A DNA stretch of 64,000 bases, taken from an uncultured SAR86 cluster bacterium. GTDB taxonomy: Bacteria; Pseudomonadota; Gammaproteobacteria; Magnimaribacterales; AG-339-G14. Where the stretch lies: positions 1 through 64,000 of the forward strand of contig CACJUN010000001.1 in NCBI GenBank assembly GCA_902596665.1, in the 5' to 3' direction. The notes under the pieces were generated by a model. It did not search any database and had not been told where the DNA came from. It saw nothing but the letters and a program-made list of their open reading frames with translations. Positions 1 to 64,000 of this stretch are shown in pieces (position 1 is the first letter of the stretch; every line of letters starts with the position of its first letter). A program made the translations under genes and the position numbers.

Positions 1-2
1 CT

Positions 3-41
3 AAAGAAATTTATGTTATTGCACAAAATAAATTGAAATAA
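3..41 (+). CDS. rlmE: RlmE (23S rRNA 2'-O-methyltransferase), C-terminal end only
   Basis: Only the last 12 codons lie in the window, and the frame closes with TAA at 39-41. The tail reads KEIYVIAQNKLK, which resembles the REVYIVA-type C-terminus of RlmE/RrmJ. The ftsH start follows 3 bases later, and rlmE-ftsH is a conserved gammaproteobacterial gene pair. RlmE methylates U2552 of 23S rRNA. The call rests on this short tail and the neighbour, so it is likely but not certain. Confidence 0.7.
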   Translation, partial: KEIYVIAQNKLK

Positions 42-44
42 GTT

Positions 45-1949
45 ATGTCAGATTTTCTAAGAAATATTTTCCTTTGGTTGGCAATTGCTGGTACTACCTT
101 TTTTGTTATTCAAAGTCTTTCGGGTCCAGCAACTTCATCTTCGATGAATTATTCTGAGTTTGTATCTCTTGTAAATTCAGATCAAGTTTCTTCTGTAGAA
201 TTCAAAGGTGATGGATATACACTTGAAGGCACACTTCAAGATGGCTCTCAATTTAAAACAACACGTCCAGTCTATGTGCAAGACAATCAATTGATGGATG
301 ATCTTTTCGAACATAGAGTTCAAGTATTAGGTGAAGAGCCACAACAAGAAAGCATTTGGACTCAATTGTTAGTTGCAAGTTTTCCAATTCTAATAATTAT
401 TGCAATTTTCATGTTTTTTATGAGGCAGATGCAAGGCGGAATGGGTGGTAGAGGAGGCCCTATGAGCTTTGGTCGAAGTAAAGCTAAACTCCTTGAAGGT
501 GGTAAAGTTAAAACTACATTTGCAGATGTAGCCGGGGTTGAAGAAGCAAAAGAGGAAGTGCAGGAACTAGTCGATTTCTTAAGAGATCCATCAAAATTTC
601 AAAAATTAGGAGGAAAGATTCCTCGAGGAATATTAATGGTTGGATCTCCTGGAACAGGTAAAACTTTATTAGCTCGTGCTATAGCAGGTGAAGCAAAAGT
701 TCCTTTTTTCTCAATATCTGGATCTGATTTTGTTGAAATGTTTGTTGGAGTTGGTGCTTCAAGAGTGAGAGACATGTTTGAGCAAGCTAAAAGACAGTCA
801 CCATGTATTGTCTTTATAGATGAGATCGATGCTGTTGGAAGACATCGTGGTGCTGGTCTCGGAGGAGGACATGATGAAAGAGAACAAACACTAAACCAAT
901 TACTTGTAGAGATGGATGGTTTTGAAGCTAATGAAGGAATTATCATAATTGCAGCAACAAATAGACCTGATGTTCTAGATCCAGCTCTTTTAAGGCCTGG
1001 TAGATTTGATAGACAGGTTGTCGTTCCTTTGCCAGATATCAAAGGCAGAGAGCAGATACTTAAAGTGCATATTCGAAAAGTGCCAGTAGATAAGGATGTT
1101 GAAGTATCCTTTATCGCAAGAGGTACCCCAGGATTTTCAGGTGCTGATTTAGCTAACTTGGTTAACGAAGCTGCTTTATTTTCTGCTCGAGCAGGAAAAA
1201 AGAAAGTCACTATGGAAGAGCTTGAATTGGCTAAAGACAAAGTTATGATGGGTGCAGAAAGAAAGTCCATGGTTATGAGTGAAGCCGATAAAATTAAAAC
1301 GGCTTACCATGAATCTGGCCATGCAATTGTTGGAAGATTGCTTGAAGAACATGACCCAGTTTACAAAGTATCCATAATTCCTCGCGGAAGAGCTTTAGGA
1401 GTGACTGTCTTTCTCCCTGAAGAGGATAAATACAGTAACAGCAAACAAGAAATTCTCGACAGAATTTGTGGTTTATTTGGTGGCAGGATAGCAGAAGAAT
1501 TAATTTATGGTGATAAAGGCATTACCACTGGTGCTTCTAATGATATTGAAAGAGCTACAGATTTAGCAAGAAACATGGTCACTAAATGGGGTTTATCAAC
1601 TGCAATTGGACCAATGAAATACGATGAAGAATCTGACGAGCCCTTCCTAGGAAGATCGGCTAGTTCTCAATCTAAGGGAATTTCTGATCAAACTGCAGAG
1701 AAGATTGACAAAGAAATCAAGAAAATTATCGATGATTGTTACAAAAGAGCAACCAAAATTCTTAAGGATAATATTGATAAACTTCATTTAATGTCTGAGT
1801 CCTTAGTCGAGCTGGAAACTCTTGATACAGCACAAATTGATGACATTATGGCGGGGGCTAAACCAAGAAGAGAGTCAGATGATGATTCTGCTCCAAAGAA
1901 TACTGGTAAAAAAAGCTCCTCTATAGAAGAACCCGCAAATCAAACTTAA
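45..1949 (+). CDS. ftsH: FtsH, ATP-dependent zinc metalloprotease of the inner membrane
   Basis: The 634-residue product is close to the usual FtsH length. Two membrane segments (about residues 5-25 and 107-127) flank a periplasmic domain. An AAA+ domain follows, with Walker A GSPGTGKT (200-207), Walker B FIDEID, and the second-region motif ending in RPGRFDR. The protease domain carries the zinc site HESGH (422-426). FtsH forms a hexamer that degrades membrane proteins and short-lived regulators such as LpxC in E. coli. The last 30 or so residues are polar and low-complexity. The Walker A has S where most FtsH have P. folP starts 1 bp downstream, so the two are probably co-transcribed. Confidence 0.97.
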
Positions 1950-1950
1950 G

Positions 1951-2763
1951 ATGCCTTCTGTGTCTGGGAGCCTCACAAAAGAGTCTCCTAGATTAATGGG
2001 GGTAATAAATCTAACTACTGATTCATTTTCAGACGGTGGTCATCTATTTTCCAGCAATGAAGTAGATTTATCAAAAGCTCTCAGAAAAGTTGAAAAACTC
2101 TTAAATGAAGGCGCCGATATTCTAGATTTTGGAGCTGAGTCTACAAGGCCAGGGTTCACTAAAATTCCTTCACAAGTCCAAATAGATAGATTGATCCCAA
2201 TACTAGAACAGATTAAAGAAGAAGATATTATGATTTCTGTTGATTCAAGGGATTATAAAGTCCTCTACGAAGCTTCTAAATTTGGAATGAAATTTATAAA
2301 CGATGTATCAAAGAATATATCTCAAAAGAAGTTAAAGTTAGCCAAAGAAAAAGAACTTTTAATATGCACAACTCATCATGGAAATAAAACAAAAAAATTA
2401 TCCAATATTCTTTTGGATGTGGATAATTTTTTTCAAGCTAAAGAAAAATCATATCTTTCGAAAGGCTTAAATATTAAACAATGTTTTTTTGATCCTGGGT
2501 TTGGGTATGGGAAAACACCTTCCGAAAATATATTGCTGATGGCTAATATAAGTTTTTTAAAAAAAGGAAACAGGAAAATACTTACTGGCACTTCAAGAAA
2601 GAAATCTTTTGCAGATTTCTTTAAAGATACTTCAAAAACTAAACTATCAGCTAGCTTACTGAGTGGTATAATTTGTGCTCTTGGCGGGAGCAATATAATT
2701 AGAAGTCACGAAGTTAAACAACTTCGAGAGGAATTAGAAAAATTAGGCATTTATGAGAGATAG
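1951..2763 (+). CDS. folP: Dihydropteroate synthase
   Basis: The 270-residue TIM-barrel enzyme condenses p-aminobenzoate with pterin pyrophosphate in folate synthesis, in the cytoplasm. Recognisable family blocks are the N-terminal loop GVINLTTDSFSDGG (TPDSFSDGG in most homologues), ESTRPG, SVDS, INDVS, DPGFGYGKT and the SRK segment near the end. The position between ftsH and glmM is the standard gammaproteobacterial one. It overlaps glmM by 11 bp, which suggests translational coupling. The P-to-T change in the first loop is a modest departure from consensus. Confidence 0.95.
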   Translation: MPSVSGSLTKESPRLMGVINLTTDSFSDGGHLFSSNEVDLSKALRKVEKLLNEGADILDFGAESTRPGFTKIPSQVQIDRLIPILEQIKEEDIMISVDSRDYKVLYEASKFGMKFINDVSKNISQKKLKLAKEKELLICTTHHGNKTKKLSNILLDVDNFFQAKEKSYLSKGLNIKQCFFDPGFGYGKTPSENILLMANISFLKKGNRKILTGTSRKKSFADFFKDTSKTKLSASLLSGIICALGGSNIIRSHEVKQLREELEKLGIYER

Positions 2764-4102
2764 AAAACTAATATTTTTTGGTACCGACGGCGTAAGAGGA
2801 TCTATTGATAATGAAGTTAATCCAGAGTCAGTCCTAAAACTTGGCCATGCAGCAGGGAGACATTTCAAAAAAAGAGGAATCAACACTTTAGTAATAGGAA
2901 AAGACACCAGAATTTCCGGATACATGTTGGAGTCTGCTCTTCAAGCTGGAATTATTTCATCTGGAGTAAATGTGCGATTAGTAGGTCCTATGCCAACACC
3001 TGCAATTTCATATCTGGTATCTACTTTCAAAGGACATGCTGGTGTGGTGATAAGTGCCTCACATAATTCATTTGAAGATAACGGCATTAAATTTTTTGAT
3101 GAAAATGGAGAAAAGTTATCTATTGAGAATGAAAAAGAAATAGAAAAATTTGCTGAAGAGGCTTATGAATTTGTGCATCCTGAAAATCTTGGTAAGGCAG
3201 CAAGGATTAGTGATGCAAAAGGTAGATACATTGAATTTTGCAAGAATACTTTAAGTGAAGATATTTCATTTTCAGGTTTAACTCTTGTTATTGACTCTGC
3301 TAATGGCGCCGCCTATGAAGTTGCTCCCAAAGTTTTTAAAGAGCTAGGAGCCGAAGTTTATTCGATTGCTGATAGTCCGGATGGTTTAAATATTAATAAA
3401 GATTGCGGAAGCACAAACATAGATTACTTAAAAGATGAAGTTTTAAGCAAAAATGCAGATTTTGGCATTGCTCTTGATGGCGATGGAGATAGATTAATTA
3501 TTATTGATTCAAACGGACGAGAATTAGATGGAGACGATATTTTATATGTCATCGCAAAAAATAAATTTGAGTCAAAAATACATCTTGGCGTTAAAGGAGT
3601 AGTTGGTACTCTTATGACAAACAAAGGGTTAGAGAAAGCTTTTAACGATGAGGGTATTGAGTTGGTGAGATCGGATGTTGGGGACAAGTATGTTTTACAA
3701 AAGTTAAATGAACTTAATTGGACTCTTGGAGGAGAACAGTCTGGACATATTCTTTGCCTAGATAAATCAAATACTGGAGATGGAATAATCGCTGCGATTC
3801 AGTTTCTTCAATCTATCGTAGTTTTAAATAAAACAATACCCGAATTACTTTCAGAGTTTAAAAAATATCCTCAAATTCTTACTAATGTAAAAGTTAAGGA
3901 TGGAAATAAAGTTTTAAAAAATAAAAAATTACAGAAAGCTCAAAAAAAATCAGAAGAGTTGTTAGAAACTTTTGATGGCAGAGTACTTATTAGAAAATCT
4001 GGCACAGAACACAAGATTAGAATAATGGTTGAAAGTAATTCTCAAGAAGCAACTTCAGAGCAATCAGCTTTATTAACTGATCTTGTAGAATCAATTTCAT
4101 GA
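2753..4102 (+). CDS. glmM: Phosphoglucosamine mutase
   Basis: GlmM (449 residues) converts glucosamine-6-phosphate to glucosamine-1-phosphate, the precursor of UDP-GlcNAc for peptidoglycan and LPS. The start GTDGVRG, the phosphoserine loop SASHN (Ser about 103), the metal loop DGDGDR and the C-terminal phosphate-binding loop RKSGTEHKIR are all present. After SASHN the sequence has S in place of the usual P. The gene overlaps folP by 11 bp and tpiA by 4 bp (ATGA), so it sits inside one operon. Confidence 0.97.
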   Translation: MRDRKLIFFGTDGVRGSIDNEVNPESVLKLGHAAGRHFKKRGINTLVIGKDTRISGYMLESALQAGIISSGVNVRLVGPMPTPAISYLVSTFKGHAGVVISASHNSFEDNGIKFFDENGEKLSIENEKEIEKFAEEAYEFVHPENLGKAARISDAKGRYIEFCKNTLSEDISFSGLTLVIDSANGAAYEVAPKVFKELGAEVYSIADSPDGLNINKDCGSTNIDYLKDEVLSKNADFGIALDGDGDRLIIIDSNGRELDGDDILYVIAKNKFESKIHLGVKGVVGTLMTNKGLEKAFNDEGIELVRSDVGDKYVLQKLNELNWTLGGEQSGHILCLDKSNTGDGIIAAIQFLQSIVVLNKTIPELLSEFKKYPQILTNVKVKDGNKVLKNKKLQKAQKKSEELLETFDGRVLIRKSGTEHKIRIMVESNSQEATSEQSALLTDLVESIS

Positions 4103-4827
4103 AGCATTTGATTGCAAATTGGAAAATGAATTTTATTAATTCAGATGCATGGCTGAAAGATTTTGATCTAAATAATATCCCAAAAGAAATTCAGGTAGTA
4201 ATTTGCCCCAACTACCTAGATATAGAAGATTTTTATGAAATTTCATCGAAAACTCACGAAAAAATTTTAATCGGCGCTCAAAATTTATCCTCTGAAACTA
4301 AGGGTGCATTCACAGGTCAAATATCAGGAAAAATGCTGAAAAACATTGGAGCTTCTTACTCGATAGTTGGCCATTCTGAGTGTAGGCTTCAAGGCGAAGA
4401 CGATGAAACTATCCTGAATAAAGTCCAAACAGCTATAGAGTGTGAGCTCATACCTATTTTGTGCATAGGTGAAAATCAGGAGGAATACTCCAAAGGCAGA
4501 ACAGAAAATAAAATAAAACATCAATTAACTGAAAATTTATTTCCTCTTAAAAACTTATCAAAAAGTGTTCTGATTGCCTACGAACCCATTTACGCTATTG
4601 GTTCTGGAATAGCTGTCCAAAACGAGCATTTGGAAGAGGTCTCTCTTCTTATAAAAGATTTAGTTAGAGGCAATTTAGGAATAGACTTGACATTGATTTA
4701 TGGGGGCAGTGTAACTTCAGAGAGCGCTAAGAATCTTGCCAAAGTAGATGGAATCGATGGATTTTTAGTAGGAAATGCTTCTCTTGACCCTAAAGAATTT
4801 GCTAATATCGCGCTGAGTTTAGAGTAA
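4099..4827 (+). CDS. tpiA: Triosephosphate isomerase
   Basis: TpiA (242 residues) interconverts dihydroxyacetone phosphate and glyceraldehyde-3-phosphate. The catalytic residues are visible: Lys9 in ANWKMN, His92 in GHSE, and Glu162 in YEPIYAIGSG. Two positions differ from the usual family pattern: the GHSERR block reads GHSECR (Cys95), and the lid hinge PIWAIG reads PIYAIG (Tyr165). Active-site residues are intact, so the enzyme should still work. It overlaps glmM by 4 bp and shares one base with the secG start. Confidence 0.96.
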   Translation: MKHLIANWKMNFINSDAWLKDFDLNNIPKEIQVVICPNYLDIEDFYEISSKTHEKILIGAQNLSSETKGAFTGQISGKMLKNIGASYSIVGHSECRLQGEDDETILNKVQTAIECELIPILCIGENQEEYSKGRTENKIKHQLTENLFPLKNLSKSVLIAYEPIYAIGSGIAVQNEHLEEVSLLIKDLVRGNLGIDLTLIYGGSVTSESAKNLAKVDGIDGFLVGNASLDPKEFANIALSLE

Positions 4828-5141
4828 TGATTCTTTTTTTGATTATATTCCAAGTGATTTCCGCCATATTATTGGTTGGAATAATTTTGTTGCAGCACGG
4901 TAAAGGAGCCGATATTGGTTCTGCATTTGGCTCTGGTTCTTCAAATCCAATGCTTGGCCCAATCGATTCAACTAATTTGTTGACAAAAGTTACTTGGGTT
5001 TTAGTAGCTATATTCTTTGTTGTAACTATTTCTATATCAATAGTTCAAAAAAATGAAATAAATAATGAATTTGATTTTCTTATTGATCAAAATAATATTG
5101 AACAGATTGAAGAAGAAATCATTCAAGAATTACCAGAATAA
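4827..5141 (+). CDS. secG: SecG, protein-export translocase subunit
   Basis: The 104-residue protein has two hydrophobic segments (about residues 2-20 and 53-73) separated by the conserved cytoplasmic loop with LLQHGKGADIGSAFGSGSS. SecG associates with SecYE in the inner membrane and assists SecA-driven export. The C-terminal tail of about 30 residues is strongly acidic. The gene shares its first base with the last base of tpiA, and tRNA-Leu begins 3 bases after the stop, so mRNA and tRNA are probably one transcript, as around E. coli secG-leuU. Confidence 0.95.
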   Translation: MILFLIIFQVISAILLVGIILLQHGKGADIGSAFGSGSSNPMLGPIDSTNLLTKVTWVLVAIFFVVTISISIVQKNEINNEFDFLIDQNNIEQIEEEIIQELPE

Positions 5142-5143
5142 GG

Positions 5144-5230
5144 GCCGAAGTGGTGGAACTGGTAGACACGCTATCTTGAGGGGGTAGTGGACAACTGTCC
5201 GTGGAGGTTCGAATCCTCTCTTCGGCACCA
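5144..5230 (+). tRNA. tRNA-Leu (GAG)
   Basis: The 87-nt gene folds as a class II tRNA. Acceptor GCCGAAG pairs with CTTCGGC, followed by A and an encoded CCA at 5228-5230. The anticodon arm CTATC/GGTAG encloses the loop TTGAGGG with anticodon GAG. A long variable arm and a GGTTCGAATCC T-arm follow. It sits directly behind secG, the same context as leuU in E. coli. Confidence 0.95.
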
Positions 5231-5236
5231 ATTTAC

Positions 5237-5265
5237 TTGAAAAACAAGCTTTAAAATCCTATACT
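5237..5265 (+). promoter_or_regulatory. Sigma-70-type promoter of tRNA-fMet/rimP/nusA/infB
   Basis: A -35 box TTGAAA (5237-5242), a 17-bp spacer and a -10 box TATACT (5260-5265) lie between the two tRNAs. The next bases are CGCGC, a G+C-rich discriminator in otherwise AT-rich DNA. Such discriminators mark stable-RNA promoters under ppGpp (stringent) control in other gammaproteobacteria. The predicted start is near 5272, about 12 bases before the mature tRNA. Confidence 0.7.
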
Positions 5266-5283
5266 CGCGCAGTTTAAGAATAT

Positions 5284-5360
<77 letters not shown>

Positions 5361-5366
5361 TTTTTT

Positions 5367-5388
5367 GGGCCCTTTATGGGCTTCTTTT
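5367..5388 (+). terminator. Weak hairpin with T-rich tail between tRNA-fMet and rimP
   Basis: A 6-bp stem (GGGCCC at 5367-5372 against GGGCTT at 5378-5383, including two G-U pairs) encloses a 5-nt loop TTTAT and is followed by CTTTTAT. It may be a partial terminator or a processing signal separating the tRNA from the rimP mRNA. The stem is short and the T-run broken, so read-through is expected. Confidence 0.4.
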
Positions 5389-5398
5389 ATATGTGGTT

Positions 5399-5863
5399 AT
5401 GACAAGTACGATAGAAAAGTTAGAAACAAACATTACAAAAGATATTGAATCTTTTGGCCTTTCTCTGTGGGGGATTGAATTATCAGGGAATTCAAGATCA
5501 AAATTAATAAGGATTTTTATAGATAAAAAAAACGGCGTTGACATAGATGACTGCCAGAAAGTTAGCAATCAAGTGAATGAACTACTCACCAATATAGAGC
5601 TTGTCTCATTTGATTATACTTTAGAAGTATCTTCACCAGGACTCGATAGAAAATTCTTTAAATTAGAGCAATTTCATGAATTTATTGGGCATGAGATTAA
5701 AGTTAAATTTTATGACGGAAACAAAAAAGTAACCAAAATTGCTTTATTGCTTAATACCAATGGGGAAGGTATTTTTTTGAAGGATGAAAATGAATTCTTT
5801 ATTAATTTTGACAAAGTTATAGTCGCAAGACTTGAACCAATTTTCGAGGTATCAAATGAATAA
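5399..5863 (+). CDS. rimP: Ribosome maturation factor RimP
   Basis: RimP (about 154 residues) helps assemble the 30S subunit. The characteristic blocks are GLSLWGIEL near the N-terminus, LIRIFIDKKNGVDIDDC and YTLEVSSPGLDRK. The ATG at 5399 fits the family better than the in-frame GTG at 5393, which would add only two residues. The gene lies between tRNA-fMet and nusA, as is usual, and its last 8 bases overlap the true nusA start at 5856. Confidence 0.93.
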   Translation: MTSTIEKLETNITKDIESFGLSLWGIELSGNSRSKLIRIFIDKKNGVDIDDCQKVSNQVNELLTNIELVSFDYTLEVSSPGLDRKFFKLEQFHEFIGHEIKVKFYDGNKKVTKIALLLNTNGEGIFLKDENEFFINFDKVIVARLEPIFEVSNE

Positions 5864-7314
5864 TGAAATATTAATGGTTGCAGAATCAGTCTCTAACGAG
5901 AAAGCATTACCAAAAGATACTATTTTTTGAAGCAATTGAATTTGCTTTAGCTAGTGCTGCTAAGAAAAAATATGCTGATGAGGTAGATATTCGCGTGGAT
6001 ATAGATCACCAGACAGGAGATTATGAAACTTTCAGATGTTGGGAGGTAGTCGAAGTTGATGACTATGAAACTCCTGAAATGCATATTCTTATAGATAGTG
6101 ATGATGCAGAGGAAAAAAATCTTTCTATTGGCGATCTAGTCAAAGAAAAGATTGAAAATGTTGAGTTTGGAAGAATTGCTGCTCAAATAGCAAAACAAGT
6201 AATTGTACAAAAAGTAAGGGATGCAGAAAGGCTTGAGATAATTAAAAAATTCAGATCTTACTTAGGCCAACTTGTTACTGGGACAGTAAAGAAAGTTACT
6301 AGAGAAACAATCATTGTTGATCTTGGAGAAGGAGCTGATGCAATTCTCCCTAGATCAGATTTGATTCAAGGAGAGATATATCGCATTGGAGATAGGGTTA
6401 GGGCTATTCTTGAAGAAACTGTCCGTGAGAATAGAGGTTCACAATTAACTTTATCTAGAGGGTCAAAAGAGATGTTAGTTGAATTATTCAAGCTAGAGGT
6501 TCCTGAGATAGCTGAAGAAGTAGTCCAGATAAGAGCTGTGGCTAGAGAACCTGGAGGAAGGTCTAAGATTGCAGTCAAAACAAACGATACAAGAATTGAT
6601 CCCGTTGGAGCATGTGTGGGAATGAGAGGAGCGAGAGTTCAAGCAGTTTCAAATGAATTAGGTAATGAGAGAATTGATATTATTGTCTGGGAAGATGATC
6701 CTGCAAAATTGCTTATAAATACTTTGTCACCAGCTGAAGTTACTTCGATAGTTTTAGATGAAGACGCAGATAAAATGGAAGTTCAGGTCAAAGATGAAAG
6801 CTTGGCTCAAGCAATAGGAAGAAATGGTCAAAATATAAGATTATCTTCAGAACTTATTGGATGGGATATCCAGATTCGTGGAGAGAATGAAGATAAAGAG
6901 TCTTCTGGGTCTGATCAAGCTTCAAATATTCTTGAAAAATACTTAGATATTGATACTTCTACTTCAGAAATTTTAATTTCTAATGGTTTTGAATCTGTAA
7001 ATTCTATTGCAGAGGCTGAAATATCAAAACTTTGTGAAATAGAGGAGATTACAGAAGAAATTGCCGAAACGTTAATTGAAAGAGCTTCTGATGCACTTAT
7101 TGAAATTGCTCTTTCAGATATGGAAGAGGCATTTGACTTTAATTCTTTAGATGATGTCGATGAAGAAATTGCAAAAGTTCTTTCAGATAATTTATCTAGT
7201 AAAGATGAGTTAGCTGATCTATCTGTTGATGAATTAGTAGAAATGACCAAAATAGATGAAGAATTAGCTGCAAAAATTATTATGGATGCAAGATCTGATT
7301 GGTTTGAGGAATAA
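5856..7314 (+). CDS. nusA: Transcription factor NusA, reading frame broken near codon 24 (+1 shift required)
   Basis: NusA binds RNA polymerase and controls pausing, termination and antitermination. The true N-terminus begins at ATG 5856 and reads EILMVAESVSNEKALP, matching the family. This frame stops at TGA 5928-5930. The rest of NusA continues in the +1 frame from GAA 5929 with EAIEFALASAAKKKY to the stop at 7314. The break is a run of six T (5923-5928) where five would keep frame. Together the parts give about 485 residues against 495 in E. coli. S1, KH1 and KH2 regions and two acidic C-terminal helix-hairpin-helix repeats follow in order. The other possible start, TTG at 5878, adds a segment unlike any NusA. 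Causes could be a sequencing indel, slippage on the T-run, or programmed +1 shifting at UUU-UGA. Confidence 0.9.
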
Positions 7315-7319
7315 AAAAT

Positions 7320-9674
7320 ATGGATGTAAGTGATTTAGCAAAAGTCATTGGATACGAAGTAGATTCATTGTTAGAAGCAATAAATCAAGCAGGTCTATCT
7401 CAATCATCTGCCAACGATAATATTTCTACTGAGGATAGAAAAAAAATTCTTGAACATATTAAGAGCACCAAGAAAGGTTCCAAGAAAACTATTTCAATTG
7501 CAAAGAAAACAAAGACAGAGACTAAAAATGATGAAGGACAAATCTCTATAACTAGGTTTAAATCAGAGAATCAATCTGCTAATGAAAAAAGTTCATCGGG
7601 AGATTTATCTGGAACAATTGATTTTGAGGCTGCTGAAAAAAGGAGAGTTCAGGCGTCGAGTGATAAGAAAGCCCAAGACGAAGAAAGAGAAAAAAGAATA
7701 AAAGATTCTTCTACCAAGGTAATAAGGAAGACAAAACAGGAGCAGGCAAAACAAAGCAAAGGAAGTTCTTCAGCAAAAAAATCAACTAAAACTCAGAGAA
7801 AAGATCTAAAAAGTCCCGCTAAAGATTCAAAACTAGATAAAAAAGAACAAGAAGGTGAAAAGTTTTTAGAATCTCAGCTTGCATCAGTTCAAAAATTTGA
7901 GAAGCCTTCTGAATTTATTCAAAAAGAGATATCAATCCCTGAAACTATTTCTGTAGCTGAACTTGCCAAAGGACTCTCCGTAAAGTCTTCTGACCTTATT
8001 AAAGCTCTTATGAATAACGGAATTATGGCCACGGTGAATCAATCTCTTGATCAAGAAACTGCAGTTCTTATAACGACTGAACTGGGCCATGTTGGGAATC
8101 CGATTCAAGAAAATGAAGCTGAGGAAAAAATGCTCGAGGGATTTGCTCAAGAAGGAGAGCAAATTGGAAGAGATGCTATCGTTTCTGTACTGGGACATGT
8201 TGATCATGGAAAAACTTCACTTTTAGATTACATAAGAAATTCCTCAGTTGCAGATAAAGAAGAGGGAGGCATCACTCAAAGCATAGGTGCTTATCAAGTA
8301 TCAATTGAGGATAAGAACCTCACATTTATTGATACACCAGGACACGCAGCATTCTCAAAAATGAGAGCAAGAGGAGCAAATTCTACAGATATTGTTGTTC
8401 TTGTTGTTGCTGCTGATGACGGCGTCCAACCTCAAACAGTGGAAGCGATAAATCACGCCAAAGCTGCTGGTGTGCAAATTGTGGTAGCAATAAATAAAAT
8501 TGATAAACCTGAGGCTGATGTAGATAAAATAAAAGGAGATTTAGCTAAGGAAGAACTTGTTGCAGAAGATTGGGGTGGTGACATTCAAATGGTTCCTGTT
8601 TCAGCCCAATCCGGAGAAGGAGTCCCTGAATTATTAGAAACAATTTTCTTGGTAGCAGAAATCATGGACTTAAAGGCATCTTTTGAAGGACCTGCAACAG
8701 GAGTAGTTTTAGAATCTGGAGTAAAAAGAGGTGAAGGTGCAGTTGCAACACTATTAATTCAGCAAGGCTGTCTAAATACAGGTGATTTCATTCTTGTAGG
8801 TGATCAAACTAGGAAAATTAGGGCTCTAAAAGATTTTAATGATAAACCAATTAAAACTGCACAACCTTCTTCGCCAGTATCTATATCAGGTTTGGAATAT
8901 CCTCCGTCAGCTGGGGATCAGTTTTATGTACTAAAAGATGAAAAAACAGCAAAAAATCTATCAGAAGAAAGAGCTACAAAAGAGAGAGAAAAGAGACTTT
9001 CTAGAATGGGCTCTCTAAATTCTGAAAATATATTTGCAAATGCTGATGGAACTAAACCTTCAATAAATCTTATTCTTAAATCAGACTCCAACGGAACATT
9101 GGAAGCTCTATCCGGTTCAGTTCTCAATATGAAGGTTGATGAGGTCAATTTAAAAATTGTACTCGATGGAGTGGGCTCTATTACCGAAAATGATGTCAAC
9201 TTAGCAATTGCATCGGAGGCAACTATTTTTGGCTACAATGTGAGAGCTGATACCACTGCACTCAACTTGGCAGAAAGCGAAGGAATAGAGATTAAGTATT
9301 TCGGCATAATTTATGATTTATTGGATTCAATTAAAGCTTTGATAGAAGGATCATTAGAGCCAGAGATAAAAGAAAGACAACTAGGTATCGCAGAAGTAAA
9401 AGAATTGTTCAAATCTCCTAAATTTGGACTCATTGCAGGCTCAATGGTTACCGATGGAAGCATAATGGCAAATAAACTCGTAAGAGTTCTGAGAGATAAT
9501 ATTGTAATTCATGAAGGAAAATTAGACTCTTTAAGACGATTCAAAGATGAGGCTTCAGAAGTAAAAAGCGGTACTGAATGTGGTATAGGAATTACCAATT
9601 ATACTGATGCAAAAGTTGGCGATGTCATTGAAGTATACGAAAGAGAAGAAATAGCCAGAAAACTTGAATCTTGA
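7320..9674 (+). CDS. infB: Translation initiation factor IF-2
   Basis: IF-2 (784 residues) is the GTPase that brings initiator tRNA to the 30S subunit. The order is an N-terminal IF2-N fold, a long charged Lys/Glu/Ser-rich linker (about 45-190), a second IF2-N domain, then the G domain with GHVDHGKT (about 292-299), DTPGHAAF and NKIDKP, followed by domains II to IV. It is shorter than E. coli IF-2 (890) because of the linker. It follows nusA by 5 bp and overlaps rbfA by 4 bp. Confidence 0.97.
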
Positions 9675-9988
9675 CGAATAAATACTCATTTAAGAGGTCT
9701 GACAGGATCGCAGATCTTATATTCAGGGAAATTTCTAATTTAGTTCAAACGCAGGTAAAAGATCCCCGACTAGAAAATACCGTCATCACTAAAGTAGAGA
9801 TGTCTGACAACATGAAGATAGCCAAAATCTTCTACAGAAATTTGATATCTTCTTCTGATCAAGCAGAGTTAGAAAAAGGTTTTAAAAAGGCATCAGGCTT
9901 TTTAAGATCAAGTCTGGCAAGAAATTTATCTTTGAAAAGAGTTCCAAGTCTGATTTTTATTTTTGATGAGCTAAATATTTATGATTAA
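9671..9988 (+). CDS. rbfA: Ribosome-binding factor A (short form)
   Basis: RbfA binds the 30S subunit during late maturation. The KH-like core is visible: RIADLIFREISNLVQ, VKDPRLEN, and ASGFLRSSLARNLSLKRVPSLIFIFD. At 105 residues it lacks the C-terminal tail of the E. coli protein (133). The TTG start at 9671 overlaps the infB stop by 4 bp. The gene overlaps truB by 8 bp. Confidence 0.93.
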   Translation: MTNKYSFKRSDRIADLIFREISNLVQTQVKDPRLENTVITKVEMSDNMKIAKIFYRNLISSSDQAELEKGFKKASGFLRSSLARNLSLKRVPSLIFIFDELNIYD

Positions 9989-10865
9989 TGGCGTACTTCA
10001 AATTGATAAGCCAAAAGCTGAGTCATCTGCTTCTTATATAAGAAGACTGTCTAAATTAGATCCAGAACTAAAAATTGGGCATTGTGGAACTCTTGATCCA
10101 ATGGCTACTGGAATATTGATAGTTTGTCTTAATCAAATGACCAGATTTGCTTCCTATCTGAGCTCGTCTGAAAAAACTTATCATGCATGCATATACTTTG
10201 GAAAAAAAACTAGCACTGGTGACTCTGAGGGGGAGATAATCGATTCAAAAGAATTTTCATTTTTAGATTTCTCTTCAAAAGATGTAGAAAACACAATTCA
10301 AAAATTTCTGGGTAAATCAAAACAAAAACCTCCAGCATACTCAGCCTTGAAACACAAAGGAAAATCTCTTTATCAATACGCAAGAAAAGGCATAAAAATA
10401 GATAAAGACGAAAGAGAAATTTTTATATCTTCAATAAAACTATTATCCATAATGGGAAATGAAATGAATATTGAAGTCTCTTGTAGCTCTGGAACTTACA
10501 TAAGATCCTTAGCAGAAGATATCGGTGAACTATTTAATTGTCCTGCGTATTTGAAAGATCTTAGAAGAACCAGATCAGGGAATTTCTATGTTAAAAATGC
10601 AATCAAACTCCCTGAAGAAAGTTTACCTATCGATAAAATAATTTCACCAAATGATGCACTTAATTGCTTTAATGAGATACAATGCGCGCCAGATATAGTA
10701 GATAAATTAAGAAACGGCCAATTCGTCGAATCTAACTTGAAATACGATTCTTCGACTATTTTAAGGCTAAGGGATTCCAAAAGGGGATTCATTGGATTGG
10801 TAGAATATAACGAAGGTTTACTAAAACCAAAACGATTCCTAGAAAATTTTCTATCTACATCTTAA
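9981..10865 (+). CDS. truB: tRNA pseudouridine-55 synthase
   Basis: TruB (294 residues) makes pseudouridine at position 55 in the T-loop of tRNAs. The catalytic segment HCGTLDPMATGIL contains Asp39. The KPPAYSALKHKG block and the GTYIRSLAEDIG block are both typical. The gene overlaps rbfA by 8 bp and precedes rpsO, the standard order. Confidence 0.96.
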   Translation: MINGVLQIDKPKAESSASYIRRLSKLDPELKIGHCGTLDPMATGILIVCLNQMTRFASYLSSSEKTYHACIYFGKKTSTGDSEGEIIDSKEFSFLDFSSKDVENTIQKFLGKSKQKPPAYSALKHKGKSLYQYARKGIKIDKDEREIFISSIKLLSIMGNEMNIEVSCSSGTYIRSLAEDIGELFNCPAYLKDLRRTRSGNFYVKNAIKLPEESLPIDKIISPNDALNCFNEIQCAPDIVDKLRNGQFVESNLKYDSSTILRLRDSKRGFIGLVEYNEGLLKPKRFLENFLSTS

Positions 10866-10881
10866 AAACTAGGAGGACTCA

Positions 10882-11151
10882 TTGAGTTTAACAACAGAAC
10901 AGAAAAATGAAATTGTAAGTAAATTTGCCGTATCGGATGGAGATACTGGTTCACCTCAGGTTCAAATAGCTTTATTAACTGCGAATATTGAATCGTTACA
11001 AAAGCATTTTAAAGATCATGCGAAGGATCATCACTCCCGTCAGGGACTTATAAGAATGGTGAATTCTAGGAGAAAATTATTAGATTATCTCAAAGGAAAA
11101 GATCCCGAGGCTTATTCTTCTGTTCTAGAAGCACTGAATCTAAGAAAGTAA
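10882..11151 (+). CDS. rpsO: Ribosomal protein uS15
   Basis: The 89-residue protein matches uS15 along its full length, including [28 protein letters not shown] and RRKLLDYL. The start is TTG at 10882, set by a strong Shine-Dalgarno AGGAGG at 10871-10876 and by the N-terminus [12 protein letters not shown] perfect 10-bp inverted repeat spans its stop codon. Confidence 0.97.
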
Positions 11152-11162
11152 TTTAGATTCAG
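11134..11162 (+). promoter_or_regulatory. rpsO-pnp hairpin (probable attenuator or RNase III site)
   Basis: CTGAATCTAA (11134-11143) and TTAGATTCAG (11153-11162) form a perfect 10-bp stem with a 9-nt loop that contains the end of rpsO. Only a short, broken T-run follows, so it is not a strong terminator. In E. coli the rpsO-pnp gap holds the rpsO terminator and the RNase III-cleaved hairpin through which PNPase limits its own mRNA. The position here suggests the same role. Confidence 0.6.
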
Positions 11163-11180
11163 ATTTATAAAGGAAATTAA

Positions 11181-13286
11181 ATGTTTGAAGAGACTTATGC
11201 GTCAGTTACAACAAATGTAGCTGGTAGAGAAATAAAATTAGAAACAGGAAAAATAGCACGACAAGCCACAGCATCTATCATTGCTTCTTCTGGCGATAAT
11301 CAAGTTCTAGTAACTGTCGTTGCTGGAAGAGAGCCAGAAGGCCAATCTTTTTTTCCACTAACAGTAAATTACACAGAAAAATATTATGCTGCAGGAAAGA
11401 TTCCAGGCAGTTTTTTTCGTAGAGAGGGTAGACCAACAGAAAAAGAAACACTTGTCTCAAGACTTATTGATAGACCTTTAAGACCTTTATTTCCGAAAGG
11501 TTATTTTCAAGAAGTGCAAGTAATATGCACAGTTTTATCTGCTGATAAGAATGAAAGTCCTGAGATAATTTCTCTCATTGGAGCATCTGCTGCTTTAGCG
11601 ATATCTGGCCTTCCTTTTGAGGGTCCAATTTCTGCTGCAAGAGTGGGATTTGTGGATGGCTCATATGTGCTCAATCCTGATAATGAATCACTTGAAAAAT
11701 CGATGTTGGATATGGTTGTTGCTGGAACGAAAGATGCTATTTTGATGGTTGAATCTGAGGCAAAAGAACTTTCAGAAGATCAAATGCTTGGAGCGGTTTT
11801 ATTTGCTCATCAAGAAATGCAAAAAACAATTACTTTAATTGAAGAGCTCGCTTCAAAAACCTCTATTCCTGAAATTGAATATTCTATAAAAGAAGATAAT
11901 TCTGAATTAAAAGAAAAAATTATAAATATTGTAAGAGATGACCTAGTGAGTGCTTATTCGATTCCAGAAAAGGCTAAAAGACAGGAATCAGTCTCTCTTG
12001 CTCGAGATAAAATGAAAGAGAGTCTTAGTGATGAAGATTTGGAAGATGAAAACGCTGTTTCTGGATATTTCAAATCAGTAGAATCAGAAATAGTAAGATC
12101 TAGACTCCTTAACGGAGATTCAAGAATAGATGGAAGAGACCTTGATACAGTCAGACCAATAGATATAGAAGTTGGATTTTTAAATAAATCTCACGGTTCT
12201 TGTTTATTTACGAGAGGTGAGACTCAATCTATTGGTGTTGCAACACTAGGTGGGTCCAGAGATGCTCAATTGATTGATGCTCTAGAAGGTACAACAAATG
12301 ATCCCTTTATGCTTCATTATAACTTTCCTCCATTTTCTGTTGGTGAGGCAGGTTTTATAGGGGCGCCGAAAAGAAGAGAAATCGGTCATGGAAAATTGGC
12401 ACGAAGAGCTTTGGAAGCAGTTTTGCCATCCCAAGAAGAGTTCCCCTATACCATAAGGGTTGTATCCGAAATAACTGAATCGAATGGCTCTAGTTCCATG
12501 GCAACAGTTTGTTCTTCAAGTCTATCAATGATGGATGCAGGAATTCCTATTAAGAAAGCTGTGGCAGGAGTAGCTATGGGACTTGTTCTTGATGGCAATG
12601 ATTTCTGCGTCATAACAGATATTTTAGGAGATGAAGATCATCTGGGAGATATGGATTTTAAGGTAGCAGGAACTTCAGATGGAGTAACGGCTCTTCAGAT
12701 GGATATTAAAGTTAAAGGAATATCAGAAGAGATAATGGAGGTAGCTCTTGAGAAAGCACAGATAGCAAGGACTCACATCCTTGAAAAAATGGATTCTGTA
12801 TTGGACTCACCAAGAAAAGAACTTTCTCCAAATGCCCCGCAAGCCGTAAATATGACTATTGCAAAAGATAAAATTAGAGAAGTGATTGGAAAAGGCGGTT
12901 CGGTAATTAAAAGTATTACCGAAAAATCTGGTGCAAATGTGGATATTAATGATGATGGAGAGATTAAAATATTTGGCGATTCACCTGAATCAAGGCAAAC
13001 AGCCATAGACCTTATTAATCAAATTGTTGCAGATCCTGAAGTCGGTCACATTTATACCGGAACTGTAGTTAAAATTGTCGAGTTCGGAGCTTTTGTTTCA
13101 ATAGATGGTGGAAAAGAAGGCCTAGTCCATGTCTCAGAAATCATGGAAGAAAGGGTTGAGAAAGTCTCTGACTACCTTGTTGAAGGAGAAGAAGTCGATG
13201 TTAAAGTCATTGGTATTGATGACAGAGGTAGGGTAAAACTTAGCATCAAAGCAGTAAATTCACCAGAAGAAACTACCGAAGGATAA
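11181..13286 (+). CDS. pnp: Polynucleotide phosphorylase
   Basis: PNPase (701 residues) degrades RNA phosphorolytically from the 3' end as a trimer. Two RNase PH-like domains are joined by an alpha-helical domain; FFPLTVNYTEKYYAAGKIPGS and the second-domain SNGSSSMATVC block are typical. A KH domain (VIGKGGSVIKSITEKSG) and an S1 domain (GTVVKIVEFGAFVSIDGGKEGLVHVSEI) complete the C-terminus. Its stop lies 3 bases from the 3' end of the opposite-strand tRNA-Met, which leaves no room for its own terminator. Confidence 0.98.
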   Translation: MFEETYASVTTNVAGREIKLETGKIARQATASIIASSGDNQVLVTVVAGREPEGQSFFPLTVNYTEKYYAAGKIPGSFFRREGRPTEKETLVSRLIDRPLRPLFPKGYFQEVQVICTVLSADKNESPEIISLIGASAALAISGLPFEGPISAARVGFVDGSYVLNPDNESLEKSMLDMVVAGTKDAILMVESEAKELSEDQMLGAVLFAHQEMQKTITLIEELASKTSIPEIEYSIKEDNSELKEKIINIVRDDLVSAYSIPEKAKRQESVSLARDKMKESLSDEDLEDENAVSGYFKSVESEIVRSRLLNGDSRIDGRDLDTVRPIDIEVGFLNKSHGSCLFTRGETQSIGVATLGGSRDAQLIDALEGTTNDPFMLHYNFPPFSVGEAGFIGAPKRREIGHGKLARRALEAVLPSQEEFPYTIRVVSEITESNGSSSMATVCSSSLSMMDAGIPIKKAVAGVAMGLVLDGNDFCVITDILGDEDHLGDMDFKVAGTSDGVTALQMDIKVKGISEEIMEVALEKAQIARTHILEKMDSVLDSPRKELSPNAPQAVNMTIAKDKIREVIGKGGSVIKSITEKSGANVDINDDGEIKIFGDSPESRQTAIDLINQIVADPEVGHIYTGTVVKIVEFGAFVSIDGGKEGLVHVSEIMEERVEKVSDYLVEGEEVDVKVIGIDDRGRVKLSIKAVNSPEETTEG

Positions 13287-13289
13287 ATC

Positions 13290-13366
13290 TGGTGGCTATG
13301 GGTAGACTTGAACTACCGACCTCTGCGTTATGAGTGCAGCGCTCTAACCAGCTGAGCTACATAGCC
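13290..13366 (-). tRNA. tRNA-Met, elongator type (CAT)
   Basis: On the minus strand the acceptor GGCTATG pairs with CATAGCC, followed by A and an encoded CCA at 13290-13292. The anticodon loop is CTCATAA. The D-arm AGCTCAGCTGGTTAGAGC and the fully paired first base mark an elongator rather than an initiator. The anticodon stem CTGCA/CGCAG has an A-C mismatch at the pair next to the loop. A tRNA-Ile with lysidine-modified CAT cannot be fully excluded from sequence, but the body resembles elongator Met. Confidence 0.9.
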
Positions 13367-13377
13367 AAAGAAAGAGA

Positions 13378-13406
13378 ATTCTCTTAGTCTGATCATTAAA
13401 AGTCAA
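13378..13406 (-). promoter_or_regulatory. Probable promoter of tRNA-Met with overlapping 14-bp palindrome
   Basis: Read on the minus strand, TTGACT (13401-13406) and GAGAAT (13378-13383) are separated by 17 bp. Transcription would start near 13371, just before the tRNA 5' end at 13366. The -10 lies inside the perfect palindrome AAGAGAATTCTCTT (13372-13385). The palindrome could be an operator, or a short hairpin ending ychF transcripts. Confidence 0.45.
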
Positions 13407-13414
13407 GCAACAAG

Positions 13415-14500
13415 CTATACATTGAATCTGAAGTGAACTATGTCTCCATCTTTAATGATGTATTCAGAACCTTCGGATCTTAATTTTCCTGCCTCTTTAG
13501 CTCCTAGCTCACCATTAAACTCAATATAGTCTTCATAGGAAATGGTTTCAGCTCTGATAAAACCTTTTTCAAAGTCTGTATGAATTGTTCCTGCAGCTTG
13601 AGGAGCCAGAGATCCTTTTTTTATTTCCCAGGCTCTTACTTCTTTTTTTCCAGCCGTAAAAAAGGTTTGAAGACCTAAGCTATCAAATGCTGCCCTGATC
13701 ATGACGTTTAATCCAGGTTCTTCCAGACCTATATCTTTCAGAAGATCATCTTTGTCATCTCCAAGTTCAGCTATTTCAGCTTCAAGCTGATTGCATAGAC
13801 CAATGACTTGAGAATTATTTTCAGAGGCGAATTCTTTAACGGATGAATAAAATTCATTTTCTTCAAGGCTATCATCTATGTTTGCAACATATATAACAGG
13901 TTTGATTGAAATAAGATTTAAGCCTTTAAGTTCAGCTAAATCGTTATTTTCAAAGTTTATATTTCTTAAATTCTCTTCTTTATTGAGAAATTCCAATGTT
14001 TTTTCATAAACTTCTAAAGTAAAGAGAAGCTTTTTGTCGCCACTTTTAGCTTTCCTCTTAACATTTTCAATGGCGTTCTCAAGAACTTCCATGTCTGCAA
14101 GGATAAGTTCAAGTTCTATCGTTTTTATATCATCTAGAGGAGATATTTTATCTTTGACATGAATTATGCTTTCATCTTCAAAGCATCTAACCACGTGAAT
14201 AATCGCATCTGTTTCTCTAATATTGGCAAGAAACTTATTACCTAAACCCTCTCCCTTGGAAGCTCCCTCAACAAGACCAGCGATATCTACAAATTCAACA
14301 GTTGATTGAATTATTTCCTCAGGATCAACAATTTCAGCTATTTTATTTAGTCTTCTGTCAGGAAGATTTACTATTCCAACATTAGGATCGATTGTGCAGA
14401 ATGGAAAATTTTCAGCTTGTATGCCAGATGATGTTAACGCATTGAATAAGGTAGATTTTCCTACGTTAGGTAATCCCACAATCCCACATTTAAGTCCCAT
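13415..14500 (-). CDS. ychF: Redox-regulated ATPase/GTPase YchF (OLA1 family)
   Basis: The 361-residue Obg-like P-loop protein prefers ATP and associates with ribosomes. The start [19 protein letters not shown] is the conserved N-terminus; an in-frame ATG 13 codons upstream would add a segment lying inside pth. [20 protein letters not shown] and the C-terminal TGS domain ending in IVHFRFNV are typical. It overlaps the pth stop by one base (TAATG). It is the last protein gene of the minus-strand lolB-to-ychF unit. Confidence 0.96.
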
Positions 14501-15078
14501 TATTTTTTTGAATGTAATTGCGTCAAAGCTTTTTCCCAATCATCAAAAGCAACAAGTTCAAAAACTTCCAAGGCATTATGCATCGCTATAAGTTTATTTT
14601 TCCTTTCGCTGGAAGATCCTTTTTTTACGACAAAGGAATTAACTTTTTTTGTATCGCCTGGATGACCTATACCAATTCTTAGCCTCTTAAAATCTTTTTT
14701 ACCAGACAAGCTCTGCATAATATCTTTTAAGCCATTGTGACCTCCATCTCCTCCAGAGAATTTTAATTTTGATACTCCAGGAGGAAGATCTAGGTCATCA
14801 TGAACAACAAGAAGATTTTTTAATTTTATATTTTCCCCTTTTACAGTAGGAGCAACGCTTTTTCCACTTTGATTCATAAATAGGGTAGGGATAGAAAGGA
14901 TGACTTCAATATCCTTCAATAGAAATTTTCCTATAGAAGCTTTATATTTTTTCTTTTCTGTTAACTCAACATCATACTTTTCACAAAGCATATGAACGAA
15001 ATCAGTTCCTGCATTATGTCTTGTATTAGCATACCTTGAGCCAGGATTTCCTAACCCAACCACTAAAAAGGTTTCCAT
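14500..15078 (-). CDS. pth: Peptidyl-tRNA hydrolase
   Basis: Pth (192 residues) frees tRNAs from peptidyl-tRNA that drops off ribosomes. VVGLGNPGSRYANTRHNAG holds the catalytic His21. LLVVHDDLDLPPG contains the partner Asp, and GGDGGHNGLKDI and RLRIGIGHP are both present. It lies 3 bp after rplY and shares one base with ychF. Confidence 0.96.
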   Translation of the reverse strand: METFLVVGLGNPGSRYANTRHNAGTDFVHMLCEKYDVELTEKKKYKASIGKFLLKDIEVILSIPTLFMNQSGKSVAPTVKGENIKLKNLLVVHDDLDLPPGVSKLKFSGGDGGHNGLKDIMQSLSGKKDFKRLRIGIGHPGDTKKVNSFVVKKGSSSERKNKLIAMHNALEVFELVAFDDWEKALTQLHSKK

Positions 15079-15081
15079 AAA

Positions 15082-15783
15082 TTAGTTATCGTTAGATTCT
15101 TCTTCTTGAGACTCGTCTGTTTGAGATGAATCGGCAGAAGCTTCAGCATCGTCTGTAACTTCTTCACCATCTTCTCCAATAACAGGATCATCATCAATTT
15201 CAAGTGAAGCTCTGGTAACAGAACAAGAGAGAACAGGTTGATCTTGAAGATCATTCAATACGCTGGTCAGTTCGACACCTTCGGGCAAGGAAATTTCTGA
15301 CATCATCACAGATTGATTCAATTCAATGTTTTGAGTGTCGATTTCAATAAATTCTGGAAGAGAGGCTGCAGAGCATAAAACTTCTACTTCGTTTCTGAGG
15401 TGAGAAATCATACCGCCTTGTTGTTTGACGCCAACACAAATATCCTCATTAATAAATTTTAATGGGACATTAACAGTTACTTTGGTATCTTTTGAAACAA
15501 CAAGGAAGTCAACGTGTGAAGGTCTATCATTTCTCGGGTTTCTTTGAATATCTTTCAATAGAACCTCAAAAGGGGATCCATCAATATTCAAATCGATAAC
15601 TTGGGAAAAAATACTTGGGTTTTCAAGAATTTTCTTAAGATCTTTCTCCAAGATTTTAATGTTTGAAGATTTTTCTTCTCCGTATATAACCCCGGGGACT
15701 ATTTCAGAAGATCTTAAGCTTCTTGAATTTGCCTTACCTGTTTCTTGTCTGGATTCACCAGATATAGTTATTTTTTCGCTCAT
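15082..15783 (-). CDS. rplY: Ribosomal protein bL25, long (Ctc) form
   Basis: The 233-residue protein has the 5S rRNA-binding L25 domain at the N-terminus (about 1-95), the Ctc-type TL5 beta domain (about 100-190), and a tail of about 40 residues dominated by Asp, Glu and Ser. E. coli has only the first domain (94 residues), but long forms are common in pseudomonads. It lies 3 bp after prs and 3 bp before pth. Confidence 0.93.
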   Translation of the reverse strand: MSEKITISGESRQETGKANSRSLRSSEIVPGVIYGEEKSSNIKILEKDLKKILENPSIFSQVIDLNIDGSPFEVLLKDIQRNPRNDRPSHVDFLVVSKDTKVTVNVPLKFINEDICVGVKQQGGMISHLRNEVEVLCSAASLPEFIEIDTQNIELNQSVMMSEISLPEGVELTSVLNDLQDQPVLSCSVTRASLEIDDDPVIGEDGEEVTDDAEASADSSQTDESQEEESNDN

Positions 15784-15786
15784 TTT

Positions 15787-16743
15787 TTATAAAAACATTT
15801 CACTGATTGATTCTTCTCTATTCACTCTTGTTATAGCGCCTGCTAATGTTGAATCCATAGAGACAATCTTTATTTTCTTACAATTTTCAGCCTCTTTTGA
15901 GAGCGGAATTGTATCAGTTACTATCAATGAGTCTAGCTTTGATTTGGATATTTTTTTAATTGCAGAACCAGAAAGAACTGGGTGAGAAATATAAGCATAA
16001 ACTTTTTGAGCGCCTTGTTTTTTCAATGCATCGGCAGCGTTGCAGAGAGTTCCTGCTGTATCAATTATGTCATCGATAATAATGCATGTTTTTTTCTTAA
16101 CGTCCCCAATAACATTCATGACTTCAGATTCATTCGCCTTTTCTCTTCTTTTATCAATGATAGCTAAATCAGTATCCCCCATATATTTTGCTAGTGCTCT
16201 TGCTCTTACAACACCACCTACATCAGGAGAAACTACAATTTGGTTTGGATATCTTGATCTGTTTATATGATTTAAGAATGCTTTTGTAACGTAGATATTA
16301 TCCACAGGTATATTGAAGAAACCCTGTATTTGATCAGAGTGTAAATCCAGAGTCATGATTCTATTTGCGCCAGCAATCTGAAGAATTTCAGCAACTAGTT
16401 TTGCTGAAATAGGCACTCTTTCAGATCTAACTCTTCGATCCTGTCTGGCATAACCAAAATAGGGAATCACTGCGGTAATTCTGGAAGCAGATGCTCTCCT
16501 TAAAGCATCTATCATAATTGATAACTCCATGAGATTTTCATTTGCAGGAGAACAAGTTGATTGGATTATGAATACATCCTTTCCTCTGACATTAACGTTT
16601 ATCCTTACATCTGACTCGCCATCGCTGAATCTCTCAACTTCAGCTTTTCCTAGATTTTTACCAAGTTTTTTAGCAATCTTTCCAGCTAACACATTGTTAG
16701 CATTACCTGAAAATAAAATAAGATTTTTAGCAGGCTTTAACAT
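15787..16743 (-). CDS. prs: Ribose-phosphate pyrophosphokinase
   Basis: Prs (318 residues) makes PRPP from ribose-5-phosphate and ATP for nucleotide, histidine and NAD synthesis. The ATP region [13 protein letters not shown], the catalytic loop and the PRPP motif ([13 protein letters not shown]) are present, as is FGYARQDRR. tRNA-Gln lies just upstream in the same transcript. Confidence 0.97.
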
Positions 16744-16749
16744 TTTATC

Positions 16750-16824
16750 TGGCTGGGGTGGTAGGATTCGAACCTACGCATGGCGGCATCAAAAGCCGCT
16801 GCCTTACCGCTTGGCCACACCCCA
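16750..16824 (-). tRNA. tRNA-Gln (TTG)
   Basis: On the minus strand the acceptor TGGGGTG pairs with CACCCCA, followed by G and an encoded CCA at 16750-16752. The anticodon stem GCGGC/GCCGC encloses TTTTGAT, so the anticodon is TTG. Its first base directly follows the ispE stop codon with no gap, and prs begins 6 bp beyond its 3' end. The tRNA must therefore be cut from the ispE-prs mRNA. Confidence 0.96.
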
Positions 16825-17625
16825 TTATTTATTAAGTTCATCATATATCGGAGACTTGTCTAAACTTCTTGTTACAAAAAACTTACAGTTAGTCGGAACT
16901 TTCGTTGCAATTGTATACGCCTCTTCTGAAGAATTAAAATTTAAATACATTGAAGAGCCAGTTCCAGATAATTCTACAGTTCCATATTGAGACATGAGGT
17001 TAAAAATTTCATTTATTTCTGGATATACTTTTCTTGCAAAGTACTCAAAATCATTTTTTAAATGTTTTGGAAAATCTGTCTTATTTTCTTCATAAAACTT
17101 GAATGCATCAGCCGTGGATATTTTTATATCTGGATAGATAATTAAATAATAGTTTGCCTCTATTTCAATAGTTTCAAGTAATTCGCCTCTTCCTTTAGCA
17201 ACAGAATTTTCTCCTTTTATGAAAAAAGGAACATCGCTTCCTAGACTAAGTCCAATTTTTAATAACTTACTGTCTGGTAAATTTAATTTAAAAAGTTTAT
17301 TTAGAACGATCAATGTAGAGGCACAATTTGAACTTCCACCCCCTAAGCCTGCACCAATTGGTATATTTTTCTGTACTTTAAATGAGAAATCAGATTTTTC
17401 ATGGCATAAGCTTTTCATCAAAAAATAAGCTTTTGTAATTAGATTATCTTCAGTTTTAATCTCATCATTATTGATATTAAGTTGGAAATTTTTACTTTCT
17501 TTTATTTCAAGATAATCATACAAAGATATTAATCTGAACTCAGTTTCAAGATCATGGTAGCCATCAGGTCTCTTTGAATTTATTTTCAGACCAATGTTTA
17601 ACTTCGCTGGACAGGAAACTTTCAT
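16825..17625 (-). CDS. ispE: 4-diphosphocytidyl-2-C-methyl-D-erythritol kinase
   Basis: IspE (266 residues) is a GHMP kinase in the MEP isoprenoid pathway. SCPAKLNIGLKI at the N-terminus, the ATP loop PIGAGLGGGSSN and the C-terminal GTGSSMYL are recognisable. It overlaps lolB by 4 bp and abuts tRNA-Gln, the gammaproteobacterial lolB-ispE-tRNA-prs order. Confidence 0.95.
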   Translation of the reverse strand: MKVSCPAKLNIGLKINSKRPDGYHDLETEFRLISLYDYLEIKESKNFQLNINNDEIKTEDNLITKAYFLMKSLCHEKSDFSFKVQKNIPIGAGLGGGSSNCASTLIVLNKLFKLNLPDSKLLKIGLSLGSDVPFFIKGENSVAKGRGELLETIEIEANYYLIIYPDIKISTADAFKFYEENKTDFPKHLKNDFEYFARKVYPEINEIFNLMSQYGTVELSGTGSSMYLNFNSSEEAYTIATKVPTNCKFFVTRSLDKSPIYDELNK

Positions 17626-18137
17626 TTATTTATCAAAATCTTAAGTTTATAAAATGGATTAGTTGCAACTAATTTATCCGTATCTTCTTGAGCGTCGGAT
17701 ATTTTTTCAACAAGGATAGAATCTTCTATTATTTTTAGGAGTTTGCAGTCTCCAGATAAGCAATCTCTGTAGTACCAATCCACTACAGAATAAAGTGTAA
17801 AAATTAATTTATCATTCTTTTGAATTATTTCTTCTGCTTTGCTTCTGAAAGAATTATTGACTAATAATTGATATGTATTTTTATTTTTGAACACAAGGCT
17901 GAATTTTGGATATAACCTACTACTTTTAAAATTTATTATTAATTTTTCTTTTTGTTTTAAAAAACTGACTTTTCCGTTAAGGAAAGATTCACTTGTTGTA
18001 AATGAAAAACTTGCATCTAAAAAATCTCTATCATTTTTTGAAGTAATTAAGTCATCTTTAACAGTTGCACAAGATGAAAGATAGGATACTAAAATAAAAA
18101 TAAGTAGAATTGACCTCAGGATTGAATTTTTATTCAT
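17622..18137 (-). CDS. lolB: Probable outer-membrane lipoprotein receptor LolB (divergent)
   Basis: The 171-residue protein has a lipoprotein signal peptide ending in the lipobox LSSC (Cys about 23). The rest is a soluble domain rich in beta strands with sections resembling LolB, which inserts lipoproteins into the outer membrane. Similarity is weak. The call relies mainly on position directly upstream of ispE and divergent from prfA, where lolB sits in Pseudomonas and E. coli. A different envelope lipoprotein is possible. Confidence 0.65.
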   Translation of the reverse strand: MNKNSILRSILLIFILVSYLSSCATVKDDLITSKNDRDFLDASFSFTTSESFLNGKVSFLKQKEKLIINFKSSRLYPKFSLVFKNKNTYQLLVNNSFRSKAEEIIQKNDKLIFTLYSVVDWYYRDCLSGDCKLLKIIEDSILVEKISDAQEDTDKLVATNPFYKLKILINK

Positions 18138-18155
18138 CTTTTAAAAATTTTATAA

Positions 18156-19247
18156 ATGTTAGATTCAATAAAAACAAGATTAACCGAGATTAAGGATAAT
18201 TTCTCTGATATTCAGACTAAATTGAGCATGCCAGATGTAATAAATGATCAAAAGCAGTATGCATCTTTATCGAAAGAATATTCTAATTTAAAACCTATTG
18301 TAGAAAAATTCGAAGAGTACATTCAGTGCGAAAGCAATATTTCAAATGCTGAAGAAGTCCTTAATGAATCTGATATAGATTTAGCGGAGTTAGCAAAAGA
18401 GGAAATTAAAGAAAATAACGAAAGAATTTCTGAGATTGAAATAGAGCTGAAGAATCTTCTTATACCTGTTGATGAGAATGATGATAAAAATGTTTTTGTT
18501 GAAGTTAGAGCCGGAACCGGTGGCGATGAGGCAGCACTTTTTGTTGGAGACCTTTATAGAATGTATCTAAGGCTAGCAGAAAGAAATAGATGGAAGAGTG
18601 ACCTTATTTCGTCAAGAGAAAGCGAGCAAGGTGGATTTAAAGAAGTTGTAATAAAAATTTCTGGAGAGAATGTTTATAAAAAATTGAAGTTTGAATCTGG
18701 GATACATCGTGTTCAAAGAGTTCCTTCAACTGAATCACAAGGAAGAATTCATACCTCGGCATGCTCGGTAGCTGTTCTTGCAGAAATAGAAGATGTTGAA
18801 GAAGTCGAGATAGATAAGTCTGAAATCAGAACTGACACTTTTCGTGCCTCTGGTGCAGGAGGACAGCATGTTAACAAGACAGATTCAGCTGTGAGGTTAA
18901 CCCACATTCCGACCGGAATAGTCGTTGAGTGCCAGGATGATAGGTCTCAACATAAGAATAAAGCAAAAGCACTTACTTTGCTTGGTGCAAAGCTCAAAGC
19001 AATGGCAGAACAAGAGCTAACTCAAGAGCAAGCTGAAAAAAGAAAAAATATGGTTGGATCAGGAGATCGATCTGAAAAAATTAGAACATACAATTTTCCT
19101 CAAAGTAGAATCACTGATCATAGAATTGAATTTTCGGTTCATAATTTGGATGGCTTCCTAGATGGTGAAATGGAAATCATGATCTCAACGTTATTGGAAG
19201 AAAATCAAGCTAGATTATTATCAAACCTTGAAAAAACATTCTCGTGA
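18156..19247 (+). CDS. prfA: Peptide chain release factor 1
   Basis: RF1 (363 residues) ends translation at UAA and UAG. The GGQ loop ([18 protein letters not shown], about 234-236) triggers peptide release, and the PxT-type codon-recognition segment lies in the region [17 protein letters not shown]. No internal frameshift is seen. Only 18 bp separate its start from the divergent lolB start. hemA, often found upstream of prfA, is absent here. It overlaps prmC by 4 bp. Confidence 0.97.
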
Positions 19248-20050
19248 CGAATCTTCGAAAGTTATTTTCAATTTCTAATCTGCCAACATTAGATAAGGAA
19301 CTGATTTTGTGTCACATCCTCAAAATTGAAAGAGTTGATCTTTATAAAAAGTCTGATATTGAAATTCAAGATACAACAAACAAAGCCTTTACAGACCTTG
19401 TAAAGAAGAGAGAAGAAGGTTTTCCTTTGGCATACATAACAGGCATAAAACCTTTCTGGGATGATGAATTTCAGGTTAATGAAAGTACGTTAATTCCAAG
19501 ACCAGAGTCAGAATTATTAGTAGAAACAGCCATCTCTTTTGATTTAGAGAATTGTTCACTTCTTGAGCTTGGAACAGGATCTGGAGCTATAGGTATGTCT
19601 ATAGCTAAAGAAAAGCCTTTTTGGACTTGTACCTTAACAGATAAAAGTTTTGAAGCTTTATCTGTTGCGAGAGAAAACATGAAAGCTCTAAATCTAAAAA
19701 ACTCTGTTCTAATTCAGCATGATTGGCATAAAAGATGGCTTTTTGAGCCAATGGATTTGATAATTTCTAATCCACCATATATTTGTCGTAATGATCTAGA
19801 TGGTGATGAGGATGGAATTTGGTTTGAGCCACCATCAGCACTTTTTTCTGAGAAAAAGGGACTGGCTGACATTAGTACAATCGTAAAAAATAGTGTTACT
19901 TTCTTAAAAGAAAATGGGAAGTTGCTTTTAGAACATGGATTTGATCAGAAGGATCCTATTAATAAAATGGCAAATCAAAATGACTACAGTGATGTTTCTT
20001 TTTTAAAAGATTTAAATGGAAAATGGAGAGTAGCGTGTCTAACCAAGTGA
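19244..20050 (+). CDS. prmC: Release factor glutamine methyltransferase
   Basis: PrmC (268 residues) methylates the glutamine of the GGQ motif in RF1 and RF2. It has the N-terminal helical domain, the SAM-binding [16 protein letters not shown] and the catalytic NPPYI near residue 177. The GTG start overlaps prfA by 4 bp, so factor and modifying enzyme are coupled. Confidence 0.95.
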
Positions 20051-20793
20051 ACTTTACTGAAAAAGAGCTGATGAAATACAGCAGAAACATCATGCTTACT
20101 GACATAGGGGTTGAAGGACAAAAGCTACTAAAAAATTCTACTGTCACGATTATTGGAGTTGGTGGTTTGGGATGCGCCTGCTCGCAGTATCTGGTTGCAA
20201 GTGGAATTGGTAACTTAAACCTCTTTGATCCTGACCAAGTTGATCTAAGTAACTTACAAAGGCAAATTTTATTTCGTGAAGAGGACTTAAATGCTTTTAA
20301 AGTCGATGCTGCAGTTACATCTTTACTGAGACTTAATCCTGATGTGAATATAAAAAAATTCAGACAAAGTTTTGAAAAAAATAGTGTTCCTGATGAAATA
20401 ACAAAGAGCGAAATTGTTATAGATTGTTCTGATAATTTTGAAACTAGAAGGTATACAAATAATTTTTGTTATAAAAATAAAATACCCTTAATTTCAGGTT
20501 CATGCATTCAGTGGAAAGGGCAGCTTATGAAATTTGATTTCCAAAATGATAGTGCATGTTATGAATGCTTATTCGAAGATACATCTTCGGAAGACTTAAG
20601 CTGCACAGAATCAGCAATATTTTCTCCAATAGTAGGGATAATTGGGTCAATGTTAGCTTCAGAATCAATAAAAACAATTACTAAGATATCCAAGAACTGC
20701 CAAATTTTCCAAGATTATGATTTCAAAGATAATTTAAGCAGGGAAATATCTTTTAAAAAAAATAACCAATGTAAAATTTGTGGTAAGTGTTAA
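20023..20793 (+). CDS. moeB: MoeB/ThiF-family adenylyltransferase (HesA/MoeB/ThiF)
   Basis: The product is an E1-like enzyme that adenylates the C-terminal Gly-Gly of a sulfur carrier (MoaD or ThiS). GVGGLGCACSQYL is the ATP-binding loop, and SNLQRQILF and DCSDNFETRR follow. Two CxxC pairs (CYEC and CKIC) form the zinc site. The ATG at 20023 overlaps prmC by 28 bp. GTG at 20047 would give the usual 4-bp overlap and a protein nearer the E. coli length (about 249), and may be the real start. prmC-moeB is also the Pseudomonas order. Confidence 0.9.
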   Translation: MESSVSNQVNFTEKELMKYSRNIMLTDIGVEGQKLLKNSTVTIIGVGGLGCACSQYLVASGIGNLNLFDPDQVDLSNLQRQILFREEDLNAFKVDAAVTSLLRLNPDVNIKKFRQSFEKNSVPDEITKSEIVIDCSDNFETRRYTNNFCYKNKIPLISGSCIQWKGQLMKFDFQNDSACYECLFEDTSSEDLSCTESAIFSPIVGIIGSMLASESIKTITKISKNCQIFQDYDFKDNLSREISFKKNNQCKICGKC

Positions 20794-21851
20794 TGATGAA
20801 AATCAGAGGATTCATAGAAGGTTTTTATAATAGAAAGCCAAAAAAGAACGATTATGGTTTTGAGAATAGTAATATTACCCATTATATTTATGCGCCAAAA
20901 GAAGATTCTTACATCAGACAAAAATGGCGATTAAAAGATAAATCTCTTGAAGCACGAAGCATTCCCAAAAATATAGCTCAAGTATATACATTATCTCCAG
21001 GAGCAGACTTTAATAGAAAATCTAAGAAGGATTTTAACTTCCTGCTATCAAAGTTTAATTTTGCCATTGATAAAGGATTTTCCGAGGTAGGTTTATTGTT
21101 TGATGATATTGATATAAATAACATTGGAATAGAATCTGATGATAAGGATTTAGGTAAATTTCACGGCGAATTAATTTCAGAGGTAACTACTAAGTTGGGT
21201 CTTAGTAACGGATGGTTTTGTCCATCAATTTATTGCGAAAGCTTTTCTAAAAAGGGAATTCAAAATGATAAGTATCTCGAAGGAGTATCAGAAACCATAA
21301 ATAATGATTTATTTTTCCTTTGGACGGGTCCAAAAGTAATTAGCGATTTTATTTCTCAAGACCACCTCAAAAAGCTAGGTCAAGTAATAAAGAATCCTGT
21401 GGTTATTTGGGATAATTTTTATGCAAACGATTATTGTCCTACAAGACTTTTTTTAGGCGATATTACGGGCAGGGATTTTTTTAAAGGTAATCCTTATGGA
21501 CATGTTATTAATGGCACCGGCCTCATAAAAACTGATGAATTTTTAACATTTAAAGTTTTTGATAAGAAAAAAAAGATAAATTTACCCAGTGAACTGCTAC
21601 CTTTGTTTGATAGTCCATTCAAAAATATCAAGAAATCTGAAATCAATAAAATGATTAGAAATTTTAAAGATATTAAGAAAGCAGTTTTTGAGACTACAGA
21701 TGATAATTTGTTTTTGGAATGGAAACCTTATTTAGTGCAAGCCTTAAACGATATAGAGCTAATAAAAAATTTTAAATCTAAGCAGACTATTGAAACTTAC
21801 TTACATCGAAGATATTCTCCATTAGTAAGTCAGACTTTCAATAAATATTAA
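20793..21851 (+). CDS. GH84 family beta-N-acetylglucosaminidase, O-GlcNAcase-like
   Basis: This 352-residue protein carries the GH84 signature in order: RGFIEGFY at the N-terminus, YIYAPKEDSYIRQKWR, YTLSPG, LLFDDID, FCPSIYCESF, FLWTGPKV, WDNFYANDY followed by RLFLG, and NPYGHVIN. In human OGA the paired Asp of FDD (174/175), the WTG region, the WDN Asp and the ANDY block build the active site, and all have counterparts here. No signal peptide or membrane segment is seen, so it should be cytoplasmic. It shares one base with the moeB stop (TAATG) and stands where murI follows moeB in Pseudomonas. The substrate is unknown: protein O-GlcNAc, muropeptide fragments or glycolipids are possible. Family assignment is firm, function is inference. 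Confidence 0.85.
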   Translation: MMKIRGFIEGFYNRKPKKNDYGFENSNITHYIYAPKEDSYIRQKWRLKDKSLEARSIPKNIAQVYTLSPGADFNRKSKKDFNFLLSKFNFAIDKGFSEVGLLFDDIDINNIGIESDDKDLGKFHGELISEVTTKLGLSNGWFCPSIYCESFSKKGIQNDKYLEGVSETINNDLFFLWTGPKVISDFISQDHLKKLGQVIKNPVVIWDNFYANDYCPTRLFLGDITGRDFFKGNPYGHVINGTGLIKTDEFLTFKVFDKKKKINLPSELLPLFDSPFKNIKKSEINKMIRNFKDIKKAVFETTDDNLFLEWKPYLVQALNDIELIKNFKSKQTIETYLHRRYSPLVSQTFNKY

Positions 21852-21866
21852 TCAAAAGAGGTAATT

Positions 21867-23492
21867 ATGCTGGGTAATATGATGACTGAACCTTTGCTCA
21901 TTTCAGGAATTCTTGAGCATGCAATTCAAAATAATTCTAAAACTGAAATAGTAAGCAAGAGAGTTGAGGGAGACATTCATAGATATTCTATTTTAGATGC
22001 TGCAAAAAGATCAAAGCAGCTTGCCAATGCTTTAGTTAACTTAGGAGTTAAAGAAGGCGATGTTCTCGGCACAATGGCTGTCAATGGCTACCGACATTTT
22101 GAACTTTATTTTGGAATCTCTGGGATTGGAGCAGTATTGCATACTTTAAACCCCAGACTTTTTCCAGAGCAGATAGATTTCATTGTTAATCATGCTGAAG
22201 ACAAGTATCTTTTTATTGATCTTCCTTTTATACCAATAATTGAGGCAGTAGCTAAAAATTTAAAAAATGTGAAAGGCTTCATTGTTTTATGCGATAAAGA
22301 AAACCTTCCCAAAGATTCAAAGCTAGAAAATTTGATGTGTTACGAAGAGTTAATTAAAGATGAAAGTGAAGAGTTTGATTGGCCAACTTTTGACGAAAAC
22401 ACAGCATCTTCTTTGTGTTATACGTCTGGCACAACAGGAAATCCAAAAGGAGTTCTCTATTCTCATAGATCTACAATACTTCATGCTTGGTACTCAAGTG
22501 CAGGAAATGCAATGAATTTAACTTCAAAAAGTGTTGTCCTTCCAGTGGTTCCAATGTTTCACGTTAATGCCTGGGGAGTTCCTTATGCAGCTAGTATGCT
22601 TGGGTGTAAATTAGTATTTCCTGGCCCTTTCACTGATGGAGAGTCTATTTACAACTTGATTAACGATGAAGGAGTAAATAACTTGCTTGGTGTTCCCACA
22701 GTATGGCTCGGATTACTAAATTATTTAGATGAAAAGGACATTACCCTAAAAAATGTAAATTCAGTATTGGTAGGTGGATCTGCCGCTCCTAAGTCGATGA
22801 TAAAAGACTTCCAAGAAAAACATAACGTTTTTCTTTTACATGGGTGGGGAATGACTGAAATGAGTCCTTTAGGGACATTAAATCAAGATACAGCAGAGAT
22901 GGATTTAATGGAGTTAGATGATCGTTATGAGCTTCAAACCAGTCAAGGAAGAGCAATATATGGATGCCAAATTAAAATTGTTAATGATGAAGGAGATACT
23001 TTGCCTAACGATGGGAAAACTTTTGGCAGGTTAATGGTTAAAGGACCAGCAATAATTGAAAGATATTACAAGTCATCAGAAAGCGCTTTAGAAAATGGTT
23101 GGTTTGATACTGGAGATGTATCAACTATTTCGCCAGATGGATACATGAGGATAGTAGATAGGAGTAAGGATGTAATCAAGTCTGGAGGTGAGTGGATAAG
23201 TTCTATTGACCTAGAAAATACCGCCCTCGGATGCCCTGGAGTTCTAGAAGCATGTGTCGTTGGAGTTGCTCATGAAAAATGGGATGAGAGACCTCTACTG
23301 TTTGTCGTTAAAAATTCTGACGAATGTACAAAAGAATCTGTTTTGGAGTATCTTTCTGATAAAGTTGCAAAGTGGTGGTTGCCTGATGATGTGATTTTCA
23401 TTGATGAGTTACCTCATGGAGCAACCGGAAAACTATTAAAAACAGGTTTAAGAGAAGATTATAAAAATCATTTAATTACAAAAGGAGATTGA
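21867..23492 (+). CDS. Acyl-CoA synthetase (AMP-forming), AlkK/DmdB-like
   Basis: The 541-residue ANL-superfamily enzyme activates a carboxylic acid with ATP and CoA. The P-loop [11 protein letters not shown] (about 184-194), the adenylate-binding [33 protein letters not shown] and the C-terminal catalytic Lys in ATGKLLKT are all present. It most resembles medium-chain fatty-acid and methylmercaptopropionate-CoA ligases, but the acid cannot be named from sequence. A good ribosome site (AGAGG) precedes the ATG. A MaoC hydratase follows by one base, which suggests joint work on acyl-CoAs. Confidence 0.85.
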
Positions 23493-23493
23493 A

Positions 23494-23946
23494 ATGGCGG
23501 GATTAGTACCAGCAGATACTTTAAAAGATTACATAGGAAAAGATATGGGTACATCAGATTGGTTGGAAATTGATCAAGAAAGAATAAATCAATTTGCTGA
23601 TGTAACGTTAGATCATCAATTCATTCATGTCGATGAAGAAAAGGCAACACCATTATTCGGTTCCACCATTGCTCATGGTTTTCTTTCATTATCTTTGATG
23701 GCTGGAATGCCTGCTCCTCAAGTAGCTCCAGATAATATGAAAATGGCTTTTAATTATGGTTTAGATAAGGTTAGATTTCTAACTCCTGTAAATGTTGGCT
23801 CAAAAGTTCGAACAAAAGCCACTTTGTTATCTGTAGATGATAAAGGAGATGGAAGGTATCTAGTTAAAAATGAAATAAAAATGGAAATTGAAGGGCAAGA
23901 AAAACCAGCATATGTAGCTGAAGCTCTTACTATGTATGTGACTTAG
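23494..23946 (+). CDS. MaoC-like (R)-specific enoyl-CoA hydratase/dehydratase
   Basis: The 150-residue single hot-dog domain carries the catalytic D-x4-H pair (Asp40, His45 in DHQFIH) and the GSTIAHGFLSLSL overhang segment of MaoC enzymes, which hydrate trans-enoyl-CoA. It is coupled to the acyl-CoA ligase one base upstream. The two probably process the same acyl chain, but which chain is unknown. Its stop overlaps the opposite-strand gatB stop by 4 bp. Confidence 0.85.
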   Translation: MAGLVPADTLKDYIGKDMGTSDWLEIDQERINQFADVTLDHQFIHVDEEKATPLFGSTIAHGFLSLSLMAGMPAPQVAPDNMKMAFNYGLDKVRFLTPVNVGSKVRTKATLLSVDDKGDGRYLVKNEIKMEIEGQEKPAYVAEALTMYVT

Positions 23947-25382
23947 ACTAATTTCTTTTTTAGAATCTCATTTACCAGCTTAGGATTGGCCTTGCCTTTG
24001 GATTCTTTCATTACCTGGCCCACAAAAAATCCAAATAAACGATCTTTCCCAGAAAGAAACTGTTCTTTTTGATCAGGATTATTATTTATAACCTTTTCTA
24101 TTATCTCTTCAATCTCGTTGTCGTCTGATATTTGCTCTAAACCCAGGTCTTGAATGCTTTTGGAAACCGATAAATCTGGATTTTCCCATATGTTTTCCAG
24201 AACCTTTTTCGTAGCTTGTCCAGAGATTTTTTCTTCCTTGAGATAAGTCAGTAGTTCGGCGAATTTGACCGCATCAACTTTTGAGTCTTTAGCCTCTACG
24301 TCAAATTTATTTAATATGGCTGAGAAGTCTCCTAATATCCAATTTGTCACAAGCTTAGGATCATCAATATTAACCAAGGTTTTTTCAAAGAAATCTGCAA
24401 GTTCTAGATCATATGTAAGATTCCTCGCATCATATTCTGATAGACCTAATTCATTTATAAATCTTTCTTTTTTCTCATCAGGTAGTTCTGGTAATTCATT
24501 TTTGATCCTTTGGATTTGATCAGATGTTATTTGAATAGGGATTATGTCTGGTTCAGGAAAATATCTATAGTCGTTAGCTTCCTCTTTCGATCTCATTGAT
24601 CTAGTAGTGTTATTTATTGCATCAAACAGCCTAGTCTCTTGAACAATCTCTTCTCCTTTTTCTAGACAAGAAATTTGACGTTTTATTTCAAAATTAATTG
24701 CTTTTTCGACAAATTTGAAAGAATTTATATTTTTAAGTTCAGTTCTTGTGCCTAATTTTTTATCACCTTTCTTTCTTACAGAGACATTTGCATCACATCT
24801 CATTGAACCCTGAGACATATTCCCATCAGAAATTTCCAAAGCACAAACAATAGAATGAATTTTTTTTAAGTAAGCAACCGCTTCTTCAGAATTCGACATA
24901 TCTGGCTCAGAGACAATTTCTAATAATGGTGTGCCAGCTCTATTAAGATCAATCGCAGTCTCATTTTCAAATAGATCATGTATCGACTTCCCCGCATCTT
25001 CTTCGAGATGAGCTCTTGTGATACCAATCGTTTTAATCTCCTGATCTCCTAATTGAATTTCAATTGATCCTTTACCTACTATTGGATCATCCAGTTGACT
25101 TATTTGATAACCTTTTGGTAAATCAGGATAAAAATAGTTTTTTCTAGCAAAACCTACTTTCTCAGCAATCTCTGCATTGATAGCAACTCCAAACTTTATA
25201 GCCTTTTCAATGGCTTTCTCATTTAAAACTGGAAGAGTTCCTGGCATGCCAAGATCAACTTCGCATGCTTGCAGATTCTGATCAGATCCAAATTTAGTTG
25301 GGGCATTAGAAAAGATTTTAGATTCTGAATTCAACTGAACATGAATTTCCAGTCCAATGACACTTTCCCAATTGCCTTTCAT
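23943..25382 (-). CDS. gatB: Asp/Glu-tRNA amidotransferase subunit B
   Basis: GatB (479 residues) binds misacylated Glu-tRNA-Gln or Asp-tRNA-Asn, phosphorylates the side chain and passes it to ammonia from GatA. The N-terminal GLEIHVQL, ARKNYFYPDLPKGYQISQ, GSMRCDANVSVR and DYRYFPEPD are the family blocks. The C-terminal helical and YqeY-type tail is complete. It overlaps gatA by 4 bp. Confidence 0.97.
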   Translation of the reverse strand: MKGNWESVIGLEIHVQLNSESKIFSNAPTKFGSDQNLQACEVDLGMPGTLPVLNEKAIEKAIKFGVAINAEIAEKVGFARKNYFYPDLPKGYQISQLDDPIVGKGSIEIQLGDQEIKTIGITRAHLEEDAGKSIHDLFENETAIDLNRAGTPLLEIVSEPDMSNSEEAVAYLKKIHSIVCALEISDGNMSQGSMRCDANVSVRKKGDKKLGTRTELKNINSFKFVEKAINFEIKRQISCLEKGEEIVQETRLFDAINNTTRSMRSKEEANDYRYFPEPDIIPIQITSDQIQRIKNELPELPDEKKERFINELGLSEYDARNLTYDLELADFFEKTLVNIDDPKLVTNWILGDFSAILNKFDVEAKDSKVDAVKFAELLTYLKEEKISGQATKKVLENIWENPDLSVSKSIQDLGLEQISDDNEIEEIIEKVINNNPDQKEQFLSGKDRLFGFFVGQVMKESKGKANPKLVNEILKKKLV

Positions 25383-26803
25383 TTTTCACCTAACTGAAAT
25401 TTATTAGAAATATTTAAAAGCGAGGACTCCTCTAAAATGTTTCCTATGAATTGTATTCCAAGGGGCATATTATTCTTTTCTCCAAATGGTACAGATGTAG
25501 CAGGTAAACCTCCAAGGTTTGCAGGAATAGTAAAAATATCCTGTTTATACATTTCAACGGGATCAGTTATTGAACCTAAATCAAAAGCTTCTCCAGATGT
25601 TGTAGGCAACATTACTGATGTAACATCTTTGAATGCATTAACAAAATCACTTGAAATCAGGTTTCTTATCTTTTGTGCCTTTTTATAGTAAGCGTCGTAA
25701 AATCCTGAAGATAAGCAATAAGTTCCTATAAGTATCCTTTTTTTTGTTTCGTTTCCAAAACCTTCTCCTCTAGATTTAAAATATAGATCTTCGAGATTTT
25801 CAACGTTCTCAGCTCTGTATCCAAACCTGATCCCATCATATCTAGATAAGTTAGCTGAACATTCAGCAGGGGCTATTACGTAATAAACTGGTAATGATAA
25901 TTCTAAATTTGGCAATTCAATCTCTTTCGTCTTAATGTTTAGTTTTTCTAGCCTCTCGATAGCTTTACCATAATTTTTTGATAAATCTTCATCTCCAAAA
26001 GAATGAATTAAATCAGTAACCAAACCAACAACATGCTCAAATTCACTTGATTCACAATCTTCAGAAAAATTGGGAACTTCCGCTTTTATCGAAGTAGCAT
26101 CTTTTGAGTCATACCCAGATATGCATTGAAGAGCAATCGCCGCATCTTTTATATTTTTTGCAAGTATTCCTCCTTGATCAAGACTGGATGCAAAGGCAAT
26201 CATTCCATACCTAGATACTCTTCCGTAGGTTGGCTTAATTCCCGCTATACCGCAAAATGAAGCAGGTTGTCTTATAGATCCTCCTGTATCAGTTCCAGTT
26301 GAAAAGCTACTGAAGTTTGCGGCAACCGCTGCTGCAGATCCTCCAGAAGAACCTCCTGGAGTTTTATTAATGTTAAGAGGATTTTTTACTGCCCCATAAA
26401 AGCTTGTTTCATTTGAAGATCCCATCGCAAATTCATCCATGTTTGCCTTTCCTAGACAAATTGATCCAGCCTGTTCTAACTTTTCTACAACTGTTGCCGA
26501 GTAGGGAGGATAAAAATTATCCAACATTTTTGATCCACATGATGTTTTGATACCTTTAGTACAAAAAATGTCTTTGTGTACCATTGGTATTCCATTCAAA
26601 GGAACATCTTCTTGGCTCTTTTTGGACCCATCAGACTTTTTTGCTTTCTCAAGCGCTTTTTCAAAATCATTGGATACAAAGATATTGAGATCTTCTTTAT
26701 CTTCTATTACCGAAATATAATTTTCTACCAGCTCTACGGAAGAAAATTTCTTTTCTTTTAAGCCATCTATCTGCTCTTGAAGTGTTAATGTTTCCAAACT
26801 CAT
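25379..26803 (-). CDS. gatA: Asp/Glu-tRNA amidotransferase subunit A
   Basis: GatA (474 residues) is the amidase that releases ammonia from glutamine. The Ser-cisSer-Lys triad is present as Lys77 (HKDIF), Ser152 (GGSSGGSAAAV) and Ser176 (GGSIRQPA). The gene directly follows gatC with no gap (TAAATG) and overlaps gatB. Confidence 0.97.
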   Translation of the reverse strand: MSLETLTLQEQIDGLKEKKFSSVELVENYISVIEDKEDLNIFVSNDFEKALEKAKKSDGSKKSQEDVPLNGIPMVHKDIFCTKGIKTSCGSKMLDNFYPPYSATVVEKLEQAGSICLGKANMDEFAMGSSNETSFYGAVKNPLNINKTPGGSSGGSAAAVAANFSSFSTGTDTGGSIRQPASFCGIAGIKPTYGRVSRYGMIAFASSLDQGGILAKNIKDAAIALQCISGYDSKDATSIKAEVPNFSEDCESSEFEHVVGLVTDLIHSFGDEDLSKNYGKAIERLEKLNIKTKEIELPNLELSLPVYYVIAPAECSANLSRYDGIRFGYRAENVENLEDLYFKSRGEGFGNETKKRILIGTYCLSSGFYDAYYKKAQKIRNLISSDFVNAFKDVTSVMLPTTSGEAFDLGSITDPVEMYKQDIFTIPANLGGLPATSVPFGEKNNMPLGIQFIGNILEESSLLNISNKFQLGEK

Positions 26804-27091
26804 TTATTCAATAACTTTTGGCACGAGGTAAAATCCGTCTTCAGTTTTATTTGAAGTTTTTTGCAGACTTTCTCTGTTGATATCTTCTGAAACTACGTCT
26901 TCTCTTAAATTAAAGTTATCTTTTATTGGATGACTCAGTTCTTCTATTTGATCACAATCAATTTTATTGATTTTATCAATCATATTCATCGTCAAATTAA
27001 GATCCTCCTTCAATTTATCTCTCAGATTATCGTCAATTTTAATCTTAGATAATTTCGAAAGATTTTCTAAAGTTTCATCATTTATTGTCAT
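26804..27091 (-). CDS. gatC: Asp/Glu-tRNA amidotransferase subunit C
   Basis: GatC (95 residues) clamps GatA to GatB. The start MTINDETLENLSKLSKIKI matches the family. A longer in-frame ORF to 27172 would run through the promoter region and adds unrelated residues. The C-terminus DGFYLVPKVIE is typical. It heads gatCAB and is divergent from mreB with an 80-bp gap. Confidence 0.92.
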   Translation of the reverse strand: MTINDETLENLSKLSKIKIDDNLRDKLKEDLNLTMNMIDKINKIDCDQIEELSHPIKDNFNLREDVVSEDINRESLQKTSNKTEDGFYLVPKVIE

Positions 27092-27120
27092 TTTTTTAAA
27101 TTTTATTTTATTGCTATTTC

Positions 27121-27149
27121 TTGCCCCTTCGACACAGCATTGATACGAT
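27121..27149 (+). promoter_or_regulatory. Possible mreB promoter
   Basis: TTGCCC (27121-27126), a 17-bp spacer and TACGAT (27144-27149) match four of six bases at each box. The predicted start near 27156 leaves a leader of about 16 bases before mreB. The matches are modest. This 80-bp gap must hold signals for both mreB and gatC. Confidence 0.35.
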
Positions 27150-27171
27150 TCGCTTATAAAACGAGAAAGCA

Positions 27172-28212
27172 ATGGTACTAAAATATTTTAGAGGATTATA
27201 CTCCAATGATTTATCAATTGATCTTGGAACAGCAAATACTCTTGTTTACGTCCGAGATAAAGGAATTGTCCTCAATGAACCTAGTGTAGTTGCGATTAGA
27301 AAAACTGAAGGGGCAAGAACAGTAGTAGCAGTTGGAACTGAAGCAAAAAGGATGCTTGGAAGAGTTCCAGGAAACATTGAAGCAATAAGACCACTGAAAG
27401 ATGGAGTGATAGCAGATTTTCAGGTTACTGAGAAAATGCTTCAACATTTTATTCAACAAGTTCATGGCGATAATTTTATGCGACCTAGCCCGAGAATTCT
27501 TGTGTGCGTACCTTGTCAGTCAACACAAGTGGAGCGAAGAGCAATCAGAGAGTCTGTGCTTGGAGCTGGAGCAAGAGAAGTAAGATTAATAGAAGAGCCT
27601 ATGGCGGCTGCAATTGGAGCAGGACTTCCTGTAGAGGAGGCTTTTGGATCCATGGTAGTTGATATTGGTGGCGGTACCACTGAGGTTGCTATTCTGGCGC
27701 TTAATGGAGTGGTTTACTCAAATTCACTAAAAACTGGTGGAGACAGGCTTAATGAATCAATAATTTCTTATTTAAGAAGAAAATATGGAATTCTCATTGG
27801 TGAATCTACCGCTGAAAGAATAAAAGAAACTATTGGATGTGCTACTCCTGAAAGTGAGTTACAAGAGATGGAAATTAGAGGGCGTAATTTAGCTGAGGGC
27901 GTGCCTAACACTCTCTCTATTTCAAGTTTAGAAGTATATGAAGCAATGTCTGGCCCCCTATCTTCTATATTGCAAGCAATTAAAAATGGTCTTGAGCAAT
28001 CTCCGCCTGAGCTGAGTTCCGATATATCAGAAAGAGGAATTGTTTTGACTGGTGGAGGAGCCTTACTCAGAGACCTTGATGTTATGATCTCAGAACAAAC
28101 AGGTATACCTGTTATCCCAGCTGATGACCCTCTTACTTGCGTTGCAAGAGGAGGGGGAGTTGCCTTAGAAATAATGGATAAATACGATATCGATCTTTTA
28201 TCAACAGATTAA
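27172..28212 (+). CDS. mreB: Rod-shape protein MreB
   Basis: MreB (346 residues) is the bacterial actin that guides lateral wall synthesis on the inner membrane. [25 protein letters not shown] and the C-terminal [10 protein letters not shown] match the ATPase fold. Similarity to E. coli MreB is high throughout. A rod-shaped or elongated cell is implied. Confidence 0.98.
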
Positions 28213-28221
28213 TAATCCCTT

Positions 28222-29067
28222 ATGGCCAAGGAGCATAAACAAGCTGTAATTGCTCAAAAAGCCATTTTTACAACTGGCTCCATGAGACTTTCCAGAGTGG
28301 TTCCATCTATACTCTTTGCCATTTTAATTCTCGCAGCTGATGTTCGATTTAATGTAGGTGAAAAAGTAAAGATTTATGTTGGCTTTGCTACTGAGCCTAT
28401 CATTTATATACCGCAATTTGTAAGAGGAGGATGGATTTCTTTTGCTGATTATTTCGAGGATAGAGAAATATTACAAAATGAAATACTTCGCTTAGAAAAA
28501 GATGTAGATGATCAAAGATTCAATCTTATAAATTATGAAAGGGTCCTTCAGGAAAATATAGAACTGAAGAAATTACTGGGATATCTAGAAAAGACTAGTA
28601 AAAAAGAGTTCATCTATGGCGAAATAGAAGAGATAAATTATGCTCCTAAACCTTCACTAACTGTGGGGATTGATAGGAGTCAAAAAGCTGATCAAATGGT
28701 AGCATTTAATTGGACGGGCTTGATAGGATCGGTAGAGTTATCAGCAGGATCCAAAGTTGAAATTAAACCAATCTTTGCTGAAGATTCTCAAATTCCTATA
28801 AGGAATAGAAGGACAAATTCAAACATGATTTTGGTTGGAACTGATATGCCTCAGAATTTTTTAATTAAAGGATTAAAGAAAAATGAAGATATTGTTCCAG
28901 GCGATAAACTTGTAACATCTGGTCTTGGCAAGAAATATCCCAAAGGAATTGATGTAGGAATAGTTAATAAAATTTCAGCAACATCAAATAATGAATTTTT
29001 AGAAATTGAGGTACTAGGAACTTCAGAATTTAGTTCTGGCGATCAAATTTTGTTAACTTTACCGTAA
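28222..29067 (+). CDS. mreC: Rod-shape protein MreC
   Basis: MreC (281 residues) has a short cytoplasmic tail, one membrane segment (about 26-40), a periplasmic coiled coil (about 75-115, with ENIELKKLLGY) and a beta-rich domain with GDKLVTSGLGKKYPKGIDVG. It links MreB to periplasmic synthases such as PBP2. It follows mreB by 9 bp and shares one base with mreD. Confidence 0.95.
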   Translation: MAKEHKQAVIAQKAIFTTGSMRLSRVVPSILFAILILAADVRFNVGEKVKIYVGFATEPIIYIPQFVRGGWISFADYFEDREILQNEILRLEKDVDDQRFNLINYERVLQENIELKKLLGYLEKTSKKEFIYGEIEEINYAPKPSLTVGIDRSQKADQMVAFNWTGLIGSVELSAGSKVEIKPIFAEDSQIPIRNRRTNSNMILVGTDMPQNFLIKGLKKNEDIVPGDKLVTSGLGKKYPKGIDVGIVNKISATSNNEFLEIEVLGTSEFSSGDQILLTLP

Positions 29068-29579
29068 TGGCTTATTTTTCTTCAAGAAATCCCAATAAGA
29101 CTTTTTCCACTCAATTAGCAATTGGCATTTCATTAATATTTGGAGTTTTTTTTCAATCGCTCTTAAATTTCTTTTCATTCGAAATTTATGGATCTTCCAT
29201 TCCAATTACTTTAATGATTCTAATTTATTGGAATATTGCTTTACCAAAAAATATTGGTCTGTCTTGGTCATTTATTTCAGGGATTCTATTAGATTTGAAT
29301 CTGGGATATTTTCTAGGAACTCATGTAATTTTATTTTTATTTATTTCTTATTTAACTCAGAGATATTTTCATCGGATTAGAGCTATGTTTCAAATCCAAC
29401 AATCTCTCTTGATAGCAAGTATCGTGTTTCTTTATCTTTTAAGTCTTTATGTTTTCTTTCAGGAATTCAGTTTTTTTGTCATCCTTGCAATTATTTTAAA
29501 TAGTTTGATCTCAGCTTTTGTATGGCCTATTTTATTTGGATTATTGAGGATCATCAGAAGAAAATATACCTATGCGTAA
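29067..29579 (+). CDS. mreD: Rod-shape protein MreD
   Basis: MreD (170 residues) is an integral membrane protein with five or six hydrophobic stretches and the conserved FLSGILLDLNLGYFLGTH-like segment of the family. It shares one base with mreC, and its end overlaps the opposite-strand mgtE by 10 bp, so the two mRNAs must overlap unless termination occurs early. Confidence 0.9.
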   Translation: MAYFSSRNPNKTFSTQLAIGISLIFGVFFQSLLNFFSFEIYGSSIPITLMILIYWNIALPKNIGLSWSFISGILLDLNLGYFLGTHVILFLFISYLTQRYFHRIRAMFQIQQSLLIASIVFLYLLSLYVFFQEFSFFVILAIILNSLISAFVWPILFGLLRIIRRKYTYA

Positions 29580-30910
29580 ACGATAGATGCGACTCCTAGG
29601 AAAGTAAAAAAACCAACGATATCTGTTACTGTTGTAACTATTACTCCACCGCCAATGGCAGGATCAAATTTTAATTTTCTCAATACCAGAGGTATGGAGA
29701 TACCTGACAAGGCTGCTGCAATTAAGTTGATGGTCATAGAGAAGATAATAATTAAGAAGATATCAAAATCTTTAAACCAAAATGATGCTATCAAACCTAA
29801 AATTATTGACCAAAAAAGACCGTTCCAAAAAGAAACAATTAATTCTCTTGATAATATCCATCTTAAGTTGCCTGAAACTATTTGACCTAATGCCAAGCCC
29901 CTTACAGTAATTGCAAGAGTTTGAGTTGCAGCAACTCCGCCCATACTCGCAATTATTGGCATTAAAACTGCTAAAAATATGACTTTTTCAATAGTATCTT
30001 GGAAGAGATTAATAACGGAAGAGGCAAGAAGAGCTGTTATGAGGTTTGCACCCAACCACAATCCACGAGATCTTAAAGCTAAGAAGGTTTCTTGAAAAGT
30101 ATCCCTACTTAAACCTGAAATTTGTCTGAAGGGCTGATCAACTTCTTCTTTGATGGAATCAATGACATCATCAATGGTAATTCTTCCTAAAAGTTCACCA
30201 TCATCGTTAGTGACTGGAGCAGAAATTAGATGATTACGTTCAAATAATCTATCTACTTCTTTCTCTGAGTTCGTAGCAAGCAAAGAATGAAATTTTCTGA
30301 TCATTAAGTCTTCGGCTTTCTCTGAACTTTTAGCGGATAAGATTTTAGTAAGAGGCAAATTTCCTCTTAAAATATTATTTCTATTCACAACAAAAACTTT
30401 ATCCATATCCTGGGGGAGCTCATCTCTGATCCTAAGATAACGTCTTATCACTTCAATAGTATGAGAGGGTCTTACCACCACAACGTCAGGATTCATCATT
30501 CTTCCCGCAGTACCTTTGGCAAAAGAGAGATCTTTACTGACAAGCTTTCTGTTTTGGCTTGACATTGCTTTCAAAACATCTCTAATAACCTTTTCAGGCA
30601 ATTCCTGAATAATTTCAACTATTTCATCCGCTTCAAGCTTTTCTGTTACTTGAGCAACCTCGGTTGCATCCATACTAGATAGGAAGAATTCTCTTACCTC
30701 TATTGATAACTCATTTAATACTTCTCCTTCGACATTAAAATCTACAAGCTCCCATAAAATCCTTCTGTTATTGGGGCTACTTGATTCCAAAGCTGATGCA
30801 ATATCAAAGGGTGACATGCTATTGAACATGCCTCTGATAAGTTCAAATCTTTTTTTTGTGAGTTGTTTTTGGATTTCTTCAGAGAGAGAAATGTCGCTTC
30901 CTTGGGTCAT
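29570..30910 (-). CDS. mgtE: MgtE-type magnesium transporter
   Basis: The 446-residue protein has the MgtE order: an N-terminal helical superhelix (about 15-130), two CBS domains (about 135-260) that sense cytosolic magnesium, then five membrane helices with SMGGVAATQTLA and TDIVGFFTFLG. It forms a gated Mg2+ channel. It lies 11 bp after lptB on the same strand. It overlaps the mreD 3' end. Confidence 0.95.
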   Translation of the reverse strand: MTQGSDISLSEEIQKQLTKKRFELIRGMFNSMSPFDIASALESSSPNNRRILWELVDFNVEGEVLNELSIEVREFFLSSMDATEVAQVTEKLEADEIVEIIQELPEKVIRDVLKAMSSQNRKLVSKDLSFAKGTAGRMMNPDVVVVRPSHTIEVIRRYLRIRDELPQDMDKVFVVNRNNILRGNLPLTKILSAKSSEKAEDLMIRKFHSLLATNSEKEVDRLFERNHLISAPVTNDDGELLGRITIDDVIDSIKEEVDQPFRQISGLSRDTFQETFLALRSRGLWLGANLITALLASSVINLFQDTIEKVIFLAVLMPIIASMGGVAATQTLAITVRGLALGQIVSGNLRWILSRELIVSFWNGLFWSIILGLIASFWFKDFDIFLIIIFSMTINLIAAALSGISIPLVLRKLKFDPAIGGGVIVTTVTDIVGFFTFLGVASIVYA

Positions 30911-30921
30911 CTCAAGAAATT

Positions 30922-31638
30922 TTAAGTTAAATTTTCGCCTAAATATATTTGTTGCACGGTATTATTCTCCTTAATGCTGGAAGGATTACCCGATGCAATT
31001 ATTTCTCCATTATTAATTACCGAAATATTGTCACAAATATCCATTGTTGCTTGAGCATTGTGATCGCTTATAACGACACCGACATTTTTGGCACGTAGTT
31101 TTGAAATAATATTTTTGATTTCATTTATTGTTAACGGATCAATCCCTGCAAAAGGTTCGTCTAATAAAATAAATTTAGGTTCAAGCGCAAAAGCTCTGGC
31201 TATCTCTAGTTTTCTTCTTTGGCCGCCCGAAAGATTTTCGGAGATTTGTTTCTCCAAACTAAAAAGATCAAATTCTTTCATTATGCTTGTATATTTATCT
31301 TCTATTTCAATATTTTTGAACTTAGTCTGCAGGGCAGCTTTGATATTATCTGCAACTGATAGTTTTCTAAAAACAGATGGTTCTTGTGGCAAATAAATTA
31401 TTCCTTTTGAAGCTCTAAAAGAAATATCCTTGAAAGTAATATCGTATTCATCAAGAAAAATTTTTCCTGAGGTAGTCATCTCCAAACCAGAGATTAAAGA
31501 AAATAAAGTAGTTTTTCCTGCACCGTTAGGTCCCAGCAGCCCAAATACCTCAGAGCTTCTTATTTGAAGATCGATCCCGTGTAAGATTTCTTTTTTCTTA
31601 AAGCTTTTTTTAATATTTTGAAGTTCAAGAGTTTTCAC
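30922..31638 (-). CDS. lptB: LPS export ATPase LptB
   Basis: LptB (238 residues) powers LPS extraction by LptFG. Walker A GPNGAGKTTL, the Q-loop YLPQEPSVFRKL, the signature LSGGQRRKLEIARA and Walker B FILLDEPFAGIDP are all present. It overlaps the upstream LptC-LptA chimera by 14 bp. Normally lptA lies between lptC and lptB; here it does not. Confidence 0.97.
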   Translation of the reverse strand: MKTLELQNIKKSFKKKEILHGIDLQIRSSEVFGLLGPNGAGKTTLFSLISGLEMTTSGKIFLDEYDITFKDISFRASKGIIYLPQEPSVFRKLSVADNIKAALQTKFKNIEIEDKYTSIMKEFDLFSLEKQISENLSGGQRRKLEIARAFALEPKFILLDEPFAGIDPLTINEIKNIISKLRAKNVGVVISDHNAQATMDICDNISVINNGEIIASGNPSSIKENNTVQQIYLGENLT

Positions 31639-32344
31639 TTTTGATCCTCAAATTTTCAGAATTTAAAATGCTGTTATTTTCATAGTCAAAGACGATATCT
31701 TCACCTGAGATATCTTTGCCATCAATAAAAATGCTTGATGTTCCAGAAAGATATAAAAGCTTTCTTTTTAAATCTATTTTAATTTCATCAGAAAGTCCTT
31801 TAAAAATATTCTTTCTAGCAAAACTTATAGGATTTCCTGACACAGAAATTAATTCATCAGACAAAGAAACTTCTTTTCCTGAAAAGGTAAGATCATTGTG
31901 TTTCAGATTCAAATTTTTTGAACTTAAATATTCTTTATCAATGTCTACAAAAACTTTTTCTGCAAAAAGGTCTATCTTTTCATTATCTTTGATAAGGTTC
32001 ACATTTATTTTTTCTGACAGATCAAACTGATTACTCTCAAAGAAAAAAACACCCTTATTTGCTGACAACTTTACTAGATAGCTATTCTTATTATTTATCT
32101 CAATTTTTGGTTTGAAGATTGATAAGTTATTGGAATTAGAAAGAGCATTAATCATCTCGCTTTCGATGGTGTAAAAAATTTCTTTGTTTTTTGAAGAAGA
32201 TCTAATTTCAATTTCTTTTGCATTAAATATTGAAGAATTATTTTCTTTTGAGGAAAGAGACTCATTTTCAATTGTTATAAAAAGAAAAGAGCCTGTAAGC
32301 GCTAATGCTAGGACACAATAAACAATTAATCGCCATCCCATCAA
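31625..32344 (-). CDS. LptC with fused LptA-like C-terminal half (LPS bridge protein)
   Basis: The 239-residue protein starts with one membrane anchor (about 6-24). Residues 40-163 resemble the LptC beta-jellyroll. Residues about 164-239 align with the second half of LptA: VSGNPISFARKN followed by an EI.IDL and LYLSGTSSIFIDG stretch, then ISGEDIVFDYE and NSENLRI. LptC is normally about 190 residues, and a separate lptA (about 180) follows it. Here one gene seems to cover both, overlapping kdsD by 4 bp and lptB by 14 bp. In the Lpt bridge, LptC hands LPS to LptA across the periplasm, so a covalent chimera would extend the jellyroll. A full LptA elsewhere is not excluded. Confidence 0.75.
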   Translation of the reverse strand: MMGWRLIVYCVLALALTGSFLFITIENESLSSKENNSSIFNAKEIEIRSSSKNKEIFYTIESEMINALSNSNNLSIFKPKIEINNKNSYLVKLSANKGVFFFESNQFDLSEKINVNLIKDNEKIDLFAEKVFVDIDKEYLSSKNLNLKHNDLTFSGKEVSLSDELISVSGNPISFARKNIFKGLSDEIKIDLKRKLLYLSGTSSIFIDGKDISGEDIVFDYENNSILNSENLRIKSENS

Positions 32345-33309
32345 AATACTCGTGATTCATTCAACTCATGCATTCTTATGACGCCTATAACTTTTTTTTG
32401 TTTTTTTACAACTAAGCTATAGATTTTATTCTTGGACATAATCTCTCTGGCTAAGTAGGCATTTTTATTATGCTCAATACTTTTAAAAGATTTTGTCATT
32501 ACTTTTGATATTGATAAATTTCTTATATCGATTTTTTTATTTAAAGTTCTTCTCAAATCACCGTCAGTGAAAATTGCATTAATAGATTGTTTTGAATTTT
32601 TCACTAAACAAAACCCTAAGCCAAATTGTGTAATGACTTTAATTGCTTCCAATATCGAGGTATTTTCTTTTACTATTGGTATTTCTTTAATATCAATCAT
32701 TAAATCTTTCGCAAGTAGAAATCTTTTTCCTAATTTCCCTCCAGGGTGATTTTCAGCAAATTCTTTTGGGCTGAATCTATTATTTTTCAACAATGCAATA
32801 GATATTGCATCTCCTAACATGAGCATAAATGAAGTGCTTGTTGTTGGCGCTAAATTATTTGGACAAGCCTCTTTATCTACTTTTGCCTCAAGATGTACCA
32901 GGGATTTTTTGGCAATAGAGGACTCTTCATTTCCAGTAATTGAAAGAATATTCTTTGTCTTTTTCATAAGACCACTAAGTATCAGAACAATTTCATCGGT
33001 TTCACCGGAATTTGAAATTATTAAAATTCCATCATTCTTTGAAATAGCTCCAAGATCACCATGGCTTGCTTCTGATGGATTGATAAAAAAAGAGGGTGTT
33101 CCAGTGCTTGATAAAGTAGATGAAATTTTTGCAGCAATATGACCTGATTTTCCTACACCCATTAAAACTAATTTACCTTTAAGTTTTTTTATATGGTTGC
33201 AAATTAAATTAAAATCTTTTTTAGATAAATTATTTAAAGAGTGATTTATTGATGAAATTTCATCTCTAAAAGTTTTTTTTGCATGAATGAAAAAGTTATC
33301 TGCAGTCAT
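32341..33309 (-). CDS. kdsD: D-arabinose-5-phosphate isomerase
   Basis: KdsD (322 residues) converts ribulose-5-phosphate to arabinose-5-phosphate for the Kdo sugar of LPS. A SIS domain with GVGKSGHIAAKISSTLSSTG and SNSGETDE is followed by two CBS domains (about 205-320). kdsC, which usually sits next to it, is missing. The gene starts the minus-strand kdsD-lptCA-lptB-mgtE unit and diverges from mlaC with a 44-bp gap. Confidence 0.95.
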   Translation of the reverse strand: MTADNFFIHAKKTFRDEISSINHSLNNLSKKDFNLICNHIKKLKGKLVLMGVGKSGHIAAKISSTLSSTGTPSFFINPSEASHGDLGAISKNDGILIISNSGETDEIVLILSGLMKKTKNILSITGNEESSIAKKSLVHLEAKVDKEACPNNLAPTTSTSFMLMLGDAISIALLKNNRFSPKEFAENHPGGKLGKRFLLAKDLMIDIKEIPIVKENTSILEAIKVITQFGLGFCLVKNSKQSINAIFTDGDLRRTLNKKIDIRNLSISKVMTKSFKSIEHNKNAYLAREIMSKNKIYSLVVKKQKKVIGVIRMHELNESRVF

Positions 33310-33334
33310 TATTTTTAAATTTCAATTAAGAACA

Positions 33335-33340
33335 TATAGT
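33335..33340 (+). promoter_or_regulatory. Possible -10 element for mlaC-murA-hisGD
   Basis: TATAGT matches five of six -10 bases and lies 13 bp before the mlaC start. No convincing -35 is found 16-18 bp upstream, where the DNA is mostly A and T. A short inverted repeat AGTAA/TTACT begins inside it at 33338. The evidence is thin. Confidence 0.3.
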
Positions 33341-33353
33341 AAACTTACTAATC

Positions 33354-33974
33354 ATGATAAGGAAATTTGCTTCACAGATTAATTTTATATTAATTGCATT
33401 GATGTTATTGATTCATCCTGTCTCCGCAGATGATGAATTAGATGATTATGTCAATAATCAACATGAAAAAATATTTTCATTCTTAAAGGAAAATGCAGAA
33501 ATGTTGAGTGAAAACAATCGAATCGATCTCATAGAGAAAGAATTTTCAGGGCTTATTTCTATAAGCGAAATATCCAAACGGGTTATGGGTAAGAAATATT
33601 TTATGAGTGCAACAGAGGAACAAAGAAAAAGATTTAATAACAAATTCAAGGAGACTTTTTTTAACACTTATTCGAGCGCCTTAAGTAATTTAGAGGACCA
33701 AAAAATTGAGGTCATTGGTCATGCTCATCCAAAGGATAAGCCCAATGCAGCAATTGTAAGAGTGAGAATAACATCAGGCGAGGATTCATATGATCTCAAC
33801 TATCAAATGATAAAAAAGAAAAATAGATGGGGAGTTATCAATATAATTTTTAGCGGAGTAAATATCGTTTCTATTTTTAAAACTCAATTCTCATCTCTTG
33901 CTTCTGAACATCAAGATGATCTTGATAAAGTAATTGATGGGTGGGAAATTTCAGATATTAGGCAGAATTCTTAA
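33354..33974 (+). CDS. mlaC: MlaC/Ttg2D-like periplasmic phospholipid-binding protein
   Basis: The 206-residue protein has a signal peptide ending near Ser-Ala-Asp (about 24-26) and the MlaC fold: an ISEISKRVMGKKYFMSATEEQ-type middle block, then FKETFFNTYSSAL and GVNIVSIFKTQFSSL. MlaC shuttles phospholipids between the outer-membrane MlaA complex and the inner-membrane MlaFEDB complex. Here mlaFED, mlaB and ibaG, which usually surround it upstream of murA, are not in the window. The murA start follows the stop directly. Confidence 0.87.
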   Translation: MIRKFASQINFILIALMLLIHPVSADDELDDYVNNQHEKIFSFLKENAEMLSENNRIDLIEKEFSGLISISEISKRVMGKKYFMSATEEQRKRFNNKFKETFFNTYSSALSNLEDQKIEVIGHAHPKDKPNAAIVRVRITSGEDSYDLNYQMIKKKNRWGVINIIFSGVNIVSIFKTQFSSLASEHQDDLDKVIDGWEISDIRQNS

Positions 33975-35240
33975 ATGGATAAATTGGTAGTCGAGGGCGG
34001 TTTTCAGCTTAACGGTTCTATTACATCATCCGGAGCAAAAAATTCTGCCTTACCTATCTTGGCTGCATCAATACTCCTTGATGATCCAATAATTATAAGA
34101 AATATTCCTCATCTTAATGATGTCACTACTATGCTTGAATTACTTGGTTCCATGGGTGTTGACATGACTCTATCTGAAGACATGGAAGTAGAGTTAGATC
34201 CATCCGGCTTAAATGATGTAGGTGCAAGATATGAATTGGTAAAAACAATGAGAGCTTCCGTGCTAGTTTTGGGACCACTTTTAGCAAAAACTGGCTACGC
34301 TAAAGTAGCTCTTCCAGGTGGGTGCGCAATCGGGAGTCGTCCAGTCAATCTTCATATAGATATTATGAAGAAAATGGGATCAGAAATTTTTATAAAAGAT
34401 GGATACATTGAGGCAAAGTCTAATGGTAGGCTAAAAGGATGTGAGTTTCACTTTGATTTAGTAAGTGTTACTGCAACTGAGAATGCTCTTATGGCTGCAT
34501 GTTTGGCTCAAGGAACTTCAATACTTAAGAACTGCGCAAGGGAACCTGAGGTATCCGATCTTGCAAACTGTTTAAATGATTGCGGTGCAAAAATATCTGG
34601 AATTGGATCTGATGAACTGGTCATCGAAGGAGTAAAAGAACTACATGGAACATCCTTCTCAATAATGCCTGACAGAATTGAAACCGCAACTTATTTAGTT
34701 GCAACCACTATGACAGGCGGTGAGATTACTATTAAGAACTGTCAACCAAACTCATTGGGTGCAGTCATTACAAAATTAGAAGAGGCCGGCGCAAATATAG
34801 TGTGTAAAGAGAATGAAATAAACTTAAAAATGAGAGAGGAATTACCAAAATCAACCTCTCTTAGCACAGCGCCGTTTCCTTCATTTCCAACAGACATGCA
34901 AGCACAATTTATAGCCCTAAATTCGATTTCTAATGGGTCTGCAACAGTGACCGAAACAGTATTTGAAAATAGGTTCATGCATGTAAATGAGCTTATAAGA
35001 ATGGGAGGGGACATAGAACTGAGAGGAAATACTGCATTTATAAAAGGTAAAGGAAGGAAATTAATCGCCGCCCCGGTAATGGCAACAGATTTAAGAGCTT
35101 CAGCTAGCTTAGTGCTAGCAGGCCTTGTTGCAAAAGGAGAAACTTTAGTTGATAGGATTTATCACATTGATAGAGGATACGAAAGAATCGAGGAAAAACT
35201 TAAGCTTTTGGGCGCAAAAATAGAAAGGATTTCAGCATGA
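33975..35240 (+). CDS. murA: UDP-N-acetylglucosamine 1-carboxyvinyltransferase
   Basis: MurA (421 residues) commits UDP-GlcNAc to peptidoglycan by adding enolpyruvate from PEP. Lys22 in GAKNSALP and the catalytic Cys117 in [13 protein letters not shown] are present. A Cys here predicts the usual sensitivity type to fosfomycin. The [12 protein letters not shown] block near the end is also typical. It abuts mlaC and overlaps hisG by 4 bp. Confidence 0.98.
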
Positions 35241-35842
35241 TATTAATTGGATTACCAAAAGGAAGAATCTATAAGGAAATAAGGCAGTTACTAGACAACT
35301 CTGGAATACATTTAAAGGAAGATAAAAGAAAATTAATTTTTGGTTCCTCAGAAAAGAATATTCAGTTTTCTATTCTTCGAGGTTGGGACATTCCGAAGTT
35401 CGTAAGTTATGGAGCAGTTGATATCGGAATCGTTGGAAAGGATGTTCTATTGGAAACGGAGGAAGAAAATTTTTTTGAAGTCCTAGATCTAGAGATTGGG
35501 AAATGTAGATTATCTTTGGCTGCTAAAGAAAAAAAGGTCAGTGAATTAGCTGGATCTACTATAGCCTCAAAATTTCCCAAAGAAACAAATAATTTTCTAT
35601 CAGAAAACTTCATAGATGCTGAAATAATTGAATTGAAAGGATCTATTGAGATTGCCCCCATTTTGGGAATATCTGACTACATTGTTGACTTAGTTAATAC
35701 AGGCAATACTCTGAAAGAAAACGGATTGAAGGAACTTAAAGTTATAAAGGAGATTTCGACCAGGCTGATTGTCAATAAATCAAAATTTAGAACGAAAAAT
35801 AAAGAAATTAAAAAATTTATTCAAAGGATAAAGAGTGATTAA
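35237..35842 (+). CDS. hisG: ATP phosphoribosyltransferase, short form (HisG-S)
   Basis: HisG (201 residues) joins PRPP and ATP in the first step of histidine synthesis. It contains GLPKGRI, the [21 protein letters not shown] segment and the PRPP loop region [11 protein letters not shown]. It lacks the regulatory C-terminal domain, so it needs the partner HisZ, which is not in the window. It overlaps hisD by 8 bp. Confidence 0.94.
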
Positions 35843-37124
35843 AAAGATCGAAAGCCATTCTTTAGAAGATTATTTATTAAAAGAAAAAAATCTTCAAAAT
35901 GAAAATGGCATCACAGATTCAGTTAGAGAGATTATTCAAGAGGTCAAAGACTCTGGAAATGAAGCATTACTTAAATTTATAAATAAGCACGAAGGAAAAA
36001 AACTTAAATCTATTGATGAAGTTTTATTTAATCAAGATTTTTTAAAGGATAAGTTCAATTCCTTGAGTGATAAAGATAGAAATATGTTGATCTACATGGC
36101 TGACAGAATAGAAAAATTTCACAATAACGATATTAGATTATCTGAAGAGCTTGAAGATGACTCGGTAGAAAAGTATGGATATTTTTTGAGGCCCATAGAT
36201 AAAGTAGGCTTGTATGCTCCGGGAGGAAAAGCGCAGTATCCTTCTTCTGTTCTCATGACGGGTGTTTTAGCTAAGTTAGCAGGAGTTAATGAGATAACCG
36301 TTATGTTTCCAGGAAAAATTGATGACTTGAATCTTATGTTTGCGGCCTCTCATTTAATCGGAGCAAAAAGTGTTTTAAATTCTGGTGGGGCGCACACATT
36401 AGCTGCTGTTGCATTCGGGACTGAGTCCATAGGAAGAGTTGATAAAGTATTTGGACCAGGAAATAGCTATGTTTCTGAGGCCAAAAGACAACTTTATGGC
36501 GAGGTAGGAATTGATTCTCTTAATGGACCATCAGAAGTTGCAATTATTGTTGATGAAAATTCTTCAATTGAATATGCAGCGAAGGATTTTTTAGCTCAAG
36601 CTGAACATGGTGAGGACTCTAGGTGTTTTCTAATACATCTTCCAGGCTTTGATTTAAATCAGTTCAATGAATCGTTAAAAAAGAATCTATCAACATCAAA
36701 AAGAAAAAAAATAATCAATGAAGCCTTAAAAAACTGTTGCTCAATTGAAGCCTCATCATTAATAAATGCTATTTCGTTATCGAATTTAATTATCCCTGAA
36801 CACTTAGAAATTTTGATTGATGACATTGATTTAAATCAGATGCCAGTAATCAAGGCCGGTGCAGTTTTTATCGGAGCAGAGGCTTCTGCAGTAATGGGAG
36901 ATTATTGTGCAGGACCATCACATGTTATTCCTACCGGAGGTCAAGGAAGATTTAGTTCACAAGTTTCATTGAATGACTTCTTTATCAAAACTTCCTTCAT
37001 AGTTACTTCAAAAAACTCATATAAAAAAAATGGGTATAAAACGCTTCTCAGTGAGTCAATAAATATTGCTGAAAGCGAGGGTCTTTGGGAGCATGCTAAT
37101 GCTCTAAAAGAGAGAGATAATTAA
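35835..37124 (+). CDS. hisD: Histidinol dehydrogenase
   Basis: HisD (429 residues) performs the last two oxidation steps to histidine using NAD and zinc. The segments VGLYAPGGKAQYPSS, GPGNSYVSEAKR, QAEHGEDS and CAGPSHVIPTGG are the family landmarks. The GTG start at 35835 overlaps hisG. hisC, next in Pseudomonas, is absent, and the gene ends flush against the opposite-strand protease. Confidence 0.96.
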   Translation: MIKKIESHSLEDYLLKEKNLQNENGITDSVREIIQEVKDSGNEALLKFINKHEGKKLKSIDEVLFNQDFLKDKFNSLSDKDRNMLIYMADRIEKFHNNDIRLSEELEDDSVEKYGYFLRPIDKVGLYAPGGKAQYPSSVLMTGVLAKLAGVNEITVMFPGKIDDLNLMFAASHLIGAKSVLNSGGAHTLAAVAFGTESIGRVDKVFGPGNSYVSEAKRQLYGEVGIDSLNGPSEVAIIVDENSSIEYAAKDFLAQAEHGEDSRCFLIHLPGFDLNQFNESLKKNLSTSKRKKIINEALKNCCSIEASSLINAISLSNLIIPEHLEILIDDIDLNQMPVIKAGAVFIGAEASAVMGDYCAGPSHVIPTGGQGRFSSQVSLNDFFIKTSFIVTSKNSYKKNGYKTLLSESINIAESEGLWEHANALKERDN

Positions 37125-37138
37125 CTATCTTTTTGTTT
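37111..37138 (+). terminator. Weak AT-rich hairpin at the hisD 3' end
   Basis: AGAGAGATA (37111-37119) can pair with TATCTTTTT (37126-37134) with two G-U pairs and one G-C, around a 6-nt loop that includes the hisD stop. A T-rich stretch (GTTTCTTTT) follows. It may help end hisD transcripts before they run antisense through the protease gene. Predicted stability is low. Confidence 0.3.
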
Positions 37139-37901
37139 CTTTTAGGATTTTAGAATAACTCTCTGATACAACATCAATTGGAATGGCAAAATTTAAACCT
37201 TGATTCCCACCGGTTGTCGATTCAATGAAATTAATGACGCCTAATAAATTTCCATTTGAATCAACCAATGCTCCACCAGAATTACCAGGATTGATAGAAG
37301 CATCAGTCTGTATAAACGAACCTTCCTTATTAATGAACTTTCTGCCGATTGCGGAAATTATTCCCATGCTGACTGATTGTCCAAGCCCTTGAGGGTTACC
37401 AATCGCATAAACAGTTTCACCAACATTTATATCTTCTATTTTTCTTTTTCTTTGAATTGGTGAAATATTTACAGTTTTTTCTACTAATTTTAATACTGCT
37501 AAATCATTGTCTCTATCTATGCCTACAATTTCAACTTCATGATTTGATCCGTCATAAAATTCAACAAGAAGTTTTTGTTTCAATTTAATTGAATTATTCA
37601 AAACATGTAGATTAGTGATTACGTGACCGTCATCATCAAAAATTACTCCAGATCCATCAGGGAAAAAACCTGTTTTGATGACTTGTTTCCATCTTCTTAG
37701 GCCTAATGAAGGAGTTTTTTCTTGCCATTCTCTCCATCGACGAAGACTCCAAATATTTACAACAGATGATGCAGATTTTTCGAAGTTAAATGCTCTCGAA
37801 GAATATTCATTTTTATGTCCTAAACCTACCAAAGTTAGGAGACCATACCCAGCAAAGGTTCCCAGTAATATCCATATAGATAGTGTGTAAAAAGAGCGCA
37901 T
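37125..37901 (-). CDS. DegS/AlgW-type periplasmic serine protease lacking the PDZ domain
   Basis: The 258-residue protein has one N-terminal membrane anchor (about 5-27) and a trypsin-like domain with catalytic His99 (TNLHVL), Asp133 (DRDNDLAVL) and Ser208 (NPGNSGGAL). DegS and AlgW (about 355-390 residues) carry a C-terminal PDZ domain that senses misfolded porins before the protease cuts RseA/MucA. Here the protein ends about 20 residues after the protease core (LNFAIPIDVV). The position after hisD matches algW in Pseudomonas once the missing hisC is allowed for. It is likely the DegS counterpart with PDZ control lost. Confidence 0.85.
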   Translation of the reverse strand: MRSFYTLSIWILLGTFAGYGLLTLVGLGHKNEYSSRAFNFEKSASSVVNIWSLRRWREWQEKTPSLGLRRWKQVIKTGFFPDGSGVIFDDDGHVITNLHVLNNSIKLKQKLLVEFYDGSNHEVEIVGIDRDNDLAVLKLVEKTVNISPIQRKRKIEDINVGETVYAIGNPQGLGQSVSMGIISAIGRKFINKEGSFIQTDASINPGNSGGALVDSNGNLLGVINFIESTTGGNQGLNFAIPIDVVSESYSKILKETKR

Positions 37902-37910
37902 TTTTTATTA

Positions 37911-37940
37911 TTCAGAGTTGTAAATTATAACCTCTCTAAT
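37911..37940 (+). promoter_or_regulatory. Possible rplM-rpsI-petABC promoter
   Basis: TTCAGA (37911-37916) and TCTAAT (37935-37940) with an 18-bp spacer match four and five of six consensus bases. A start near 37947 would give a leader of about 23 bases. It overlaps the divergent protease promoter, so the two could interfere. Confidence 0.35.
37924..37929 (-). promoter_or_regulatory. -10 element of the DegS-like gene
   Basis: On the minus strand the sequence is a perfect TATAAT, 22 bp before the ATG. A clear -35 is not visible at 16-18 bp. The 68-bp gap between the protease and rplM must hold both divergent promoters. Confidence 0.4.
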
Positions 37941-37969
37941 GTATCATTCACGCGCCTTATACGTTAATT

Positions 37970-38398
37970 ATGGATACAAAATCTTACAAATTAGAACCTC
38001 TGGATAAAGGTTGGTTGTTAGTAGACGCTTCCGACAAAACTTTAGGTCGTTTAAGCACTTACATTGCAAAGATTTTGATGGGGAAAAATAAACCTGAGTA
38101 TACCCCTCATAATGATGTTGGAGACTACGTAGTTGTGATTAATGCTGAGAAAATAAAAGTAACTGGAAATAAAAACGAGCAAAAAATGTATTACCGACAT
38201 ACCGGTTATCCTGGAGGAATAAAATCTCAAAATTTTAATGACCTAATTGCTTCATATCCGGATAGAATAATCACCTCTGCAGTTAAAGGTATGTTGCCCA
38301 AAAATAAACTATCAAACTCAGTTATAAAAAAACTTAAAGTCTATAAGGGAGAATCTCATCCGCATAGCGCTCAAAATCCTGTAAAACTTGAGATCTAA
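37970..38398 (+). CDS. rplM: Ribosomal protein uL13
   Basis: The 142-residue protein matches uL13, with [53 protein letters not shown] and [10 protein letters not shown]. It starts the rplM-rpsI-petABC run and lies 8 bp before rpsI. Confidence 0.98.
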
Positions 38399-38406
38399 AA
38401 TAAAAT

Positions 38407-38799
38407 ATGAGCGATAATCAGTATTATTCAACCGGTAGAAGAAAAACTTCCACAGCTAGGGTTTATCTTAGTTCTGGCGGAGGCTCCATATTAGTTAACG
38501 ATCTACCATTAGAAGAGTATTTCGGTCGAGAAGTGGCTAGAATATTGGTCAAACAACCAATAGAGCTAGTTGAGATGGTAGACAAATTCGATTTGAAAAT
38601 TTATGTTTCTGGTGGCGGATATTTTGGCCAAGCAGGAGCTATAAGACATGGACTCTCTAGAGCCCTTGTTAAATATGACGAATCTCTTAAGCCAGTTCTT
38701 AAAGAGGCCGGTTTCCTTACAAGAGATTCAAGAAAAGTAGAAAGGAAAAAGGTAGGTTTAAGAAAAGCTAGAAAAGCTCCTCAGTTCAGCAAAAGATAG
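38407..38799 (+). CDS. rpsI: Ribosomal protein uS9
   Basis: The 130-residue protein matches uS9, with [31 protein letters not shown] and the basic C-terminus [12 protein letters not shown], whose final Lys-Arg reaches the P-site tRNA. It is followed by petA after 5 bp. Confidence 0.98.
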
Positions 38800-38804
38800 A
38801 CTTT

Positions 38805-39398
38805 ATGCAGCCAAAATCTCCTCCGAACCCAATAAGACGACAATTACTAACTTCAATCACATCCTTGCTTGGATTTGTGGGTGTTGTCTTTGCAGCTATT
38901 CCTTTTCTAAGTGCATTTAAGCCTAGTGCTCGAGCTGAAGCTGCTGGAGCACCTGTAAAAGTTAATATAAGCAAACTAAGTCCAGGAGAATTAATGACTG
39001 TGGAATGGAGAGGGATGCCTGTATTTGTTTACAAGGTCTCAAGCGAAGCTCAAAACGCTTTATCCGCAGATAAATCCAAATTAGCTGACCCTAATTCAGA
39101 TCAACAACAACAACCTGAGTACGCACAAAACGATACAAGATCAAGAAAAAAGGGTATCGCCGTAGTAAAAGGAGTTTGTACTCATTTAGGTTGCGCCCCA
39201 AAGTTTTATCCAGAAGCCACCTCACAGGATTTTGATCCTAATTGGCAGGGTGGTTTTTTCTGTCCATGCCATGGATCAAAATTTGATCTTGCTGGAAGAG
39301 TTTATGCCAATGTACCTGCCCCAACCAACCTTGAAGTCCCACCTCATTATTTTGAGACCGATTCTACGTTGGTAATCGGTTCCGATGGAGCAAGTTAA
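38805..39398 (+). CDS. petA: Ubiquinol-cytochrome c reductase Rieske iron-sulfur subunit
   Basis: The 197-residue protein has a twin-arginine type N-terminus (RRQLLTS) with a membrane anchor (about 13-35). The 2Fe-2S motifs CTHLGC and CPCHGS are intact. It accepts electrons from ubiquinol and passes them to cytochrome c1 in the bc1 complex. It shares one base with petB. Confidence 0.97.
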
Positions 39399-40651
39399 TG
39401 ACAACTGATACTAGAACGAAACGTTTCCTTAGTTGGATAGATTTTAGATTTCCTTTAACTGAAGTTTTCGAAAGGCATTTATCTAAATATCCAGCACCCA
39501 CTAACCTCAATATTTGGTATCTCTTTGGATTTCTTCTTATTGTTGTATTGGCAATGCAAATTGTCACAGGTCTTTGGCTGATGATGAATTATACAAATTC
39601 AGCAGAAGAGGCTTTTTCCTCTGTTGAATATATCATGAGAGATGTAGAGTATGGATGGCTTATCCGTTATATGCATGCTGCAGGAGCGTCAGCATTTTTT
39701 GCGCTTATCTATTTGCACATGTTTAGAGGAATGATGTATGGATCCTATCAAAAACCTAGAGAGCTGATATGGCTCGGAGGTTGGTTTACTTATCTCATTC
39801 TAATGGCTGAAGGTTTCACAGGCTATGTTCTTCCTTGGGGTCAAATGTCGTTTTGGGCTGCTCAAGTTATCATTTCGTTGTTTAGTTCAATACCTGTTGT
39901 AGGAGAAGATTTGGCAACATGGATAAGGGGTGATTACTTGGTATCAGGAATTACTCTATCAAGGTTATTTGCATTTCATGTAGTCCTTCTTCCAATATTA
40001 CTAATTGCAATTGTTTTCTTTCATATACTTGCACTTCATGAAATTGGTTCAAATAATCCAGATGGAATAGACGTTAAAAAACATCTTGATGAAGACGGAG
40101 TTCCACTAGACACAAAACCATTTTTTCCCTACGACATTAGTCATGATATTTTTGCACTTGGTGTATTCCTGATTATATTCTGTTCTGTGGTCTTCTTCTT
40201 TCCAACAGGTGGTGGGTACATTATCGAATATGTTAATTATGAGCCAGCTAATCCCCTTTCTACTCCAGCTCATATTGTTCCTTCATGGTATTACACTCCG
40301 TTCTACGCCATGTTGAGAGCTGTGGATTTCCCTTTATTCGGACTAACTGCAAAATTCCTTGGGTTTGCTACTATGATGGCTGCAGTTGCTATCTTTGCTG
40401 TTCTTCCTTGGCTTGATCGAAGCCCTGTGAAATCGATCAAATATAAAGGGATATTAAGTAAGACTTTCTTAGGAATTTTTGTGGTAAGTTTCTTTGCTCT
40501 TTGTTACTTGGGTATGGTTCCTCCTACAGAAACAAAAACATTGTTATCAAAAATTTTCACGTTGGGTTATTTCTCTTATTTTCTATTGATGCCAATTTAT
40601 ACCAGGATAGAGAAATGCAAACCTGTTCCGGAGAGAGTAGCAGAAGCATGA
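39398..40651 (+). CDS. petB: Cytochrome b of the bc1 complex
   Basis: PetB (417 residues) is a multi-helix membrane protein that holds hemes bL and bH. The heme His pairs lie in [21 protein letters not shown] and [22 protein letters not shown]. The Qo-site motif reads PSWY instead of PEWY (beta- and gammaproteobacteria often have PVWY or PPWY). The [12 protein letters not shown] stretch precedes it. It overlaps petC by 4 bp. Confidence 0.97.
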
Positions 40652-41310
40652 AGCTATTAGTTTTTTTAGCATTTGCTTTTTTTTCAGGGCTATCTATTTC
40701 CGCAGGAGATTACAAATGTGGCTCAATTGAATGCTATGAATTCAGCCCTGATACAAAAGATAAAGAATCTCTTCAAAGGGGTCTTTCAGCATATATGAAC
40801 TATTGTTATGGATGCCACTCTCTCAAATATTCACGTTATAAAAGAGTTGCTGAAGATCTCTCAATCCCCCTTGATATTTATGAGCAGAACTTGATTTTTG
40901 ATGACTCTAAAATAGGTGACTTGATGCATATAAGTCTCAAGGAATCCAAGGCTATAGAGCTATTAGGAGCCAAACCTCCTGATTTGACTTTAGAAGCAAG
41001 ATTGAGATCTCCCGAGTGGGTTTATACTTACTTAGATACTTTTTACGAGGACTCCTCTAGACCTTATGGAGTTAATAATAAAGTTTATGTAAATGTTTCC
41101 ATGCCACATGTATTGGAAGATATCCAATCAGAATTATCAGAAGAGGAATACGATAGGTATATCGCTGATATAACCAATTTTCTTACTTACGTTTCAGATC
41201 CATCAGCTGAAACCAGAAAACAGCTCGGTATATATGTTATCCTCTTTCTTTTAATCTTCACTGCTTTTGCTTATCTAGTTTATAGAGAGTTTAAAAAAGA
41301 CTTAAAGTAA
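40648..41310 (+). CDS. petC: Cytochrome c1 of the bc1 complex
   Basis: PetC (220 residues) starts at the ATG overlapping the petB stop. The preceding in-frame ORF extension lies wholly inside petB and is not real. A signal peptide (about 1-19) precedes the mature protein. The heme c site is CYGCH (Cys53, Cys56, His57), the axial Met lies in SMPHVL, and a C-terminal membrane anchor spans about 191-210. E. coli lacks this complex, so the respiration is Pseudomonas-like. Confidence 0.96.
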
Positions 41311-41319
41311 ATTTATAAA

Positions 41320-41964
41320 ATGACAAGTTTATTAGGTAAAAGATCATCCATGGTCTTATTTCATAATGAAATTGGGCATCAAAGCCATAAAGTAAGAATA
41401 GTGCTATCAGAAAAGGGTATTACCGCCGATCTTGAGGCTTTAGATCCTGAAAATCTTCCAAAAGAAATTCTAGAAGTTAATCCAAAAGGTTTTCTTCCTT
41501 TACTCATAGACAGAGAGTTAGCCTTGTATAAGTCTCAACTAATTGTTGAATACTTGGATGAAAGATTTCCTCATCCTCCCTTGCTTCCCGTCTATCCTGT
41601 GGCAAGAGCTCAAACAAGATTAATTCTTCATAGGATTGAGGAAGAGTGGACCTATCACGTTGATATTCTGGAAGATGCGTCTGCCACAACAGCAAAAAAG
41701 AATTCTTCAAGAAAGGAGCTCAAAAAAAATATAACAAATTCAATGATGCTTTTTGATGGCTCTGAATACTTTCGAAGCGAGGAATTTTCTGTATTAGATG
41801 CAACAATCATTCCTATTTTGATTAGATTGAAATTCCTAGGCGTGGATATTCCCAACAATAAATCAACTAAAAATATGCATGAATACGTAGAGAGGATGGT
41901 TGAAAATGAGCTTATACAAGAGAGTTTAACGTTACGCGAGAGAGAATCTTTTTTTACCGATTAA
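41320..41964 (+). CDS. sspA: Stringent starvation protein A (GST-fold regulator)
   Basis: SspA (214 residues) has a glutathione S-transferase fold and binds RNA polymerase to alter promoter use under starvation. QSHKVRIVLSEKGI, VEYLDERFPHPPLLPVYPVARAQ and the C-terminal helical half match the family. In Pseudomonas and E. coli sspB, the ClpXP adaptor, follows; here it is missing and the opposite-strand lpoA ends 1 bp away. Confidence 0.93.
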   Translation: MTSLLGKRSSMVLFHNEIGHQSHKVRIVLSEKGITADLEALDPENLPKEILEVNPKGFLPLLIDRELALYKSQLIVEYLDERFPHPPLLPVYPVARAQTRLILHRIEEEWTYHVDILEDASATTAKKNSSRKELKKNITNSMMLFDGSEYFRSEEFSVLDATIIPILIRLKFLGVDIPNNKSTKNMHEYVERMVENELIQESLTLRERESFFTD

Positions 41965-41965
41965 G

Positions 41966-43021
41966 TTAACCTTGCTTTACTCCGCTCAGATCTATTCTGA
42001 ATTTTAAAGGTTTAGAATAAAGAAAATTCTCTTTAATTTCATATCTACCAAGTAATCCAGAAAAATTAGAAGATCTGCCTCTAATTTTTGCTCCAAAGAA
42101 GAAAATATCAAAGCCAGCCGAAAAAGCAATTTTCTCGTTAACATTCAATTTAGGAATGATTTTTTCAAAGATATTCATTCTGTTTAATAATACTGGATAC
42201 TCAAGGCCTTCAACTTTATTAAGTTCGCTCAAGCTTAATTCAGAATTCCAAACATCTAATGATTTAGGGTAAGTTAAAACCTCGGCATCAAAAATTAAAT
42301 TATAGCGAATAGCAGGAATAATCCTTTTTGTTTCATTCGGTAAGGCATCTATAAATATTTTATCAATATCCTTTCTTTTTCGAGGAGAGAAGTTAATTTT
42401 TTCTTTTAAAACATTCCTCAGGGACCTTACTCTTTCATTGCTTAAATTGATTTCAAAGTAATCAGCAATTTTTTGTTCGTAGTCCGAACTGTTCTTTAAA
42501 GACAAGGTATTTTCATTATTTTTTGAATTTCGATTCTTTCCAGTAATGAGAAGAGATTTTTCATCAATCTGGATAAACTCATTTTCATTATCTATGTTTA
42601 TCGATGTGAAGAGAAAATTTCTTGATAATCTTCTTTTACACTTTCTGTAGAATTCCGAATTAATATCATTCACTAATACTAAATTGAAACCCCTTGCTTT
42701 AATTGTGCTGCAATCACTCTCTTCATTAAAAGCGATAAATGAGAGTTTCGAATTCATAGAATCTTGATTTGAAAAAAACCCAAACTCTATACCTTTCATA
42801 AAAGAAGAAATGAGTTTTTCATCTACCTCCTCTGAGAAGAAAATATTATATGAAGAAGAGAAGTTTTTATTTTTATTGAAATTCTCAACAAAAGACTGCG
42901 AAAAGTTACTATCTATGATTTGCTCTTTATCTAATAAAACTTTATCTTCCATATTCATAGAACAGTGAAATAGGAATACACTGATGGTTAGAAAATAAAT
43001 TTTTTTCAAACAATCTTTCAT
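41966..43021 (-). CDS. LpoA/LppC-family penicillin-binding protein activator, reduced to the C-terminal domain
   Basis: The 351-residue protein has a hydrophobic N-terminus ending in a Cys (LFHC, about residue 20); the lipobox is imperfect. The rest resembles the periplasmic-binding-protein-like LppC domain: RYNLIFDAEVLTYPKSLD, GLEYPVLL, IAFSAGFDIFFFGAKI, FSGLLGRY, and PLKFRID near the end. E. coli LpoA (678 residues) also has an N-terminal TPR-like domain, which is missing here. The position between sspA and rsmI is that of lpoA in Pseudomonas. The predicted role is an outer-membrane activator of a class A PBP. Confidence 0.75.
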   Translation of the reverse strand: MKDCLKKIYFLTISVFLFHCSMNMEDKVLLDKEQIIDSNFSQSFVENFNKNKNFSSSYNIFFSEEVDEKLISSFMKGIEFGFFSNQDSMNSKLSFIAFNEESDCSTIKARGFNLVLVNDINSEFYRKCKRRLSRNFLFTSINIDNENEFIQIDEKSLLITGKNRNSKNNENTLSLKNSSDYEQKIADYFEINLSNERVRSLRNVLKEKINFSPRKRKDIDKIFIDALPNETKRIIPAIRYNLIFDAEVLTYPKSLDVWNSELSLSELNKVEGLEYPVLLNRMNIFEKIIPKLNVNEKIAFSAGFDIFFFGAKIRGRSSNFSGLLGRYEIKENFLYSKPLKFRIDLSGVKQG

Positions 43022-43024
43022 AAA

Positions 43025-43861
43025 TTGTCTACATTATATTTAGTCAGTACACCGATAGGAAATAAATTAGATATTTCTTTAAGAGCTCAAAATGTGCTTT
43101 CCTCTGTTGATGTCATTCTATGCGAGGACACAAAAAAATCGGGTATCTTTTTAAAAGATTTAGGTATAAAAAATAAATTACTCTCTTATCATGACCATTC
43201 GAATGTTTCGAAAATTAATTATTTCCTAAAATTACTAAAAGATGGAGCCTCTTTGGCCATAATTTCTGATGCGGGAACACCTTTGATATCTGATCCCGGA
43301 TACGAGTTAGTTGCTAAAGCCATTGATGAGAAAATCAAAGTTACTTCAATACCAGGGCCTTCTGCTGTTATTTCGGCTTTAATATCGTCAGGTTTATCAA
43401 CAAGTTCATTTGTATTTGAAGGTTATGCTCCAAAAAAAAAGGGTCAGCTAGAAACGTTCTTAAAAAATTTACAATATGAGATGAAAACTATCATTCTGTT
43501 TGAATCTCCAAAGAGGATAGAAAGATTGGTGCAGATGATTGTAAAAATTTTAGGCCCTAAAAGAAAAGTATCCTTAGCAAAAGAGCTCACAAAGAAATTT
43601 GAGAGGGTCATAACAGATGAGGCTAAAGAAATTCATGAATTAATAATAAAAGATGAAACTTTAAAAAAAGGTGAGATGGTTGTCGTGATTGAAGGCTCCA
43701 AAGAGAAGCAACTTATTTCAGTCGAACATGAGAAAGTCCTCTTTGAAGAGATCCAAAAATTAAACGGAACCAAGGCAGCATCTAAAATTGTGTCAAAGAT
43801 TTCTTCAAAAACCTCAAAAGAGATTTACTCAATTTTCAGCGAATCAAAGAATGACAAATAA
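43025..43861 (+). CDS. rsmI: 16S rRNA C1402 ribose 2'-O-methyltransferase
   Basis: RsmI (278 residues) methylates the ribose of C1402 in the P-site of 16S rRNA with SAM. STLYLVSTPIGN, CEDTKKSG, SDAGTPLISDPGYELV, IPGPSAVISAL and FEGYAPKKKG are all standard. The likely start is TTG at 43025 without a visible Shine-Dalgarno site, only 3 bp from the divergent lpoA ATG. RsmH, which methylates the same C1402 base at N4, is encoded 1 kb downstream. Confidence 0.95.
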   Translation: MSTLYLVSTPIGNKLDISLRAQNVLSSVDVILCEDTKKSGIFLKDLGIKNKLLSYHDHSNVSKINYFLKLLKDGASLAIISDAGTPLISDPGYELVAKAIDEKIKVTSIPGPSAVISALISSGLSTSSFVFEGYAPKKKGQLETFLKNLQYEMKTIILFESPKRIERLVQMIVKILGPKRKVSLAKELTKKFERVITDEAKEIHELIIKDETLKKGEMVVVIEGSKEKQLISVEHEKVLFEEIQKLNGTKAASKIVSKISSKTSKEIYSIFSESKNDK

Positions 43862-43878
43862 ATCTAAATACTTATAAT
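43851..43878 (+). promoter_or_regulatory. rnpB promoter, inside the rsmI 3' end
   Basis: ATGACA (43851-43856), a 16-bp spacer and a perfect TATAAT (43873-43878) place the start near 43885, at the first base of the RNase P RNA P1 helix. The -35 overlaps the last codons of rsmI. The match to consensus is strong. Confidence 0.7.
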
Positions 43879-43883
43879 GATCG

Positions 43884-44219
43884 CCGAGCTGACCGGGTAA
43901 TCGCTGTCAAATAGATAGAGGAAAGTCCGGGCTCCATAGAGAATGATGCCAGATAACGTCTGGGTGCTGTGAAGTAACGGATAGTGCAACAGAAAATAAA
44001 CCGCCTTGTGTTAAAAGGTAAGGGTGAAAAGGTGCGGTAAGAGCGCACCAGACTTTTGGTAACAAAAGTCGTTGGCAAACCCCATCAGGAGCAAGACCAA
44101 ATAGAGACCTGTTAATGTTTCTCGCATTAGGTCAGGGTAGGTTGCTAGAGGTTTATGGCAACATAAATCCCAGAGGAATGATTACCAATTACAGAACCCG
44201 GCTTACAGGTCAGCTCACA
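43884..44219 (+). ncRNA. rnpB: RNase P RNA (type A, reduced P3)
   Basis: RNase P RNA is the catalytic subunit that cuts 5' leaders from pre-tRNAs. The P1 helix pairs GAGCTGACC (43886-43894) with GGTCAGCTC (44208-44216). The first conserved core is GAGGAAAGTCCGGGCTCC (43918-43935), and the matching 3' P4 strand is ACAGAACCCGGCTTAC (44191-44206). The region between P1 and the first core is about 23 nt (about 50 in E. coli), leaving a P3 of only 5 bp (CTGTC/GATAG around AAATA). From P1 to P1 it is 331 nt. It lies between rsmI and mraZ as in Pseudomonas. Confidence 0.95.
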
Positions 44220-44262
44220 AAATAAATATCCTTAAAACCCTTATATTTTGGGACTAAACCTC

Positions 44263-44291
44263 TTGACAGTGATTATACAAATGTCTAAAGT
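44263..44291 (+). promoter_or_regulatory. mraZ/dcw cluster promoter
   Basis: A perfect -35 TTGACA (44263-44268), a 17-bp spacer and TAAAGT (44286-44291) form a good sigma-70 promoter. The start would be near 44298, leaving a leader of about 45 bases before mraZ. Its -10 overlaps the first of four GTG repeats. Confidence 0.7.
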
Positions 44292-44324
44292 GTGCTGAAG
44301 TGCACATTTGTGTATCTATGTGTG
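44290..44324 (+). promoter_or_regulatory. Probable MraZ operator: four GTG half-sites at exact 10-bp spacing
   Basis: GTGTG (44290), GTGCA (44300), GTGTA (44310) and GTGTG (44320) start exactly 10 bp apart, so they face the same side of the helix. MraZ proteins bind tandem GTG-containing repeats with about 10-bp period upstream of their own gene and repress the dcw cluster. The repeats run from the -10 box to 19 bp before mraZ, a suitable place for repression. Confidence 0.65.
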
Positions 44325-44342
44325 TAAAAGGGGTCTTGTTTG

Positions 44343-44822
44343 ATGGCTATAGGACTTTATGGATACAGTAGTTTGGCATTGGATTCTAAAGGACGAATTG
44401 CAATGCCAGCAAAGTATAAAGAAGCTTTAAAAGAAGTTTCAGAGGGTTCTTTGGTCATAACTAGGGACCCACAATATCCTTCCTTAAGAATTTATCCAGG
44501 CAGTTTATGGAAAACCATATCGAAAGCTTTTGAAAACTTATCAGGTCTAGATTCAAAAATTAGATCTATTCAGTGGAACTTTCTTGGATATGCAAATTTA
44601 ATTGATTTTGAAGTCAATGATCGGATGCAGATACTTATTCCTCAAAGTTTAAGAGATTACGCCCAATTAAAAGTTAAAGAAAAAGTATCTTTGATTGGTA
44701 TGGGTCAGAAATTTGAAGTATGGAATGAAAAAAATTGGCTTGCAAAAGAGAAAGGTCAACAAATTCAAGGTGAAAAATTAGATATCGACTTACCTTCTAA
44801 CGTCCAGGAGATCCCTTTTTAG
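44343..44822 (+). CDS. mraZ: MraZ, dcw-cluster transcriptional regulator
   Basis: MraZ (159 residues) has two AbrB-like SpoVT domains, each with the family signature: LDSKGRIAMPAKYKEAL in the first and VNDRMQILIPQSLRDYA in the second. It forms a ring that binds tandem repeats and represses the dcw operon. The ATG at 44343 has the ribosome site AGGGG 9 bases upstream; the TTG one codon earlier is less likely. rsmH follows by 4 bp. Confidence 0.94.
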   Translation: MAIGLYGYSSLALDSKGRIAMPAKYKEALKEVSEGSLVITRDPQYPSLRIYPGSLWKTISKAFENLSGLDSKIRSIQWNFLGYANLIDFEVNDRMQILIPQSLRDYAQLKVKEKVSLIGMGQKFEVWNEKNWLAKEKGQQIQGEKLDIDLPSNVQEIPF

Positions 44823-44826
44823 CATC

Positions 44827-45681
44827 ATGTTCACTCATCAGCCAGTAATGATCAACGAAACTATTAAAAATTTAGTTCATGATCCTGCCGGCACTTATTT
44901 AGATTGTACTTTTGGCTTAGGGGGACATTCAAAAAAGATTTTAGAAAACCTTAACGATGATGGCCGATTAATCGCAATAGACAGAGACAAAGAAACTGTC
45001 TCGTATTCACAAAAAATAAAAGATAAAAGATTTCATTTTAAAAATCTAAATTTTTCAAAAATTGAAAGTTTAGATACAAGACTGGATGGTATCTTTTTTG
45101 ATTTAGGGAATTCTTCCATGCAACTAGATGATCCAGAAAGAGGATTTAGCTTTCAAAAGGACGGCCCCCTTGATATGAGAATGAATAAAGAAGAGGAAAT
45201 CACAGCAGAGCAATGGATAAATACTGCAACAGAGAAAGAAATAAGTGACGTGTTATTTCATTTAGGCGAGGAGCGAAAATCTAGGTTTTATGCCAAGAAA
45301 ATTGTTGAATCAAGAAAAAAGACCAAGTTTAAAAGCACGGCACAGCTTTCTTTATTTATTCAGAAATATAGCAGTTCACAAAAGCGTCATCCAGCAACTA
45401 ATGTATTCAGAGCAATAAGAATGCATATAAACAATGAAATTGAAGAGATGATCAATGGATTTAAATCAGCAGCTTGCCTTCTCAAGCAAAATGGAAAATT
45501 AATCATCATAAGCTTTCATTCCATAGAAGACAGAATAGCTAAAAACTTTCTTAGATCAGAAGAAGCAAAAAATCTTAATCTAAAAAAGCAAGGAAAGCCT
45601 ATTAAGCCAACAATTAATGAAATTAAGTCTAATCCGAGATCAAGGAGCGCAATAATGAGAATTGCGATAAAAAATGTTTAA
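44827..45681 (+). CDS. rsmH: 16S rRNA C1402 N4-methyltransferase
   Basis: RsmH (284 residues; formerly MraW) adds the N4 methyl to C1402. FTHQPVMINETIKNL, DCTFGLGGHSKKIL, the GIFFDLGNSSMQLDDPERGFSF block and IISFHSIEDRI are typical. It overlaps ftsL by 8 bp. Confidence 0.97.
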   Translation: MFTHQPVMINETIKNLVHDPAGTYLDCTFGLGGHSKKILENLNDDGRLIAIDRDKETVSYSQKIKDKRFHFKNLNFSKIESLDTRLDGIFFDLGNSSMQLDDPERGFSFQKDGPLDMRMNKEEEITAEQWINTATEKEISDVLFHLGEERKSRFYAKKIVESRKKTKFKSTAQLSLFIQKYSSSQKRHPATNVFRAIRMHINNEIEEMINGFKSAACLLKQNGKLIIISFHSIEDRIAKNFLRSEEAKNLNLKKQGKPIKPTINEIKSNPRSRSAIMRIAIKNV

Positions 45682-45952
45682 TCAAATGATATTGATATTT
45701 ATTTTAGGATCTCTGATTACTGCTTTTTTTAGTTCCTACTTAGTGTTGAATAAGAATGCTAGTTACAAGCAATTAGTCTCAGAAAAATATCTTTTAAACG
45801 ACTATAAGTCAAAACTAGATGAGGAATCAGTTTATCTCAAGAATAAGATATTAAATCTAACTTCTCACAATTCAGTAAAAGAAAAAACGGTTGATGAATA
45901 CGGAATGATTTTGCCTGAATCCGTTGTTTTGATTCGAGGAGCAGAAAAGTGA
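45674..45952 (+). CDS. ftsL: Cell-division protein FtsL
   Basis: The 92-residue protein has one N-terminal membrane helix (about 4-24) and a periplasmic coiled-coil stretch ending in a short loop, which is the FtsL pattern. It would form the FtsQ-FtsB-FtsL complex that activates FtsWI. Sequence similarity is low, so position after rsmH carries most of the weight. It overlaps the following ftsQ by 4 bp. Confidence 0.8.
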   Translation: MFNQMILIFILGSLITAFFSSYLVLNKNASYKQLVSEKYLLNDYKSKLDEESVYLKNKILNLTSHNSVKEKTVDEYGMILPESVVLIRGAEK

Positions 45953-46500
45953 AATTCTTAACTTTCATTGTAATGATATTTTCTTCAACCTTTGTTTTAT
46001 CCGAAGTTTTTGAAGATCCAAAACCTTTATTTTCAAAAGATAATCCTAACTTTGTTGAATCATCTAAGGAAGTCAATTCTTGGCCAATGAAAAGATTGCA
46101 CGTGAAAGAATTTCAACCGCTAGTTTTTTGGGGAAAAGACCAGATACTGACCCAATCTGGTCGCCTCCTCAAATTTAAAACCAAAGAAAATTTGAAGTTA
46201 GTCAATATTGAAGCAAACAGAAATAATATTGACTTTGTCTTAAGGTATTTTTTTGAACTCAATCAAATTTTGAAAGGGTCTAACTTGGTTCTTAATAGAA
46301 TTCTAATTGAGGATTTTGATTTAATGACCTTAGAGGATAATTCGGGCTTAAGGTTTCACATGAATAAATCAAAAATAGAAAATCAATTAGAAAACCTTAA
46401 AACATTTCTCAAGAGCGAATACTTTAACAACATAAAAGATACCTTTTCATATTTAGATTTAAGGTATCAAAACAAAGGAGCAATTGGGTTTAGAGATTAA
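45949..46500 (+). CDS. ftsQ: FtsQ, truncated: POTRA domain mostly missing
   Basis: The 183-residue protein has one N-terminal hydrophobic helix (about 3-18). WPMKRLHVKEFQPLVFW then matches the last POTRA strand and linker of FtsQ, followed by the beta domain: a DQILTQSGRLLKF strand and the C-terminal YLDLRYQNKGAIGF, both landmarks of FtsQ. E. coli FtsQ has 276 residues. Here most of the POTRA domain between helix and beta domain is gone. The GTG start overlaps ftsL by 4 bp, and no upstream frame supplies the missing part. Confidence 0.8.
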   Translation: MKFLTFIVMIFSSTFVLSEVFEDPKPLFSKDNPNFVESSKEVNSWPMKRLHVKEFQPLVFWGKDQILTQSGRLLKFKTKENLKLVNIEANRNNIDFVLRYFFELNQILKGSNLVLNRILIEDFDLMTLEDNSGLRFHMNKSKIENQLENLKTFLKSEYFNNIKDTFSYLDLRYQNKGAIGFRD

Positions 46501-46501
46501 T

Positions 46502-47731
46502 ATGGCCAGCAACGGATCAAATAACATCAGAGTAGGTATTGACATAGGCACCTCGAAAGTCGTGTGTCTAATCGCCGAATATGTTGATCACGAATTACGA
46601 GTTATCGGCTTAGGAAGCCAAACTTCCCAAGGTTTAAAAAACGGTGTGATTGTTGATATTGAATCAACTGTATCCGCAATAGAATCCGCTGTAAATGATG
46701 CAGAATTGATGTCAGGTAAACAAGTTACTTCAGCTTTTGTAGGTATAAGTGGAGGTCATATCAATGGTTTAAACTCTGAAGGTGTTGTAGGAATTAAAGA
46801 TAAAAAAGTCAAAGTTAGTGATGTTGATAGAGTCATCACTGCCGCACAAGCATATGCTATTCCAGATGACTCTCAATTGCTTCATGTTCTGCCAAGAGAC
46901 TATATTATTGATCAACAAAATGGTATTAAAGAACCTCTTGGAATGGCTGGTGTCAGACTGGAGACCAAAGTTCATCTAGTCACCTGTAACAGGAACTCTG
47001 CTCAAAACATATCCTCCTGCATGAAAGCTTGTGGTATTACTGTTGAAGGATTTGTTTTGGAGCAACTAGCGTCAAGTTACTCCGTCCTATCAGAAGATGA
47101 AAAAGAGTTGGGAACGTGTTTAATTGACATGGGCGGCGGAACTTCAGACGTTGCAGTTTTTCAAAATGGAGCAATAAGTCATACTGCTAATATTCCAACT
47201 TCAGGCGATCATATTACTAAAGACATTGCTAGAGCACTTCAAACTCCAAGTATGCAAGCAGAAGAACTTAAGAAGAAGTATGGCTGTGCTTCAAGCTCGA
47301 TAATTCATGAGAATGAAACAATAGAGGTTCCAGGTATGGCAGGAAGAAAAAATAAAATTTTCTCAAGAATGGCCCTAGCCAGTGTAATAGAGCAAAGGTA
47401 TTTGGATATTTTTGGCTTAATAAAACAAAAACTTAACTTATCTTCTTTAGAAAATAATATTCCTGCCGGGATTGTAATCACAGGCGGAACATCCAGAATG
47501 GAAGGAGTAGCTCAATTAGCAGAGGAAGTTTTTAATGCTCCTGTTCGTATTGGTTCGCCATCAGGATTAATAGGATTGAGTGATATTCTAAGGAATCCAA
47601 TATATGCCACTGCTGTAGGATTGGTCTTATATAGCCAGAAATCACAAGAAGAAGATCATATGAACTATCTGTTCATGAAAGATAAAAACATTTTTAACAA
47701 AGCTTTTAGATGGATCCAAAACAATTTTTAA
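46502..47731 (+). CDS. ftsA: Cell-division protein FtsA
   Basis: FtsA (409 residues) is an actin-like ATPase that tethers FtsZ to the membrane. VGIDIGTSKVVCLIAEY, DMGGGTSDVAVF and GIVITGGTSRMEG are the ATPase motifs, and the C-terminal FRWIQNNF is the amphipathic membrane anchor. The ATG at 46502 is preferred over an in-frame TTG at 46484, which lies in ftsQ. Confidence 0.97.
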   Translation: MASNGSNNIRVGIDIGTSKVVCLIAEYVDHELRVIGLGSQTSQGLKNGVIVDIESTVSAIESAVNDAELMSGKQVTSAFVGISGGHINGLNSEGVVGIKDKKVKVSDVDRVITAAQAYAIPDDSQLLHVLPRDYIIDQQNGIKEPLGMAGVRLETKVHLVTCNRNSAQNISSCMKACGITVEGFVLEQLASSYSVLSEDEKELGTCLIDMGGGTSDVAVFQNGAISHTANIPTSGDHITKDIARALQTPSMQAEELKKKYGCASSSIIHENETIEVPGMAGRKNKIFSRMALASVIEQRYLDIFGLIKQKLNLSSLENNIPAGIVITGGTSRMEGVAQLAEEVFNAPVRIGSPSGLIGLSDILRNPIYATAVGLVLYSQKSQEEDHMNYLFMKDKNIFNKAFRWIQNNF

Positions 47732-47749
47732 TTTAAATAAGGAGGGACT

Positions 47750-48877
47750 ATGAACTGGACCGTTGTAGAAAATGAAACTAAATCATCTGCTCTTATAAGA
47801 GTAGTTGGAGTAGGTGGAGCTGGAGGAAACGCAGTAAATCATATGGTTGAAAGCGGTATCGAAGGCGTGCAAATGATTTGTGCTAATACAGATGAGCAAG
47901 CGCTTGATACCAATTTAGCAGAATTAAAAATTACTTTAGGAACCGGTATTTCAAATGGTCTTGGAGCAGGAGGAAAACCTGAGGTTGGAAGAGATGCAGC
48001 TCTTGATGATCTTGAAAGAATTAAAACCTTGCTCGAAGGTTCAGATATGGTTTTTGTTGCAGCAGGAATGGGTGGTGGAACTGGAACTGGAGCAGCCCCA
48101 ATTGTTGCCAGAGCTGCTAAAGAAATAGGAGCTTTGACAGTTGCAGTAGTCACCAAGCCATTAGAGCTTGAAATGCGAGATCAAATTGCAGACGTCGGCT
48201 TAAAAGAACTTACGGATGAAGTTGATTCACTAATCGCAATCCCTAACCAAAAATTATTGGAAGTTCTTGGAAGAGAACATAGTCTTCTTGATGCCTTCAA
48301 GCAAGCAAACGATGTTCTATTAGGAGCTGTTAGAGGTATATCAGATATCATCACACAAACCGGACTCGTTAACGTTGATTTTCAAGATGTTAAAACGGTA
48401 ATGTCAGAAAAAGGAACAGCTATGATGGGAACTGGGATTGCAAACGGGCCAAGCAGGGCAAAAGAGGCAGCCTCTGCAGCCGTAGGAAGTCCATTGCTAG
48501 AAGATATAAATCTAGAAAACGCAAAAGGAGTTCTTGTCAATATCACTGCTGGGCCAGATATGAAAACGGGTGAAGTTGAGGAAGTTCTTGCCTTGGTAAG
48601 AGAATTTGCTGCACAAGATGCAACAATCATTCATGGTGTGGCATTTGATGATTCTATGGGAGCAGATATAAAGGTAACAATTGTCGCAACTGGCCTTGGT
48701 GGAAGTGCATCTAAAAAGATGCCTAAAAATACCTTTGAATTTGAATCAGTTGAACCCATCCTCCCGAAGCCAGATATTTCTCATTCTTCTAGGGAAGTTA
48801 AAAAAGTTTCGTCTAGTGATTTAATGGATTCAGAATATCTAGATATTCCATCGTTCGTTAAAAAACAAATAGATTAG
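47750..48877 (+). CDS. ftsZ: Cell-division protein FtsZ
   Basis: FtsZ (375 residues) is the tubulin-like GTPase that forms the division ring. The GTP-binding signature GGGTGTGAAP, the N-terminal GVGGAGGNAVNHM and the C-terminal peptide YLDIPSFVKKQ that binds FtsA and ZipA are all present. The Shine-Dalgarno AAGGAGGG is the strongest in the division cluster. A perfect terminator hairpin lies about 22 bp after the stop. Confidence 0.98.
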   Translation: MNWTVVENETKSSALIRVVGVGGAGGNAVNHMVESGIEGVQMICANTDEQALDTNLAELKITLGTGISNGLGAGGKPEVGRDAALDDLERIKTLLEGSDMVFVAAGMGGGTGTGAAPIVARAAKEIGALTVAVVTKPLELEMRDQIADVGLKELTDEVDSLIAIPNQKLLEVLGREHSLLDAFKQANDVLLGAVRGISDIITQTGLVNVDFQDVKTVMSEKGTAMMGTGIANGPSRAKEAASAAVGSPLLEDINLENAKGVLVNITAGPDMKTGEVEEVLALVREFAAQDATIIHGVAFDDSMGADIKVTIVATGLGGSASKKMPKNTFEFESVEPILPKPDISHSSREVKKVSSSDLMDSEYLDIPSFVKKQID

Positions 48878-48883
48878 TTTTCT

Positions 48884-50512
48884 TTGAGCCATCAAACGGA
48901 AAAAACCAGAGAACTTGTTCTCTGGTTTTTTCTTCCCGTACTTTTTTTACTCCTCTTTGTAAGATTAATATATTTCCAAATAACTGAGGCAGACTTTTCA
49001 TTTGATAAAATTGATAATCGAATTTCACAAAGTAAAGTCATAAAGTCATCACGAGGAAAGATAGTCGATAGAAATGATCGAATATTGGCTGAAGATATTA
49101 TTTTTTACGATATTGGAATAGACCTTAATTATTTTTCGTACAAACCAGAGGAGATAAAATTTATTTCCGATTTATTGAATATCGAGGAGCAAAATTTAAG
49201 AGAAAGATCATCTAATCAGAGGCTTAAATTCATTCAAATTTCTAAAAAAGTAAATAGGGAAAAAGTAGAGGCGCTTAAAAAGGAAAAAATTCAAGGACTA
49301 GTTTTTGATGAAAAATACTATAGAAATTATCCCGAAGGAGAAGCTTTTTCTCAACTAATTGGGATCACTGATATAAATAATGATGGTCTTCAAGGTATAG
49401 AGCTCAGCTTTCAGAAAAGTCTTGATAGCTCAGATGGAAGAATAGATTTAAAGAGAGATGGTAATGGAAAAGTTATTGAAGAAGTCATTGTCCCTGAGAA
49501 GGATGGAGACTTAATTAAGTTATCTATTGATTCAGATTATCAATTTATTGTTTTTGATGAGTTGAAAAAGGCTGTAATTGAAAACAATGCTAGTAATGCT
49601 TCCGCAATAATGATTGATCTAGATACTGAAGAGATTTTAGCTATAACTAATTATCCTAGCTTTAATCCCAACGATAGAAAATCTTTATCAGATATTTCTT
49701 TAGTGACAAACAAGGCATCGATTTCTCTTTTGGAACCCGGTTCTGTTTTAAAACCTCTCAGTATTTCTTTAGCTCTAGACGATGAATTAATTAACGAAGA
49801 TACCTTGATTGATACTAATCCTGGATGGGTTGAATTTGAGGATTACAGAACAGAGGATTTTAGAAATTATGGAATTCTTTCAGTAAGCGAAGTTATAGCT
49901 AAATCAAGTAATGTAGGTACTGTAAAAATTTGCTCTCAAATGAACAAATCAAGAGTAATATCAGGAATACGTTCTTTTGGAATCGGAGAGTACTTTAGTG
50001 AGATGTTTTTAAATCATAGAGAGGGATTTTTGCCTGGGGAACAGAATATTTCCTTAAGAGGTTTAGTTAGTTTATGTTATGGGTATGGTCTCCAGACAAC
50101 TTTGCTTCATATTGCAAAAGCATACACTGGAATTTTAAACGACGGTGTCGAAGCAAATCTAAAAATTATTTCATCTGAAAGTAATGAAATAAGAAGAAGG
50201 ATTCTTAAAAAGGAAACCACTGATAAGATAAAAAATATTTTAATCCATACTGTGAGTAATGGGACTGGAAAACTAGCCAAAGTAAAAGATGGAGTCGTTG
50301 GAGGAAAAACAGGGACAAGCTTCATTTCAAAAAAGCAAGGATATGATGAAGACTCTATAAACGCTCTATTTGTAGGATTCATAGAAAAAAATAGTGAGAG
50401 ATATTTACTGGCAATAATGGTCCAAGAACCAAAAAATGATGTTTCAGGAGGCTCCGATGTTGCAGCTCCAATCTTTTCTAATGTTTTTAAATCAATTTTT
50501 GCTTCCTCATGA
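48884..50512 (+). CDS. ftsI: Division transpeptidase FtsI (PBP3)
   Basis: FtsI (542 residues) cross-links septal peptidoglycan. An N-terminal membrane helix (about 12-34) precedes the dimerisation domain (SSRGKIVDRNDRILAE) and the transpeptidase domain with SxxK (EPGSVLKPL, Ser about 287), SSN (KSSNVG) and KTG (GGKTGTS, about 473). The start is TTG at 48884, since no other start codon precedes the helix. No Shine-Dalgarno site is visible, and a terminator hairpin covers codons 6-16. Weak initiation and the hairpin suggest lower expression than FtsZ. It overlaps murE by 4 bp. Confidence 0.95.
   Translation: MSHQTEKTRELVLWFFLPVLFLLLFVRLIYFQITEADFSFDKIDNRISQSKVIKSSRGKIVDRNDRILAEDIIFYDIGIDLNYFSYKPEEIKFISDLLNIEEQNLRERSSNQRLKFIQISKKVNREKVEALKKEKIQGLVFDEKYYRNYPEGEAFSQLIGITDINNDGLQGIELSFQKSLDSSDGRIDLKRDGNGKVIEEVIVPEKDGDLIKLSIDSDYQFIVFDELKKAVIENNASNASAIMIDLDTEEILAITNYPSFNPNDRKSLSDISLVTNKASISLLEPGSVLKPLSISLALDDELINEDTLIDTNPGWVEFEDYRTEDFRNYGILSVSEVIAKSSNVGTVKICSQMNKSRVISGIRSFGIGEYFSEMFLNHREGFLPGEQNISLRGLVSLCYGYGLQTTLLHIAKAYTGILNDGVEANLKIISSESNEIRRRILKKETTDKIKNILIHTVSNGTGKLAKVKDGVVGGKTGTSFISKKQGYDEDSINALFVGFIEKNSERYLLAIMVQEPKNDVSGGSDVAAPIFSNVFKSIFASS
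48900..48931 (+). terminator. Perfect 14-bp intrinsic terminator after ftsZ, inside the ftsI coding start
   Basis: AAAAAACCAGAGAA (48900-48913) pairs perfectly with TTCTCTGGTTTTTT (48918-48931) around the loop CTTG. The stem ends in a T-run on one side and an A-run on the other, the classic form of a bidirectional intrinsic terminator. It lies 22 bp after the ftsZ stop but covers codons 6-16 of ftsI (start 48884). It may separate ftsZ expression from ftsI and the mur genes, or act as a translation-controlled attenuator. Confidence 0.8.
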
Positions 50513-51948
50513 AAAGTCTAAAGAATTTATTGGACGGCAATAAATTAAAAAGTGATATTCAATTTAAAAAATTATGCATCAATTCAAATGACATAGATCC
50601 AGGAGATATTTTTGTTGCATTAAAAAATTCTTCCAAAAGAGATGGAAATAAATATATAGATCATGCCTTTGATAACGGAGCAGTAGCCATTCTCTCTGGC
50701 ATACATCATGCCAATGATAATAGAAACATAATTCATGTATCTGGTTTAGAAGAAAAACTAGCAGATCTGGCAAATAAGGCCCATGCGTATAATCAAGTTA
50801 AAAAGATATTTGGTATAACTGGTACAAATGGTAAGACCAGCACAATTCATTTTCTCAAACAATTACATGAACAGCTTAATATGAAGGTATCTTTTTTTAA
50901 TTCTATTGAAAATGGAGGTTCAGGCCTCGAGTTACGATCTTCAAATATGACAACTCCTGATATCTTCAAACTTTATAGATTTTTAGAAATATCAAGTGAA
51001 CACAATATTGAGAATTCTTTGCTAGAGGTTTCATCTCATGCAATAGATCAAAAAAGGATCGGGGATATCGAAATCAAATTTAAAGGATTAACAAGTTTCT
51101 CTGAAGACCATCTTGATTACCATGGCAATATGGAGAAGTATTCAGACATAAAAGAATCTTTTTTTGATTCCGATGACTTTTCGTCAGAAGGGTATGTATT
51201 TAATGAGGACAATTATTTAGGGACAAAACTTAAAAAAAAATACAAAAATTCTTATTCATATTCATTTCATAACAAAGATGCTGATGTATTTATACATAAA
51301 AGCTCATCAAATAAATTTTTACTGGATTCAGAAGATATTTTGCCGAAAAAAATTAATGTTAACTTCCAAGGAGATCATTATTTCTCAAATCTGGTTTGTG
51401 CTCTTCTTTTGTTTAAGGTTGCAAACCAAGACGTTGATTTATCAAGCATAGATTTTTTTGACCTTAGTCTGCCTGATGGAAGAAATCAAAAAATAGATTT
51501 TGAAGGAAGAGATGTTTTTATTGATTTTGCACATACTCCAGATGCATTGGATGCAAGTTTAAAATCTTTAAGAAGCACACATTCTGGAAATTTAATTTGT
51601 CTATTTGGATGTGGCGGTGATAGGGATAGATCTAAAAGGTCAAAGATGGGAAAAATAGCAGAAAATTTATCTGATCAGGTTTTCGTTACCAACGATAATC
51701 CAAGGAGTGAAGACCCTGAAAGAATTGTTGAAGATGTATTATCAGGTTGTTCGTCAAAGAAAATAAATGTAATTCTTGATAGAAAAGAAGCTATTCTTGA
51801 ATCACTTGAATCACTTGTAAATAGTAAGCCCGGTTCCGCATTATTAATTGCAGGTAAGGGAAATGAAAATTATCAAGAATTTGAGAATGGATTAAGAAAA
51901 GATTTTAGTGATTTTGAAGTAGTGATGAGTTTTAAGAATGCTATTTGA
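50509..51948 (+). CDS. murE: UDP-MurNAc-L-Ala-D-Glu:meso-DAP ligase
   Basis: MurE (479 residues) adds the third residue of the peptide stem. The ATP loop GITGTNGKTST (about 103-113) is present. DNPRSEDP matches the DNPR motif linked to meso-diaminopimelate specificity, so the stem is the usual Gram-negative DAP type. It overlaps ftsI by 4 bp and murF by 11 bp. Confidence 0.97.
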   Translation: MKSLKNLLDGNKLKSDIQFKKLCINSNDIDPGDIFVALKNSSKRDGNKYIDHAFDNGAVAILSGIHHANDNRNIIHVSGLEEKLADLANKAHAYNQVKKIFGITGTNGKTSTIHFLKQLHEQLNMKVSFFNSIENGGSGLELRSSNMTTPDIFKLYRFLEISSEHNIENSLLEVSSHAIDQKRIGDIEIKFKGLTSFSEDHLDYHGNMEKYSDIKESFFDSDDFSSEGYVFNEDNYLGTKLKKKYKNSYSYSFHNKDADVFIHKSSSNKFLLDSEDILPKKINVNFQGDHYFSNLVCALLLFKVANQDVDLSSIDFFDLSLPDGRNQKIDFEGRDVFIDFAHTPDALDASLKSLRSTHSGNLICLFGCGGDRDRSKRSKMGKIAENLSDQVFVTNDNPRSEDPERIVEDVLSGCSSKKINVILDRKEAILESLESLVNSKPGSALLIAGKGNENYQEFENGLRKDFSDFEVVMSFKNAI

Positions 51949-53176
51949 ATTTTCAAACCAAATATTAGCCGCTAAATTAAATCTTGAGAAACCTAAGAAA
52001 GAATTTGTATCCTCAAAAATAGTTACAGATTCTAGAAAAATTTCAAAAGGTGATTGTTTTCTTGCTTTAAAGGGGCCTAATTTCAATGGACATGATTTTA
52101 TTGATGAAGCATTGAATAGGGGAGCCTCTTTTGTTATTTCTGAAAATAATCACCCTCAAGATGAAAAAATTTTAGGCGTTGATTCAACTCATGAATGTTT
52201 ATCTTTTTTAGCAAAATACCAAAGAAAAAAGTTTGAAGGTAAAGTTATAGGCATCACTGGAAGTAATGGTAAAACTTCGACTAAATTGCTATTGAGCTCT
52301 CTTTTATCCGATAAATTTGATCCATCTCAAATTTATGCATCACCAGGAAACTGGAACAATTTTTACGGATTATGCTTTAGTCTCCTTGAATTAAAAAAAC
52401 ATCATAAATTTGGAATTTTTGAGATAGGAACGAATGACTTTGGTGAAATAAATGAATTGTCGTCAATATTGCAGCCCGAAGTAGGAGTCATCACATCCAT
52501 TGGAAAAGCTCACCTAGAAAAATTAATAAATCTTGAGGGAGTTGCACAAGAGAAATCTGATATTTTTAAAAATGTTTTACCTCAAGGAGCTTGTATCTTC
52601 CCAGATATTCATGCTCATCTGAGTGAGTTTCATGCTAAGTCTCATGATAAAAAGATCAGATCTTTTTCTAGTGATGAACTAAATGCAAAAAAATCAAACA
52701 GTAAGTGTGTAGAAGCAATTCTAGTAAGTTTAGGCATAGAAAATATCTCTTTTGATCAAATATATAATTTATCAAAAGATGTTGTCGTCCCATCTAGGAC
52801 AGAGCAAAGCTATAATTCCAAGGGCGCTTTGATAATTGATGATACTTACAATGCAAATCCTGATTCATTTAAAGAGGCATTTAGAGTCTTAGATTCTACT
52901 GATAAAGAAAATAAAATTTGTGTTATTGGTGATATGAAAGAGCTGGGTAAAGACTTTCAGCAAGAAATGAAAAAAATAATCGATGAAGCCTGTAAGAGAT
53001 TTGATAACGTTTTTTTATTTAACTCCAAATTTGAACTCTCGAAGGAGAATGTAGTCAAAATAAATATTGCTAATGCAGAAGAAAAGATCGGATCTTTATT
53101 GAATAAAAATACTGCCATATTATTTAAGGCATCTAGATCAGTTAAAATAGAAGATTGCATGAATATTTTTAAATAA
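51938..53176 (+). CDS. murF: UDP-MurNAc-tripeptide:D-Ala-D-Ala ligase
   Basis: MurF (412 residues) adds D-Ala-D-Ala to the tripeptide. It has the ATP loop GITGSNGKTSTK, a middle GNWNNFYG segment, and DDTYNANPDS of the C-terminal domain. It is smaller than E. coli MurF (452), but no motif is lost. It shares one base with mraY. Confidence 0.96.
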   Translation: MLFEFSNQILAAKLNLEKPKKEFVSSKIVTDSRKISKGDCFLALKGPNFNGHDFIDEALNRGASFVISENNHPQDEKILGVDSTHECLSFLAKYQRKKFEGKVIGITGSNGKTSTKLLLSSLLSDKFDPSQIYASPGNWNNFYGLCFSLLELKKHHKFGIFEIGTNDFGEINELSSILQPEVGVITSIGKAHLEKLINLEGVAQEKSDIFKNVLPQGACIFPDIHAHLSEFHAKSHDKKIRSFSSDELNAKKSNSKCVEAILVSLGIENISFDQIYNLSKDVVVPSRTEQSYNSKGALIIDDTYNANPDSFKEAFRVLDSTDKENKICVIGDMKELGKDFQQEMKKIIDEACKRFDNVFLFNSKFELSKENVVKINIANAEEKIGSLLNKNTAILFKASRSVKIEDCMNIFK

Positions 53177-54258
53177 TGTTTTTACCTATTTTAGAAATTC
53201 TAGCTGAAAGCTATGGTCCCTTGAGGATTTTCAATTATCTTACTTTTAGAGCAATTTTAGCCACTCTAACTTCATTGATTTTCTGCCTATCCTTTGGAAA
53301 TTGGTTCATTACTTTTTTGAAAATGGAAAGGTTTAATCAATACATTAGAAAAGAAGGACCCGAAAGACATCTTATTAAAGAAGGAACTCCAACAATGGGG
53401 GGGCTGCTTATTTTAGCAGCTGTAGTATTTTCAGTTTTTTGTTGGGGGGACTTATCAAATAAGTACCTCTGGTTGGTATTATTTATGACAGTTTCATTTG
53501 GGGTAATTGGCTGGATAGATGATTTAACTAAACTAAAAACTCAGTCAAGCAATGGACTTACAAGTAGACAGAAGTTTTTTTGGCAGTCTCTATCAGCTTT
53601 TATCGGCATAATAATCTTTTATACATATTCCACAAATCCCCTTGAGACGAGCTTAATAATTCCTTTTTTCAAAGATTTTTCTTTGCCGTTAGGTTTATTT
53701 TTTATTTTCTTTTCTTATTTTGTAATTGTTGGCTCAAGTAGCGCGGTGAATCTTACAGATGGCTTAGATGGTCTTGCAATAATGCCTTCAGTAATGATTG
53801 CAGCTGCTTTAGGAGTCCTTGGATATGCATCTGGAAACATAATCATTTCAGATTATCTCAATATTCCATATTTACCACTATCAGGTGAAATGCTTGTTTT
53901 TTGTGGAGCTATTGTAGGCTCTGGAATTGGATTTCTATGGTTCAATACTTATCCTGCTCAAGTCTTTATGGGAGATGTAGGCTCTCTTTCATTAGGGGCA
54001 GCACTTGGAGCAATTGCGGTTATGATAAGGCAAGAAATAGTGTTTGCGATTATGGCAGGAGTTTTTGTTGCCGAGACGTTATCTGTCATGATCCAGGTTA
54101 CTTCATACAAATTAACTGGTAAAAGGGTGTTCAAAATGGCTCCTTTGCATCACCATTTTGAATTATCAGGATGGGCAGAACCAAAGATTATTGTGAGATT
54201 CTGGATAATTACATTAATTCTAATTCTTATTGGATTTGCTACCCTCAGACTTAGGTAG
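53176..54258 (+). CDS. mraY: Phospho-MurNAc-pentapeptide transferase
   Basis: MraY (360 residues) transfers phospho-MurNAc-pentapeptide to undecaprenyl phosphate, making lipid I. It is a ten-helix membrane protein with GTPTMGG, WIDDLTKLK, NLTDGLDGLA, GDVGSLSLG and HHHFE, all catalytic or substrate blocks. It shares one base with murF. Confidence 0.98.
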   Translation: MFLPILEILAESYGPLRIFNYLTFRAILATLTSLIFCLSFGNWFITFLKMERFNQYIRKEGPERHLIKEGTPTMGGLLILAAVVFSVFCWGDLSNKYLWLVLFMTVSFGVIGWIDDLTKLKTQSSNGLTSRQKFFWQSLSAFIGIIIFYTYSTNPLETSLIIPFFKDFSLPLGLFFIFFSYFVIVGSSSAVNLTDGLDGLAIMPSVMIAAALGVLGYASGNIIISDYLNIPYLPLSGEMLVFCGAIVGSGIGFLWFNTYPAQVFMGDVGSLSLGAALGAIAVMIRQEIVFAIMAGVFVAETLSVMIQVTSYKLTGKRVFKMAPLHHHFELSGWAEPKIIVRFWIITLILILIGFATLRLR

Positions 54259-54262
54259 CCAA

Positions 54263-55465
54263 GTGTTAAAAAAAACTTCACGATCACTTATTTTAGGACT
54301 TGGTCAAACCGGCTTATCTCTTTTCAATTACTTAATCAAATTTGAACAAGAGCCAATTATTTTTGATACCAGAGATGATCCTCCATGCAAAAAAGAATTA
54401 CTTAAAAAAAGTAAAAATCCTCTAATTATTTCTAATCTCAAGGAGATAGCTTTTGATGAGGTTCGATCGTGTTATGTCAGTCCTGGATTTGATATCAGTC
54501 ATGAAATAGTTAAAAAGTTGAACACTCATAATATTGAAATCCTTTCAGATTTAGATCTCTTTTTAAAATTTCATGCTAAAAATTCAATTCTTGTTACAGG
54601 AACAAATGGAAAAACATCTGTAGTATCTTTGCTTCAACACATCATGAAATCCTTGGAACTTAAGGTTAAAAGTATAGGAAATAATGGTTTTCCTGTGCTT
54701 GATCACATTGAAGATCAACTGGATTATTTTGTAATCGAAGTATCTTCTTTTCAGATAGAAAGGACAAAGTCTTTATCAAGCTTAGTTTCTGTATTATTAA
54801 ATATTTCTCCTGATCATTTGGATGTTCACGATTCTTTTGAACAGTACACAAAAATAAAAAAAAGGATATTTGAAAACTCAAACTTTAAAATTGGACCCGA
54901 AGGATTAGGATTAGATTTAGATTTCATTCTGCCTGAGATCACAGATCATGAAATTTATAATAAAGAAGCTGTAAAAAGCATTCTTTTACACATAGGCCTC
55001 AAAAAAAAATCCATTGAGGAGAAAATACTTACCTTTAATCCGCTTCCCCATCGCCTTGAAGATATTTCTTTAAATAAACACCTCACCATCATAAATGACT
55101 CTAAATCTACCAATCCACATTCACTTAATGCTGCAATAAATAAATATAAAGATGAAAAAATTATTTTAATTATGGGCGGGTTAAAAAAGAATCTAAGTTT
55201 TAGACCACTTATGGAGGTTCTTAAGAGAAATACTAAGAAAGTTTTTGTTTATGGTGCGGACAGAGAAAAGATTTCAAATGAAATAGAAGAGTTAAACCCA
55301 ATCGTGCTTGAGAGTATGGGTCGAGCTGTGAAAGAGGCTATTAATTATTCGACTAAAAATGATTTGGTCTTATTTTCTCCCGGTTGTTCAAGTTTTGATG
55401 AATTTCAAAACTATGAAGAAAGAGGGTCTAAGTTTAAAGAATTAATCAAAAAATATGTTGGCTAG
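54263..55465 (+). CDS. murD: UDP-MurNAc-L-Ala:D-Glu ligase
   Basis: MurD (400 residues) adds D-glutamate to UDP-MurNAc-L-Ala. ILGLGQTGLSLFNYL is the N-terminal UDP-binding domain, VTGTNGKTSVVSLL the ATP loop, and NDSKSTNPHS and LFSPGCSSFDEFQNYEERG belong to the C-terminal domain. The central domain is shortened compared with E. coli (438 residues). GTG at 54263, 5 bp after the mraY stop, is the most likely start; an in-frame TTG at 54230 lies inside mraY. Confidence 0.95.
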   Translation: MLKKTSRSLILGLGQTGLSLFNYLIKFEQEPIIFDTRDDPPCKKELLKKSKNPLIISNLKEIAFDEVRSCYVSPGFDISHEIVKKLNTHNIEILSDLDLFLKFHAKNSILVTGTNGKTSVVSLLQHIMKSLELKVKSIGNNGFPVLDHIEDQLDYFVIEVSSFQIERTKSLSSLVSVLLNISPDHLDVHDSFEQYTKIKKRIFENSNFKIGPEGLGLDLDFILPEITDHEIYNKEAVKSILLHIGLKKKSIEEKILTFNPLPHRLEDISLNKHLTIINDSKSTNPHSLNAAINKYKDEKIILIMGGLKKNLSFRPLMEVLKRNTKKVFVYGADREKISNEIEELNPIVLESMGRAVKEAINYSTKNDLVLFSPGCSSFDEFQNYEERGSKFKELIKKYVG

Positions 55466-56627
55466 AAAGCAAAACTTTGTAAATAGAATTTTATTTGGAA
55501 GTCACGATCGGAACATTAATTTTGATAATTTCGACTTCACAACAATAACAATATCTATTTTCTTAGCTTTTTTTGGAATCTTGATGGTTTCGAGCATTTC
55601 ATTTAACGAGTTAACCACTAGGCACATATTTAATTTGATGGTGGGTTTCGTTCTTTTCTTTTTTATATTCAGGTTTGAGATGAGTACATGGAGAAATATT
55701 GATTTATATCTCATTTTTTTATCGCTCTTTCTTTTGTTGATACTCTTAGTGCCGAATCTTGCACCAGAAATAAACGGTGCAAAGAGGTGGATAAGGTTCC
55801 TTGGTTTTAGTTTCCAGCCTGCTGAATTAGCCAAGTTATCATTATTGATTTATGTATCATCTTTTTGTATCAGGAAGAAAGAAGAATTCAAATCAAATTG
55901 GACAGGTTTTTGGAAGCCCATTTTCATAATGGTCTCTCTTATTTCTTTAATTTTATTGCAACCAGATCTAGGTTCTTCAGCAATTATCTTTTTGGTCACT
56001 CTCACAATTATGTTTATAGCTGGTGCGCCTATTGTTCATTTTATTGCAATCTCCATAGTAGGTCTTTTAACATTTGTTTTGATGATTTTTTTGGTTCCTT
56101 GGAGATTTCAAAGAATACTTACATTTATGAATCCATGGGAAAATGCCCAAGAAGGAGGATATCAACTGACAAGATCCTTTTCTGCTATTGGCAGAGGTGA
56201 CTGGTTTGGCACCGGATATGGAGAAAGTTGGTTGAAATTAAATTTACTACCAGATGCTCAAACTGACTTTGTTTTTTCAATTATTTTGGAAGAATTTGGT
56301 AGTTTTTTTGGATTAATTTTAATTTTTATTTTTCTAGTTTTAGTCATAAGATGTTTCATGATTGGACGTTTAGCAAGACAAATGAATCAAATGTTTAATT
56401 CATTTATTGCATATGGCATAGGTACTCTGATTGGGTTACATGTTTTTATCAATATCGGCGTGTCTATAGGACTACTTCCAACAAAAGGGCTGACGTTGCC
56501 TTTTTTGAGCTATGGCGGTTCCAATTTATTTCTGACCTTTATTTTGATTTCACTGATTCAAAGAATATATTTTGAATTAAATGAATCAGATAGACATAAA
56601 GTGATATCGAGGAGGAAAAATTTCTAA
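55455..56627 (+). CDS. ftsW: Septal peptidoglycan glycosyltransferase FtsW
   Basis: FtsW (390 residues) is a SEDS polymerase that works with FtsI. About ten membrane helices are visible, with GAKRWIRFLGFSFQPAELAKL, LLQPDLGSS, PWENAQEGGYQLTRS and PFLSYGGSN. It overlaps murD by 11 bp, and its end overlaps the inferred AUU start of murG by 8 bp. Confidence 0.97.
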   Translation: MLARKQNFVNRILFGSHDRNINFDNFDFTTITISIFLAFFGILMVSSISFNELTTRHIFNLMVGFVLFFFIFRFEMSTWRNIDLYLIFLSLFLLLILLVPNLAPEINGAKRWIRFLGFSFQPAELAKLSLLIYVSSFCIRKKEEFKSNWTGFWKPIFIMVSLISLILLQPDLGSSAIIFLVTLTIMFIAGAPIVHFIAISIVGLLTFVLMIFLVPWRFQRILTFMNPWENAQEGGYQLTRSFSAIGRGDWFGTGYGESWLKLNLLPDAQTDFVFSIILEEFGSFFGLILIFIFLVLVIRCFMIGRLARQMNQMFNSFIAYGIGTLIGLHVFINIGVSIGLLPTKGLTLPFLSYGGSNLFLTFILISLIQRIYFELNESDRHKVISRRKNF

Positions 56628-57690
56628 AAAATTCTTCATAGTTGCTGGAGGAACAGGAGGTCATGTATTTCCTGCTGAGCAAATTGCGAGAGACTTATTA
56701 AAAAAAGATATCTCCATAATCTGGATTGGTACAGCCAGAGGACCTGAGAAAAATATATGTAAAAAGCTTGGTATCAAATTTATAGAATATGATTTGGTAG
56801 GTTTCAGAGGAAAGGGCTTGATTAATAAACTTTCTTCAGTTCTAAAATTATTTCGCTCTGGATTAAAATTTTTTTTCAAATATAGAGTTTTCTCCAGTCA
56901 GAATGATCAAATGATTGTTTTTGGAGGATACACTTCATTGATCGCTTTATTTTTCCCTTTAAGAACAATCTACGCACAAGAGCAAAATTCAATACCTGGT
57001 TCTGCAATAAGGATTCTTTCAAAGTTAAAATATCTTGATAAAGTATTTTTGGGCTTCGGTCAGGCATCTAATTATTTCAAAAAAACTAAAGTCAATTTTC
57101 TTGTTGATAGTGGCAATCCTATACGGGATGAACTTTTAGGCTTAAAACAAAAAAATATTGATCAGTTCAACAACCTTCTAATAATTGGTGGCAGCCAAGG
57201 TTCAGATTTTTTAAATCATTTGGTTCCAAAAGTTCTTGGGGGAATCGATAAAAACAGCTTGAAAATCCGTCATCAGTGTGGATTAAAACATAGAGAAATC
57301 ACCCAAGAAGCTTATAAGAAAAATAATGTAAATAATCAGTTCACAGTAAGTGAATTTATAGATGATATGAGGGAAGCATATGAATGGAGCGATATTGTCA
57401 TTTGTAGGGGAGGCGCGCTGACAATATCAGAATTAATCAAGGTTAGAAGATCAGCATTTATAATCCCAATTCCAAATTCAATTGATAATCACCAAATTTT
57501 AAATGCAAAATTTTTTGAAGAAAGAGGATTTGGAAAGGTTTTTGAACAAGATGCCGATATTGATAACTTGATATCAAGCCTCAGAAAATCAATTTTAGAT
57601 AATACTTCTGTAAAAAGTTATTATGAGCAACTTAATAAGAATTCATTTAGTAACTCTTCGAAAATTATCATTGATAATTTAAATATCTAA
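56620..57690 (+). CDS. murG: Lipid II synthase MurG, apparent ATT start codon
   Basis: MurG (about 356 residues; E. coli 355) transfers GlcNAc from UDP-GlcNAc to lipid I on the inner face of the membrane. The glycine-rich start FFIVAGGTGGHVFPAEQIA and the C-terminal ICRGGALTISELI are typical. The frame is open upstream only to TGA at 56602 and has no ATG, GTG or TTG before the glycine loop. GAGGAGG (56609-56615), a strong Shine-Dalgarno site, points to ATT at 56620, giving fMet-SKKFFIVAGG, which fits the family start. A TTG at 56794 would remove 58 residues including the loop. Confidence 0.92.
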   Translation: MSKKFFIVAGGTGGHVFPAEQIARDLLKKDISIIWIGTARGPEKNICKKLGIKFIEYDLVGFRGKGLINKLSSVLKLFRSGLKFFFKYRVFSSQNDQMIVFGGYTSLIALFFPLRTIYAQEQNSIPGSAIRILSKLKYLDKVFLGFGQASNYFKKTKVNFLVDSGNPIRDELLGLKQKNIDQFNNLLIIGGSQGSDFLNHLVPKVLGGIDKNSLKIRHQCGLKHREITQEAYKKNNVNNQFTVSEFIDDMREAYEWSDIVICRGGALTISELIKVRRSAFIIPIPNSIDNHQILNAKFFEERGFGKVFEQDADIDNLISSLRKSILDNTSVKSYYEQLNKNSFSNSSKIIIDNLNI

Positions 57691-59063
57691 TGTCCAGCAT
57701 AAAAAATATTCATCTAATTGGTATCGGTGGAGCAGGTATGAGCGGAATTGCAGAAATTCTTCATAACCAAGACTACTCTGTCTCAGGAAGTGATCTAGAG
57801 GATACAAATGTGACAAAAAGATTAAAAAATCTAGGGGTAAAAATTTTTAAAGGCCACAAAGAAAAAAATGTCTTAAAAAAAGATCTTGTAGTGATTTCAT
57901 CGGCAATATCAAAAAAAAATGTTGAGCTTAAAAAAGCAATTTCTATGGGCATACCAGTTATTCCTAGGGCTGAAATGTTGGCTAATCTTATGATGCTTAA
58001 AAATAGCATTGCGGTAGCAGGCAGCCATGGAAAAACGACCGTAACTTGCATGATGGCCCATATTTTCACTGAGGCAGGCCTAGATCCTACTTACATCATT
58101 GGAGGCAAAGTAAAGTCTTTTGAATCAAATGCGAAATTAGGTCTTGGTGAGCATATCATTGCAGAAGCTGACGAGAGTGATGGATCTTTCTTAAACCTCA
58201 GGCCTCTGAAAGCTTTAGTTACAAATATAGATAACGATCATTTAGGTACTTATGGTAATGACTTCAATAATTTAAAAAAGTCTTTTAAAAAATTTTGTCT
58301 CTCATTACCTTTTCAAGGCTACTTAATTGCCAATGGCGATGATAAATCGATTAAAAATATTATTAAAAACATACCAAGGAATTCTTTTTCTTTTGGAAAA
58401 GATAAAAGTAACGACTATCAAATCAAAGATATAAAACAAAACATCAGAGGAACAAGTTTTAAGCTACAAGATAATTTCTTTAAAAAAAATTATAGCTTTT
58501 CCATGTCAATGCATGGCGAACATAACGTGATGAATGCAACATCTGCGATTGTTGCCGCTATTCAAGAAAATATTGATGTATCTATCATAAAAAAATCACT
58601 CAAAACTTGCTCCTCAATCGAAAGACGTTTTGAAATAATTTCTCATGATATTTTTTCAAAAAAGATTACTCTTGTTGATGATTACGGACATCATCCCAAA
58701 GAGATTAAATATTCTCACGACACAGCATCAGAAATATGGAAAAACAAAAAAAAGATTGTTGTTTTTCAACCGCATAGATACACGCGAACCAAGGATCTTT
58801 TTGATGAATTTATAAAAACTCTTTTAAATATAGAAAACCTTCTATTGCTTGATATTTATCCCGCAAGCGAGAAGATAATTAAAGGCTATGAAGGCAAAGA
58901 TCTATTTCAAGCTCTTAAAAAGAATGGCTCAAAGGTATTATTTTGTCAAAATCATACTGAGGTAATTGAAAAACTCGAAAATATGACCTCTGGAAATGAG
59001 GTCATCATAACTCAGGGAGCAGGGACTACCTCAGAGCTTGCAAGAAAGATATCAAATCTATGA
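57690..59063 (+). CDS. murC: UDP-N-acetylmuramate:L-alanine ligase
   Basis: MurC (457 residues) adds the first L-alanine to UDP-MurNAc. IHLIGIGGAGMSGIAE is the N-terminal binding loop, VAGSHGKTTVT the ATP loop, AEADESDGSFL a substrate segment, and DDYGHHPKEI and FQPHRYTRT the C-terminal domain. It shares one base with murG and overlaps ddl by 4 bp. Confidence 0.97.
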   Translation: MSSIKNIHLIGIGGAGMSGIAEILHNQDYSVSGSDLEDTNVTKRLKNLGVKIFKGHKEKNVLKKDLVVISSAISKKNVELKKAISMGIPVIPRAEMLANLMMLKNSIAVAGSHGKTTVTCMMAHIFTEAGLDPTYIIGGKVKSFESNAKLGLGEHIIAEADESDGSFLNLRPLKALVTNIDNDHLGTYGNDFNNLKKSFKKFCLSLPFQGYLIANGDDKSIKNIIKNIPRNSFSFGKDKSNDYQIKDIKQNIRGTSFKLQDNFFKKNYSFSMSMHGEHNVMNATSAIVAAIQENIDVSIIKKSLKTCSSIERRFEIISHDIFSKKITLVDDYGHHPKEIKYSHDTASEIWKNKKKIVVFQPHRYTRTKDLFDEFIKTLLNIENLLLLDIYPASEKIIKGYEGKDLFQALKKNGSKVLFCQNHTEVIEKLENMTSGNEVIITQGAGTTSELARKISNL

Positions 59064-59977
59064 TAAATAAAAATATCGCAGTATTATGCGGCGGTTGGTC
59101 AGAGGAAAGGCTCATTTCTTTAAAGAGCGGAGATTCCGTATACAAATGTCTGAAAGAAAATGGTTATGAAGTTTCAAAAATTGATGTCAAAACTGCAAGT
59201 GAGGCATTCAATAAGGAGCTATATTCCGAGTTCGATCTAGTCTTTATTTTGCTTCATGGCAGAGGAGGGGAAGATGGAGAAATTCAAAAGTTCTTTGAGG
59301 AAAATGACATTGTATTTACTGGATCAAATTCGCAGTCTTCCAGAATTACGATGAATAAAATAAAGACTAAAGAAATTTGGAAGAAAAATAATATTAAAAC
59401 ACCCGAATATTTTGTCTATGAGAAAAACTTTCTCTTAGATAATTTATCCTCATTCGAAAAGTGGGTAATCAAACCAAATTTAGAGGGATCTTCGAACGGG
59501 ATCTCCTTTTATAACAACTTTGAAGGGAAAGAGGATTTTCAAAAGAAAATTAATCTAGCAAAAAAGTTTGATGATTCAGTATTAATAGAAAGGTTTATAG
59601 ATGGTAAAGAAATAACTGTACCGATAATTAACAAAAAATGCCTTAGGCCCATTCACATTATTCCAGAAGGTGAGTTTTATGATTTTGATGCCAAATATGT
59701 TTCCAATAAAACAAAATATTTAGAGTACGCGATAGAATCAGAAAGGTTGGATGCTTTGAATAATCTCGCAATTAATGCATATGAACTTGTTGGGGCCGAA
59801 AATTGGGGCCGCATTGATATTATTGATGACGGATTAGATTATTTCCTTATAGAACTAAACTCGGTTCCCGGCATGACGGAAACTAGTTTAGTTCCAAAAT
59901 CATCCCATCTCTCTGGCATTAGCTATCTTGAATTACTGGAGAGCATTATGGATGATGCTCTTGCCAAAAAAGCTTAA
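59060..59977 (+). CDS. ddl: D-alanine:D-alanine ligase
   Basis: Ddl (305 residues) makes D-Ala-D-Ala for MurF. An ATP-grasp fold is visible: CGGWSEERLISLKSG, HGRGGEDGEIQ, KPNLEGSSNGIS, ENWGRIDI and ELNSVPGMTETSLVPKS. It ends the division/cell-wall run. The usual ftsQ-ftsA-ftsZ-lpxC that follow it are not here. Alr at 62752 supplies its D-alanine. Confidence 0.96.
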   Translation: MINKNIAVLCGGWSEERLISLKSGDSVYKCLKENGYEVSKIDVKTASEAFNKELYSEFDLVFILLHGRGGEDGEIQKFFEENDIVFTGSNSQSSRITMNKIKTKEIWKKNNIKTPEYFVYEKNFLLDNLSSFEKWVIKPNLEGSSNGISFYNNFEGKEDFQKKINLAKKFDDSVLIERFIDGKEITVPIINKKCLRPIHIIPEGEFYDFDAKYVSNKTKYLEYAIESERLDALNNLAINAYELVGAENWGRIDIIDDGLDYFLIELNSVPGMTETSLVPKSSHLSGISYLELLESIMDDALAKKA

Positions 59978-60000
59978 TTTCTCTAGAATCGCAACCTTTC

Positions 60001-60030
60001 TTGCTGAGATATAAAAATTTTAGCTATAAA
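60001..60030 (+). promoter_or_regulatory. Possible promoter of rpsF-rpsR-rplI-dnaB-alr
   Basis: TTGCTG (60001-60006), an 18-bp spacer and TATAAA (60025-60030) lie in the 66-bp gap after ddl. The -10 is good and the -35 only matches at TTG. A start near 60037 would leave a very short leader before rpsF (60044). Confidence 0.35.
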
Positions 60031-60043
60031 CCATAAGAAAAAT

Positions 60044-60604
60044 ATGAATCATTACGAAATTGTTTTTTTAGTTCATCCTGATCAAAAATCAGATTCTGAA
60101 GCAATATTAAATAAGTATTGCGACCAAATTAAATCTTCCAATGGAACTATAGATAGATCTGAGAATATCGGCTCTCGAAAGTTAGCTTATCCTATTCAAG
60201 ATTGTTACAAAGCAAATTACTTTTGTATAAATGTTACCTGTGATTCTGATCAAATTGATAGCCTCAAAGAATCTTTCAAATATAACGATGCAATTCTTAG
60301 ACATCTGATTGTCAGAAAAGATGAGGTTGAAACAGAGCCTTCTTCACTCTTAAAACAAACTCAAGAAGATGGCGAAACTCAACTTGAGGAATACGAAGCC
60401 TCTATTAAAAATGATAATACTCCTAAAGAGGCAACGAAAAATATAGACGAATCTACTTCTGATGAAGAATTAGAGGTCAAAGAGGAAGCCGATCAATCAG
60501 ATAATACTTCAGATGAAACAGACAATTCTGAAAAAAATAATGATGGCGATGAAACAAAAGTGGAAGCAGAAAACGAATCAAAAGAAGACAAAGGCACAAC
60601 ATGA
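60044..60604 (+). CDS. rpsF: Ribosomal protein bS6 with long acidic tail
   Basis: The first 95 or so residues match bS6, with [23 protein letters not shown] and the RHLIVRKDE end of the domain. The remaining 86 or so residues are low-complexity, rich in Glu, Asp, Ser, Thr and Asn. E. coli bS6 is 131-135 residues with a short polyglutamate tail added by RimK; here a similar acidic tail is gene-encoded and much longer. It overlaps rpsR by 4 bp. Confidence 0.95.
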
Positions 60605-60870
60605 GAAGGAAGAAAGACACAAGAAAGAAAAATACTGGTCTAGAGCCACTAGTAAAACAATCAAGAAAATGCAGATTTACTGCAGCTGGTATCAAGCAGA
60701 TTGATTATAAAGACGTAAACCTTTTAAAAGACTTTATAAATGAAACTGGGAAAATTCTTCCTGCAAGACTTACAGGAACATCTGCAAAGTATCAAAGGCA
60801 ACTAGAAACTGCTATCAAGAGAGCAAGACAGCTTGCTCTTCTTCCCTACACTGATAGTCATTATTCTTAA
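60601..60870 (+). CDS. rpsR: Ribosomal protein bS18
   Basis: The 89-residue protein contains the bS18 core ([55 protein letters not shown]). Its N-terminus has about 14 extra basic residues compared with E. coli (75). bS18 binds bS6 on the 30S platform, and the two genes are coupled by a 4-bp overlap. rplI starts 3 bp later. Confidence 0.97.
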
Positions 60871-60873
60871 GAA

Positions 60874-61323
60874 ATGAAAGTTATTTTATTAGAGAGAATT
60901 ACCGGCCTTGGAGCTCCAGGAGATCTTGTTTCAGTCAAATCTGGATACGGTAGAAATTTTCTTCTACCCGGCAAAAAAGCTATTCCAGCTAATAAAGAAA
61001 ACATGGAGAAATATGAGGCAGAGAAAGCTCAAATTCTTGCCGCTGAAGAATCAAAGAAAGCTTCTGCGCAATCTGTTTATGAACAACTGAATGGACAGAG
61101 TTTTGAAATTGTATCTGCTGTTACTGAAGAAAATACACTTTATGGTTCTGTAGGGACCACCGAAATTATTGAGAAAATTACAACTGCTGGTTTCGAGCTA
61201 GATAAACAGGCTATTAGACTTCCTGAAGGACCAATAAAAGACCTTGGAGATTTTGAGATAGATATAGAATTGCACCCTGAAGTTATAGCCAAAATAAACA
61301 TAAAAGTTTCTCCAGAAGAATAA
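60874..61323 (+). CDS. rplI: Ribosomal protein bL9
   Basis: The 149-residue protein has the bL9 N-terminal domain (VILLERITGLGAPGDLVSVKSGYGRNFL, with PGKKAIPA), a long connecting helix (about 45-75) and the C-terminal domain with LYGSVGTTEI and HPEVIAKI. It is in the standard rpsF-rpsR-rplI-dnaB order. Confidence 0.97.
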   Translation: MKVILLERITGLGAPGDLVSVKSGYGRNFLLPGKKAIPANKENMEKYEAEKAQILAAEESKKASAQSVYEQLNGQSFEIVSAVTEENTLYGSVGTTEIIEKITTAGFELDKQAIRLPEGPIKDLGDFEIDIELHPEVIAKINIKVSPEE

Positions 61324-61365
61324 TTTTCATTGTTTTCTATTTATTCGAATGGGAGAATAGAAAAA

Positions 61366-62748
61366 GTGAAAAACTTAGACAAAAATTCCTTACCTTCATC
61401 AATACAAGCAGAAAAAGCAGCTTTGGGTTGCCTCCTTTTGGAGCCTAATTTATGGGATGATCTTGCTACTCAAATTGAGGAAAAAGATTTTACTCAAACA
61501 GAAAATAAAATTATTTATAGAGCTATTAAAAAGCTTTCAGACCAAGGCACTCAATTAGACACACTAACTCTTATAGAAGCTGTTTCTTCAGATGAAGAAA
61601 TCAAAAAAAATTCAAATTTAAATTTTTCCTCTTACATTAAAGGCTTGTTCGAAGAAACTCCTGGAACTTCAAACTTTTCCAATTATGTTGATATTGTCAA
61701 ACAGACATCTAGCTTGAGAAAACTTATCGAAACTGCTGATGAAATTTCATCAACTGCATTTTCTACAGATAGTTTCAGCAGTGATGATGCAATTACTAAA
61801 GCCGAAGATAAGATATTAAAATTAAGAGACTCAATTGAAAGAAAAAGCGGACCGCAAATAGCTAAAGACCTTGTTGGTCCAGTGTATGAAAATATTGATA
61901 TAAATTTGAAGTCATCGGGACCCCTGGTTGGTCATAGCACCGGCTTTAAATATATCGATAACTTAACAATGGGGCTTCAGAAAGGAGATTTATTTATTAT
62001 TGCTGGCAGACCAGGGATGGGGAAGACTGCTTTTGCAATGAGCATAGCTTGTAATTTATTAATTGATGAAGTTCCTGTTCTTCTTTTCAGCATGGAAATG
62101 TCATCAAGATCCATCATGTACAGGCTTTTTTCATCTTTTTCTAGAGTTGACTTCAAGAGACTTCAAGAAGCCAAAAACCTCTCAGAGGAGGATTTTAGAG
62201 ATATTGATGATGCTTCAACTATACTTAGTAAGTCAAAATTATTCATAGATGACACGCCTGGCCTTAGTCCATCAGAGCTCATTTCGCGCGCGAGAAAAGT
62301 TAAAAGAGAAAATCCTGACTTAGGACTGATAATTATTGATTATCTTCAGCTTATGAATTCTGATAGAAACTCTGAAAATAGAGTTTCTGAAATGAGCGAG
62401 ATATCTAGATCAGTGAAATCTTTAGCTAGAGATTTAGATATTACTGTAATCGCATTATCACAACTTAACCGTGCTGTTGAAAATAGAAACAACAAAAGAC
62501 CTCTAATGTCAGATTTAAGAGAATCCGGTGCTTTAGAGCAGGATGCTGACTTGATAGCCTTTGTATATAGAGATGAATACTATAATGAGACTCCAGAAAA
62601 CAAAGGTTTAGCTGAAGTGAATATCGCTAAGCATAGAAATGGGAAAACTGGAAAGGTGAAACTTCATTTTGCATCTAACATAATAAAGTTTGAAAACTTA
62701 GCTGATAACGATCCAGCAATGTCAATGCCAACGAATTATGAGGATTGA
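61366..62748 (+). CDS. dnaB: Replicative DNA helicase
   Basis: DnaB (about 460 residues) unwinds the replication fork. The N-terminal helical domain (PSSIQAEKAALGCLLL) is followed by a linker and a RecA-like domain with Walker A GRPGMGKT, Walker B LIIIDYLQLM, LSQLNRAVE and DLRESGALEQDADL. GTG at 61366 has a G-rich ribosome site upstream and gives the usual N-terminus. An in-frame TTG at 61330 would add 12 residues and has no ribosome site. No intein is present. Confidence 0.95.
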   Translation: MKNLDKNSLPSSIQAEKAALGCLLLEPNLWDDLATQIEEKDFTQTENKIIYRAIKKLSDQGTQLDTLTLIEAVSSDEEIKKNSNLNFSSYIKGLFEETPGTSNFSNYVDIVKQTSSLRKLIETADEISSTAFSTDSFSSDDAITKAEDKILKLRDSIERKSGPQIAKDLVGPVYENIDINLKSSGPLVGHSTGFKYIDNLTMGLQKGDLFIIAGRPGMGKTAFAMSIACNLLIDEVPVLLFSMEMSSRSIMYRLFSSFSRVDFKRLQEAKNLSEEDFRDIDDASTILSKSKLFIDDTPGLSPSELISRARKVKRENPDLGLIIIDYLQLMNSDRNSENRVSEMSEISRSVKSLARDLDITVIALSQLNRAVENRNNKRPLMSDLRESGALEQDADLIAFVYRDEYYNETPENKGLAEVNIAKHRNGKTGKVKLHFASNIIKFENLADNDPAMSMPTNYED

Positions 62749-62751
62749 GAT

Positions 62752-63828
62752 TTGCCAAGGCCAACAACTGCAATAATAGATCTTTCATCAATTGAGCATA
62801 ACTTTAATGTTATAAAAAAACATTGTCCTAAGTCTCAAATTTATTCGGTTGTTAAATCTAATGCTTATGGACATGGCGTAGAGAAAGTTGTTGGGGCGCT
62901 AAAAAAGTCGGATGGGTTTTGTGTAGCTACAATTGAAGAAGCAGATGAATTTAGAGAATTTTCAAAGAAACCTCTTCTATGCTTACAAGGTTTTTATGAT
63001 AAGCAAGATCTAAAACTAGCTCATTCTCATAGAATAGAATTAGTTATCCATAATGAAGAACAAATTGGCCTTTTGGAGAAGCTAAAACTTTCTTTTCCTT
63101 CTTTATGGCTTAAATTTGATACAGGTATGAACAGGCTAGGTTTTATGCAAAATGAAATCGAAAATATGATGCATAGGCTAAAACCATTTTCAAAAAAGAT
63201 AGTCTTGATGACCCACCTTAAATCTTCATCTGGAAAAAAAATGTCAAGGAAGGTAACTAATAAACAATTTAATTTATTTACAAAAACAACTTTAAATTTA
63301 AAGCAGAAGCAGCACAATTTCCTCACAAGCGTTTCAAATTCAGGTGGAATTCTTAATTTTGATGACTTATTTTCAGATATAGAAAGACCGGGATTGTCTT
63401 TGTATGGAAGTCATTTTCACAATAAATCTAAAAATTTTAGGTTAAAAAATGTGACAACGTTAGTTTCAAAAATAGTTGCAATTAAAGATATCAAAAAAGG
63501 AGAAACAGTTGGTTATGACGGCTTATGGCAAGCAACAAAAAATACCTCAATAGGAATCATACCAATAGGATATTCAGACGGCATCCCTTTGAATTATGGT
63601 AATAAGGGTTATGTTTTAATTAATAAAGCTAAGGCTAAAGTAATAGGAAGGGTAGCTATGGATCTAATGGCTATTGAGCTTCCTAACAAAAAAGTGAAAC
63701 TAGGGGAGGATATAATCTTATGGGGAAAAGATCTTAAAGTAGACGAGTTGGCTTCGTTGACAGATAATATCCCATATTCTTTTATGACTTCACTATCAAA
63801 AAGAGTTAAGCGAAAATATATTAAATAA
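62752..63828 (+). CDS. alr: Alanine racemase
   Basis: Alr (358 residues) makes D-alanine for peptidoglycan with PLP. VVKSNAYGHG contains the PLP-binding Lys, FDTGMNRLGF and RPGLSLYG are typical, and VGYDGLW carries the catalytic Tyr of the second domain, followed by IPIGYSDGIP. The TTG start lies 3 bp after dnaB, and dnaB-alr is also the E. coli and Pseudomonas order. Confidence 0.95.
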   Translation: MPRPTTAIIDLSSIEHNFNVIKKHCPKSQIYSVVKSNAYGHGVEKVVGALKKSDGFCVATIEEADEFREFSKKPLLCLQGFYDKQDLKLAHSHRIELVIHNEEQIGLLEKLKLSFPSLWLKFDTGMNRLGFMQNEIENMMHRLKPFSKKIVLMTHLKSSSGKKMSRKVTNKQFNLFTKTTLNLKQKQHNFLTSVSNSGGILNFDDLFSDIERPGLSLYGSHFHNKSKNFRLKNVTTLVSKIVAIKDIKKGETVGYDGLWQATKNTSIGIIPIGYSDGIPLNYGNKGYVLINKAKAKVIGRVAMDLMAIELPNKKVKLGEDIILWGKDLKVDELASLTDNIPYSFMTSLSKRVKRKYIK

Positions 63829-63830
63829 TT

Positions 63831-64000
63831 ATGAAAATAAAAGTATTAGAAGAAACTCCAAGGAAGGTTTTAGAATTTCCTTTAGATAACGATCTTAATT
63901 TAACAGAAAAAGAAGTTGAAGATGTTGCTGAGATTTTTAAGACTCCTCTGACTGGTTCTTACAATTGGGATTACACAATACAAGATAATCGTATTAAAAG
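63831..64000 (+). CDS. Unidentified protein, N-terminal 56 codons
   Basis: An ATG 2 bp after alr opens a frame that runs off the window. The visible part has an acidic stretch (LTEKEVEDVAEIF) and then TPLTGSYNWDYTIQDNRIK. The tight spacing to alr and codon use like its neighbours suggest a real gene in the same unit. The GSYNWDY segment vaguely recalls a group of ferritin-like di-iron proteins, but I cannot assign a family from this fragment. Confidence 0.6.
   Translation, partial: MKIKVLEETPRKVLEFPLDNDLNLTEKEVEDVAEIFKTPLTGSYNWDYTIQDNRIK

Follow-up and report, generated by a model that had tools for sequence, protein, structure and literature searches.

The division and cell-wall gene cluster of an uncultured SAR86 bacterium raises the question of why a hairpin built like an intrinsic terminator should lie in the first codons of ftsI, with a long series of co-directional genes beyond it. 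The cluster is encoded on the forward strand of the window, the whole stretch of 64,000 nucleotides analysed here, in the order mraZ, mraW, ftsL, an FtsQ-like ORF, ftsA, ftsZ, ftsI, murE, murF, mraY, murD, ftsW, murG, murC and ddl. Pfam matches support mraW, ftsA, ftsZ and ftsI, while the ORFs at the ftsL and ftsQ positions have no Pfam match, the second of these (45949-46500, 183 aa) being short for FtsQ. ftsZ (47750..48877, +; PF00091, PF12327) is directly upstream of ftsI, which encodes PBP3 (48884..50512, +; PF00905, PF03717), and the eight genes from murE to ddl (50509..59977, +), named by order and sequence, follow in the same direction past the hairpin. The ORF list thus agrees with the earlier note, which had placed ftsQAZ upstream of ftsI and the genes from ftsI to ddl beyond the hairpin on the same strand. 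These co-directional genes continue without a clear new promoter, as past the hairpin only weak consensus matches were found, fewer than in shuffled sequence. At the other end of the cluster, in the region 43885-44340, an RNase P RNA gene is directly upstream of mraZ, with a promoter-like site (TTGACA-17-TAAAGT, 44263-44291) between the two and a small hairpin with a T-rich tail (44290-44305) after this site. The order ftsA-ftsZ-ftsI is common to SAR86 families f1 and f2, whereas families f3 and f4 have ftsZ followed by mraW, with ftsI later.

The hairpin consists of a perfect 14-bp stem on the forward strand, with arms AAAAAACCAGAGAA (48900-48913) and TTCTCTGGTTTTTT (48918-48931) and the loop CTTG (48914-48917), and begins 22 nt after the ftsZ stop codon (48875-48877). 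This stem and loop with a terminal T-run in ftsI codons 6-16, and their distance from ftsZ, had been described in the earlier note and can be read directly from the sequence. A G-C pair (48899-48932) and a G-U pair (48898-48933) lengthen the stem to 16 bp, so that the whole hairpin, as supported by sequence, fold and a genome census, spans 48898..48933. The right arm ends in six T residues (48926-48931), followed by CTTCCC, and this T6 is itself paired in the stem; the U-tract TTTTTTCTT is located at 48926..48934 and RNA 3' ends are predicted there, at approximately 48930-48936. The left arm begins with the A-tract A6 (48900..48905), through which the hairpin also resembles a terminator when read on the minus strand (match at 48906-48925), and no minus-strand gene is known that would use a terminator on this side.

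Folding of positions 48850-48960 gave -25.5 kcal/mol (z = -3.7 against dinucleotide shuffles), with -21.1 kcal/mol for the full stem and -12.4 kcal/mol for a 10-bp piece of it, and the 8-bp core CCAGAGAA/TTCTCTGG, with its loop of 4, forms a stable stem containing G and C. The hairpin is single-copy in the genome, which rules out a repeat element, and is identical in eight separately assembled genomes, which rules out an artefact of assembly or single-cell amplification. No Rfam family covers the hairpin in the window, and none reached its gathering score in the loci tested from the window's genus (g1), genus g4 or family f3.

The hairpin is also protein-coding. ftsI, which shares the frame of ftsZ, starts at a TTG 6 nt past the ftsZ stop, and that frame offers no other common start codon (TAG TTT TCT TTG, and TAG ATT TCT TTG in sister genomes). 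This start is retained as TTG in genera g2, g3 and g4 and has no Shine-Dalgarno-like run ahead of it, in accordance with the TTG start without a visible ribosome site reported earlier. At the hairpin the protein reads EKTRELVLWFF, and this aligns with NKYRELTLWII or close variants in the three sister genera; to judge from these residues the reading frame through the hairpin is real coding sequence, so that both readings of this DNA are real. By hydrophobicity, codons 11 to approximately 33 (48914..48982, +) probably encode the N-terminal membrane segment LVLWFFLPVLFLLLFVRLIYFQI of FtsI, the first residues of which are encoded by the hairpin loop and right arm. A start beyond the hairpin was rejected, since no in-frame ATG, GTG or TTG occurs before the membrane segment would be lost and KTRELVLW in this protein aligns with KYRELxLW in the sister genera.

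Comparison with other stems of the same genome places the hairpin among its terminators. A census of perfect Watson-Crick stems (12 bp or longer, loop 3-8 nt) was made on the 620-kb contig that holds the window (contig 1, 620 of 1279 kb, about half of the genome), using gene calls from a simple ORF rule rather than a trained gene finder. It yielded 16 stems, all of them arranged as A-tract, stem and T-tract: 13 are intergenic, two overlap gene 3' ends and one, that of ftsI, is within the 5' part of a gene. The ftsI hairpin shares the build of the other 15, with an A-tract, a stem including 4-5 G-C pairs and a T-tract, and its U-tract falls within the spread seen for terminators elsewhere in the genome. 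The ftsI stem starts 21-22 nt past the ftsZ stop, compared with 9-18 nt from a gene end for most of the others. A stable stem, a U-tract directly after it and a location past a gene 3' end are all present, and by its sequence the hairpin is a member of its genome's terminator class in an unusual position; its description in the earlier note as terminator-like held in every sequence comparison made. A consensus terminator scanner missed the hairpin because it demands T residues after the fully extended stem, yet T6 is paired here, and was replaced by a custom scan. When G-U pairs were allowed in a looser scan, only three further sense matches fell within genes: the first coincides with a predicted gene start, perhaps miscalled, the second is close to a gene's 3' end and the third is well downstream in its gene.

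It might be supposed that the RELxLW motif and the AT-rich codons of the membrane helix happen to form a palindrome, given that the core AGAGAACTT..TTCTCTGG is spelled by conserved residues and that A-rich Lys and Glu codons followed by T-rich Phe codons favour pairing. Shuffles that preserve the protein almost never yield such a hairpin: when the 584 genes predicted on the 620-kb contig were all shuffled synonymously, in 20 rounds, the mean number of coding stems was 0.65 at 12 bp or longer, 0.1 at 13 bp or longer and 0 at 14 bp or longer, whereas the ftsI stem has 15 Watson-Crick pairs in the same count. A codon-level null for the ftsI start gave p = 0.003, the limit of 300 samples. A by-product of coding is also difficult to reconcile with a near-invariant KY that became KT in the window's genus, adding pairs, with a rare CTC codon frozen in two genera and with the frozen hairpin codons of g4 (both described below), and this explanation is considered very improbable.

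Conservation within the window's genus was assessed in a small sample of closely related genomes, eight of which, out of nine, cover the site, the contig of the ninth stopping short. The same hairpin is present in 8/8 of these, with the U-tract and A-tract complete and identical, and is included in an invariant block of 47 nt (48890..48936, +) that is the longest invariant run in ftsZ and ftsI. Third positions of ftsI differ between genus pairs by up to about 21%, or up to 28% in pairs with L037, which are inflated by a frame shift near the 3' end that puts that part out of frame. When codon columns were permuted over the first 450 codons, a run this long arose in 368 of 20000 trials (1.8%), and the freezing of all ten degenerate stem codons in the genus has p = 0.011. 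Genus invariance alone therefore gives moderate support for selection on the hairpin, the relatives being close and the p values between 0.01 and 0.02. The compensatory synonymous changes that the earlier note had proposed as a test in relatives are not to be seen within the genus, where all eight sequences are identical, but re-pairing does appear in g4 and g3.

A tree of FtsZ and the FtsI N-terminus relates the genera as (g1,(g3,(g2,g4))), with 100% support for g2+g3+g4 and for g2+g4, and the close stop-to-start geometry of ftsZ and ftsI is kept in g2-g4. In g3 a 7-bp core (CAGAGAA/TTCTCTG) is formed over the same ftsI codons. One leucine codon of g3 is the rare CTC in 11/11 genomes, which holds for no other of the 41 conserved leucine columns. 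T immediately precedes it, whichever of four amino acids the codon before specifies, and two left-arm changes (AGG and GAG) each retain pairing as G-U. In g4 the hairpin is a 24-bp stem in a different register with one bulge and 97% of cells paired. It is the most strongly structured of 199 gene starts, and among 30360 windows of 60 nt from 200 kb of coding DNA no other has a stronger structure. Nine of the 12 degenerate codons in this stem do not vary among the g4 genomes, whereas in the rest of the gene about 20% are identical (p about 6e-5), and UA, UG and CG occur at one pair, with wobble-compatible changes at others. These three pair types at one pair did not beat column shuffles in g4, because most stem columns never vary, and as a formal proof of covariation the family-wide hairpin is only moderate. 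The ftsI start of g2 has an interrupted stem. In structure the ftsI start ranks 24/198 in g3, 34/206 in g2 and 31/198 in f2, which is raised and not exceptional, and the excess structure in each of these taken singly is weak (p mostly 0.06-0.2). Separately from ftsI, the start of a folP-like gene (1935-2060 in the window) forms a 5' hairpin of -25.9 kcal/mol, stronger than any other in the first 200 kb, and the folP start of the g2 genome G009 is likewise among the strongest 5' hairpins there.

A hairpin has thus been retained at these codons even as the pairs that form it changed, and protein constraint alone would hardly account for this. What the comparison across the family reveals is selection for a hairpin, as distinct from termination. 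The hairpins of g2-g4 are without a clear U-tract; the full U-tract, present in g1 and not in g2-g4, is to that extent a property of the window's genus only. Terminator-like matches outside genes number 33 in 600 kb in the window's genus, 2 in g4, 0 in g2 and 2 in g3 (200 kb each), and 9 in g8, a genus of family f2. The scarcity of intrinsic terminators in g2-g4 fits the confinement of the U-tract to the window's genus, and their commonness there and near absence from g2, g3 and g4 suggest a lineage-specific loss or gain of intrinsic termination. The terminator-like loci compared were L127-L156 (genomes G014, G009 and G010) and L056-L085 (genome G000).

Two further hairpins, both in family f3, were unpredicted and were met by looking around, and are leads. 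A covarying hairpin occurs in the last ftsZ codons (GTTGGCACATCG ... CGATGTGCCAAC; about positions 200-290, gene orientation, of L111, L119, L110 and other loci), with two pairs changed on both sides, a compensatory change of GGC/GTG to GGT/GTA and 94% of cells paired against 38-50% when slid. Its Ser-Ser-Ala codons TCG TCT GCA are identical in 13/13 genomes, and a search of one f3 locus gave no Rfam match for it. Right after ftsZ, f3 loci L107-L121 have a small hairpin (TTCCAG ... CTGGAA) over mraW codons 4-10, in which the leucine codon CTG is frozen in 13/13 genomes, against 6% of degenerate mraW codons that are identical. In g8 a small hairpin followed by TTTTTAT is found at the same place as that of ftsI, and is not significant alone.

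The reading preferred here, with a probability of about 0.6, is that the hairpin serves the ftsQAZ portion of the cluster as a leaky intrinsic (Rho-independent) terminator, so near to ftsZ that it falls in the first codons of ftsI, and that it holds the genes from ftsI to ddl below ftsZ. RNA polymerase passing the end of ftsZ would form the stem containing C and G and pause on the U-tract, where a fraction would halt close to 48931 and give an ftsZ mRNA whose 3' end is protected, and the remainder would read through into ftsI-ddl, so that one cluster would yield more ftsZ than ftsI and mur mRNA. Besides termination itself, we infer its efficiency and its role in stoichiometry, as well as any role of the ribosome: ribosomes restarting at the TTG would tend to open the hairpin, and translation may thereby modulate the leak. 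A strong hairpin with T6 could let hardly any polymerase pass; as ftsI and the mur genes are essential, the cell would then pay a high price unless they had a promoter past the hairpin.

The earlier note had gone further and proposed a translation-dependent attenuator, in which read-through is set by whether a ribosome that has re-initiated at the ftsI TTG reaches the left arm early enough to cover it, with FtsI and the Mur enzymes following the translation state. The TTG is 14 nt before the 16-bp stem and in frame with the ftsZ stop 6 nt upstream of it, the stem overlaps the codons that such a ribosome would read, and the close coupling is kept in g2-g4; the same geometry follows trivially from a terminator at a normal distance past ftsZ. 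A ribosome just starting on the TTG covers only to about 48899, which would leave the stem free, and the restart would need to be fast. There is a precedent in the ribosome-read terminator in the short coding region bmrB of Bacillus subtilis (PMC4191407), but ftsI showed neither an antiterminator pairing nor a leader peptide nor a regulatory codon, and the single 111-nt fold contained no competing structure. This kind of control is possible though unlikely, and a fixed leaky terminator is the simpler of several mechanisms that fit.

The hairpins of g3 and g4, kept without a clear U-tract, could instead indicate a post-transcriptional role, in which the structure marks or protects the ftsZ mRNA 3' end after cleavage, is itself a cleavage site or damps ftsI translation, and termination in g1 is a later addition. 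The 24-bp stem of g4 is of RNase III size, and f3, with its other gene order, has the covarying hairpin at the ftsZ 3' end and the small one over the first mraW codons. Such a role accords poorly with the complete and identical U-tract and A-tract of the eight genus genomes, and long, bulged, U-poor internal terminators of clostridia still terminate (PMC9045158), so that the g4 hairpin may also terminate. The post-transcriptional role is regarded as unlikely, although the function shared with g2-g4 may differ from termination. Still more tentatively, a SAR86-wide regulatory RNA hairpin may exist at the ftsZ 3' boundary, overlapping coding sequence, re-paired between genera while keeping to one set of ftsI codons and made into a genuine terminator just where a lineage employs intrinsic termination, as a dual-coding device that would fix FtsZ against FtsI and Mur and be read by ribosomes restarting at the TTG.

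Cells generally need far more FtsZ than FtsI. As both are encoded in one co-directional cluster with ftsZ first, a leaky terminator in the ftsI codons would be a compact answer to this need, and it would appear that a strong terminator is able to live within the membrane-helix codons of an essential gene. This suggests that one stretch of DNA both encodes protein and sets the output of downstream cell-wall genes, and the hairpin would be an example of synonymous sites under selection in a marine lineage that is major and uncultured. Transcripts of SAR86 ftsZ have already been counted in metatranscriptomes as a growth index (PMC13349992), and the coverage step predicted at 48931 may be visible in existing metatranscriptome data.

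A terminator between ftsZ and ftsI would be unusual for a dcw cluster, because in Burkholderia cenocepacia, as in Escherichia coli, a terminator is reported only at the end of the cluster (PMC7761207), and the gene order here also differs. The UpsM element of the Rhodobacter sphaeroides dcw 5' leader similarly gates the cluster by an intrinsic terminator with read-through, but it precedes mraZ in an untranslated leader and yields an sRNA (PMC5089854). FtsO of E. coli is likewise an RNA element in the ftsI coding sequence with conserved wobble positions, but its ends are ascribed mainly to processing rather than to an intrinsic terminator and it sponges RybB (PMC7815308), and the two are likened without a claim of homology or shared position. 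In the bmrBCD operon of B. subtilis, an intrinsic terminator in a coding region upstream of operon genes is sensed by ribosomes (PMC4191407); the coding region in that case, bmrB, is a short leader ORF that has antiterminator structures, whereas ftsI is full-length and essential and showed no alternative fold over 111 nt. Operon-internal termination in Methanococcus maripaludis also lowers downstream genes with a physiological effect, though in other genes and by archaeal termination (PMC10450193). In the ABC-importer operons of cellulolytic Clostridia, leaky internal terminators with measured termination of 21-96% set the ratios of upstream to downstream genes (PMC9045158). Those terminators are intergenic, whereas the SAR86 hairpin, known from sequence only, is wholly in the coding start of ftsI in a division and cell-wall cluster. 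As in SAR86, the clostridial stem-loops follow a highly needed upstream gene and precede its co-directional partners, with Type I, in which the U-tail is >5, resembling the hairpin of the window, and Types III and IV, which are long with unpaired stem positions and few U residues, resembling that of g4 (PMC9045158).
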